The notes below the pieces were generated by a model that was not told the origin of the DNA, ran no database searches, and saw nothing but the letters and a program-made list of their open reading frames with translations. A stretch of DNA of 44,686 nucleotides from Gammaproteobacteria bacterium (GTDB taxonomy: Bacteria; Pseudomonadota; Gammaproteobacteria; Eutrophobiales; Eutrophobiaceae). The stretch covers positions 1 through 44,686 of the forward strand of contig JAJFKL010000048.1 of the NCBI GenBank assembly GCA_021773235.1, given 5' to 3'. Of the stretch, positions 1 through 44,686 are shown piece by piece (the stretch's first letter is position 1; the number at the start of each line of letters is the position of its first letter). The position numbers and the translations under genes are program-made.

Positions 1-567
1 TAAATTTTCAACTCTCAAGGAGACCCCATCCATCATAAAACCTGAACCAAGGGCATTATATCGCCCATTTAAGACCTGTGTTATTGATATATCATTGATA
101 TATAATGTTTTATTATGATATGAGACCTTATCTCCAGGTAACCCTACTATGCGCTTGATGAATGGGATGCTGGGGTCTTCAGGGTAACGAAATACAACTA
201 TATCACCTCGTACGGGGGTATTGTTGTCTACAATTTTATTATGGATTACAGGTAAACGAATACCATAGTCAAATTTATTGACCAATATAAAGTCACCAAT
301 TAATAAGGTCGGCATCATAGAGCCTGATGGAATTTTAAAGGGTTCAAAAATAAAAGATCGTAGAATCAAGACGATTAAGAAAATAGGGAAAAATGATTTT
401 GCATATTCGACTAATAACGGTAATTGCAATTGTTCTGTATTGTCAGCATCTTTGTCGACCGAAGCTTTCCTCTCTCTACGCGGGACGAACACTAGGCTGT
501 CGATCAGCCAGATAATTCCACTGCTAAAGGTCAAAAACACCAGTAAGGCTGAAAAATCAAAGTTCAT
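1..567 (-). CDS. lepB: Signal peptidase I (LepB), 3' end beyond the window
   Basis: This is the type I leader peptidase, which removes signal peptides from secreted proteins at the outer face of the inner membrane. The visible 189 residues hold two hydrophobic segments (about 7-27 and 58-76). The catalytic serine lies in the PSGSMMPT box (Ser84), and the general-base lysine in [11 protein letters not shown] (Lys139). These are the standard Ser/Lys dyad motifs of the family. The C-terminus is cut off by the window edge, not by a stop codon. Its start ATG shares four bases (ATGA) with the lepA stop, so the two are translationally coupled, as is usual for lepA-lepB operons. The identification is firm. 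Confidence 0.96.
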
Positions 568-2360
568 TTATCTTTTCCTACATGAAGAATTGCCATAAAG
601 GCTGATTGTGGTATCTCTACTGAACCGAATTGCTTCATACGTTTTTTACCTGCTTTTTGTTTTTCTAGCAATTTACGTTTACGAGAAATATCTCCACCAT
701 AGCATTTTGCGGTTACATTTTTTCTCATTGCTTTAACTGTTTGTCTTGCCAATATTTTTGAACCAATTGCGGCTTGTATGGCCACTTCATACATTTGGCG
801 AGGTATAAATTCCTTCATTTTCTCAGTCAGCTCACGACCCCTACTAATTGATTGGTCCTGATGTACGATGCAAGAAAGGGCATCTACATGTTCATTATTT
901 ATCAGAATATCAAGTTTGACCAATTTTGCTGCTTCAAAACGATTAAAACTATAGTCAAACGAGGCAAAACCGCGGCTAACAGATTTAAGACGATCAAAGA
1001 AATCAACAACGACCTCGCTCATTGGTAACTCAAATGACAAAGATATCTGTTTTCCTAAGTATTGTAACTTTTTTTGCACGCCACGTTTTTCAATACATAA
1101 GGTGAGAACATTACCTAAATACTCTTGAGGGACAAGAATATCTGCAGTAATAATAGGTTCACGAATTTCGAGGATTTTATTAGGAGGTGGAAGTTTGGCT
1201 GGATTATCTATGCTGAGAATTTCATTGCTTGATGTAAGTACTTCATAGATTACTGTAGGGGCAGATATTATTAAGCCAAGGTCATATTCTCTTTCCAGCC
1301 GTTCTTGAACAATCTCCATGTGCAACATACCAAGAAAACCGCAACGAAATCCAAAGCCTAGGGCTTGTGATGACTCGGGTTCGTAATGAAGTGCTGCATC
1401 ATTCAGCCTAAGCTTTCCGAGAGCCTCTCTAAAAGATTCATAATCAGATGAATCAATTGGAAACAGCCCCGAAAATACGCGTGGTTTAATTGTTTGAAAT
1501 CCAGGCAAAGCTTCTATTGATGGAGATTCAGTAAGCGTTAAAGTGTCTCCTACCGGTGCACCATCTATTTCCTTGATCCCTGCAACTACATAGCCAACTT
1601 CACCAGTATAAAGGACCTTTTTAGGATTACGTTTAGGTGTAAATGTCCCTACTTGATCAACCAGAAAGTCTCTTCCTGTAGACATTATTCTGATTTTTTT
1701 ACCAACATCCAACTGCCCATCAATTATGCGTACTAATGAGACGACGCCAAGATAGTTATCAAACCATGAATCAATGATTAATGCCTTCAGAGGACCTTCG
1801 GTAATTCCTGTTGGCGGTGGAATTTTAAGCACCAATTCTTCTAATAAGTCTTTAACACCTTCGCCTGATTTCGCACTAACGCGCAAGGCTTCTTGTGCGT
1901 CGATGCCAATGATCTCTTCTATTTCATTTATGACACGCTCAGGTTCTGCCGATGGCAGATCAATTTTGTTTAATACGGGCAAAACCTCAACGTCATTATC
2001 AATAGCGGTCAAGCAATTAGCCACGCTTTGAGCTTCAACACCCTGTGCGGCATCAACAACGAGAAGAGCCCCTTCACATGCCGCTAATGAGCGTGATACC
2101 TCATAACTAAAGTCCACATGTCCCGGTGTATCAATAATATTAAATTGATATTGCTCACCACTATTGGCTTCATAATATAATGTGACGCTTTGTGCTTTTA
2201 TTGTAATACCACGTTCTCGTTCAATATCCATCGAGTCCAGTACTTGTGCAGACATCTCACGTTCCGTTAAAGCACCGCACATTTGTATAAATCTATCTGC
2301 CAGAGTCGATTTGCCATGATCAATATGGGCAATAATTGAGAAATTTCGTATGTGCTGCAT
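564..2360 (-). CDS. lepA: Elongation factor 4 (LepA), ribosome-associated GTPase
   Basis: LepA/EF4 is a translational GTPase that acts on ribosomes, probably in initiation or back-translocation. The protein has 598 residues, the normal length. The G1 motif AHIDHGKST, the switch II motif DTPGHVDF and the NKIDLPSA specificity motif are all present near the N-terminus. The C-terminal domain ends in the basic stretch ([18 protein letters not shown]) typical of LepA. It lies downstream of the sigma-E/DegQ genes and overlaps lepB by four bases. About 110 bp separate it from the upstream thioredoxin-fold gene, so it may also have its own promoter. No strong Shine-Dalgarno sequence precedes the ATG. 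Confidence 0.97.
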
Positions 2361-2472
2361 TAATTATGTCACTTATGTCTGTTGTCTAACTGTTTGTTTG
2401 CAAAACGCGCGATTCTATACGATCTTATTCAGACCATAAATCAATTATGGGAATAAATATGAGATTTAAAGA

Positions 2473-2727
2473 CTAATCTGCATCTTTAAAGTGATTTAAA
2501 AGCTTCTGTTCTTCAAGGTGATATTGACAGATCTCCTTGTCTTTCTCAGCAAGTAAAGGGATACGAGCAGCAAATTGTTCCGTTAATTCTGGGTCATGCT
2601 CTATATCAATTATTTCTACTTTGAAGTTGTATTGATTTTGCCACGGTTTTAAAGCATCCCGCATTTCATGACACAGGCAGCAATCTTTCCTTGAATAGAT
2701 AATCAGCGTCCGTTTAGCATTATTCAT
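2473..2727 (-). CDS. Glutaredoxin-like thioredoxin-fold protein (DUF836 type)
   Basis: This small cytoplasmic protein of 84 residues begins MNNAKRTLIIYSRKDCCLCHEM. It carries the CxxC-type motif CCLC just after the first beta strand, the position of the redox motif in glutaredoxin-like DUF836 proteins. The reading frame is open further upstream, but that part would overlap the degQ coding region by about 90 bases. The chosen ATG overlaps the degQ stop by only eight bases, typical of coupled genes. The substrate is unknown. Family members often sit behind degQ/mucD in gammaproteobacterial sigma-E operons, so a role in envelope or thiol stress is plausible but is an inference. Confidence 0.8.
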   Translation of the reverse strand: MNNAKRTLIIYSRKDCCLCHEMRDALKPWQNQYNFKVEIIDIEHDPELTEQFAARIPLLAEKDKEICQYHLEEQKLLNHFKDAD

Positions 2728-4144
2728 CAAGCTTAAGAGCAAGGAAAATTGGACCGCCTCGACGCTGTATAAGTACCGGAATTGAGCGACCCTTTGGTAA
2801 TTCTTTAACAATGTCGTAAAAGTGAGATGAATCCTTTATTTTAATATTATTCAAAAGAAGAATGATGTCTCCTTGGCGTATACCTGCTTTTTGTGCCGGT
2901 CCTGTACTTATCTTTTCTACCAAGACGCCATTATCTTCGAGGTCGAGCTCTTTTACCTGCTCATCAGTTAAATCTTTAGCGATGACATTTAAGGCATTTT
3001 CATCAGGTTTTGATGAGCTAGTTGACGTTTTGGCAATGACTTCATCATCAGTGGGTAACTCTGATATTTTAACTTGGATAGTTTTATGTTTTGACCGTCG
3101 TATAATATCAACAGAAACTGTCGTGTCGACCAATGTTGAGCCAACTAATGGAGGCAAATCTGAAGAAAAACTGACCTTCCCGCCATTAAATTTGACGACA
3201 ATATCTCCTACTTCTATTCCGGCTTTTTCTGCTGGGCCATCTGGCAATACCTTTGCTATCAATGCACCATGAGGATGCTCCATGTCAAATGACTCGGCTA
3301 ATTCGCGTGTTACATCTTGTATCAGCACGCCGAGCCAGCCCCTACTTACGCGGCCCTTATTTTTTAATTGTTTATAGACATTTTCAACTACATTAACCGG
3401 GACAGCAAAGGACAAGCCCATGAAACCGCCTGTTCGGCTATAAATCTGCGAATTAACACCTATAACTTCTCCATTTAGATTAAATAGTGGACCACCTGAG
3501 TTTCCTGGGTTAATGGCAACATCGGTTTGAATAAATGGCACATAATTTTCATTTGGCAGGCTGCGACCAATTGCACTAATAATGCCTGCGGTTACTGATG
3601 CGTCAAAACCAAACGGAGAGCCAATTGCTAAGACCCATTCTCCCACATTGAGGTTTGATGAATCCCCAAGTTTCAATATGGGCAAGCTCGTCGCTTCAAT
3701 TTTTAAAACCGCGATATCACTTCTTTCATCACTACCAATTAATTCGGCAACAAATTCACGTCGATCATTTAAGCGGACGATAATTTCTTCGGCATCTTTT
3801 ACTACATGGTGATTTGTTATCACGTATCCATCTTGAGAAATAATAAATCCTGAGCCTAAAGATGAGCGTTCTTGTGATGGGCCTTGACCTTCAGGTATTT
3901 CACCAAAGTATTTTTTAAAAAAATCATGAAAAGGACTGTCTTCGGGGATCTCTGGTAAATTATACCCAGGAGGCAAGCCGCCAGCCGCAGCACTGGTGCT
4001 TTTTGCGCTGGTACTGATATTTACGACTGCCGCAGAGTTTTCGGTAACCAAACCAGTAAAATCAGGCAATGCGCGTGCATAAGCTAAATTGGCATGCAAT
4101 AGAAAGAATAAACTTAGAAATGGTATAAATAATTTTTGCTGCAT
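2720..4144 (-). CDS. degQ: Periplasmic Do-family serine protease (DegQ/MucD)
   Basis: HtrA-family protease and chaperone of the periplasm, which degrades misfolded envelope proteins. Starting at MQQKLFIPF gives 474 residues with a clear signal peptide (hydrophobic core FLSLFFLLHANLAYA). The more upstream start would add 15 residues that spoil it. The catalytic triad is visible: His113 in TNHHVV, Asp143 in RSDIAVLKI and Ser216 in NPGNSGGP. Two PDZ domains follow, with the second ending near the C-terminus. The gene follows rseB in the rpoE operon, the MucD position of Pseudomonas-type mucABCD loci, so it is probably induced with sigma-E. The choice between the names degQ, degP and mucD is arbitrary here. 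Confidence 0.95.
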   Translation of the reverse strand: MQQKLFIPFLSLFFLLHANLAYARALPDFTGLVTENSAAVVNISTSAKSTSAAAGGLPPGYNLPEIPEDSPFHDFFKKYFGEIPEGQGPSQERSSLGSGFIISQDGYVITNHHVVKDAEEIIVRLNDRREFVAELIGSDERSDIAVLKIEATSLPILKLGDSSNLNVGEWVLAIGSPFGFDASVTAGIISAIGRSLPNENYVPFIQTDVAINPGNSGGPLFNLNGEVIGVNSQIYSRTGGFMGLSFAVPVNVVENVYKQLKNKGRVSRGWLGVLIQDVTRELAESFDMEHPHGALIAKVLPDGPAEKAGIEVGDIVVKFNGGKVSFSSDLPPLVGSTLVDTTVSVDIIRRSKHKTIQVKISELPTDDEVIAKTSTSSSKPDENALNVIAKDLTDEQVKELDLEDNGVLVEKISTGPAQKAGIRQGDIILLLNNIKIKDSSHFYDIVKELPKGRSIPVLIQRRGGPIFLALKLDE

Positions 4145-4247
4145 TATAAATATTCCGTGATAGGTCGTTAACTGATTACTGCCTGTCATTAGTCATGACT
4201 GATACTAAGACTGAGACATACTAATGGTTGATAATAATTGGAAATAC

Positions 4248-5225
4248 TTAATGATAGGACTTTACTGAATCTGCCATTAATTTAACAGTGCTTTTAGGTA
4301 CTTCGCCTACGGCCGTAATCTGATAGCCACCAGCAAAAACTGCGTAAGTATTAACCCCCCCAAAATTTGATGCGCCAACTACAATGCCGGGTTGTTGATT
4401 TAATTTTTCAACATAAATAGAAACCATAGCTAAACCATCACTATAAACTAGGTGTTCTACAGGCATACGACTCGTCAACATAGGTTCTTTAGATTGTTCG
4501 CTCATAGAAAACCCTGCTGGCATCCAGGTAACCTTCCATTGTTTGTCATTATCATTTATGTCTAAAGGTTCATTAGGTGAATTTTTATACCAAGTAAAAC
4601 CTTCGGCGGCAGTTGATGGCTCTAAGAGAGCATCATCAATGTCATCTAGTACATGCAATTGAGCAAACATAATTTGTTCCAGTGTAACACCTAACTGATT
4701 CTTGAGTTCTGACTTGAGTAGCAACTTGGATTCTTTGTCAATCCAAAGTTGGTAGCCATAACGATACTTATCTATTGGCCTAATATTGATAATCCATGCG
4801 TTCAAACCAGCAATGCGATCTTCACCAGCAATTTCGAAAATATAAAAATCAGATATTGATTTGATTGGTTGAGGCAAGTACGTTGAGATCAGTTTTCCGA
4901 GACGACTTTTCTCAACAACAACAGCTTTATTCTCAGGAAAATAACACCTGACTTGGTCTTTATCACGTATGACTTCTCTTGCATGCCCTGTCAGTGAGAT
5001 TAAACGTTCGTATGATTCTCCATCACCCGATTTATGGATAATTCTCATGGTGTCGATTTGTTTGCCCAGAGTGTAGACAAAAACGCCATCATAATTTAAT
5101 GATCGGCTTGCTGCTGACATTTCATCAATCAAAACCTGTGGCTCTGGTAGATTGTCAGCTGAATAAACAGTATGCACACTCCCGACAAGAAGCGCTGCCA
5201 AGAGATATAATGATTGATACTTCAA
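4248..5225 (-). CDS. rseB: RseB/MucB, periplasmic regulator of sigma-E
   Basis: RseB binds the periplasmic part of the anti-sigma factor RseA and protects it from cleavage. It senses mislocalised lipopolysaccharide or lipoproteins. The protein has 325 residues with an N-terminal signal peptide (MKYQSLYLLAALLVGSVHTVYS). The family N-terminal lipoprotein-like fold is followed by a smaller C-terminal domain ending near GGYQITAVGEVPKSTVKLMA, a typical MucB ending. It starts six bases after the rseA stop, so the two are co-translated. The gene order rpoE-rseA-rseB-degQ supports the call. Confidence 0.93.
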   Translation of the reverse strand: MKYQSLYLLAALLVGSVHTVYSADNLPEPQVLIDEMSAASRSLNYDGVFVYTLGKQIDTMRIIHKSGDGESYERLISLTGHAREVIRDKDQVRCYFPENKAVVVEKSRLGKLISTYLPQPIKSISDFYIFEIAGEDRIAGLNAWIINIRPIDKYRYGYQLWIDKESKLLLKSELKNQLGVTLEQIMFAQLHVLDDIDDALLEPSTAAEGFTWYKNSPNEPLDINDNDKQWKVTWMPAGFSMSEQSKEPMLTSRMPVEHLVYSDGLAMVSIYVEKLNQQPGIVVGASNFGGVNTYAVFAGGYQITAVGEVPKSTVKLMADSVKSYH

Positions 5226-5231
5226 CTAATA

Positions 5232-5804
5232 CTATTCCTGTGATTCTATTGTGACTAACCTTACATAAGGCAAAATCCCATTCATGCTACCATTACTTCG
5301 ATACTCATTATGATTCATTAAATAATTGTTAAGTCGTTGGTTAGCAACGCCTTCTGGAGTATCTGATTTTCTAACAGATACAGGCAACACCTGAGTGTTT
5401 GGGAAACTAAAAGTTTGAGATTGAGGTGCTGTATTATTTGCTGCGACAGTCGGCGCAGATGAAACCGAATTAACATCGTTGCTATTTTGGACGCTAAATA
5501 CAGCAGCCATCGCAACTGATGCTGCTATAGCAAAGCCTGCGAGTGGTTTTAAGTTAAATTGTTTAGTTTTTTGAGGTGCAAGAACTGTAGGTTCACTGCG
5601 AAGTGTATTACTAACGGAGGTCGAAATTTGGCTTGAGATCTTTTCTGGTAGTTGATCGCGCAGACAATCTCCAATTAGATGATAGCGTGACCATGTCTCT
5701 TTCATCTCTTGGTTATGAATTAGCTCATCAAAGACCTTATCGCTATTACCTTCGTACTCATCATCGATTAATGCTGATAGTTCTTCGTTGTTATATTCGC
5801 TCAT
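5232..5804 (-). CDS. rseA: RseA/MucA, membrane anti-sigma-E factor
   Basis: A single-pass inner membrane protein that holds sigma-E inactive in the cytoplasm and is destroyed by regulated proteolysis during envelope stress. The 190-residue protein begins with the RseA N-terminal domain (EELSALIDDEYEG, then ETWSRYHLIGDCLRDQ), which contacts the sigma factor. One transmembrane helix lies at about residues 86-106 (LAGFAIAASVAMAAVFSV). The rest is a short periplasmic region rich in Ser, Asn and Thr. It lies 16 bases downstream of rpoE and just upstream of rseB, the canonical arrangement. Confidence 0.94.
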   Translation of the reverse strand: MSEYNNEELSALIDDEYEGNSDKVFDELIHNQEMKETWSRYHLIGDCLRDQLPEKISSQISTSVSNTLRSEPTVLAPQKTKQFNLKPLAGFAIAASVAMAAVFSVQNSNDVNSVSSAPTVAANNTAPQSQTFSFPNTQVLPVSVRKSDTPEGVANQRLNNYLMNHNEYRSNGSMNGILPYVRLVTIESQE

Positions 5805-5820
5805 ATGCTTAGCCTATATT

Positions 5821-6399
5821 TCAATTTTGCAGTAATGGACTCATTTTTTCATCAATTGCTTCACGGGCGCGAAATATTCTAGAGCGAACGGTACCAATAG
5901 GACACTCCATAACACTCGCGATTTCTTCATAACTCAAGCCTTCTAATTCTCTTAGCATGATTGCTGTTTTTAAATCTTCGGGCAAATCTTCTATAGCCTT
6001 CAAAACAGTTGCCTGTAATTCATCTTTAAGCAATAAATTTTCAGGTGTTGCCTGTTCTTTTAGAGCACTACTACCCTCAATTTGTTCAATCTCTGATACA
6101 TCATAATCGCTTGATCTTGGCCGACGTGACTGTACAGCAAGGTGATTCTTTGCTGTATTAACCGCAATTCGATATAACCAAGTATAAAATGCACTATCAC
6201 CACGAAAATTAGGTAAAGCACGATAAGCTTTTATAAATGCTTCTTGTGTGACATCCAAAGCATCACTATGGTTCCTGACAAATCGCAAAACTAGGTTAAC
6301 TATCCGCTGCTGATATTTAAGCACAAGCAGATCGTAGGCCGCCTTTTCGCCATTTTTAACTCGTTCTATGAGCTCTTTGTCGGTAACTTTATTGGCCAT
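5821..6399 (-). CDS. rpoE: Extracytoplasmic-function sigma factor RpoE/AlgU
   Basis: Group IV sigma factor of 192 residues that directs RNA polymerase to envelope-stress promoters. Region 2 (QRIVNLVLRFVRNHSDALDVTQEAF through the FRGDSAFYTWLYRIAVN motif) and region 4 (LREIEGLSYEEIASVMECPIGT, then VRSRIFRAREAI) are complete. The start is supported by an AGAGGA sequence eight bases upstream. It is first in the operon and divergent from nadB across 142 bp. A TATAAT hexamer on the minus strand (6479-6484) could be a sigma-70 minus 10 box, but no good minus 35 box is in register. No GAACTT-type sigma-E minus 35 element was found, so autoregulation from this intergenic region is not evident. Confidence 0.97.
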   Translation of the reverse strand: MANKVTDKELIERVKNGEKAAYDLLVLKYQQRIVNLVLRFVRNHSDALDVTQEAFIKAYRALPNFRGDSAFYTWLYRIAVNTAKNHLAVQSRRPRSSDYDVSEIEQIEGSSALKEQATPENLLLKDELQATVLKAIEDLPEDLKTAIMLRELEGLSYEEIASVMECPIGTVRSRIFRAREAIDEKMSPLLQN

Positions 6400-6541
6400 C
6401 TGGCCTATCCTCTTGTGCTATTATTTTGCATATCGCAATGTAAATTGAGCTGATTGATTATGTGCACTTGCTTTGCAAATTATATTAGTATTCAACAATC
6501 AAAGGCTTAGATAAAAAAATGGCAATACTACCTTAAGTAAG

Positions 6542-8173
6542 ATGCATGACCAACAACAACATGACGTATTAATAATTGGCAGCGGTGCTGCAGGGCTCAG
6601 TCTCGCATTAAAATTGGCCGATGATGCCAGTGTTGCAGTTTTATCAAAAGAAGCACTAAACGAAGGAGCTACGCTATATGCACAAGGCGGTGTTTCTGCC
6701 GTTCTTGATGAACAGGACTCAATTGAATCTCATGTTCAAGACACATTAAGTACAGGGGCAGGACTGTGTGATCCAGATATAGTCCACTTTGTCGTCGAAC
6801 GTGCTTATAAAAGCATCGATTGGTTGGTAGAACTAGGCGTCGATTTTACCCGCGTGGATACTAATTCAGATAGTAATTCTCCTTTTCACTTGCATCAAGA
6901 AGGTGGACATAGTCATAGACGAATCATTCATGCCGCAGATGCCACCGGAAAAGCCATTGAAACAACACTTGAGTCGCGTGTTCGACAGCATCCTAACATC
7001 CACTTATACGAGCACCATATTGCGGTTGATTTAATCACTACAAATAAATTATCAAATTCTGGAAGTCGTTGTATTGGTGCATATGTGCTTGATATTGAAG
7101 AGAATAACGTCATGGTGTTTAGTGCTAAGAACGTTGTTCTAGCAAGCGGTGGAGCAGGAAAGGCCTATCTTTATACAAGCAACCCTGATGGCTGCACTGG
7201 TGATGGTATTGCAATGGCATGGCGTGCGGGTTGCCGAATCGCAAATATGGAATTCATCCAGTTTCACCCAACTTGTCTTTATCATCCAATGGCAAAATCA
7301 TTCCTTATCTCTGAAGCATTACGCGGAGAAGGTGCAAAATTAGTACTGAAAAGTGGTGAAGCTTTCATGCATCGTTATGATAAACGTGAAGAATTAGCTC
7401 CGAGAGATGTCGTTGCACGTGCAATTGATTCTGAAATGAAGCGTTTGGGTCATGACTGTGTATATCTTGATATCACACATAAGAGCTCCGAATTTATTGA
7501 AGAACATTTTCCAACGATCAATAAGCGCTGTCTTGACCTCGGCATAGATATGTCACGAGATCCTATCCCGGTTGTGCCTGCCGCCCACTATACTTGTGGA
7601 GGCGTTATGATTAATCAGGAAGGACAAACCGATATAGCAGGTCTATACGCTATAGGAGAAACTAGTTGTTCTGGTCTGCATGGGGCAAACCGCATGGCCA
7701 GTAACTCTCTTTTGGAGTGCGTAGTATTTGCCCATGCCGCTTCTGAAGCTATACGGCAATCATTGACCGCCATTGATATACCTGGAAACTTGCCTGAATG
7801 GGACGAAAGCCGGGTAACCGATTCTGATGAAGAAGTAGTAGTTAGCCATAACTGGGATGAAATACGCCGATTCATGTGGGATTACGTCGGTATTGTTAGA
7901 ACCACGAAACGACTGCAGCGTGCACGGCATAGAATTGAGTTGTTAAAGTCGGAAATAACTGATTATTATGGGAATTTTAGAATAAGCAAAGATTTAGTCG
8001 AGTTACGTAATTTAGCCGTCGTTGCCGAGCTAATCATTGAATCGGCTCTTAAAAGAAGAGAAAGTAGAGGACTCCATTTTACGACTGATTATCCAATCGC
8101 AGAAATTACCGATAAAGGCGAAAACACAGTCATAAAGGCAAAAACAGCTGAAAATGGTCACATTGCAGCCTAA
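6542..8173 (+). CDS. nadB: L-aspartate oxidase (NadB)
   Basis: NadB oxidises L-aspartate to iminoaspartate, the first step of de novo NAD synthesis. Iminoaspartate is then used by quinolinate synthase NadA, which is not in this window. The 543-residue flavoprotein has the N-terminal FAD dinucleotide-binding motif ([18 protein letters not shown]). It also has the fumarate-reductase-like active-site sequences [25 protein letters not shown] and [15 protein letters not shown]. Length and ending match the family. It is divergent from rpoE, as in many gammaproteobacteria. No strong ribosome-binding site precedes the ATG. Confidence 0.97.
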
Positions 8174-8327
8174 ATGTAATCTATACTATTCAGTTACTTA
8201 CGCTAAATATTAGTAAAGTAGTAAATAAATCTAATTACATATTGTTATACATAGTAATTGCAAGTCATTAATGCTATTGGCATTTCTTTTGCATTCATCA
8301 CCACATGAAAACTATTTATATAATAAT

Positions 8328-9257
8328 ATGACGACTTCAACAGAACATATGGCCGATATTACAGACATTAGCGAGTCACCCGGGATTCAAAATTCGAATC
8401 TCATGATCTCATACCCGGAGAACATGACGGATGTGACGAGTATGTCTATCCATGTAATGGGCGTTTTACAAAGCACGCTTGAGCTAGAGAAGTTAATCGA
8501 ACTTTTTGATGAAGAGTTAGCCGCAATTGTTCCTCATGATCATTTTTCTTATGTGAATGTAAATGAAAATATCAAATTTGATATCGGCAAAGCTGCACTA
8601 CATAGTTCGAATTATCGTTTGGTTCTATTTGGGAAAAGCCTTGGTCAAGTAACCATTTCTAGAAACACCAAGTTTGTTGAAGTCGAAATCCAGAAGATTG
8701 AAAGTTTAATCTCGGCACTGATTTATCCATTAAGAAACGCGTTGCTTTACAAACAAGCTGTGGAAAAAGCCTATATTGATCCTTTGACTGGTGTAAACAA
8801 TCGCGCGGCATTTGATAAATCCATCGAACAAGAAATGGAATTCTCAGCACGTCATAAACATGATTTAACTTTGATGATGTTAGATTTGGATAAATTCAAA
8901 GATATTAATGATAACTACGGACATACTGTTGGTGATGCCATCTTAAGGAGTTTTGCTGACAGCATAATGAAATGTTTGCGCGGAAGTGACATTCTTTTTC
9001 GTTACGGTGGCGAAGAGTTTTCTGTGCTGCTCAGGAATACAGGCACGGAAGGTGCCTCGTTACTTGCCGAACGTATGAGAAAAAGTGTTGAAGAGATGGA
9101 ATTTGAATACAATAAGATTAAAGTCAAAACCACAGTCTCTATCGGATTAGCTCAGATGCAAGAAGGCGACAGTATTATTGGAATGATTGAACGTGCCGAT
9201 GAGTTGCTTTATAAAGCAAAGGAGTGTGGGCGGAATCAAGTTGCTGCAGATTTATGA
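8328..9257 (+). CDS. Diguanylate cyclase with GGDEF domain
   Basis: A probable cytoplasmic enzyme making the second messenger cyclic di-GMP from two GTP. The C-terminal half starts at DPLTGVNNRAAFD, contains the active-site loop RYGGEEF, and ends with the usual ADELLYKAKECGRNQV helix. An RxxD inhibitory site (RGSD) lies exactly five residues before GGEEF, so feedback inhibition by c-di-GMP is expected. The N-terminal half (about 150 residues) has no transmembrane helix and resembles a GAF-like sensor region, but I cannot assign it. The start is uncertain: ATGs at 8271, 8328 and 8349 are in frame and none has a clear Shine-Dalgarno sequence. The 8328 start avoids an odd hydrophobic leader. Confidence 0.9.
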   Translation: MTTSTEHMADITDISESPGIQNSNLMISYPENMTDVTSMSIHVMGVLQSTLELEKLIELFDEELAAIVPHDHFSYVNVNENIKFDIGKAALHSSNYRLVLFGKSLGQVTISRNTKFVEVEIQKIESLISALIYPLRNALLYKQAVEKAYIDPLTGVNNRAAFDKSIEQEMEFSARHKHDLTLMMLDLDKFKDINDNYGHTVGDAILRSFADSIMKCLRGSDILFRYGGEEFSVLLRNTGTEGASLLAERMRKSVEEMEFEYNKIKVKTTVSIGLAQMQEGDSIIGMIERADELLYKAKECGRNQVAADL

Positions 9258-9327
9258 ATGAACCTTATTAACTTTCAAATGGTATATTAAAAATATACCT
9301 ATTGAAGCTTACGCCAAACCAACATGC

Positions 9328-10101
9328 TTATTTTTTTAATAAACCTTTCAGTTTAGAAGCTGTATTTCCAAAATTCATTATTGACTTATCTTTCTTTTGC
9401 GCAACTTTCTTTTCAGTATTTGCTTCTTCAGGATCTTTTTTCAAATGCTGTTGAATTCTAGTTCTTGCTGTATCAGAGATTGTGCCACCAGTCATTTCTT
9501 TAAACTTGTTAGTTTTGCCTAATATAAATTTCGCCGTCTCATCTAATAGTTCATTCGTTATTTTTTCGGGAGAATGTCGAATATTTTGTGTCCAAATCTC
9601 ATTAAAGTTAGTTATCTTTAACTCGATAAGTCCTTTATTAAAGTTTGCCAAATAGTCAAATCTTGCTGTGACTTTAGGTTCTACAGTAAAAATTAATCTA
9701 CTATCACTTTCCATTTGTTCTGAATAATCAATGCGATTGTTTTTTAATAAAGATCTAAATTTTTCTGCAGCATTTAAACTCGTCAAGTTTACTCTTACTT
9801 TCCTTTTACCAACTTGATCAATATGAAAATAAACAGATTCCTTTTCACAGTTAATTCTATGCTTTACGATGTAATTGGTTTTTTGTAGCTCTTTAAAAAC
9901 AACTTCCTTGGTTAAATCAAAATCATTCTTTTCGTCTGGCAGGAGGATATTGAGATTTTCTGCCAATTCAGAATAATATTCTCTTATAATGCTCATCTTC
10001 GACAACAATATATCTCTATCTTTTTTAGATACTTGACTCGCTTCTTCTTCTTGGTTGCTTTTTGTAACAACTTCTTTCTTTAAGTCATCTAGTAAGGACA
10101 T
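9328..10101 (-). CDS. Unrecognised charged cytoplasmic protein
   Basis: I do not recognise this 257-residue protein. It begins MSLLDDLKKEVVTKSNQEEE. It is rich in Lys, Glu and Asn, has no signal peptide or membrane helix, and ends in a lysine-rich tail (KKVAQKKDKS... SKLKGLLKK). The middle (about 75-190) looks like a mixed alpha/beta domain with a repeated pattern of short strands. The N-terminal 50 residues are probably helical. It stands alone on the minus strand, convergent with the diguanylate cyclase, and 337 bp separate it from the ligA end. The start ATG has no strong ribosome-binding site. It is likely real because of its length and normal composition. Confidence 0.75.
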   Translation of the reverse strand: MSLLDDLKKEVVTKSNQEEEASQVSKKDRDILLSKMSIIREYYSELAENLNILLPDEKNDFDLTKEVVFKELQKTNYIVKHRINCEKESVYFHIDQVGKRKVRVNLTSLNAAEKFRSLLKNNRIDYSEQMESDSRLIFTVEPKVTARFDYLANFNKGLIELKITNFNEIWTQNIRHSPEKITNELLDETAKFILGKTNKFKEMTGGTISDTARTRIQQHLKKDPEEANTEKKVAQKKDKSIMNFGNTASKLKGLLKK

Positions 10102-10438
10102 TTTTTTATTTCACTTTGTTGATGGTTGATATCATTAAAATGATGTAGCTGGTCTAAGATTGATCCAAGTAATTAGCTGATGAACCAATCGAATATTAAC
10201 TTATAAAATAATTTTAGCTTTTTGTCGAGCTAATTTCATTTTCTGAAATACTCCGTTATTTAGGGTTACAAGCTTTATCTTTTTGTTAATAATGCTCCAG
10301 CCCTGTAATCAGAACTAATATATCAAACTAAAATGATTCTTAAATACAATGGGAAAACGGACAATAAATTAAGTCTCCTGTTGAATATTGCCAATCTAAC
10401 AATGATTTGATGGTTATTGACTCAAATAAGGAGACTGA
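10102..10438. other. Intergenic stretch without a recognisable gene
   Basis: These 337 bp lie between the start of the unknown minus-strand gene and the ligA stop. The stretch is AT-rich with no convincing open frame, RNA gene or T-tailed terminator. The only symmetry noted is a short inverted repeat, AGTCTCCT at 10372-10379 and AGGAGACT at 10429-10436, about 50 bases apart. It should contain the promoter of the 9328-10101 gene, but I could not place one with confidence. Confidence 0.5.
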
Positions 10439-13344
<2,906 letters not shown>

Positions 13345-13435
13345 AGGCGCTTAAGGCTCACGGTGTTTATCGATTGAGTTAGAATACCAGTAGTAACACA
13401 GACACTCAAAGCTAAAAACAAATCTTTGAAATAGA

Positions 13436-16400
13436 CTAGGCTGTTGCTGCCATCTCAACTGCTTCATCCATATCCACTGATACGAGACGTGACACACCGG
13501 CTTCATGCATTGTGACCCCAAGAAGTTGATTTGCTATTTCCATTGTTATTTTGTTATGTGTTATGAATATAAACTGAACTTCATCGGACATCGATTTGAC
13601 CAATTCACTGAACCGACCTACGTTAGTATCATCAAGCGGAGCATCAACTTCGTCTAAAATACAAAAAGGTGCCGGGTTAAGTTTAAATATTCCAAAGACC
13701 AGAGCAACAGCCGTAAGCGCTTTTTCCCCACCTGACAACAAGTGAATGTTGCTGTTCTTCTTTCCTGGAGGTCGCGCCATTATTGCAACACCGGTTTGTA
13801 ATAAGTCATCACCAGTTAACTCTAGGTATGCATGTCCACCACCAAATAATTTTGGAAACATCTCTTTAACATTCGTATTTAGCGCATCGAATGTTTCTTT
13901 AAATCGAGTTCTTGTTTCTTTGTCGATTTTGCTAATAGCATTCTCGAGTGTCGTTAATGCATCAATTAAATCTTTATGTTGGCTATCAAGATATGTCTTG
14001 CGCTCGGAATTCTGTGTGAACTCATCAATGGCCGCAAGATTGATAGGGCCCAATCGTTGAATCTTACGATCCAGAGACTCTAATTGATTACTCCAATCTT
14101 CCTGATTAGCGCCCTCTTCCAATGCTTCCAATATTTCTTTTACGTTTTGCTCTTCGACAGAAAGTTGTTCTTCAACGGTTTCAAGCCGTACTTGACAGCT
14201 GTTGACACCTAAACGTGCTTTTTCAAGATCTGTTCGAAGCGCCTCCAAACCTTGTTCGTATTTATGTCTATTTTGCTCTGACTCTCTCATGTTCGCTTCG
14301 ATAGTCTGCACATTAGTTCTAGCATCGCTCAGGTTTTTTTCAGCATGAACCTTATCTTTTAGGCAAACTTCAATTTTTTCTTGTATCTCATCAATGGGGG
14401 ATTTATTTTCTGATAAGTTTTTCTCTAATTCAGTAATTCTCGCTGTCAGTTGCGAGACTTGAATATCATTTCGCTTAATTGCCTGCTCATATGATGCGCG
14501 GCGAGAGCTGTATGATTCGAGCTGTAATGCAATACCATGACTCTCATTATGAGTTTCTTGCCACCGACCCCTTGCAGTGTTCAAAGATTCACGATGCTGT
14601 TCTTTTACATTAGATAATTCAGTTCGCTGTTCTTGTAGTTGCACCTTGTCTTTATCTAACTGCTCAAGGCGTTGTTTTATAGAATCGATTTCTGCTTTAT
14701 CTGTCTTGTTTTGCTCTTGATTTAAATCGCGTTCTTCAACAAATTGTTGATATCGAATGGTTTGTTGTTCTGATTCCGTTTGAGAAGATGCTAGCTTAGC
14801 TCGCACATTGGAGATCTCTTGCTGTTGATTGCTTAATGTCGCTTGCTGTTTATCCAGTGTCAACTCAGCCTCTTCAAGGACTGTTTCATTCGTGTGTAAC
14901 TCAACTTCTATCGCTTTAATTTCTGCTTCACTATTTTGGAGGTTTTGCTTGAGTTCAGTAATTTCTGCCTCACGATTTAGAACACCATCACTGACATCAC
15001 TGGCATTATTAACAACAACCCACTCATGGCTCATCCAAACGCCCTTCTCCGTCACAACGCTTTGCCCAACAGACAAACTGGACAACATGCGGCTAGCTTC
15101 TTCAGATGAGTTTGCTAGAAAAACATTTTCAAGGATAGATGGAATTCGTATATCAGTTGTAATTTGGTCTATTAAACGAGGGAATTGAGTTGAACCAGTT
15201 GAGGCATTACTACTAATTGAACTGATAAGTCCGATTTTGCCCGGCACCAGTTCTAATTTTTCTAAATAAGCGCCAATATCATCTACACAGATATCATGCA
15301 GGTGACTGCCGATAACCGTTTCCAATGCATGAGCCCATTTTGGCTCAACTTTTATAGTTTGTGAAAGACGTTGTTGTTGATCCAGTTCATGTTCATGTAA
15401 CCAGATACTTAGTTCTTGGTTATCATCAACAACAGACTGTTGTAATGTTTCCAAAGAAGCCAAACGACCCTTCAAATGCTGATATTTCTGACGTGCAGCA
15501 TCAAGGTTCGTTGATAATGCTCTCACTTTCTCTCGATATTCTTTAACTATATTCTGTTTATCAGAATGTAACTTTAACAGCGCAGCTTGCTTATCTTCTT
15601 CTTCGTTTAATGTGTTGATTAAGCTCTGAATACTATTGCTTAGTTCAGACTCTTCAAACTTTGAAATTTCTTGATCTAGCATAATCCTACGTTCAGCAAG
15701 TTCACCAAGACCAAACTCAAGATGTTCTAAACGTGTTTTATCGACTTGCTCTTGTCGAGCAAACTCAGAAAATGATTCATTAAATGTATCCCATTCAGCT
15801 TGCCATCCTTGCATTGCTTCTTCTGCATTATTAAGGATTTCGTATGCCTTATTACTATCGTCTCTTGAGCCGCTAAGTTTCGGTTCGAGATTGGCTAATT
15901 CAGCATGTAGTTTCTCATGCTCTGCCTTATCTTGTTCATGCTGACTGATTGTATTGGCATGAGCTTTTCTCGCCGTTTCCAGTTCTGCTTCGATAGATGT
16001 GATTTTTTCCCGAGTATGCTGAAGTTTTTGTTCATACTGAGAGATGTCACTACCCACTTTATAATATTCAGACTGCATATTATTAAAGTGCTGATTGGCT
16101 TCACTCAAGCTTTCACGCTGTTTTTCTATTTCTGCTTCAGTTTCACGTACTTTTGCAATAGAAGCCTCTACTGCATTTTCTCTTTTGGCAGATTCTTCTT
16201 TTAGCGACTCCATTTCCTTATTCAAATCGCGCCAATTTAATGCGAGTAACTCAGCACTTAATTTGCGTTGATCTTGCTTCAGGTTTTTATAACGTTCAGC
16301 TGCTTTAGCTTGTCGCTGCAGATGATTTAGCTGTTTCTCTAATTCTTCACGAATATCGGTGAGTCGTTCAATATTTTCTTTGGTATGTCTGATTCTATTT

Positions 16401-16942
16401 TCAGTTTCTCGACGGCGTTCACGATATTTTGATATGCCGGCAGCTTCCTCAATAAATACTCTTAATTCTTCGGGTTTTGCTTCAATCAACCTTGAAATCA
16501 TGCCCTGTTCAATAATGGCATAACTACGTGGACCTAGCCCTGTTCCAAGAAAAATTGCCGTGATGTCTCTTCGACGGCAACGCGTTCCATTTAAATAGTA
16601 GGTAGAAACCGCATCGCGATTAATCTGACGTTTGATTGAAATCTCATTATAACTGGCATACTGCCCGCCCAATTTATTCTCAGTATTATCAAAAATCAGC
16701 TCAACAGAGGCCTGACTAACGGGCTGTCTAGCGCTTGAACCGCTAAATATGACGTCTGTCAGTGATTCGCCACGAAGATGTTTTGCAGAGCTTTCCCCCA
16801 TCACCCAAGTGACAGCGTCAATGATGTTTGATTTACCACAACCGTTTGGTCCAACCACACCAACAAGACTGCCGGGAATGATAAGATTGGTTGGATCTAC
16901 AAAGGATTTAAAGCCTGAAAGTTTTATATTGCACAAACGCAT
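13436..16942 (-). CDS. smc: Chromosome partition protein SMC
   Basis: SMC forms the condensin-like complex with ScpA and ScpB that compacts and segregates the chromosome. Starting at MRLCNIKLSGFKSFVDPT gives 1168 residues; an upstream start four codons earlier is less like the family. The N-terminal Walker A is GPNGCGKSN, followed by the EEAAGISKYRERRRET segment. Two long coiled coils flank a hinge domain near the middle (EPKWAHALETVIGSHLHDIC). The C-terminal head has the signature LLSGGEKALTAVAL and Walker B FCILDEVDAPLDDTN. It heads an smc-zipA-ligA cluster. Unlike enterobacteria, which use MukBEF, this organism relies on SMC. Confidence 0.97.
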   Translation of the reverse strand: MRLCNIKLSGFKSFVDPTNLIIPGSLVGVVGPNGCGKSNIIDAVTWVMGESSAKHLRGESLTDVIFSGSSARQPVSQASVELIFDNTENKLGGQYASYNEISIKRQINRDAVSTYYLNGTRCRRRDITAIFLGTGLGPRSYAIIEQGMISRLIEAKPEELRVFIEEAAGISKYRERRRETENRIRHTKENIERLTDIREELEKQLNHLQRQAKAAERYKNLKQDQRKLSAELLALNWRDLNKEMESLKEESAKRENAVEASIAKVRETEAEIEKQRESLSEANQHFNNMQSEYYKVGSDISQYEQKLQHTREKITSIEAELETARKAHANTISQHEQDKAEHEKLHAELANLEPKLSGSRDDSNKAYEILNNAEEAMQGWQAEWDTFNESFSEFARQEQVDKTRLEHLEFGLGELAERRIMLDQEISKFEESELSNSIQSLINTLNEEEDKQAALLKLHSDKQNIVKEYREKVRALSTNLDAARQKYQHLKGRLASLETLQQSVVDDNQELSIWLHEHELDQQQRLSQTIKVEPKWAHALETVIGSHLHDICVDDIGAYLEKLELVPGKIGLISSISSNASTGSTQFPRLIDQITTDIRIPSILENVFLANSSEEASRMLSSLSVGQSVVTEKGVWMSHEWVVVNNASDVSDGVLNREAEITELKQNLQNSEAEIKAIEVELHTNETVLEEAELTLDKQQATLSNQQQEISNVRAKLASSQTESEQQTIRYQQFVEERDLNQEQNKTDKAEIDSIKQRLEQLDKDKVQLQEQRTELSNVKEQHRESLNTARGRWQETHNESHGIALQLESYSSRRASYEQAIKRNDIQVSQLTARITELEKNLSENKSPIDEIQEKIEVCLKDKVHAEKNLSDARTNVQTIEANMRESEQNRHKYEQGLEALRTDLEKARLGVNSCQVRLETVEEQLSVEEQNVKEILEALEEGANQEDWSNQLESLDRKIQRLGPINLAAIDEFTQNSERKTYLDSQHKDLIDALTTLENAISKIDKETRTRFKETFDALNTNVKEMFPKLFGGGHAYLELTGDDLLQTGVAIMARPPGKKNSNIHLLSGGEKALTAVALVFGIFKLNPAPFCILDEVDAPLDDTNVGRFSELVKSMSDEVQFIFITHNKITMEIANQLLGVTMHEAGVSRLVSVDMDEAVEMAATA

Positions 16943-17141
16943 GGGGCGATACAATACTAGAGATTCAAGTCGCTGTCCAAGCGAAAATTAATACTATTAT
17001 TTACATTAAGAATCTATTATAACTTCATGTTATTATTATTATTATTTTCTATTTAAAGAATAAGCAATAAGTCATGTAACAACATTATAAATGAACTATG
17101 ATATCGTTCGTTTTGTTGTAACTAAAGAGAGTTTTTACCGA

Positions 17142-17531
17142 ATGTCTAGCCAAGCTACTGATACACTTGAAACATTTCCAAATCCGAAGACTGAACGTGA
17201 TTTTACTATCAGGATCGATGTACCTGAATTCACATGCTTATGCCCAAAAACCGGTCAACCTGATTTTGCAACGCTCGAAATAGAGTATATCCCAGACGAA
17301 TTATGCGTCGAACTCAAGGCATTAAAGCTTTATGCCTGGTCATATCGTGACCAAGGTGCTTTTCATGAGGCTGTCACTAATAAAATACTGGATGATTTAG
17401 TTGCCGCGACATCTCCTCGGTATATGAGACTGACAGCAATTTTCAATGTTCGTGGCGGTATATATACCACTGTTGTTGTCGACCATCTCAAGGATGGCTG
17501 GACGCCAAAAACGCCAGTTTCGCTGCCTTAA
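17142..17531 (+). CDS. queF: 7-cyano-7-deazaguanine reductase (QueF, short form)
   Basis: QueF reduces preQ0 to preQ1 with NADPH in queuosine tRNA-modification synthesis. The 129-residue form is the short, single-domain type. The catalytic cysteine lies in [12 protein letters not shown], and the substrate-binding stretch [16 protein letters not shown] follows. The open frame extends 17 codons upstream. The ATG at 17142 is preferred because an AGAGAG sequence lies about ten bases before it and family members begin near this point. It is divergent from smc and followed after 15 bases by cysZ. No other queuosine genes are in the window. Confidence 0.96.
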
Positions 17532-17546
17532 ACAAAGTATATTGAA

Positions 17547-18275
17547 ATGAAACAATTTCGATTGGGCATTAATTTCCTGCTCTCTGGGTTTAAATTGATC
17601 CTGAAACCAGGCGTTCGTGTCTATGTTCTTATTCCATTACTGATAAATAGTCTTTTATTTACAGTTGCTATCTTATATGGCGCCAATACGCTTAATGAAT
17701 TGATTGATACACTCTTAATTCAATGGCAATGGTTGGAGTGGTTAACTTGGTTGCTTTGGCCAATTTTTGTGATTATTGCTTTAGCAATAGTTTTTTTCTG
17801 TTTTTCTATCATTGCAAACCTGATTGGCGCCCCATTTAACGGATTTCTGTCAGCTGCTGTAGAACGTTCACTAACCGGTAGTGAAGTGAACTCAGAAAAT
17901 GAGCAAGCCCTTACAAAAGTTATTGTATTGGCACTTAAATCTGAGTTTCAAAAAATCTTATATTTCATTATCCGAGCGATACCACTTTTGATACTATTCG
18001 TATTACCCATAGTTAACGTTGCTGCGCCGTTCATATGGTTTTTGTTTACAGCATGGATGTTGACTATAGAATATGGAGATTATCCGATGGGGAATCATGA
18101 TATTGATTTTAAGCAACAACGCGAAAAACTTAGATTAAATCGCCAACTTGCATTTGGTTTTGGTTCTGGCGTTATGCTTATGACCATGATTCCTGTTATT
18201 AATTTTTTAGCTATGCCAGTAGCTGTCGCCGGGGCAACACGACTATTTATTGAAACCCCGGGTTTGAAGGATTGA
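17547..18275 (+). CDS. cysZ: CysZ/EI24-family sulfate transporter
   Basis: A multi-spanning inner membrane protein of 242 residues with the CysZ/EI24 domain, which in Escherichia coli carries sulfate into the cell for cysteine synthesis. Hydrophobic segments are visible at about 22-48, 68-95, 140-175 and 200-235. Family-like segments are FLLSGFKLILKPGVRVYVLIP near the start, ANLIGAPFNGFLSAAVE in the middle and the EYGDYPMGNHDI motif. The start is taken 15 bases after queF, with which it is probably co-transcribed. Sulfate is the known substrate of characterised members, but transport specificity here is inferred from homology. Confidence 0.88.
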   Translation: MKQFRLGINFLLSGFKLILKPGVRVYVLIPLLINSLLFTVAILYGANTLNELIDTLLIQWQWLEWLTWLLWPIFVIIALAIVFFCFSIIANLIGAPFNGFLSAAVERSLTGSEVNSENEQALTKVIVLALKSEFQKILYFIIRAIPLLILFVLPIVNVAAPFIWFLFTAWMLTIEYGDYPMGNHDIDFKQQREKLRLNRQLAFGFGSGVMLMTMIPVINFLAMPVAVAGATRLFIETPGLKD

Positions 18276-18291
18276 ATGATATTTATCATTC
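18274..18291. promoter_or_regulatory. 18-bp palindrome overlapping the cysZ stop
   Basis: GAATGATATTTATCATTC is a perfect palindrome with eight-base arms around a central TT. It starts inside the cysZ stop codon and ends a few bases before the putative dksA minus 35 box. It could be a transcription-factor operator or a small hairpin. There is no T-run behind it, so it is not a standard terminator. The role is inference. Confidence 0.4.
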
Positions 18292-18295
18292 AGAA

Positions 18296-18324
18296 TTGCT
18301 TCGACACTGCCTTTCTGGTATAGA
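18296..18324 (+). promoter_or_regulatory. Candidate sigma-70 promoter for dksA
   Basis: TTGCTT at 18296-18301 and TATAGA at 18319-18324 are separated by 17 bases, a reasonable minus 35/minus 10 pair. The predicted transcript would begin about 25 bases before the dksA ATG. The match to consensus is moderate, so this is a candidate only. Confidence 0.45.
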
Positions 18325-18357
18325 TGCACGCTGATTTTTATTGGCCGGAGACTTGGA

Positions 18358-19092
18358 ATGGCTACCAAGAAGAAAAAGAGTAAAAAAACTGCTAAAAAGA
18401 AAGTGACTAAAAAGAAGGTCCCTTTGAAAAAGAAGGTGTCCAAAAAGAAAGTCGCCAAGAAAAAAGCAACTAAGAAAAAGGTTCCTGTAAAAAAGAAGGT
18501 GCCTAAGAAAAAAACTGCGGCCAAAAAGAAAGTTGCCAAGAAAAAAACAACGTCCAAAAAGAAAGTTACCAAGAAAAAAACTGTTGTAAAAAAACAATCC
18601 GTTAAACCTACCAAGAAGAAAAATGAAGGAATGGCAAAAGTAACTAAGATCGACACCAAAAAAGACAAGGTAAGTAAAACAAACAAGAAAACTAAAGTTG
18701 CGCCCTATACAGAAAAGAAAGGTGAGGATTATATGGGAGCGGAACAAACAGAACATTTCCGTGAGATACTTAACGCGTGGAAACACGACCTTATGGAAGA
18801 AGTTGACCGAACTGTTCATCATATGCAAGACGAAGCATCAAATTTCCCTGACCCAAGTGATCGAGCATCACAAGAAGAAGAGTTTGCTTTGGAACTTCGC
18901 ACAAGGGATCGCGAAAGAAAATTAATTCGTAAAATCGATGAAGCAATATTGACTTTAGATAGTGGTGATTACGGCTATTGCGATGTATGCGGCATTGAAA
19001 TCGGTGTCCGCAGACTTGAAGCAAGACCAACCGCGACACAATGCATCGATTGTAAGACACTAGACGAAATTAAAGAACGTCAATTAGGTTGA
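18358..19092 (+). CDS. dksA: DksA with a long lysine-rich N-terminal extension
   Basis: DksA binds the RNA polymerase secondary channel and, with ppGpp, reprograms transcription during starvation. Residues about 115-244 are a complete DksA: the YTEKKGEDYMG and HFREILNAW start, the coiled-coil tip FPDPSDRASQEEEF, and the four-cysteine zinc finger (CDVC and CIDC). The first 90 or so residues are unusual. They are almost purely lysine repeats of the KKKVPKKK type, like histone H1-like bacterial tails, and would bind nucleic acid or polyanions. Length is 244 against about 151 in Escherichia coli. An in-frame ATG at 18631 (Met92) would give a 153-residue normal-size DksA, so two isoforms are possible. 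The stop is a TGA directly in frame with gluQRS. Confidence 0.96.
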   Translation: MATKKKKSKKTAKKKVTKKKVPLKKKVSKKKVAKKKATKKKVPVKKKVPKKKTAAKKKVAKKKTTSKKKVTKKKTVVKKQSVKPTKKKNEGMAKVTKIDTKKDKVSKTNKKTKVAPYTEKKGEDYMGAEQTEHFREILNAWKHDLMEEVDRTVHHMQDEASNFPDPSDRASQEEEFALELRTRDRERKLIRKIDEAILTLDSGDYGYCDVCGIEIGVRRLEARPTATQCIDCKTLDEIKERQLG

Positions 19093-19101
19093 TTTGTTTT
19101 A

Positions 19102-19986
19102 ATTCCTGATTCGAATATTAAATCTGAGTATCGTGGCCGCTTCGCTCCAACGCCGAGCGGCCCTCTTCATTTCGGCTCTGTCATTGCAGCATTAGGTAGT
19201 TACCTGCAAGCCAGACAACATGATGGGCAATGGCTAATTAGAATCGAAGACGTTGACCTACCACGCACAATCCCTGGTTCAGACAAGGTTATTCTCAAGC
19301 AACTAGAGTCCTTAGGATTAACGTGGGATGGCGATGTTGTTTATCAAAGCAAACGAACTCCAGCATATGAGTCAGCACTTGAATCCTTAACGTCACTTGG
19401 GTGCACATTTCCCTGCTCATGTACTCGCAAAGAACTATCAAACCAGCCATATCCAGGCACATGTCGACATGGTGTAGCTGATGGATTAATTGGTCGTTCA
19501 ATCCGCATCAAAACAAATGACCAGAAAATCACTGTTAATGATCTGCTGCAAGGAAAATATACTCAGTCGTTAGAATCTGGTGTTGGAGATTTTATAGTTA
19601 AACGTACTGATGGACTGTTTGCCTATCATCTTGCAGTTACTGTTGATGATGCAGAACAAGAAATAAATGAAATAGTCAGGGGTGCAGACTTGCTTGATTC
19701 AACGCCAAGACAAATGTATATACAAAAACTACTTGGCTTTTTTACGCCAAGCTATCTTCATTTACCTGTCGCGACAAATGAAAATGGTAGTAAAGTAAGC
19801 AAACAATCTCATGCTCCAGCAATCGATATCAAAAACCCATCTAAAATTATTTTCGAGGCGCTCCGTTTTCTTGGGCAATCACCACCACCCGAAGCTATTG
19901 ACTCCGATCTTGATTCTTTATTAGTTTGGTCAATCAAGAATTGGAATATAAAATCCATTCCAAAACAAAAAGAAATTACAATCTAA
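19102..19986 (+). CDS. gluQ: Glutamyl-Q tRNA(Asp) synthetase; start codon unclear
   Basis: GluQRS transfers glutamate onto queuosine in tRNA(Asp); it is a paralogue of the glutamyl-tRNA synthetase catalytic domain. The frame contains the HIGH-like segment FAPTPSGPLHFGS, the zinc site (CSC, then YPGTC), FAYHLAVTVDD and the KMSKS-like GSKVSKQSH. No ATG, GTG or TTG occurs in frame between the dksA TGA (19090-19092) and the conserved N-terminus. The first TTG in frame is at 19690, far inside the enzyme. The likeliest starts are ATT codons at 19102 or 19117; the latter gives an N-terminus close to that of E. coli YadB. An AGG at 19086-19088 precedes them. Readthrough of the dksA stop is the alternative. 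The coordinate given assumes ATT at 19102. Confidence 0.85.
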   Translation: MPDSNIKSEYRGRFAPTPSGPLHFGSVIAALGSYLQARQHDGQWLIRIEDVDLPRTIPGSDKVILKQLESLGLTWDGDVVYQSKRTPAYESALESLTSLGCTFPCSCTRKELSNQPYPGTCRHGVADGLIGRSIRIKTNDQKITVNDLLQGKYTQSLESGVGDFIVKRTDGLFAYHLAVTVDDAEQEINEIVRGADLLDSTPRQMYIQKLLGFFTPSYLHLPVATNENGSKVSKQSHAPAIDIKNPSKIIFEALRFLGQSPPPEAIDSDLDSLLVWSIKNWNIKSIPKQKEITI

Positions 19987-19991
19987 GTCGA

Positions 19992-21107
19992 TTAATTATT
20001 GTGTTTGTCATGGCACTGTTTTCGCGCCAAAAATGCATCTCTGGCAATCTGCAGATCTTCCACAAACCACTCCAGTTCATTCATCTTTAATGCTTGAGGA
20101 CCATCAACCAAGGCTTTTGTAGAATCCGGGTGAAAATCAGCGAGCACCATATTTGCTCCTGCAATGACACCTTGTGCAGCGGCATGCATAACATCTGATA
20201 TCCCTTCTGGTCCTGTTTCACGCGAGCCGACAGAATGGGAAGGATCAATGCAAACGGGCATATGTGTATAGCGTTTGACTACCGGCACATGGGCAAAATC
20301 AACCAGGTTTCTATGTGGATCTCCCATGTTCGTTTTCATGCCACGCAAACAAAAAACGACATTGTGGTTGCCTTCACTTGCCAAATATTCTGCTGCATTT
20401 AATGATTCTTCTAGTGTGATGCCAAATCCTCGTTTTATTAATACCGGGAATTCTCGTTGGCGCCCTACTGCTTTTAATAGTTCAAAATTTTGAGTATTCC
20501 GAGTACCTATCTGCAGCATAACGCCAGTTGGTTTACCCGCTTGTTCGAGGGCAATACTAATTTCCTCTATATGAATGTCATGAGTGATCTCCATTGCGAT
20601 CACCTTGATATTATATTTTCCTGCCAATTCAAACACATAGGGTAAACAATCTTTGCCGTAACCCTGAAATGAATAAGGGTTTGTACGAGGTTTATACGCC
20701 CCCATTCGTGTGCAATTTAAACCGAGCTCATTTAAAGCCTTCATCACAATTTCAACATGCTCACGTGTATCAACAGCACAGAGGCCAGCAAACACATGAA
20801 ATTCATCTTGACCAAACCTGACACCGTTATAATCAAAATAACTAGCACGGACATCTTCATTATGACGTCCCAAGACTCTATATTCGCGCGATACGCGAAC
20901 TACTTTCTCGACCAGAGGGAAACTCCTGATATGTGCATCATCGAGCGGCATGGTGTCGCCAACGAGATAAAACTCAGTCAAACGTTGTTGCTCACCCTTC
21001 TCTTCATGCATGCGAATCGTAATATTGGGCAAATTGTTGAGATAGGCCATCAAATTAGTATATTCAGTGCTAGTCTTATCTGAATCAGGCTTTAGAATAA
21101 TAATCAT
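19992..21107 (-). CDS. Divergent 3-deoxy-7-phosphoheptulonate (DAHP) synthase-like protein
   Basis: The 371-residue protein has the layout of class I-beta DAHP synthases. An N-terminal ferredoxin-like regulatory domain of about 90 residues is followed by the aldolase barrel with GAYKPRTNPYSFQGYG, LIKRGFGITLEE and CIDPSHSVGSR. DAHP synthase joins phosphoenolpyruvate and erythrose-4-phosphate at the head of aromatic synthesis. Several normally fixed residues differ. The GPCSVES motif reads GLCAVDT (Cys110 kept), and the metal-ligand glutamate of the usual IEVHP motif is an aspartate (LADFHP, Asp324), while His291 and Asp335 are kept. It may be an active variant or a relative acting on another sugar phosphate. 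It is convergent with gluQRS and not near other aromatic genes. Confidence 0.82.
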   Translation of the reverse strand: MIIILKPDSDKTSTEYTNLMAYLNNLPNITIRMHEEKGEQQRLTEFYLVGDTMPLDDAHIRSFPLVEKVVRVSREYRVLGRHNEDVRASYFDYNGVRFGQDEFHVFAGLCAVDTREHVEIVMKALNELGLNCTRMGAYKPRTNPYSFQGYGKDCLPYVFELAGKYNIKVIAMEITHDIHIEEISIALEQAGKPTGVMLQIGTRNTQNFELLKAVGRQREFPVLIKRGFGITLEESLNAAEYLASEGNHNVVFCLRGMKTNMGDPHRNLVDFAHVPVVKRYTHMPVCIDPSHSVGSRETGPEGISDVMHAAAQGVIAGANMVLADFHPDSTKALVDGPQALKMNELEWFVEDLQIARDAFLARKQCHDKHNN

Positions 21108-21206
21108 TTAATTTAAAGAACTTATATAAGGTTAATTGTCCAAATCATTACATTTAATAATTAAAAAATATATAACAAATCCCCTCATTTAATTAATCAT
21201 AAATTT

Positions 21207-21872
21207 ATGAATCGCCTTACAAACAATATCTTTGCTGCCACATTTTTTTTCTTGGCTTTGTTCTTATGTAACCCCGTCGTCGCAATAGAAAAAATAGTTA
21301 TTAATGGCCTTTTTAAAGATAAAGCGATTGTAACAATTGATGGAAAACAACGTGTCCTGAAAAAAGGCAAGGCTAGCCCTGAAGGAGTTTTATTAATTGA
21401 AGCTGATAGTAAACAAGCGATTATTGAAATAGAAGGAAAACAAGAGGTCTATACATTAGGGTCTCATATCGGTAATACCTTTAAAAAGCCGACGAGCGGA
21501 AAAAAGTTAATTCTCACACCTGATTCAGGTGGTATGTTCAATATAAGCGGCACGATTAATGGCTCTAACGTCAGATTCATTGTTGATACAGGCGCAACAC
21601 TTGTCTCAATGAATGGTAACGTCGCTAAAAGACTTGGTATTGACTACAAATTAACGGGGAAAGAAAGTCAGTCTTATACAGCTTCAGGAAAAAGCAAGAT
21701 ATACATTGTTAACTTAAAAAAAGTAAAAGTTGGTGATATTGAATTAGAAAATGTAAGAGGTGCTGTTCATGACGGGAATTTCCCAGTCGTTACATTATTA
21801 GGTATGTCCTTTCTTGGGAAATTAGACATGAAACGAGAAGGACGCATCATGGAACTAGAGAAAAAGTATTGA
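21207..21872 (+). CDS. Secreted retropepsin-like aspartic protease (TIGR02281 type)
   Basis: A 221-residue protein with an N-terminal signal peptide (IFAATFFFLALFLCNPVVA) and a C-terminal single-domain aspartic protease fold. The active-site motif VDTGATLVSM is at about residue 127, and the second conserved segment LLGMSFLGKLDMKREG is close to the end. Such clan AA proteins act as dimers, like retroviral proteases. The gap between the signal peptide and protease domain (about 30-105) holds a small beta-rich region (VTIDGKQRVLKKG and similar). It is transcribed away from the DAHP-synthase-like gene and converges with the adenosyltransferase gene. Its substrate is unknown. Confidence 0.88.
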   Translation: MNRLTNNIFAATFFFLALFLCNPVVAIEKIVINGLFKDKAIVTIDGKQRVLKKGKASPEGVLLIEADSKQAIIEIEGKQEVYTLGSHIGNTFKKPTSGKKLILTPDSGGMFNISGTINGSNVRFIVDTGATLVSMNGNVAKRLGIDYKLTGKESQSYTASGKSKIYIVNLKKVKVGDIELENVRGAVHDGNFPVVTLLGMSFLGKLDMKREGRIMELEKKY

Positions 21873-21875
21873 TGA

Positions 21876-22436
21876 TTAAACAGAACGTTTTAATCGCTCG
21901 CTATCCCAAAATATTTCTTTACCACCTTTTTCTTGATTTAGTGCTCTCGCCAATACAAAAAACAAATCAGATAAGCGATTAATATAGCGCAAAGATTCTG
22001 GGTTTATATATTCATTTCTGCTCATAGCAACTAAATTACGCTCCACTCTTCGGCACACACTTCTTGCTAGATGACAAACTGAAGCAGATAGAGAACCGCC
22101 GGGCAAAATAAATTCTTTTAAGGCTGGTAAATCTTCATTATAAGTATCGATGAGTTCTTCTAGCCTATCCACACAAACAGGACCAATAGCCGCATTGCCG
22201 GGTATTGCCAGTTCACCACCAATATCAAACAATCGGTGCTGTATGTTGAGTAAATAGCCAGAGACATCATCTGGAATGCCGCTCGCGCCAAGCACGCCGC
22301 ATAAACTATTTAATTCATCGACATCACCCATGACATCAACACGAATATTTGATTTATCAATGCGATCACCATTACCCAAGGCTGTAGTGCCATCGTCGCC
22401 GGTTTTTGTATAGATTGAGCTTAATCTGTTACCCAT
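21876..22436 (-). CDS. pduO: PduO-type ATP:cob(I)alamin adenosyltransferase
   Basis: This enzyme transfers the adenosyl group of ATP to reduced cobalamin to form coenzyme B12. The 186-residue protein has the PduO-type ATP-binding N-terminus (IYTKTGDDGTTALGNGDRI), the MGDVDELNS segment, the RRVERNLV motif and the C-terminal YINRLSDLFFVLARALN. It is the last gene of the riboswitch-controlled B12 operon and starts two bases after the cobalamin-binding protein gene. No coenzyme-B12-dependent mutase or reductase is in this window; the nearby metH uses methylcobalamin. The product therefore presumably serves an enzyme elsewhere, or salvage of corrinoids. Confidence 0.95.
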   Translation of the reverse strand: MGNRLSSIYTKTGDDGTTALGNGDRIDKSNIRVDVMGDVDELNSLCGVLGASGIPDDVSGYLLNIQHRLFDIGGELAIPGNAAIGPVCVDRLEELIDTYNEDLPALKEFILPGGSLSASVCHLARSVCRRVERNLVAMSRNEYINPESLRYINRLSDLFFVLARALNQEKGGKEIFWDSERLKRSV

Positions 22437-22438
22437 AA

Positions 22439-23365
22439 TTAATTTTCCATATAATTTAATGCCGGCAATAAACCTTCTGGCAAATCATGCACATTAGGAT
22501 GTAATGCATGAGCCATAATCTCCAAGCCATCAACCAGTCGCGGTCCAGGTCGACTAAAATAAGCATTGCCATCAGTTACGAAGACTTGGTTTTGATTTGA
22601 AGCTTTTAGATTAGACCATTCATTTTTTTTAGCAAGAATTGGCATATCTAAGAGCGTCCGTTCTAAATTGTAACCACAACATGCAATAAATAAAGTATCG
22701 GGATTAATTTTAACAACACTATCCCAAGAGAGAGTTGTTGAGGGTTTGTGTTTATTGCTTAACACGCTAATGCCTCCAGCGTACTCGATTAGTTCCGGCG
22801 TCCAATGCCCTGCATTAAACAGGGGATCTAACCACTCAAGAAAAACAAGTTCTGGTCTTGCACTTAATGCAATGTTCTTTTCAGTAATTTCAATAACAGA
22901 TTCAACACGCTTCTTGAGGTCGTCTACTGCTACTCTGGCTTGTTGCTTAAAGTTTGTTTCTTCTCCTACTAACAACAATGTATTGAACACATCTTCTAAC
23001 GTCATCGGTTCAAGATTAATTATTTGCGCATCACCAGGAAGTTCACAAACAGCATCTAGAACTTCATCTTCTGCCACAGCACATACTTCACATAGGGATT
23101 GCGTGATAATAAAGTCTGGCTTTAATTCTTTAAGCACTTTCATGTCTAGATGATAGATGGCCTTTTCTGTGCTTAATTGTTTTCGTACCGCGACATCAAT
23201 TTCCAAACTAGAGGCATCTTTCGGTATTAAACTCTCAGTGACATTAGGTAATTCTTTAACAAAAGAAGGATAGTCGCATTCATGACTCACACCAACGATG
23301 TACTCTCCCAAACCTACCTGGCAGATTATTTCTGTTGCGCTTGGTAATAAAGATACAATTCTCAT
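22439..23365 (-). CDS. Cobalamin-binding protein, BtuF-like, without signal peptide
   Basis: A COG0614-family corrinoid-binding protein of 308 residues. The family sequence RIVSLLPSATEI begins right at the N-terminus, followed by VGVSHECDYP, KPDFIITQSLCEVCAV and FLEWLDPLFNAGHW. In classical BtuF a signal peptide precedes this domain. Here none is visible, so the protein is either cytoplasmic or exported by another route. The gene lies in the B12 operon eight bases after the DUF71 gene and two bases before the adenosyltransferase gene. No BtuC or BtuD partner is encoded nearby. Binding of cobalamin or a precursor is likely; delivery to an ABC transporter is doubtful. Confidence 0.88.
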   Translation of the reverse strand: MRIVSLLPSATEIICQVGLGEYIVGVSHECDYPSFVKELPNVTESLIPKDASSLEIDVAVRKQLSTEKAIYHLDMKVLKELKPDFIITQSLCEVCAVAEDEVLDAVCELPGDAQIINLEPMTLEDVFNTLLLVGEETNFKQQARVAVDDLKKRVESVIEITEKNIALSARPELVFLEWLDPLFNAGHWTPELIEYAGGISVLSNKHKPSTTLSWDSVVKINPDTLFIACCGYNLERTLLDMPILAKKNEWSNLKASNQNQVFVTDGNAYFSRPGPRLVDGLEIMAHALHPNVHDLPEGLLPALNYMEN

Positions 23366-23373
23366 AAGAATAT

Positions 23374-24042
23374 TTAATTCGCTAACATCAGATCAGTGAA
23401 GATGAACCCATCTCGGTCAACTGTATCACCAACTGTAACGGGCACATCTGATGCAAACATTGGCCCGGAATAAACAAAGGTATGAAATTCACCGTTTTCA
23501 CCGCAGGGATCAACTTTATTATCTAGTAGGGATAAAAAGTTATTATCGAATTTTTTCCCTGCAAAAGTTATTGGAAGTTGTTTTGGATCTACGCATGTTA
23601 AGTAAGCCGATAAGCCGTTTGATAACATATCATTTGCAAGCTTGGTGGTATTCAACCCCCAAATTGGGAATAAAGGTGTTAAATTTGAATCTTTCATTAA
23701 ATCAATTCGATATTGGCGAACGTCTTCAAGAAATAAATCCCCATAAGCGACATGTGTTACATCATGCTCAATCCTCAGTTCATCAAAAGCAGTTCTTATA
23801 GCGTCTTCATAATCAGCATTTGAACATGGCCAAGGAAGTGGCACTTTAAAAAGTGGTAAACCGGCTGCTTCAGCTTGAGCGTCTAATAATTCTTCTCGGA
23901 CAGCATGCATAGCAACGCGGTTAAATTCAGAATTAATCGTCGTTAATAGACCAACAATCTCAAGATCTTCAGATTGCTGTAATTGATATAGAGTCCAGGC
24001 AGAATCTTTGCCTGAACTCCAGGAAAGCACAACACGCTTCAT
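23374..24042 (-). CDS. DUF71/COG2102 ATP-pyrophosphatase-like protein of the B12 group
   Basis: The 222-residue protein starts with the PP-loop motif LSWSSGKDSAW of the adenine nucleotide alpha-hydrolase fold. It has the COG2102 segments VAMHAVREELLDAQAEA, YGDLFLEDVRQYR and the C-terminal GENGEFHTFVYSGPMF, shared with diphthine-ammonia ligase Dph6. Bacteria lack diphthamide, and comparative genomics has proposed that one bacterial DUF71 subfamily works in B12 salvage. Its position within a cobalamin-riboswitch operon fits that proposal well. The exact reaction, presumably an ATP-dependent amidation or related step on a corrinoid, is unknown. Its ATG overlaps the stop of the upstream membrane-protein gene (ATGA). 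Confidence 0.88.
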   Translation of the reverse strand: MKRVVLSWSSGKDSAWTLYQLQQSEDLEIVGLLTTINSEFNRVAMHAVREELLDAQAEAAGLPLFKVPLPWPCSNADYEDAIRTAFDELRIEHDVTHVAYGDLFLEDVRQYRIDLMKDSNLTPLFPIWGLNTTKLANDMLSNGLSAYLTCVDPKQLPITFAGKKFDNNFLSLLDNKVDPCGENGEFHTFVYSGPMFASDVPVTVGDTVDRDGFIFTDLMLAN

Positions 24043-24575
24043 GCGATAGTTGGGTCAGCCTCTTTATTAACCCACTGTTTTACAGCTTCATACGTTCCGA
24101 ATAAAATAGCAGAATAGATTAAGTCACCTAACAATGAATGGCCATAAAAAGGGATTGCCCTTATAAAGCATAAAGTTAATCCTTCCATCGTTAAAGGATA
24201 ATACAAACCCGTAGCCCACAAGGTGAAATTGGATAACACAAACAAGATAGATGCAGAACCTACAGCTGCCCCACCTATTCTTAGAACGCTTCGCTTTTTA
24301 GATAAGACATAACGGCCTAATACAGCACTTAATGCAAAACTTGCATAAACAGAAAGCATGATAATCGGGTTATAAAAACCAATGAATATGTCACTGATGA
24401 GTAAAACAACAATGGGGATTAGCCATGCGCGACGATTCATCACATAGGCACCAGCAAAAAGTCCAAGAGCACCAACAGGGGTAAAGCCCATAGGATGTGG
24501 CAATAAACGCGTCACCACGACCATGATAATCAATAAATAAAAGAGCCCGTGTTTTTCAGTTAAAAATTTATTCAT
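24039..24575 (-). CDS. DUF6580 membrane protein, candidate corrinoid permease
   Basis: A 178-residue inner membrane protein with about five or six hydrophobic helices. It has the DUF6580-like motifs HPMGFTPVGALGLFAGAYV, LLISDIFIGFYNP and CFIRAIPFYGHSLLGDLIY. The overall pattern resembles substrate-binding S components of ECF transporters. No ECF ATPase or T component lies nearby. It sits directly behind btuB in the cobalamin-riboswitch operon, exactly where an inner-membrane B12 transporter is needed. The known solitary cobalamin transporter BtuM sets a precedent for S components that act alone. The function as corrinoid permease is inference from context; the family call is fairly sure. Confidence 0.82.
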   Translation of the reverse strand: MNKFLTEKHGLFYLLIIMVVVTRLLPHPMGFTPVGALGLFAGAYVMNRRAWLIPIVVLLISDIFIGFYNPIIMLSVYASFALSAVLGRYVLSKKRSVLRIGGAAVGSASILFVLSNFTLWATGLYYPLTMEGLTLCFIRAIPFYGHSLLGDLIYSAILFGTYEAVKQWVNKEADPTIA

Positions 24576-24618
24576 AGATATACTCCAATTTTAAGGCCAC
24601 ATTCAATGTCCGTTATTA

Positions 24619-26535
24619 TTACGGATTCAGGGTTAAATTGATACCCACGTAAGCAGCAATACCACTAGAGAAAAAACCGATAGGTGATTGATAAACCTGA
24701 TTGGTCAGGTTATCTATCTTGGCATATAGGTTCACGTGTTTTGTAGCTTCGAAGGATCCAGCCAGATTAATCAGTGTGTATTGTTTTATTAGCTTACTGC
24801 CTGTGTCGCTATCATCACCATTATGAAACACATCAATATTAAAATTTCCCCGGTCATTATAAAATCGTTGGTTTAAATTAAAACTGGTAATGTGTGGTGG
24901 ACGTCTTACCTCACGAGTAAATGTGCCAGTACCTTTCTGATCCTGAACAGAATCCGTATAGGTATGTGAAGCGCTTAGATCCGTCTTGTCTGTTAGGCTC
25001 GCAGTCAAAGAGAGTTCATAGCCTCTGCGTTTACTGATACCTGCTAAATTAACAGTTTCAGCTGTAGTAAACGTAGGAGCGATAAAGTTTGTTGATATTT
25101 CATCTTCCAGCCTCTCCTGAAAATAAGTGGCATCAAAGATAACCCGATCGTTAAACAAAGATTGTTCGATACCGGCATCCCAACTTCTTGATGTTTCCGG
25201 AATCAGGTTTGGACTACCTAAAAAAGTCGTGCCAAAGACACTGCTTGTATCACCAATAGTCGGGTTTTTAAAGCCGGTGCCGTAACTGCCATGAAGACGT
25301 GAATTAGTTTCAGGAATGACAAACGCGGCAGTTGTTCTATAAGTAGTGAATTCGTCATGCAAACTTTGATCGTCATGACGGCCACTGGCAGAAAGGTGTA
25401 ATCGATTAAGGAATGAAATTCGGTATTCTGAAATCAAACTGTGAACAGTGTTATTTTGCTCCACACCTGCTGTCGTTCCAAATGTTCCAAAATTAATTGA
25501 ACTGGTGTCGGTTGATTCGAATTCATAAGCCAGTGTGAAGGCATGATTGGCATCTAGAAACTGAGGAGTCTTAAAGAACGCCGAGCTTTGCAATGCTAGG
25601 TTATATTCTTTTGATGATTGAGCGCCTGACTGTGTATTGTTGGCAAAATTTTCATGATCAATCAGTTTGAATGTTGTTTTCAGACTGTTTTGCCAATGAT
25701 AATCAAACGAATTATGCGTGGCTTTTAATGAACCATAAGTAAAATCATTTAAAGACTCACAAACATCTGTGCTGGTATTAATAAGCGTACAATTATCGAA
25801 CTCAATCTCTGAGTTGGTATGATTGAACGATGAACTAATCTCAAATTTATCACTCGGTCTAAAACTGCCGCTAAACCCCAAACGGTTATTATCATAACCA
25901 TCCTTGTCGCTGGACAATTCAATGTCCGTACCTCTGGTATTGAATTTACTTGCACTTATTTTATAGTCATAAAGATTCGTGCCAGCGGAAATGCTACCAC
26001 CAACTCTTTTACTATTAAACGAACCAGCTTCTAAGTTTGCCGAAATTGCTGTTTTACCAGATCCTTTTTTAGTAATGATATTGATCACACCAGAGAGCGC
26101 TTCACTACCCCATACGGCACTTTGTGCCCCACGTATGACTTCGATACGTTCAATATCTGTTGTCATAAGATCTGCAAAATTATAAATACTTCCTTGTGAT
26201 TCATCATTTACAACAACACCATCAATGATGACCAATGTATGGTTGCTTTCTCCACCGCGCATTCGCACAACTGTTTGCGTTCCAATCGGTCCACTTCTAT
26301 CAACCTCAATTCCAGGTACTGTGCGTAATAAATCCGAGACAGTTAGAGCCTGTCTGTTTTCAATGTCTTCAGCCGTAATGATTGTATATGCACTACCAAT
26401 TGCATTGAGTTGTGTAGGCGTCCTGAATGCCGTTACAACTAGCTCGTCGTAACTTTTAATATCTTCTGCTGATATCTGAAGTGAAAGTGAAAAAAGTATG
26501 GAAAAACAACTTAATAAAATACTAAAACGTAACAT
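24619..26535 (-). CDS. btuB: TonB-dependent outer-membrane cobalamin receptor (BtuB)
   Basis: An outer-membrane receptor that takes up corrinoids with energy from TonB. From the ATG at 26535 it has 638 residues: a signal peptide (LRFSILLSCFSILFSLSLQISA), a TonB box (YDELVVTAFRTP), a plug domain (DLLRTVPGIEVDRSGPIGTQ, RMRGGESNHTLVIIDG, IERIEVIRGAQSAVWGSEAL) and the beta barrel. The start is supported by GGGGAG nine bases upstream; the more distal in-frame start runs into the riboswitch leader. The cobalamin riboswitch in front and B12 genes behind identify the ligand. The last residues are NLTLNP, without the usual C-terminal aromatic residue of outer-membrane barrels. Confidence 0.93.
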   Translation of the reverse strand: MLRFSILLSCFSILFSLSLQISAEDIKSYDELVVTAFRTPTQLNAIGSAYTIITAEDIENRQALTVSDLLRTVPGIEVDRSGPIGTQTVVRMRGGESNHTLVIIDGVVVNDESQGSIYNFADLMTTDIERIEVIRGAQSAVWGSEALSGVINIITKKGSGKTAISANLEAGSFNSKRVGGSISAGTNLYDYKISASKFNTRGTDIELSSDKDGYDNNRLGFSGSFRPSDKFEISSSFNHTNSEIEFDNCTLINTSTDVCESLNDFTYGSLKATHNSFDYHWQNSLKTTFKLIDHENFANNTQSGAQSSKEYNLALQSSAFFKTPQFLDANHAFTLAYEFESTDTSSINFGTFGTTAGVEQNNTVHSLISEYRISFLNRLHLSASGRHDDQSLHDEFTTYRTTAAFVIPETNSRLHGSYGTGFKNPTIGDTSSVFGTTFLGSPNLIPETSRSWDAGIEQSLFNDRVIFDATYFQERLEDEISTNFIAPTFTTAETVNLAGISKRRGYELSLTASLTDKTDLSASHTYTDSVQDQKGTGTFTREVRRPPHITSFNLNQRFYNDRGNFNIDVFHNGDDSDTGSKLIKQYTLINLAGSFEATKHVNLYAKIDNLTNQVYQSPIGFFSSGIAAYVGINLTLNP

Positions 26536-26679
26536 TAGATAAAACTCCCCATGGTGCCCGCCGCACCGACTGATTTTAATAAACTGGGGTAACAAAAAAA
26601 GGAGCAATAGAGATGGAGAAAGAATTTTCTACATCCTTAAATTTCCCTTCACAGCCGCCCGCAGCGTGGTTTAATAAAT

Positions 26680-26882
26680 ATCAGGCCGGTCTCCGGGCTC
26701 ACGAGTAATGCATTACATCTATTTATTCGCCTTCCCATATCGTTTTATTGTTCTACGACACAGTGGCTCAATGAATAAACTTTGACTCGTTTACCGTTGC
26801 GGGGGCAGCGTCGGAATTGCAAAATACGCACCGACTTCCCGTTTAACACAACTGTTTTGACACAGTTGGCACCTAATACTTT
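26680..26882 (-). promoter_or_regulatory. Cobalamin (B12) riboswitch upstream of btuB
   Basis: Read on the minus strand the leader contains the hallmark elements in order. These are TTAGGTGCC, AAACGGGAA, the core CGCTGCCCCCGCAAC, GCCACTG, GGGAAGGCG, and the B12 box AGCCCGGAGACCGGCC (26684-26699). These are the conserved elements of the adenosylcobalamin riboswitch class, which lowers expression when B12 is plentiful. A short hairpin (GGTGC-GGCGG-GCACC) directly in front of the btuB GGGGAG ribosome-binding site suggests control of translation initiation, but the pairing alternatives were not computed. Confidence 0.96.
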
Positions 26883-26891
26883 CAATCGCGC

Positions 26892-26919
26892 AGGATACTG
26901 ACTATCCTGTGTTAGTCAA
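26892..26919 (-). promoter_or_regulatory. Candidate sigma-70 promoter of the B12 operon
   Basis: On the minus strand TTGACT (26914-26919) and TATCCT (26892-26897) are 16 bases apart. Transcription would start near 26885, just before the first conserved riboswitch element. The arms AGGATA and TATCCT around CTGAC (26892-26908) also form an inverted repeat over the minus 10 region. Confidence 0.5.
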
Positions 26920-27046
26920 ATGAATCTTTTTCAATGTTTCACAAAACATGGCACAAAAATAAATTAAAATAAAAGTCTGCCACTATGTGTTTATAAATAA
27001 TGACTTAAAGAAACGCATATGAATTCTGACGGGGAGTTATCACTAC

Positions 27047-28735
27047 ATGCTTGATATATTGTCTAAACAACACATCGAAGCCAAAGAAGGCTTTAACCGC
27101 TGGTTAATCGCCCCTGCTGCGCTAGGTATCCACCTTTGTATCGGCTCCGTATATGCATGGAGTCTCTTTAACCCTTCTCTTATTAAACGTCTCGGTGTTG
27201 TTACTAGTTCTGCAGATGATTGGACACTTAAAAGTGTCGTTTGGGTATTTACTGTCGCTATTGTCTTTCTTGGTTTATCAGCCGCAGTTGCAGGTAAATG
27301 GCTAGAGAAAGTTGGTCCACGCATGGTCGGTACAGTTGCCGCCTGTTGTTGGGGTGGCGGATTTATGATCGGAGGCCTCGGTATATTGACGGGACATCTC
27401 TGGTTACTTTATCTCGGTTATGGTGTTATTGGTGGCTGTGGATTAGGGCTCGGTTATGTCTCGCCGGTCAGTACATTAATTCGCTGGTTTCCGGATAGAC
27501 GCGGTATGGCAACGGGTATTGCTATCATGGGTTTCGGCGGTGGCGCGATGATCGCTAAATTCATGATCGAACCGTTTATTAAGATATTTTATAAAGCACC
27601 TGACTATCTAGGGACAGTTGAAAGCGTCACCTTAACAACGGATGAATCAGGACGTCGTTTGGCTGAAATCGCCGGCAACCTACAAGAAGTCGTCATTGTT
27701 GGCGCAAATGATATTGCCAACATGCTGGTGCCCGGAGATGCCGGTGTCTATGTTGTTGGCACTGGCACAGTGGGCGTTGCAGAAGCCTTTTTTACCTTAG
27801 GCGCTATCTATTTCGTCATTATGATGTGCGCGGCATTTGGCTACCGTGTGCCCCGTGAAGGCTGGAAACCCGTTGGATGGGAGCCACCTCCAGAAGATGA
27901 ACAACATGCAATGGTTTCACAACATAGTGTTCATATCGATGAAGCGCTTAAGACGCCCCAGTTTTACCAACTTTGGGTCGTGCTCTGTTTCAACGTAACA
28001 GCAGGTATTGGTGTGTTAGCTGTTGCCAAGACCATGATTAATGAAATCTTTGGAAGTAGCCTTCCCGATATTGTCGATTTTGGCTTCGCATCAACCTACG
28101 TCCTTATGATCAGTGTCTTTAATATGTGTGGACGAATCGTATGGGCGAGTGCCTCTGATTATTTAGGCAGACGTAATACCTATTGGATCTTTTTCACACT
28201 CGGCATTATTTTATATTGCTCTATTCCTTACACCGCGCAACAAGCCAGTATTGACCCTTCAATTGTCTGGCTGGTTTATTTCTACGCTGCAACAATGATT
28301 ATTTTCACTATGTATGGTGGGGGTTTTGCCACAATTCCAGCGTATCTCGCTGATATTTTTGGTACCAAATTTGTTGGTGGAATTCATGGGCGCTTATTAA
28401 CCGCATGGGCCAGTGCAGGCGTTTTTGGTCCTTTGGCAATCACGTCTTTACGAGAAATATCAGTAAAGAATGCGATTAATGATCTGGTAGATAAGATTGA
28501 CCCTGCGGCTTTTCAATCCAAGTTTGGTGCAGGAATTGAACAATTAGAACAATTGGTGGCAGCAAAAACGGTGACCATCAGTAAATTGATGGAAATTGCA
28601 CCAGCAGGCACGGTTGACCCAACCTCTAGCCTCTACAATACAACCATGTATTTAATGGCAGCAATCTTATTTGTCGCATTGATAGCAAATGCGACCATGC
28701 GGCCGGTCAATCCAAAACATCACATGAAAGATTAA
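27047..28735 (+). CDS. OFA-family major facilitator transporter
   Basis: A 562-residue inner membrane transporter of the oxalate/formate antiporter (OFA) branch of the major facilitator superfamily. The family N-terminus is clear (NRWLIAPAALGIHLCIGSVYAWSLFNPSL). It also has the RWFPDRRGMATGIAIMGFGGGAMI segment and the C-terminal-half GRIVWASASDYLGRR motif. Two insertions make it long: about 65 residues after the fifth helix (residues about 180-245) and about 70 near the C-terminus (470-540). Both fall in loops. A GGGGAG lies ten bases before the ATG. The substrate cannot be read from sequence; OFA members carry small carboxylates. It is divergent from the B12 operon and forms a pair with the next small gene. 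Confidence 0.9.
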   Translation: MLDILSKQHIEAKEGFNRWLIAPAALGIHLCIGSVYAWSLFNPSLIKRLGVVTSSADDWTLKSVVWVFTVAIVFLGLSAAVAGKWLEKVGPRMVGTVAACCWGGGFMIGGLGILTGHLWLLYLGYGVIGGCGLGLGYVSPVSTLIRWFPDRRGMATGIAIMGFGGGAMIAKFMIEPFIKIFYKAPDYLGTVESVTLTTDESGRRLAEIAGNLQEVVIVGANDIANMLVPGDAGVYVVGTGTVGVAEAFFTLGAIYFVIMMCAAFGYRVPREGWKPVGWEPPPEDEQHAMVSQHSVHIDEALKTPQFYQLWVVLCFNVTAGIGVLAVAKTMINEIFGSSLPDIVDFGFASTYVLMISVFNMCGRIVWASASDYLGRRNTYWIFFTLGIILYCSIPYTAQQASIDPSIVWLVYFYAATMIIFTMYGGGFATIPAYLADIFGTKFVGGIHGRLLTAWASAGVFGPLAITSLREISVKNAINDLVDKIDPAAFQSKFGAGIEQLEQLVAAKTVTISKLMEIAPAGTVDPTSSLYNTTMYLMAAILFVALIANATMRPVNPKHHMKD

Positions 28736-28749
28736 TTAGGAGAGATAAA

Positions 28750-29013
28750 GTGTCATTTTCATTCAGTAACGCAACAGAAGTATTTATCTTTATCATCCTA
28801 TGCTCTGTTTACGTGTGTAGTATCCTTTGGATTTATGGTGATTCCGCCACGCGAGATATGGGGATAAAAGGGGCAATATTGCCGCTAATATTCGTTATCG
28901 CAGCCGCATTAGCACTCACAAAAGGAATGACTTGGGCTTTATTAGCCTGGCCTATCGGCTATGTCGCTTGGTTCGTATTGCGCCCCAAAACGGCACATAC
29001 CATTACAGAATAA
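28750..29013 (+). CDS. Small two-helix membrane protein paired with the OFA transporter
   Basis: This 87-residue protein starts at a GTG with a strong AGGAGAG Shine-Dalgarno sequence, 14 bases after the transporter stop. It has three hydrophobic stretches: VFIFIILCSVYVCSILWIYG, ILPLIFVIAAALALT and MTWALLAWPIGYVAWFVL. The last two may form one hairpin. The ending is short and polar. I do not recognise a family. The tight spacing suggests it is an accessory subunit or stabiliser of the transporter. It could instead be an unrelated small membrane protein. Confidence 0.8.
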   Translation: MSFSFSNATEVFIFIILCSVYVCSILWIYGDSATRDMGIKGAILPLIFVIAAALALTKGMTWALLAWPIGYVAWFVLRPKTAHTITE

Positions 29014-29031
29014 ATATTTAGAATTCATGGC

Positions 29032-29050
29032 CGCTATTCTTGGAATAGCG
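29032..29050. other. Perfect hairpin after the small membrane gene
   Basis: CGCTATTC and GAATAGCG form an eight-base-pair stem with a TTG loop, 18 bases after the stop codon. There is no T-run on either side, so it is at best a weak or factor-assisted terminator. It also overlaps the putative metH minus 35 box. Confidence 0.45.
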
Positions 29051-29068
29051 AGTACCTTAGTCTATAAT
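29040..29068 (+). promoter_or_regulatory. Candidate sigma-70 promoter of metH
   Basis: TTGGAA (29040-29045) and a perfect TATAAT (29063-29068) are separated by 17 bases. Transcription would begin near 29075, about 12 bases before the SAH riboswitch, which is the expected geometry. This is the best promoter seen in the window. Confidence 0.7.
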
Positions 29069-29086
29069 TCGCAGCCTCAAAATACG

Positions 29087-29158
29087 TTCTGAGGAGCGCT
29101 GCGACGACAGATAGTACTGTTGCCAGGCTCAGGGCGTACTCAGAATAAACCGCGCTCG
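29087..29158 (+). promoter_or_regulatory. S-adenosylhomocysteine (SAH) riboswitch upstream of metH
   Basis: The segment has the conserved features of the SAH (ahcY) riboswitch. GAGGAGCGCTGCGAC is followed by GCCAGGCTCAG and a 3' ACCGCGCTC. CTGAG (29089-29093) pairs with CTCAG (29128-29132) as P1. GAGCGC (29094-29099) can form the 3' pseudoknot with GCGCTC (29152-29157). The known class turns expression on when SAH accumulates and occurs before ahcY, metF and metH. That suits MetH, which remakes methionine from the homocysteine released from SAH. CTCGCTTA (29155-29162), overlapping the pseudoknot strand, can instead pair with TAAGCGAG at 29175-29182. Confidence 0.9.
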
Positions 29159-29182
29159 CTTAATATATTAAAACTAAGCGAG

Positions 29183-29224
29183 ATGACGGCACTTCAAGAA
29201 ATCGTTAATCGCTATAACTATTGA
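29183..29224 (+). CDS. Possible 13-codon upstream ORF in the metH leader
   Basis: An ATG at 29183 opens a 13-residue frame (MTALQEIVNRYNY) ended by TGA, in the same reading frame as metH exactly 60 bases upstream of its start. Its start context TAAGCGAGATGACGG is nearly identical to that of metH (TAAGCGAAATGACGG). It may be a leader peptide or the relic of a former start. There is no proof of translation. Confidence 0.3.
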   Translation: MTALQEIVNRYNY

Positions 29225-29242
29225 GTAGAATTAATAAGCGAA

Positions 29243-32200
29243 ATGACGGACAAAACAGAACAAATCAAGCAACTCATGGCAGAACGCATCCTCGTGTTGG
29301 ATGGTGCTATGGGGACTATGATCCAGTCTTATAAGTTGGAAGAAGAGGATTATCGTGGAGAACGGTTCAGCGACCACCCTTGTGATGTAAAGGGAAATAA
29401 TGACCTCCTGTCACTGACTCGCCCCGACATCATAAAAGCGATTCATGGCGCCTATTTTGATGCCGGTGCCGATATTGTTGAGACCAATACCTTTAATTCG
29501 ACTTCAATCGCAATGGCAGACTACCAGATGGAAGATCTGGTCTACGAGCTTAATAAAGAAAGTGCTGCCCTCGCCCGTATAGTTGCCGATGAATTCGAAG
29601 AAAAGACCGGCTGCTTGAAGTTTGTCGCCGGTGTTTTAGGCCCAACAAACCGGACTTGTTCGATTTCACCGGACGTAAACAACCCTGGTTTTCGAAATGT
29701 CACCTATGAAGAATTAGTTGAGTCCTATACCGAGGCATTGCGTGGCCTGATTGATGGTGGTTCTGATCTGATTCTGGTTGAAACAATCTTCGATACTTTG
29801 AACGCCAAGGCAGCATTATTTGCTATCGATCAGTTTTACGAAGATCACCAGGTTAATCGTCCAATTATGATCTCAGGGACGATTACCGATGCCTCGGGTC
29901 GCACGTTAACAGGCCAAACCACAGAGGCCTTCTGGAACTCCGTCAGACATTCGAATCCACTTACAGTAGGATTAAATTGTGCCTTAGGTCCCAATGACTT
30001 ACGTCAATATATTGAAGAACTTTCTAGCTTTTCGCAGTGCTATATCAGCGCTCATCCAAATGCCGGATTACCCAATGAATTCGGTGAATATGACCTCGAC
30101 GCCGATCCGATGTCAGATCACATTAAGGAATGGGCTGAATCAGGATTATTAAACATCGTCGGTGGCTGTTGTGGTACTTCTCCTGGCCATATCAAGGCCA
30201 TGGCTAATGTGGTAAATGGCATTACTCCGAGACAATTACCTGATTTACCTATATATCAGAGACTCAGCGGTTTGGAACCCTTCAATATCACCCCAGAGGT
30301 GAATTTTGTGAATGTAGGTGAACGTACCAACGTCGCGGGCTCGCCTAGATTCCTGAAATTGATCAAAGAAGATGAAGATCTGGATGCTGCACTCGAAGTA
30401 GCACGACAACAGGTCGAAAACGGTGCACAGATAATCGATATCTGTATGGATGAAGGCATGCTCGAATCCGAGCTGCTAATGGCTGAATTCCTGAAATTGA
30501 TCGCATCTGAACCGGATATCTGCCGCGTTCCTATAATGATCGACTCCTCGAAATGGTCTGTAATTGAATCAGGACTACGTTGCGTCCAGGGAAAATGTGT
30601 TGTTAATTCGATCAGCCTGAAAGAAGGCGAAGAAAAATTTATTGAACACGCAAAACTAGTCAGACGTTACGGTGCTGCTGTCGTTGTCATGGCCTTCGAT
30701 GAGTCAGGACAAGCCGACACGACAGAACGTCGCTTTGATCTTTGTAAACGTTCATATGACATATTGGTCGACAAAGTTGGTTTTGCTCCAGAAGATATTA
30801 TCTTTGATCCAAACATCCTGACTGTCGCGACAGGAATGGAAGAACATAATAATTACGCTGTGTCTTTCTTTGAAGCAACACGTTTAATCAAAGAGCACCT
30901 GCCCCATGCCTTAGTCAGTGGCGGACTAAGTAACGTGTCATTTTCATTCCGCGGCAATAATCCGGTGCGTGAAGCAATGCATGCTTCTTTCCTCTATCAC
31001 GGCATTCAGTCTGGCATGGACATGGCGATTGTAAATGCCGGTCAACTCGGCATCTATGATGAGATTCCAAAAGAACTATTGGTATACATCGAAGACGTTT
31101 TATTAAACCGACGCGATGACTCCACTGATCGCCTCGTTGAATTTTCTGAAACAGTAAAAGGCGGGGCAGCGAAAGAAAAGAAAGTTGATCTCGAATGGCG
31201 CAAAGGCACTGTCGGAGAACGTCTGACACATGCATTAGTTAAAGGTATTGCCGATTACGTCGTAGAAGACACCGAAGAAGCACGACAACAAGCAGAAAAA
31301 CCAATACACGTTATTGAAGGGCCATTAATGGATGGCATGAATGTCGTTGGTGATTTGTTTGGTGCCGGCAAGATGTTTTTACCACAAGTCGTCAAAAGCG
31401 CACGCGTCATGAAGAAAGCCGTTGCCTATCTCATTCCTTATATAGAGGAAGAAAAAGGCGGTGGAGAGATACAAAGTAACGGCAAGATTATTATGGCCAC
31501 TGTAAAAGGTGATGTGCATGATATTGGCAAGAATATTGTTGGTGTTGTTTTACAGTGTAATAATTTTGAAGTGTTTGACCTAGGCGTCATGGTTTCCGCG
31601 CAAAAGATATTAGATGCGGCAAAAGAACATAATGCAGACATCATTGGCTTGAGCGGTCTAATTACACCATCGCTAGATGAAATGGTACACGTTGCTAAAG
31701 AAATGCAACGACAAGAGTTTAACTTGCCCTTAATGATTGGCGGCGCAACAACATCGCGTGCGCATACCGCAGTAAAAATTGATTTAGGTTACGACCACCC
31801 TGTCGTGCATGTGAAAGATGCATCTCGTGCAGTAGGTGTCTCGACCAAATTGATCAGTGCTGACATGAAAGCGGATTTTGTTAAAGAGATCAGCACAGAG
31901 TACGACACGGTTCGTGAACGCCATGCGGGCAAACAACAAAAGATTAAATGGCTAAGCATTGAAGATGCGCGCGAAAATCGCACGCCTATAACATGGAATG
32001 ACTACACGCCGACAAAACCAAAGCAACTCGGCATTACGGTTTTTGACGATTACCCATTAGAAGAATTAGCAGCAGGTCTCGACTGGACGCCGTTCTTTAT
32101 TGCATGGGAATTGGCAGGCAAATATCCAAGAATATTAAGTGATGAAGTTGTCGGTGAAGAAGCAAGCCGATTATTTGAAGATGCAAAGGCTATGCTTGAA

Positions 32201-32938
32201 AAGATCGTCAATGAAAAATGGTTTTCAGCAAAAGGTGTGTTCGGTCTCTTCCCGGCGAATTCAATAGGACATGATGATATTGATGTCTATGTCGATGATG
32301 ATCGTGAAGGCTTATTAACAACCATTCATTCACTAAGACAACAAACACAAAAACCACCAGGCCAACCTAACTTTGCACTGGCCGATTTTATTGCGCCTAA
32401 AGAAACGGGTGTTGAAGATTACTTCGGTGCGTTTGCTGTAGCTACTGGGTTTGGCATGGAAGACAGAATCAAAGCCTTTGAAGCCGATCATGATGACTAC
32501 AGTGCAATCATGCTAAAGGCATTGGCCGATCGTCTCGCCGAAGCCTTTGCCGAACATTTACATGTGCGCGTCAGAAAAGAATTCTGGGGCTATGCCTCAG
32601 ATGAAGTGCTTAGTAATGAAGATCTAATCAGCGAAGCCTATCAAGGCATCCGCCCTGCTCCCGGTTATCCTGCCTGTCCGGATCATACTGAAAAAGGATT
32701 GCTGTGGGATTTGCTGAATGTTGAAAAGAAAACTGGCATAGAGATAACAGAATCATTCGCCATGTATCCTACCGCTGCTGTATCTGGCTGGTACTTTTCT
32801 CATCCTAATTCAAGGTACTTTGGATTAGGTAAAATCAATAAAGACCAAGTCGAAGATTATTCACATAGAAAAGGAATGGACTTAAGACAAGTCGAGAGAT
32901 GGCTTTCACCTACTCTTGGTTATGATCCTGAGACTTAA
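29243..32938 (+). CDS. metH: Cobalamin-dependent methionine synthase (MetH)
   Basis: MetH moves a methyl group from methyltetrahydrofolate through cobalamin to homocysteine. The 1231-residue protein has all four modules. The first is the homocysteine domain with zinc cysteines in GLNCALG and GGCCGTS. The second is the folate domain ([13 protein letters not shown]). The third is the B12 domain, where DVHDIGKN places the cobalt-binding His at residue 759. The fourth is the C-terminal reactivation domain with [16 protein letters not shown], which binds S-adenosylmethionine. Length and order are those of E. coli MetH. It is preceded by a promoter and SAH riboswitch, and lies next to the B12 uptake operon that would supply its cofactor. 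The ribosome-binding site is weak, consistent with riboswitch control. Confidence 0.98.
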
Positions 32939-32970
32939 AATAAACATCATTGTTGATTGGCATTATTGGA

Positions 32971-32988
32971 TTCAGTTGTATAACTGAA
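32971..32988. terminator. Hairpin downstream of metH, possible terminator
   Basis: TTCAGTT and AACTGAA form a seven-base-pair stem with a four-base loop about 30 bases after the metH stop. No T-run follows, so termination is uncertain. Confidence 0.3.
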
Positions 32989-33096
32989 ATCAATTGACAC
33001 TGACCCTTTTGATTTGTTCAGGAACAACTGCTTTTAAGAAGGGGATTAGAAATTCCTTTTCCATAAAATATTTATACCGAAAAGGTCTATTTTAGT

Positions 33097-33825
33097 CTAT
33101 ATCAAACCTGTCAATTCTTGATGAAAGTCAGCAAAACTTTGACATCCATTATTAACACAATAATCTATATCATCTTTAGTGATTCTTGATGTAATTGATT
33201 CTACTTCACCAAGTTTTTTTGAATAAGAACCTCCAGTAATACTCATAATTTTATCGAGAAAAACTGATGATTTATAGACTACGGTTTCAATATCATCCTG
33301 ACTCAAATCTATACCCAGATTTTCATGAATTGATTCAACCGTTAATCTAGGGTTTAATTTAGGAAAGATACTTGGCATAGATAACCACCATGACTCAAGC
33401 TCCATAACAGAAAATAAAAGACTAACTGAATCGCTATGTTCCATCCCATCAACTATATCTTTACAGGCATTGATGATTGTGTCATTTACTTCAGAATCTA
33501 TTTTTCCACCAGATAACTTATGATAAGTTTCGCAATATAAATCACGTAGCCCTATTAATCGTTCATATCCTTTAGAAAAATAATTCTTTTCATTCTCCTT
33601 AATATAACTTAGTACTTTTTCATCATTCTCTACATTCAATATAAAGAAATGGATGCTAGCATCTTTGTTGAGATACTCGAACGGGACTTGATCATGCGAA
33701 CCAGCACGGAGATGCAGGCACTCAAAACTAATTAAGTTTGGATCAAACAAATGGAATAAGATATTACGTAAAAAGATCAATTCAGCTTGACCTTCTACAA
33801 ACACACCAACCTTCCTTACCGTCAT
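33097..33825 (-). CDS. DUF4276-like TOPRIM-type protein, putative defence nuclease
   Basis: The 242-residue protein opens with VRKVGVFVEGQAELIFLRNIL. This is the VEGxxE motif (Glu11) that begins DUF4276 and other TOPRIM-like proteins. Later acidic positions are in GLRDLY (Asp95) and VMELESWWLSM (Glu142, Glu144, Trp146), the latter matching the E-x-W segment of DUF4276. Proteins of this kind pair with SMC/OLD-like ATPases in phage-defence systems, where they are the nuclease or effector. Here the partner ATPase gene ends six bases upstream, so the two are co-translated. The nuclease activity is inferred. The DNA is clearly more AT-rich than the flanking metH, suggesting transfer. Confidence 0.72.
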   Translation of the reverse strand: MTVRKVGVFVEGQAELIFLRNILFHLFDPNLISFECLHLRAGSHDQVPFEYLNKDASIHFFILNVENDEKVLSYIKENEKNYFSKGYERLIGLRDLYCETYHKLSGGKIDSEVNDTIINACKDIVDGMEHSDSVSLLFSVMELESWWLSMPSIFPKLNPRLTVESIHENLGIDLSQDDIETVVYKSSVFLDKIMSITGGSYSKKLGEVESITSRITKDDIDYCVNNGCQSFADFHQELTGLI

Positions 33826-33831
33826 AAGAAA

Positions 33832-34965
33832 TTATTGGTTATAAAAATTAGAAGAGAAAAAATCAAAATTACTCAAACCAGTAATTTCAAACTTTTCAAA
33901 TATATCTTTTGAATTATGATAATTTAAAAAATGAGCACGGCTTCCTTCTCTTTGCATGACAGACCAATACTGTAGAGGGACATTATTCATAACAAATCTA
34001 TCATTTGTAGTCATGACCAATTGGATAGAAGATTTTTCGGCCATCTTAATAAGCGACTTAATTAATTTAGTAGATCTATCAAAATCTAAACCTTCTCCTA
34101 TGTCATCAATCAAAATTAAACTAGCTTCACTAAAATGCTCAGAATACTTTAATTGGATAAACAAAGAAATTGCTCTAAATAAACCTTGTGAAATCTCTTG
34201 TTGTTCTACGATATGAGAATGTCCTTTCTCTACAATGTATATACCTTCAGGTTGTTGTGGCAGCGTTTGCTCAACTATCATATTACTTATTGGAGCAACA
34301 CCCAATTCGGTAATATCATAACCAATTTGATTTATTTCATTTATGATTTCTTTTGTGAATTCATCACCATTTTTTTTGATTCCTCGTTTTAGAAATCCCA
34401 CTGCATTAGTTGTTTCCTTAACATTTAAATTATCTTGTCTCTTATTTTCTATAAATACGGCTACCCTATCTTTTCCTAATGAAGAACCAAAAGAATAGTG
34501 TCTTGTAGATTTTCCCCAATTATACAAAAGGTCAAAATAAGGATGCTGTATTGAATCACGTCTTACTACACTGGCTAATAAAGATTCGGGAACCTGAAAA
34601 TCAATCATTGGCCTATTTTCTAGTGCCTCGGCGAGTATCTTACCTTCTCCATTCTCTCTTCTATCAAGAACTACAGTGCCATCAATATCCAAGAACTCTT
34701 TTTCAACTTTCTGATCAGAATAATTCAAAATATATCTTACTGATTTCTCATTATCGAGAAAATCAACATCAAACTGACCAGAATATGCTAGCTTTCTCTC
34801 ATCACAAAGATAATTAGACAATGCTGCCAGAACATTCAGAGTGCGGCTTTTTCCCGTAGAGTTTTTACCAACAATTAAATTTATCTTCCCTAAAGAAAAA
34901 GAATTAAGATGCCAATCATTACCGCTCTGAGTGTGCTGACTATATGACAGTGAACTTAAAAACAT
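33832..34965 (-). CDS. OLD/SMC-like AAA ATPase, partner of the DUF4276-like protein
   Basis: An ABC-type ATPase of the AAA_15/AAA_21 kind. Starting at MFLSSLSYSQ gives 377 residues, and this ATG has an AGGAAG Shine-Dalgarno six bases upstream. A TTG seven codons earlier would put that site inside the gene. Walker A is GKNSTGKS (33-40), the signature-like segment is QQEISQGLFRAISLF, and Walker B is LILIDDIGEGLDF (Asp287, Asp288). The usual H-loop is TTNDRF, with no histidine. The middle (about 90-220) is the insertion typical of such proteins. Together with the downstream gene it resembles the ATPase-TOPRIM pairs of OLD, Gabija and PARIS systems, but I cannot assign it to a named one. Confidence 0.85.
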   Translation of the reverse strand: MFLSSLSYSQHTQSGNDWHLNSFSLGKINLIVGKNSTGKSRTLNVLAALSNYLCDERKLAYSGQFDVDFLDNEKSVRYILNYSDQKVEKEFLDIDGTVVLDRRENGEGKILAEALENRPMIDFQVPESLLASVVRRDSIQHPYFDLLYNWGKSTRHYSFGSSLGKDRVAVFIENKRQDNLNVKETTNAVGFLKRGIKKNGDEFTKEIINEINQIGYDITELGVAPISNMIVEQTLPQQPEGIYIVEKGHSHIVEQQEISQGLFRAISLFIQLKYSEHFSEASLILIDDIGEGLDFDRSTKLIKSLIKMAEKSSIQLVMTTNDRFVMNNVPLQYWSVMQREGSRAHFLNYHNSKDIFEKFEITGLSNFDFFSSNFYNQ

Positions 34966-35348
34966 AAGTATCTTCCTAATTATCAAGACGTATTCTAGCT
35001 ACAAATTATAACAACTGTTATGGAATAAACTGAAAAATAAAAGCAGTAATTATTAGATTAAATATGGGAATAACAAAAATTAACGAATAATTGATTGTAA
35101 ATGTGCCAAATTGAGACTGTATGGACCCCAATTCAACCCCAAGTGAACAGGGTTTTGGCACAGAGCATGCGCCATAAGTGACTGTTTTATTTAATAGTGA
35201 AAGATTTCAGTTCAGTCTCATAACACTGGGGTCGGTACTTAAGACAGGGTATATATATTAACAAAAAATATACCCATTTCAGATGATTCTAATACCTATG
35301 AAAAGCACTATTATTTTGAGTAAGAATTTGTTAAAGGATGGCGCGAAT
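34966..35348. other. AT-rich intergenic region between two accessory modules
   Basis: This gap separates the defence-like pair (minus) from the secreted metalloprotease gene (plus). It contains the left copy of the 51-bp direct repeat (35186-35236) but no convincing gene. Segments such as TGGACCCCAATTCAACCCC (35121-35139) look like worn mobile-element ends. The promoters of both neighbours must lie here. Confidence 0.5.
35186..35236 (+). repeat. Left copy of 51-bp imperfect direct repeat
   Basis: Aligned with 38782-38832 by eye, this segment differs at about six of 51 positions. The best-conserved part is TTCAGTTCAGTCTCATAAC followed by CTGG and GTCGGT. The two copies are in the same orientation and bracket 3.5 kb of unrelated accessory genes. 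Confidence 0.85.
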
Positions 35349-35966
35349 ATGAATTTCAAATATATATTAGCAATAACATTTTTATTAATTAGCAGTACTT
35401 CCTCTGCTGGCGGTCCTCCTGGTGGAATGCGGTGTCAATTAGGAGTATCACCACCTGGACAGCAATATTCCCCAGCCTATGATCAACCGCCTACACAATA
35501 TGCACTAAACGAGTTGAACACAATATACGGTGCCCTTTGCCCCCCACCTAATGGTTGCGGTACTTATTTTTTAACACTAAATAATACTGCTCCCAATGCG
35601 CTAGCAATGGCTGTAGGTCCAGGTCAAACAAAAATAGCTTATAATCCAAATTTTATGGGCCAAGTGTTTGCGCAATTTGGTCCAGGCGCTTCATTTGGAA
35701 TACTCGCACACGAATTTGGACATCATATTGACTTCCATACAACTCCTCCATGGATGAATAACGCTTGGTCACGTGAATTAAAAGCGGATTCATGGGCGGG
35801 GTGTGCATTAGCTAAAGTTGGGTTAGGACCAAATCAGATTCAAAACGCACTTTATGCTATTGCAGCTTATCCGTCTCCAACGCACCCTGGGTGGCCGCAA
35901 CGCATTCAGGCAGTACAGACAGGTTTTACAAGTTGTGGAGGTCAATGGTCAAATAATTTTAATTGA
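35349..35966 (+). CDS. Secreted M48-like zinc metalloprotease
   Basis: From the ATG at 35349 (AAGGA upstream) the protein has 205 residues with a clean signal peptide (FKYILAITFLLISSTSSA). The zinc motif HEFGHH is at residues 121-126, the probable third ligand is Glu143 in SRELKADSWAG, and the late motif THPGWPQRI (178-186) matches the HPxxxxR element of M48 peptidases. Six cysteines suit a periplasmic or secreted protein. The N-terminal part is rich in Pro and Gly. It is the first gene after the left 51-bp repeat. No partner or inhibitor is recognisable next to it, and the target is unknown. Confidence 0.8.
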   Translation: MNFKYILAITFLLISSTSSAGGPPGGMRCQLGVSPPGQQYSPAYDQPPTQYALNELNTIYGALCPPPNGCGTYFLTLNNTAPNALAMAVGPGQTKIAYNPNFMGQVFAQFGPGASFGILAHEFGHHIDFHTTPPWMNNAWSRELKADSWAGCALAKVGLGPNQIQNALYAIAAYPSPTHPGWPQRIQAVQTGFTSCGGQWSNNFN

Positions 35967-36119
35967 TTTTACAACTTAATTCGTTCGTTAGATAACATCT
36001 GCGGTAATTACATAGTCTGCTGAATGTCTCGTTAGATATGGTGACATTTTACCAGTTCACAATGAGCGCAACTTTAATACAGTAATACAATTCACCTTAA
36101 ATGTGTTGAGGGAGAAAAT

Positions 36120-36758
36120 ATGTTTTTAAATAATTTAAAGCATGGACGTATTTTTCCAAGAAGTTATATTTTAATAATTACAATTTCTGCTTTTTCAGGG
36201 ACAGTGTTAGCAATATCTGCCAATAACGTAGAAAGAGTTGCAAAAAGTCTCAAGTCATTTAGTTATAGAATTGGAGCTGAAGAAGTCAGCGTGGCATATG
36301 GTTATTTAACATTAAGAATTATTGATAGCGATTCGTCAGATTCAGATGACTGTTTTAAGTCGGTTGGGTGTGATTCTATTAAAAGAGATGCTGATGATAT
36401 AGAAATAAAATTATTAGATGAACGCATATATAAAAGTGATGGAAGTGAACTTCGAGTCAGAGATAGTGTAAAAGTTGATTTTTTAAGTTTGCCTGAACCA
36501 GAGGTGAAATATGATGAGAGTACAGTGCCTAATATATATAAGATTTGTTGGACTTTCTCAGAGGATTTGGTAAAGCGATCTTTTAAAGAGTTAACTGGAG
36601 GCTATTCAGAAAAAAAATACACTGACCATATTTGCTTTGTACAACCTAATAAATTTAAAAGACTTAGAGAGCTAAAACAAGCTCTGGAAGAACTTGCTGC
36701 CGAATATGATGGCACAGCAGAAACAGATGGAATTGATAGAACAATTCCGCGAGGTTGA
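36120..36758 (+). CDS. Unrecognised protein with an N-terminal membrane or signal segment
   Basis: I do not recognise this 212-residue protein. It starts with a strong GAGGGAG ribosome-binding site. A basic N-terminus (NNLKHGRIFPRS) is followed by one hydrophobic segment (YILIITISAFSGTVLAIS), which is either a signal peptide or an anchor. The rest is polar, with an acidic serine/aspartate patch (DSDSSDSDDC), three further cysteines and a predicted helical, charged C-terminus (KRLRELKQALEELAAEYDG). It is probably exported or periplasmic. It lies between the secreted metalloprotease and the alpha/beta hydrolase in the repeat-bracketed block. Confidence 0.65.
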   Translation: MFLNNLKHGRIFPRSYILIITISAFSGTVLAISANNVERVAKSLKSFSYRIGAEEVSVAYGYLTLRIIDSDSSDSDDCFKSVGCDSIKRDADDIEIKLLDERIYKSDGSELRVRDSVKVDFLSLPEPEVKYDESTVPNIYKICWTFSEDLVKRSFKELTGGYSEKKYTDHICFVQPNKFKRLRELKQALEELAAEYDGTAETDGIDRTIPRG

Positions 36759-36873
36759 TGAGGTGAATATTGCGAACAGCACTTTTGCCGACTATCAAAT
36801 ATTATTTTTTCAGTAAATACAATGGATGGTAATTCTCGCCTCATTGTTTCTGTCATTTAGGAAACTCATGTCC

Positions 36874-36977
36874 ACCAAATTAAATTAATTCCTGTTAGAT
36901 AAGGATGAGTCATTAAAAATATTGTATAAATTATGCATCCACCTATTACAGTAATGACATCATTCTTTACAGAAACA
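36874..36977 (-). pseudogene. Remnant of the 3' end of an nnrU-like gene
   Basis: On the minus strand this segment encodes VSVKNDVITVIGG and then an HPYLTGINLI ending. It closely follows the last 34 residues of the intact NnrU-family protein at 38988-39548. Nucleotide identity to 38984-39089 is roughly 75% with no gaps. Upstream of the VSV codons the similarity stops abruptly, and the sequence becomes the ribosome-binding site of the next plus-strand gene. It is a decayed paralogue, not a recent copy. Confidence 0.8.
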
Positions 36978-36990
36978 AAGGAGATGTCAC

Positions 36991-37947
36991 ATGTTAATTA
37001 TTACAAATAGAGTTATTAATAAATCAAACTTTAAGAATGGAACAGGAGATCATAAAGCCTTTGGTGATGGGGTTAATTCCAAAGGGCCAAATGAGGTTCG
37101 GCTTGCAACAGCCAATAAAGTTGGTGGAAAGTGGCAGGTAGAATTAGTAAAAGAACCATCAGTAATCACCGAAAAAAATATTCCGTCACAAAAGCAATTT
37201 TTGAAAATCCGAGAAAAATTAACTTCAGAAAAGAAAAATTGTGTATTTTTTGTTCACGGATTTAATCAGTCTTTTAAAAAAAACTTGGAGAAAAGTCTAG
37301 CACTGGAAGAAGAACATGGCGTTGAAGTCATAGCGTTTTCCTGGCCTTCTAACCCAGGTGGATTTAAAACTAAAGAATATCGCCATGCTAAGCGAACTGC
37401 TAGAGCATCTATGGGCGCTCTAGATTCTACACTGGAAAAGCTCTGTAGCTATCTAAAAGAGCCTTTTAATAGAGCGGCTTTAGAGGCTTGTAATATTAAG
37501 TTTTCGTTAATGACATACAGTCTCGGCAACTACTTATTTCAGAATTATATAGTAGATTCGGCTTATGAAAATGAAACTGCCTTATTTGATAATGTTGTTC
37601 TTTGTCAAGCTGATGTAGACAACAAAGGGCATGCATCTTGGGTTGATTTAATTGAAACCGGAAAAAGAGTTTATGTAACAATTAATGAAAATGATTGGGT
37701 TTTGAAGTGGTCAGATGCTAATTTCCAAAAAGACCGGCTTGGGAGAACGGCAAAGAATCTTAACTCTAGCAATGCTATCTATTTTGATTTTACTGATGGA
37801 AAGGGGGTTGGTAAGACACACGGTGTTTTTTATAAAAAAACAAACCCTGTGGTAAAGGAATTTTTTACAAAGGTTTTAAATGGAGGGCGAGGCGATGATG
37901 TGGAAGGTATGTCTTATCATGCTCGTTCAAACTCTTATAGATTTTAG
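36991..37947 (+). CDS. Alpha/beta hydrolase, DUF900 type
   Basis: A 318-residue cytoplasmic protein with an AAAGGAG site before its ATG. It has the DUF900-like pattern: CVFFVHGFNQSF (oxyanion strand), VEVIAFSWPSNPGG, and the nucleophile elbow MTYSLGNYLF with Ser177 in place of the common HSMGN. This is followed by YVTINENDWVL (acid region) and a late GKTHGVF that may supply the histidine. The family is esterase or lipase-like, but natural substrates are not known. There is no signal peptide. It lies directly after the nnrU remnant, which suggests it was inserted there. It may act with its neighbours, or may simply be a separate cargo gene. Confidence 0.82.
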   Translation: MLIITNRVINKSNFKNGTGDHKAFGDGVNSKGPNEVRLATANKVGGKWQVELVKEPSVITEKNIPSQKQFLKIREKLTSEKKNCVFFVHGFNQSFKKNLEKSLALEEEHGVEVIAFSWPSNPGGFKTKEYRHAKRTARASMGALDSTLEKLCSYLKEPFNRAALEACNIKFSLMTYSLGNYLFQNYIVDSAYENETALFDNVVLCQADVDNKGHASWVDLIETGKRVYVTINENDWVLKWSDANFQKDRLGRTAKNLNSSNAIYFDFTDGKGVGKTHGVFYKKTNPVVKEFFTKVLNGGRGDDVEGMSYHARSNSYRF

Positions 37948-38030
37948 GGTAAGATCAGACGCGCGAAAGTGCACCTCTTCTTGAGGCGTTACTTCCGCAT
38001 ATGGCCGTTGCCAGAAACTGGAGCTACTCA

Positions 38031-38708
38031 ATGAAAGATATTTTTGAAGCCATACTGAAATATATTCCAGCGTATCTAGATGAGTTGATCTCCTTGCTGG
38101 TTAAACCAAAATCCTTTATAGGCAGAAAGAACCGATACAATCTAGATTCCAATTTTATTAATGCGCTCGTATTTCTTGGGATTTCAATGTCATTGGCTTG
38201 GCTACTGCAAGCGCAACTAATTGGCAGCGATGACTTTATTAGTCAGTTTATCTCCGCGCTAGTTCGAGTGCTGTTCCTCGTTGTGCTGTACTCCGCCGTG
38301 TTGCGGTTAAGTTGGAGAATCGTTGGCGGAAAAGCGGGTCTCAAAGCATTCATGATTACATACGCTTATTATACGGGAGTCGTGATTATTATTATCGTTC
38401 TGTTCGCATTGGTCGGACAGGGGATAATCAAAACTTTCTCACCTGATTTATACGAAGTCATAAGAGCAAATGATCCAGTGGCGATTTCTGATGCGGCACC
38501 ATTTAACGATCAATGGTTCGTGACAGGGTTTGTTATGACTGTAGTTGGAATCGTGGCGGCTTCCATTTGGGCATTTGTAGGGTGGGGCGCGTACCGGCAA
38601 TTAAACAATTTGACGAAAAGAAAGTCGTTCATCGCAATGTTTCTTACTGGGCTTTTTTCTATTCCGATACAAGTGGCTATGTTTTTCATTACTAAAGCTA
38701 CATCTTAG
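38031..38708 (+). CDS. Yip1-domain-like multi-spanning membrane protein
   Basis: The ATG at 38031 follows a GGAG site by seven bases. The longer frame from 38001 adds ten residues without a ribosome-binding site. The 225-residue protein has about five membrane helices (segments starting FINALVFLGISMSLAWLL, VLFLVVLYSAVLRLSW, FMITYAYYTGVVIIIIV, FVTGFVMTVVGIVAASIW and FIAMFLTGLFSIPIQVAM). Its N-terminus resembles Yip1-family proteins (LVKPKSFIGRKN). Function is unknown. It is the last gene of the block, and the right 51-bp repeat lies just behind it. Confidence 0.75.
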   Translation: MKDIFEAILKYIPAYLDELISLLVKPKSFIGRKNRYNLDSNFINALVFLGISMSLAWLLQAQLIGSDDFISQFISALVRVLFLVVLYSAVLRLSWRIVGGKAGLKAFMITYAYYTGVVIIIIVLFALVGQGIIKTFSPDLYEVIRANDPVAISDAAPFNDQWFVTGFVMTVVGIVAASIWAFVGWGAYRQLNNLTKRKSFIAMFLTGLFSIPIQVAMFFITKATS

Positions 38709-38781
38709 TGGTACTAGAGCAAGGATGGAACCATCTAATTAATCGCTGCAATGGATAAAATATCTGCGTTTTTTCATCCCG

Positions 38782-38832
38782 TTTAGTTAATAGTGAATTA
38801 ATTCAGTTCAGTCTCATAACGCTGGTGTCGGT
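38782..38832 (+). repeat. Right copy of 51-bp imperfect direct repeat
   Basis: Same orientation as the copy at 35186-35236, with about 45 of 51 positions identical. It lies about 75 bases after the Yip1-like gene and just before another repeat type. Confidence 0.85.
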
Positions 38833-38859
38833 TGTTCAATTCTTCGGTAATTGGTCCTC

Positions 38860-38907
38860 GGCTTTGGCTTCCTGTGTCGTTCTACCTCCTCTATCGCTAG
38901 AGTCGTG
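38860..38907 (+). repeat. Degenerate copy of the TCGTTCTACCTCCT intergenic repeat
   Basis: It contains CCTGTGTCGTTCTACCTCCT, closely matching the fuller copies at 38922-38982 and 41490-41570, but it lacks the GCATCCATGC hairpin. The second half, TCTATCGCTAGAGTCGTG, differs. Confidence 0.65.
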
Positions 38908-38921
38908 CATTACTTCTATCA

Positions 38922-38982
38922 CCTCGACTTTGTCTCCTGCGTCGTTCTACCTCCTGCATCCATGCAGGCCGACCTATAGCCA
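38922..38982 (+). repeat. Intergenic repeat with CCTGCATCCATGCAGG hairpin
   Basis: It shares about 42 of 45 bases with 41490-41534 (CCTCGACT, TGTCTCCTG, TCGTTCTACCTCC and TGCATCCATGCAG). The palindrome CCTGCATCCATGCAGG forms a seven-base-pair stem. It lies between the right 51-bp repeat and the nnrU stop, and is probably a dispersed, non-coding element. Confidence 0.75.
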
Positions 38983-38987
38983 CTAAT

Positions 38988-39548
38988 TTAAATCAATTTA
39001 ATCCCTGATAGATAAGGATGTGCGATTAATAAGACTGCATATAAAACACAGCCACCTATTACGGTAATAACATCATTCTTTACTGAAACTAATTCTGGCT
39101 TTATCCATTCACCTTCACGTCGACTGATCAGGATCATTTCAATAATTGCCCAAACACCGAGCCAGCTGAATAATATTAATGAGCGATTATCACCATTAGC
39201 AAATAGATGACCAATGCTCCACAGTACTAACCCTGTTAGTTGAAGGTGACGCAGGACTCGTTTTATGTTTGTTGCTCTACGTGCAGCAACAAACAGAATG
39301 AATGTTAGAAGAACTAGAAAAAATGTGACATGTCTGCCCCAGCTTTGTGGATTATAAATATCAATAGGATCTATACTGCGCCAACCAAGCACTATTAGAA
39401 CTACTGATGTGATAATCAAGATTGCGAATAAGCCTTTGTATGGCCCGATTCCAATTTTGTTTATAACTAATCCCCTTGTGCACTTTGCCACTGAAGGGAA
39501 AAAGTGGATAAGCGTCCACAGCAAAAGACCAAGAATTAGTAAGTGCAT
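38988..39548 (-). CDS. nnrU: NnrU-family membrane protein
   Basis: A 186-residue inner membrane protein of the NnrU family, named from denitrification regulons and related to the isoprenoid-modifying methyltransferase-like membrane fold. Five or six helices are visible, with the family segments GPYKGLFAILIITSVVLIVLG, WGRHVTFFLVLLTFILFVA, LQLTGLVLWSIGHLFANGD and the ending HPYLSGIKLI. AGGAGAG lies seven bases before the ATG. The biochemical role is not known. A decayed copy of its last 34 codons lies 2 kb upstream at 36874-36977. It is on the same strand as the LysR gene. Confidence 0.88.
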   Translation of the reverse strand: MHLLILGLLLWTLIHFFPSVAKCTRGLVINKIGIGPYKGLFAILIITSVVLIVLGWRSIDPIDIYNPQSWGRHVTFFLVLLTFILFVAARRATNIKRVLRHLQLTGLVLWSIGHLFANGDNRSLILFSWLGVWAIIEMILISRREGEWIKPELVSVKNDVITVIGGCVLYAVLLIAHPYLSGIKLI

Positions 39549-39626
39549 AATGTTCTCTCCTCTTTTAACTTTTAATTATATTTACTAACGAACTTAAAAA
39601 TATCTCAGCTCAATTCTTTGAATACT

Positions 39627-40520
39627 TTATTCTTGTCCTTTTAATCTCTCACTATCTTCTTCAAATGCCTTGCCTAGAAAATCATATACCGTTCTTATTC
39701 TTGCGCTGCTGTTAATTTCTGCATGAGTAACTAGCCAAATTTCCCGTGCATGATTCAGTTTATTATTTAACACGCGATGGAGATTAGGGTGTTGGTCAGC
39801 TATAAAACAACATAGTGCACCACAGCCTAAACCTGCGTTGGTTGCTTCGACGATTTCCATGTGGCTATTTGAACGATGTCGTATGTGGTCTTCATGAAAT
39901 AATGATTCTAGTTTTTTAATTTCCGAAACTGGCCCTGTTTCCATCTCAAAGCCCACATGGTAATGCTGTTTTAGATCTTGTGGCTTCTCAGGCACACCAT
40001 GTTTATCCAGATAGGCTTGGCTTGCATAGAGACCAAAATTCAGCTCCCCTACTTTGCGACATATTAAATCAGCTTGATCCGGACGTGCGAGTCTAACGGC
40101 AATGTCTGCCTCTCTGCGTAATAGATTAACGTTTTGGTTATCGATATGTACTTCTATTAGAAGCTGAGGAAATTCATCATGAAATTCACCAAGTTTCTTT
40201 GGTAGCCAATAAATGCCGAGATCTTCAATCAATGAGATCCGTACATTACCCTGTAATTGCTGATTCGCACCGGTAGCTGCCCGCTCTATCGCGAGGGCTT
40301 CTTCTCCCATGCTTTTAGCATGCTCTAAAATACTTTCACCGACTTTAGTCAGTGAGAGTCCTTGCGCAGTTCTATTGAACAACACCGCCCCAAGTCTATG
40401 CTCCAACTGCTCTATTCTTCGCCCGACAGTCGGCTGACTCACGTTCAGACGACGTGCTGCTGCAGAGAGGCTACCTGTCTCTGCGACTGCCACCACATCT
40501 TGTAAAGCTCGCCAATCCAT
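39627..40520 (-). CDS. LysR-family transcriptional regulator
   Basis: A 297-residue LysR regulator. The helix-turn-helix is at the N-terminus (MDWRALQDVVAVAETGSLSA, ARRLNVSQPTVGRRIEQLE), followed by the effector-binding domain (VRISLIEDLGIYWLPKKL, DIAVRLARP, GLYASQAYLDKHG). The ATG at 40520 is preferred over an upstream TTG because AGGGTGG lies 11 bases before it and family proteins begin at this point. It is divergent from the small secreted-protein gene at 40638 and probably controls that gene and itself. The inducer is not predictable. Confidence 0.93.
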   Translation of the reverse strand: MDWRALQDVVAVAETGSLSAAARRLNVSQPTVGRRIEQLEHRLGAVLFNRTAQGLSLTKVGESILEHAKSMGEEALAIERAATGANQQLQGNVRISLIEDLGIYWLPKKLGEFHDEFPQLLIEVHIDNQNVNLLRREADIAVRLARPDQADLICRKVGELNFGLYASQAYLDKHGVPEKPQDLKQHYHVGFEMETGPVSEIKKLESLFHEDHIRHRSNSHMEIVEATNAGLGCGALCCFIADQHPNLHRVLNNKLNHAREIWLVTHAEINSSARIRTVYDFLGKAFEEDSERLKGQE

Positions 40521-40555
40521 ACTCAATAAAACCACCCTATTCAAATATGTATACC

Positions 40556-40573
40556 AGTTAAACGGTATTAACT
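40556..40573. promoter_or_regulatory. Candidate LysR operator palindrome
   Basis: AGTTAAACGGTATTAACT has six-base arms AGTTAA and TTAACT around a six-base centre, and fits the T-N11-A pattern of LysR sites. It lies between the LysR start and the divergent gene, directly upstream of the minus 35 box at 40575. ATATGTATA also occurs twice nearby (40546 and about 40586). Confidence 0.55.
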
Positions 40574-40574
40574 A

Positions 40575-40602
40575 ATGACTATTTATATATGTATAGCATA
40601 AT
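40575..40602 (+). promoter_or_regulatory. Candidate promoter of the gene at 40638
   Basis: ATGACT (40575-40580) and CATAAT (40597-40602) are 16 bases apart. The pair lies directly downstream of the LysR palindrome, a layout usual for LysR-activated promoters. Confidence 0.45.
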
Positions 40603-40637
40603 TACACCATAAATTCACTCAGCAGAGGTAAAGCGAC

Positions 40638-41132
40638 ATGAAACAGGTAATAGCACAGATCGGTTTGGTGATGATTCTGGCCTTATCGTCTTCAAATGCA
40701 GTTATGGCAGACCAGAGTATTATCGGCTGGTTTTCTTCTCCAACATCCAACCTTCTGAACAGGAGCAGTTTAGAGTTGGCTACTAATCATGTCATTCGTG
40801 GTATTCGATTTGCACATCAGTCGCTAGAGAGAGGTTTAAATCCAATGGATGAGCTTATAGCTAACCATAATTTATGTATGGGCTATTTAGCATTAGATAA
40901 AATTGATATCTCTGCACAATATTGCGTACGCACATTTAAGCTTGCACAAGGACCCTATCGTATTGAAAAGATTCGAGGCGCTTACCGATTGCAAGAAAGT
41001 AATACTATTGGTGATTCTAAATCGACATTAACGCCGATGTTAATGGTGGCGAGTAATATATTGCAGCAAAATCCACAGACACGTCTTACAATGTTGATTG
41101 ATCAGCAACAGAACAAACAGCGTTTTAACTAA
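40638..41132 (+). CDS. Small secreted protein, possibly TPR-like, divergent from LysR
   Basis: I do not recognise this 164-residue protein. It has a signal peptide (VIAQIGLVMILALSSSNAVMA) and a helical mature part. Two segments look like helix pairs of a tetratricopeptide-type repeat (ELATNHVIRGIRFAHQSLER and ANHNLCMGYLALDKIDISAQYC). An AGAGG sequence lies 11 bases before the ATG. It faces the LysR gene across a 117-bp region holding an operator-like palindrome, so LysR regulation is likely. It is probably periplasmic. Confidence 0.7.
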   Translation: MKQVIAQIGLVMILALSSSNAVMADQSIIGWFSSPTSNLLNRSSLELATNHVIRGIRFAHQSLERGLNPMDELIANHNLCMGYLALDKIDISAQYCVRTFKLAQGPYRIEKIRGAYRLQESNTIGDSKSTLTPMLMVASNILQQNPQTRLTMLIDQQQNKQRFN

Positions 41133-41187
41133 ATATTGAGGACAAACTGTCTGAAAATCGTATTCTCATTAATATCCCGATATACTA

Positions 41188-41466
41188 ATGCCTATGCAAA
41201 ATGAAATGATCTCAGTTTCAAATACAGAAAGCGGACAAACGATGGACGTGCTCGTATTTGATAAGCGAGCCAATCAAATCACGGTGGTTATTGGCGAAGG
41301 TGTTCATAGCATGAAATGCGATCTTACGCCGACCAAGAACGAGCAGGCTTATGTTGGTAGTGTGTTAGGACGTGAGATTATTTATCACTGTAGTCGCGAA
41401 CAGATTCAGTCTGAATTAGATGAGATTAATCCTGCGCTTAAAAAGTCAAGATCGTTTAAAAAATAG
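41188..41466 (+). CDS. Small unrecognised cytoplasmic protein
   Basis: A 92-residue protein (MPMQNEMISVSNTESGQ...) with no signal peptide, a predicted beta-rich body (TMDVLVFDKRANQITVVIGE, then AYVGSVLGREIIYHCS) and a basic tail (KKSRSFKK). It follows the secreted protein gene after 55 bases. No ribosome-binding site is obvious, so the start could also be the second or third Met. The family is unknown. Composition is ordinary for a gene, so it is probably real. Confidence 0.6.
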   Translation: MPMQNEMISVSNTESGQTMDVLVFDKRANQITVVIGEGVHSMKCDLTPTKNEQAYVGSVLGREIIYHCSREQIQSELDEINPALKKSRSFKK

Positions 41467-41489
41467 TTTTTATTGGGTCGCTACGGACT

Positions 41490-41570
41490 CCTCGACTCTG
41501 TCTCCTGATTCGTTCTACCTCCTGCATCCATGCAGTCGTGTCCTATCGCGACATACAGGCCCTCCATGGC
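41490..41570 (+). repeat. Second full copy of the hairpin-bearing intergenic repeat
   Basis: The first 45 bases match 38922-38966 at about 42 positions, including TCGTTCTACCTCCTGCATCC. It is followed by TCGTGTCCTATCGCGACATA and a CCATGG-containing end. Confidence 0.75.
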
Positions 41571-41703
41571 CATAAAGTTTAAATAATAAACTTTATTGTT
41601 CTATCTCATCGCCGCTCCTGCGCACACCCCTCAAGGGGGTACCGAGGTCCATGCGCCTGCGGCATACAGTACGTCCTGTACATAAATCTAGATCGTTTAA
41701 TAA
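41571..41703. other. Non-coding stretch with two further hairpins
   Basis: After the repeat come ACCCCTCAAGGGGGT (41626-41640) and TACAGTACGTCCTGTA (41665-41680), each able to fold into a short stem. No gene is visible. These look like parts of a composite dispersed element or read-out terminators between convergent genes. Confidence 0.45.
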
Positions 41704-42837
41704 TTAAAAGTTTACAATATTCTCTTTAATTTTTTTGCACTCTTCTTCATCAAGATAAGAACCGCCTAAGCTGTTTTCATGCATTAAGTCTTTCGCTTCT
41801 TTGCCAAAATGTGCGTTACGTTTATCAATCAGCAAATGTCCTAACTCATGCGCTAATCGGTTTTCTGTTTTTCTTCCATCTTGCGTTAGTATAATCGCGT
41901 GCCCTCTTCCTGCTGTTGTTCTAGGAAATAGTTTTTCTGATAGAGCTGCGCCACCACGAATAGTCCAATCATTATTTTTTTTAACCTCAGCACTACCTCT
42001 TGATGGGCTATTAGCTTTAGGCACTACGTATACATCTATGCAATTATTGCCTTGAGAATGGTAGTGCTGAATTATATTCTTTAATTCGATTGATGTGTCT
42101 TGAGCTGCTGCATCATTCCATAGTGTTAATATACCTTCTTGCCAACTAGTGCTGCTTGCTCGGTCTATTTCATTATATTTTTTAAGCATAACCTCAGCTC
42201 TCTTCACGAGCTCATTTTTCTTTTCAACCCCATAATAATCAAGTTTATTATTGATGATAGTAATCGACGCTTGCGTTGTTATGTGTGTTTTTTCTAATTC
42301 ATGCAAACTGGTACTGTCTCCAATTCTCTGTTGCTCAGCATCCATAGTAACAAGTGCCGCTTCTGCATTAACAATTGCAAGACCAGGAGATAGTTCTAGT
42401 AGTGCATAGTATTTAATATCCGGAGTCTGTTTTATTTTCGACGCTATGGACGCTATTTCATTCAGATGTTCTTTTATTTTTCTGCCTTGATAGTCTGATG
42501 TTGTTTCATTGAAACCTTGATCAAGTGGCTGACTTAAGCGGAGTGCTTCTTGCCAGCTAACATGCTTTATTTTTTTATGTGCTAATTTAATCTCAGGACA
42601 ATTTTGCGCCTTATTTTGATTAAATACTGATTGGGCTCTTAATACTTCTCCTTGTAATAGAGGTTTCTGTTGCTCAAATTGAGCGGACTCTAATTGGGCA
42701 TCACTTTTTTTAGTGATAATGGTAAAATTGAAACAGATCTTATATTGAGCTTCCTGAGACGTTGCTATAGATGAATGTCCAAATAAGCAGCCAAATATGG
42801 CAAAATAACTGATTCTATATACGATCTTTAAATTCAT
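41704..42837 (-). CDS. Secreted zincin-like metalloprotease with HELGH motif
   Basis: A 377-residue protein with an N-terminal signal peptide (VYRISYFAIFGCLFGHSSIA). A long helical, mostly hydrophilic middle runs from about 30 to 250. The C-terminal zincin motif is HELGHLLIDKRNAHF (330-344), with a following DLMHE (350-354) that resembles the metzincin Met-turn. The spacing from the second to the third candidate histidine is longer than in the classic HExxHxxGxxH. The final segment (YLDEEECKKIKENI) matches the last helix often seen after the Met-turn in secreted metallopeptidases. It is not similar to the 35349 protease beyond HExxH. The substrate is unknown. It is divergent from roxA. Confidence 0.75.
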   Translation of the reverse strand: MNLKIVYRISYFAIFGCLFGHSSIATSQEAQYKICFNFTIITKKSDAQLESAQFEQQKPLLQGEVLRAQSVFNQNKAQNCPEIKLAHKKIKHVSWQEALRLSQPLDQGFNETTSDYQGRKIKEHLNEIASIASKIKQTPDIKYYALLELSPGLAIVNAEAALVTMDAEQQRIGDSTSLHELEKTHITTQASITIINNKLDYYGVEKKNELVKRAEVMLKKYNEIDRASSTSWQEGILTLWNDAAAQDTSIELKNIIQHYHSQGNNCIDVYVVPKANSPSRGSAEVKKNNDWTIRGGAALSEKLFPRTTAGRGHAIILTQDGRKTENRLAHELGHLLIDKRNAHFGKEAKDLMHENSLGGSYLDEEECKKIKENIVNF

Positions 42838-42892
42838 TGTTTATTAATTTTATCTTTTAATTTCATTTAATAATTAAAGCCATAATCATGCC

Positions 42893-44038
42893 ATGCGAAT
42901 ATTAGGCAACACAACGCAATCCGATTTTTTAAAACAGTATTGGCAGAAAAAGCCGCTGTTAATCCGGCAAGCATTCCCTGACATTACTTCCCCTATCTCA
43001 CCAGAAGAGCTTGCTGGTTTGGCTTGTGAGGAAGGCATTGAGTCTCGACTCATTCAAGAACAAGGCGCAGAGTCTCCATGGGAGCTACGTTACGGTCCAT
43101 TTGAGGAAGAAGATTTTACTTCATTGCCACAGACTCACTGGTCTTTGCTTGTTCAAGCGCTCGATCATCATCTACCTGAGCTTAGTCAACTCCTGGATGA
43201 GTTTAACTTTATCCCTAATTGGCGTGTTGATGATGTGATGGTCAGTTTTGCGCCTGAAGGTGGGAGTGTTGGCCCGCATCTCGACAATTACGATGTCTTT
43301 TTATTGCAAGTTCAAGGTCGTCGTCATTGGCATATTAATGAAGGTAATTATTCTGAAAATGATTTTATTGAAGGATTGGATCTAAAGATCCTCAGTGAGT
43401 TTGAATCACAAGAGGATTGGATTTTAGAACCTGGTGATATGCTCTATTTACCACCGGGTGTTGCCCATCATGGTATAGCGCTTGATAACTGCCTCACCTA
43501 TTCCATTGGATTTCGGGCACCGTCTCAGAAAGAATTACTCAGTGCCTATACGGTTAGTTTCAATGAACACGCAAAAGATACCTTTTACAGTGACCCTGAT
43601 CTGAAACTACAAGATGCTTCAGGTGAGATTAAGTCTGATGACATTCATTCACTACAAAATATGTTGCTGTCCGCTATCTCTAATAAAACGGAATTTGCTA
43701 ATTGGTTTGGTCATTTTATAACCAACAACCTTGATGAGCTTGAGCCAGAATATGATCTACTAGACGAACCTACTTTTATCAATACACTGAAGCAAGCGAG
43801 TCATTTAAACCGTTACGGCAATATTCGATTCTCTTATATCAACAATAATGACTCGGTAACGTTATTCTACTCAGGTCAATCAGTTTTATTGCCTAATTCG
43901 CAGCTCAGCTTAATAACATACTTATGCAGCTCACACCGTCTTGATTGCTCTGAACTACGTGGATTTGACGATAAGGACCTGACATCTGATCTTCTCTACA
44001 CATTATATAGTGCTGGTTGTTTTTATTTCGATGAGTGA
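42893..44038 (+). CDS. roxA: 50S ribosomal protein L16 arginine hydroxylase (RoxA/YcfD)
   Basis: A JmjC-type, Fe(II) and 2-oxoglutarate-dependent oxygenase that hydroxylates an arginine of ribosomal protein L16. The 381-residue length is normal. The N-terminal FLKQYWQKKPLLIRQAFP is characteristic. The iron triad is His129 and Asp131 in GPHLDNYDVF and His192 in PPGVAHHG. A helical dimerisation part and a winged-helix C-terminus follow. The start has no strong ribosome-binding site. Its stop overlaps the GNAT gene by eight bases, so they are co-translated. Identification is strong. Confidence 0.95.
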   Translation: MRILGNTTQSDFLKQYWQKKPLLIRQAFPDITSPISPEELAGLACEEGIESRLIQEQGAESPWELRYGPFEEEDFTSLPQTHWSLLVQALDHHLPELSQLLDEFNFIPNWRVDDVMVSFAPEGGSVGPHLDNYDVFLLQVQGRRHWHINEGNYSENDFIEGLDLKILSEFESQEDWILEPGDMLYLPPGVAHHGIALDNCLTYSIGFRAPSQKELLSAYTVSFNEHAKDTFYSDPDLKLQDASGEIKSDDIHSLQNMLLSAISNKTEFANWFGHFITNNLDELEPEYDLLDEPTFINTLKQASHLNRYGNIRFSYINNNDSVTLFYSGQSVLLPNSQLSLITYLCSSHRLDCSELRGFDDKDLTSDLLYTLYSAGCFYFDE

Positions 44039-44453
44039 TGTAGAAGTACTACAAGTATCATGGCAAGACATGGAGCCACACTTAAGAGCAATACGCACTA
44101 TTGTTTTTATTGAAGAACAGAACGTACCTGAAGATTTAGAATGGGATGGAGAAGATGTTGACTCTGTGCACCTATTAGTTAAGAAAGATAATAACTATAT
44201 TGCTACAGCACGTTTATTAAACACAGGTCAAATTGGTCGCATGGCAGTACTTAAACCCTTTAGAGGTTGTGGTGTTGGCAGCGCAATGCTGAAAAAAATC
44301 TTAAATATTGCCCGTTCAATGGACATGAAGACTGTTAACTTAAATGCACAGGTCGATGCGATAGATTTTTATGAAAAATTTGATTTCTTGAAACATGGTG
44401 AAATATTTGATGATGCAGGTATTCCTCACATCAGAATGGAAAAGGCTTTCTAA
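44031..44453 (+). CDS. GNAT-family N-acetyltransferase
   Basis: A 140-residue acetyltransferase of the GNAT fold starting at MSDVEVLQVSWQDMEPHL. Recognisable parts are IRTIVFIEEQNVPEDLEWDG, the acetyl-CoA-binding segment IGRMAVLKPFRGCGVGSAML (a Q/RxxGxG/A-type loop) and VNLNAQVDAIDFYEKFDFL. It resembles ElaA/YjcF-type single-domain GNATs. The ATG lies inside the roxA end, so translation is coupled. The substrate is unknown. Family members include small-molecule and protein acetylases. Confidence 0.92.
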   Translation: MSDVEVLQVSWQDMEPHLRAIRTIVFIEEQNVPEDLEWDGEDVDSVHLLVKKDNNYIATARLLNTGQIGRMAVLKPFRGCGVGSAMLKKILNIARSMDMKTVNLNAQVDAIDFYEKFDFLKHGEIFDDAGIPHIRMEKAF

Positions 44454-44467
44454 TAAACAACTAAGAT

Positions 44468-44686
44468 TTAATTAATACGGTAGGTATCACTGCTTATTCT
44501 TCGATATTCTTCTGGCAGAAACATTAAGGCATCTGCTTCAATCTTAATGTCTCGGCATCGTAATGGAGAGTCACCTAACTCAAGCGGATCTTCAGCCACC
44601 CACTCTTCCTGAAAATTTTCAGCCTGACCAGCATCATAACCTCTTAAATAGTCACCACGTCCAAACACTATCCACTTATTATGTTT
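44468..44686 (-). CDS. Partial unrecognised protein, 5' end beyond the window
   Basis: The frame is open from the right window edge to a stop at 44468 and gives at least 72 residues (KHNKWIVFGRGDYLRGYDAG at the visible start). The GTG at 44666-44668 is probably internal. The visible part is acidic and soluble, with one cysteine and the segment RCRDIKIEADALMFLPEEYR. I do not recognise the family. It is convergent with the GNAT gene. Confidence 0.6.
   Translation of the reverse strand, partial: KHNKWIVFGRGDYLRGYDAGQAENFQEEWVAEDPLELGDSPLRCRDIKIEADALMFLPEEYRRISSDTYRIN

What the first reader, a model, noticed from the sequence alone, without database searches (positions are those of the whole stretch)
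33097..34965. Two-gene ATPase plus TOPRIM-like module, a likely phage-defence system not assignable to a named type
An SMC/OLD-like ATPase (Walker A GKNSTGKS, Walker B LILIDDIGEG, no histidine in the H-loop position) is followed after six bases by a DUF4276-like protein opening with VEGQAE. ATPase plus TOPRIM pairs are the core of OLD, Gabija and PARIS (AriA/AriB, where AriB is DUF4435). Here the second protein looks like DUF4276 and its second acidic motif is only a single Asp (GLRDLY). The pair is visibly more AT-rich than metH beside it and sits alone between housekeeping and accessory genes, as defence cargo often does.
Basis: partly seen in the sequence, partly recalled or inferred. Interest (0 to 1): 0.72.

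Follow-up and report, generated by a model that had tools for sequence, protein, structure and literature searches.

The report
Split ATPase–nuclease phage-defence gene pair
Two neighbouring genes encode an ATP-binding clamp and a small, probably metal-dependent nuclease that travel together across many bacteria and some prophages; they are probably an unnamed relative of known self-sacrifice phage-defence systems such as PARIS and AbiL.

The parts
33832..34965 (-). OLD/SMC-type ATPase of the pair (first gene; ATG at 34965, alternative upstream TTG at 34986, from which residues are numbered). Walker A residues 40-47, signature SQG 266-268, Walker B IDD 293-295, GEGLD 297-301, H-loop position N328, C-terminal GLSNFDFF 370-377
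33097..33825 (-). DUF4276-like TOPRIM protein, presumed nuclease (second gene). Presumed catalytic E11, E15, D95, E142, E144, K203
   Evidence: ORF; DUF4276 sub-threshold, 34 of 36 family members; fold pLDDT 96.3, TOPRIM matches; profile match to 13 canonical DUF4276 proteins 98.2%
32940..41093 (.). Stretch present here and missing from the congener with the most similar metH (96% aa identity); the pair lies in it. Insertion is inferred, deletion there is not excluded
   Evidence: L060: window positions 32939 and 41094 have 115 bp between them; L062 similar, about 206 bp
35283..37947 (+). Other accessory genes of the stretch: M48-like protein 35283-35966, unknown 36120-36758, DUF900 hydrolase 36991-37947
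   Evidence: Pfam; 35283-35966 and 36991-37947 absent from all 11 congeners searched; 36120-36758 not searched in congeners
35186..35236 (+). 51-nt repeat, second copy at 38782-38832 (88%), possible recombination scar

Best explanation
A horizontally moved two-gene anti-phage module of the split OLD type. Shown by computation: the first protein has an ABC/SMC head fold nearest PtuA, with Rad50/SMC and AriA next; the second has a TOPRIM fold with an OLD-like set of acidic residues and a lysine; the two genes are linked in a fixed order across phyla. Inferred: the ATPase oligomerises and, with ATP bound, holds the nuclease inactive. Because Asp replaces the Walker B Glu and Asn the H-loop His in every member aligned, the clamp probably binds ATP but hydrolyses it slowly or not at all, so it acts as a nucleotide-gated lock rather than a motor. 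A phage product or a fall in nucleotides opens it, and the freed TOPRIM enzyme cuts nucleic acid by two-metal catalysis (tRNA or other RNA as in AriB, or DNA as in OLD/GajA; undecided), stopping the infected cell. My odds: defence about 0.8; nuclease restrained by the ATPase about 0.65; weak hydrolysis about 0.6.
For: TOPRIM fold. E11, D95, E142, E144 and K203 in 36 of 36 members and E15 in 35 of 36, parallel to E400/E404, D455, T506/E508 and K562 of BpOLD as given in passages of PMC6755086. Linkage and order. Patchy distribution and two congeners without the stretch. Defence context in some loci: Eco57I methylase, AAA_13, pair, YhcG nuclease and a T5orf172/ResIII protein in one overlapping run in L031; Eco57I/TaqI_C methylase, pair, AAA_13 in L032; fused AAA_21-DUF4435 gene about 175 bp upstream in L018; integrases near the pair in L038 and L043; a phage capsid gene in L041. 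In L162 the pair follows a repressor-like gene of a 33-kb viral contig (gene named by my reading). Family-wide Walker B and H-loop changes. Passages of PMC10440598 report that AAA partners neutralise related OLD_TOPRIM toxins.
Against: No assay of any kind. Foldseek alone gave no PDB match at E <= 0.001 for the partner; the TOPRIM call rests on the VIA second look, whose margin over unrelated folds (8.9-9.8 against 7.2) is modest. Residue equivalence to BpOLD is by order, spacing and fold, not by a residue-level superposition. Profile comparison with the DUF4435 part of L018's fused gene found nothing. No PADLOC partner model hits the window protein at E <= 0.01. Many homologues lie next to housekeeping or polysaccharide genes, and the neighbour tally has no matched control. 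One viral contig (L037) has the ATPase without a recognisable partner.
Confidence: 0.72

Rival explanations
1. A toxin-antitoxin or addiction module: the ATPase neutralises a TOPRIM toxin and the pair persists by post-segregational killing, with defence incidental.
For: Two overlapping genes, mobile, with some broken copies (L017, L020, L021 and L030 give split ORFs); related AAA/TOPRIM pairs passed toxicity-neutralisation tests in passages of PMC10440598.
Against: The ATPase is much larger than typical antitoxins (recalled); linkage to R-M and RloC-like genes in L031 and L032 fits defence better. The two readings overlap.
Confidence: 0.13
2. A housekeeping or regulatory nucleic-acid enzyme, as argued for archaeal Cran1, here possibly tied to envelope polysaccharide genes.
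For: In L025 the pair lies between an epimerase/dehydratase gene (rmlB-like) and a nucleotidyltransferase gene (rmlA-like) with gaps of 2 and 7 bp; it is inside a capsule locus in L003, next to a DegT aminotransferase in L011 and about 1.5 kb from glf in L019. Passages of PMC12796447 describe an OLD ATPase without antiviral effect.
Against: Partner absent from 95 of 95 relatives; pairs found in phage contigs and R-M clusters; polysaccharide loci are themselves variable hot spots (recalled).
Confidence: 0.08
3. It is simply a divergent member of PADLOC's HEC-01 (ATPase + DUF4276) and needs no separate name. This is a question of filing and does not exclude the best explanation.
For: HEC-01B models hit up to 32 of 36 partners at E <= 0.01; the partner profile matches canonical DUF4276 with 98.2% probability.
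Against: A HEC-01A model reaches E <= 1e-10 in at most 4 of 35 ATPases, while AriA and AbiLi models reach 35 of 35; the ATPases form one clade, SH-aLRT 99, apart from DUF4276-linked comparators, and differ from 25 of 25 such comparators at positions 295 and 328.
Confidence: 0.3

Closest known systems
PARIS (AriA + AriB, class 4 OLD)
   Different: Partner is DUF4276-like, not DUF4435; no profile link to the DUF4435 part of L018; Walker B DD and H-loop N
HEC-01 of PADLOC (ATPase + DUF4276 candidate)
   Same: Partner models overlap; ATPase next to DUF4276 in comparator loci
   Different: Of 25 comparator ATPases fetched by DUF4276, 18 read DEPELGLH with TQS and 7 have H in the H-loop, against IDDxxEGLD with ND here; separate clade. 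No paper found that holds both HEC-01 and PADLOC
AbiL (AbiLi + AbiLii)
   Same: AbiLi model hits 35 of 35 ATPases, best E 1e-22
   Different: AbiLii model hits 1 of 36 partners; 15 AbiLi-fetched ATPases have DE and H and lie in another clade
OLD / Gabija GajA
   Different: ATPase and nuclease on one chain there; DxD replaced by D-x-Y/F here
Septu / retron PtuA ATPase
   Different: PtuA works with an HNH nuclease, PtuB, not a TOPRIM protein (recalled)

Membership tests
PARIS | AriB partner with DUF4435 domain | tested here: not met
   Window partner hits DUF4276 only, at E <= 1; DUF4435 is not among the 4 families hit by any of 36 members at E <= 0.01; hhalign against L018's DUF4435 part gave 1.3%
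PARIS | AriA-like ATPase encoded separately next to a TOPRIM gene | tested here: met
PARIS | Triggered by phage anti-restriction proteins; AriB cleaves tRNA-Lys | not testable with these tools
   needs experiment
OLD family nuclease (TOPRIM active site) | TOPRIM fold | tested here: met
   [not shown]
OLD family nuclease (TOPRIM active site) | Glu of motif 1 and DxD of motif 2 | tested here: inconclusive
   E11 36/36 and D95 36/36, but the second Asp is Y/F in 36/36
OLD family nuclease (TOPRIM active site) | Metal B acids and helical-domain lysine | tested here: inconclusive
   E15 35/36, E142 36/36, E144 36/36, K203 36/36 match published order and spacing; no superposition of residues
OLD classes 1-3 | ATPase and TOPRIM on one polypeptide | tested here: not met
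   two ORFs
HEC-01 (PADLOC) | Partner matches HEC-01B | tested here: inconclusive
   window protein best E 0.024; up to 32 of 36 family members at E <= 0.01
HEC-01 (PADLOC) | ATPase matches HEC-01A better than other ATPase models | tested here: not met
   at E <= 1e-10 HEC-01A at most 4 of 35, AriA and AbiLi 35 of 35
AbiL | AbiLii/RloB-like partner | tested here: not met
   AbiLii model 1 of 36, E 0.0019, and not the window protein
Gabija | GajB helicase next to GajA | tested here: not met
   no helicase family among the neighbours scanned at 35283-38708; metH on the other side
Pfam DUF4276 (PF14103) | Score over gathering cut-off | tested here: not met
   19.4 vs 30.2 bits for the window protein; homology shown by profile comparison

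The most novel reading that the evidence does not exclude
A separate class of split OLD immunity in which the sensor ATPase has permanently given up efficient hydrolysis (Asp for Glu and Asn for His in every member aligned), so the complex is an ATP-level lock; and in Bacteroidota the module is wired into capsule or O-antigen operons, so that defence is switched on together with a particular surface coat.
Probability: 0.15. Interest if true: 0.68.

Novelty: new variant of a known kind. Interest (0 to 1): 0.46.

Why it matters
PARIS, AbiL, Gabija and some retrons pair an ABC ATPase with a nuclease, and how the ATPase holds the nuclease in check is an active question. A family whose ATPases have swapped both hydrolysis residues while keeping Walker A and the signature motif is a natural separation-of-function experiment: if it defends, efficient hydrolysis is not needed for sensing or release. 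It also adds an unnamed defence candidate with sharp sequence signatures (IDDxxEGLD, ND at the H-loop, GLxNFDFF; FVEGxxE, GLRDxY, EVEAW) that annotators can search for.

Tried and rejected

A first motif comparison was circular: its comparator rows had been chosen by patterns that contain the Walker B Glu. I repeated it with rows chosen only by length and Walker A; the result held, 54 of 54 Glu. Those 54 come from 60 loci, six giving no such ORF; at least two rows (L092, L117) are the same gene. Groups are named after the model that fetched them and are not proven AbiL or PARIS. The tree still uses the rows, so its clade is shown only against that selection; it is a quick tree without bootstrap and warns of long branches.

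The idea that the 51-nt repeat is a tRNA-Met remnant was not supported: ARAGORN and Rfam found no tRNA there. The neighbour tallies cover 131 of 133 neighbours picked (ORFs of 150 aa or more, up to two a side, within 3.5 kb, window excluded); I dropped one long hypothetical protein (L004) for the size limit and one ORF antisense to the pair (L036). Only the first 25 of 116 Pfam and of 159 PADLOC families are shown; the largest are ABC_tran 7 and AAA_21 7 (Pfam), mad3 8 and MTase_II 3 (PADLOC). There was no control set, so no enrichment is claimed. Paper searches: DUF4276 alone 0 papers, HEC-01 with PADLOC 0, capsule with TOPRIM and Bacteroides terms 0; some searches were seen as listings. Papers seen as passages only: PMC12409363, PMC10568477, PMC8565338, PMC12796447, PMC10440598, PMC6755086.

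Full report
What is there. Both genes are on the minus strand, ATPase first (33832-34965 from the conserved ATG, or from a TTG at 34986), then after 6 bp the 242-aa partner, 33097-33825. The ATPase scores AAA_21 above cut-off (E 4e-10); the partner reaches DUF4276 only below cut-off. PADLOC's best ATPase models are AbiLi (4.8e-18) and AriA (3.2e-16); the partner's best is HEC-01B at E 0.024.

Relatives. tblastn of plasmid records found two pairs, in Bacteroides finegoldii and Paraburkholderia phenoliruptrix, both genes adjacent in each. Profile scans added 32 loci from species genomes and viral contigs: 7 with the ATPase query and 9 loci with the partner query, six of them on contigs already found, so 10 distinct contigs. 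One search covered 46 sequences; leaving out three copies of the window pair, 43 remain, and 36 of these (window included) hold exactly one ORF for each gene, 33 with both near full length. The order is ATPase then partner in 36 of 36, overlapping in 23. The other seven: L017, L020, L021 and L030 have split ORFs, L029 and L045 are cut at contig ends, and L037 has an ATPase without a recognisable partner.

Distribution. The partner was found in 0 of 95 relatives other than the window's own genome. The ATPase was found in 1 of 368 other genomes of the class at E <= 1e-20 and matched 3 of 397 others of the phylum at E <= 1e-30; one of those three, G538, has an ordinary Walker B Glu and H-loop His and is not a member. 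The tree mixes phyla: the window ATPase groups with three Spirochaetota rows and one Dysgonomonadaceae row (SH-aLRT 92, not starred). This is the pattern of a mobile gene pair.

Insertion site. In the congener with the most similar metH (96%) window positions 32939 and 41094 have 115 bp between them, and a second congener (L062) is similar. So the pair is part of about 8.15 kb, probably inserted, after metH, together with an M48-like gene and a DUF900 hydrolase that are missing from all 11 congeners searched. Other congeners carry different genes there, by my reading. GC over the pair is 31-33%, over metH 43-46%.

Context, over the 41 loci listed besides the window. L031 holds an Eco57I methylase, an AAA_13 (RloC/PrrC-like) gene, the pair, a YhcG nuclease and a T5orf172/ResIII protein in one overlapping run; L032 holds an Eco57I/TaqI_C methylase, the pair and AAA_13; L018 has a fused AAA_21-DUF4435 gene about 175 bp upstream; L034 a DEAD helicase downstream. 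L014 has an AAA_21 gene upstream whose companion matches no Pfam family. L021 and L022 have N6/N4 methylases (tally, assigned to loci by my reading). Phage settings: integrases near the pair in L038 and L043, a capsid gene 2.6 kb away in L041, D12 methylases before the pair in L040 and, by my reading, L042. In L162, found later, the pair follows a repressor-like gene near CII-like and replication-like genes, as I read them. Polysaccharide settings: tyrosine kinase, pair, sugar transporter inside a capsule locus in L003; rmlB-like, pair, rmlA-like with gaps of 2 and 7 bp in L025; DegT in L011; glf about 1.5 kb away in L019. Many others are flanked by housekeeping genes such as proS-like, pheA-like and dnaK-like (by reading). 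Without a matched control I claim association in these loci, not enrichment.

Mechanism and verdict. The most likely function is phage defence by a restrained nuclease. Shown: fold, conserved residues, linkage, patchy and mobile distribution. Inferred: complex formation, ATP gating, trigger, substrate, cell arrest. It works like PARIS or AbiL but fails a tested defining feature of each (DUF4435 or AbiLii-like partner), and its ATPase does not fit HEC-01A best. I therefore file it as an unnamed subfamily of split ATPase-TOPRIM systems: a new variant of a known kind.

Noticed in passing
window 32940-41093: About 8.15 kb after metH is absent from two congeners, and others have different genes at this place by my reading, so the site after metH is variable.
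   Followed up: partly
window 35186-35236 and 38782-38832: 51-nt direct repeat (88%); by eye a similar stretch follows metH in the congener that lacks the insert, so it may be a recombination site. No tRNA found there.
   Followed up: partly
window 38922-38967 and 41490-41535: A 46-nt element with a short palindrome; 14 further matches to this stretch lie elsewhere in the genome, apparently a dispersed intergenic repeat.
   Followed up: partly
window 36877-36979 and 38990-39092: 103-nt direct repeat, 80% identical, one copy overlapping the 3' end of the minus-strand ORF 38988-39548.
   Followed up: no
L061 10288-10380: A second, partial copy of the metH 3' end just downstream of metH in congener G009, as integrating elements can leave.
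   Followed up: no
L003 22865-24428: The same Bacteroides finegoldii capsule locus holds a second AAA ATPase (AAA_15/AAA_21) overlapping a 166-aa protein that matches no Pfam family at E <= 0.001.
   Followed up: partly
L025 6873-10594: The pair lies between rmlB-like and rmlA-like genes with gaps of 2 and 7 bp, as if co-transcribed with sugar-nucleotide genes.
   Followed up: partly
L017, L020, L021, L030: Split copies of one or both genes, including one on a Flavobacterium covae chromosome (L020), suggesting inactivation or sequencing errors.
   Followed up: no
L019: The copy from a MAG labelled Clostridia groups inside the Bacteroidota rows with the B. finegoldii copy: transfer or a mis-binned contig.
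   Followed up: no
[not shown]
   Followed up: no
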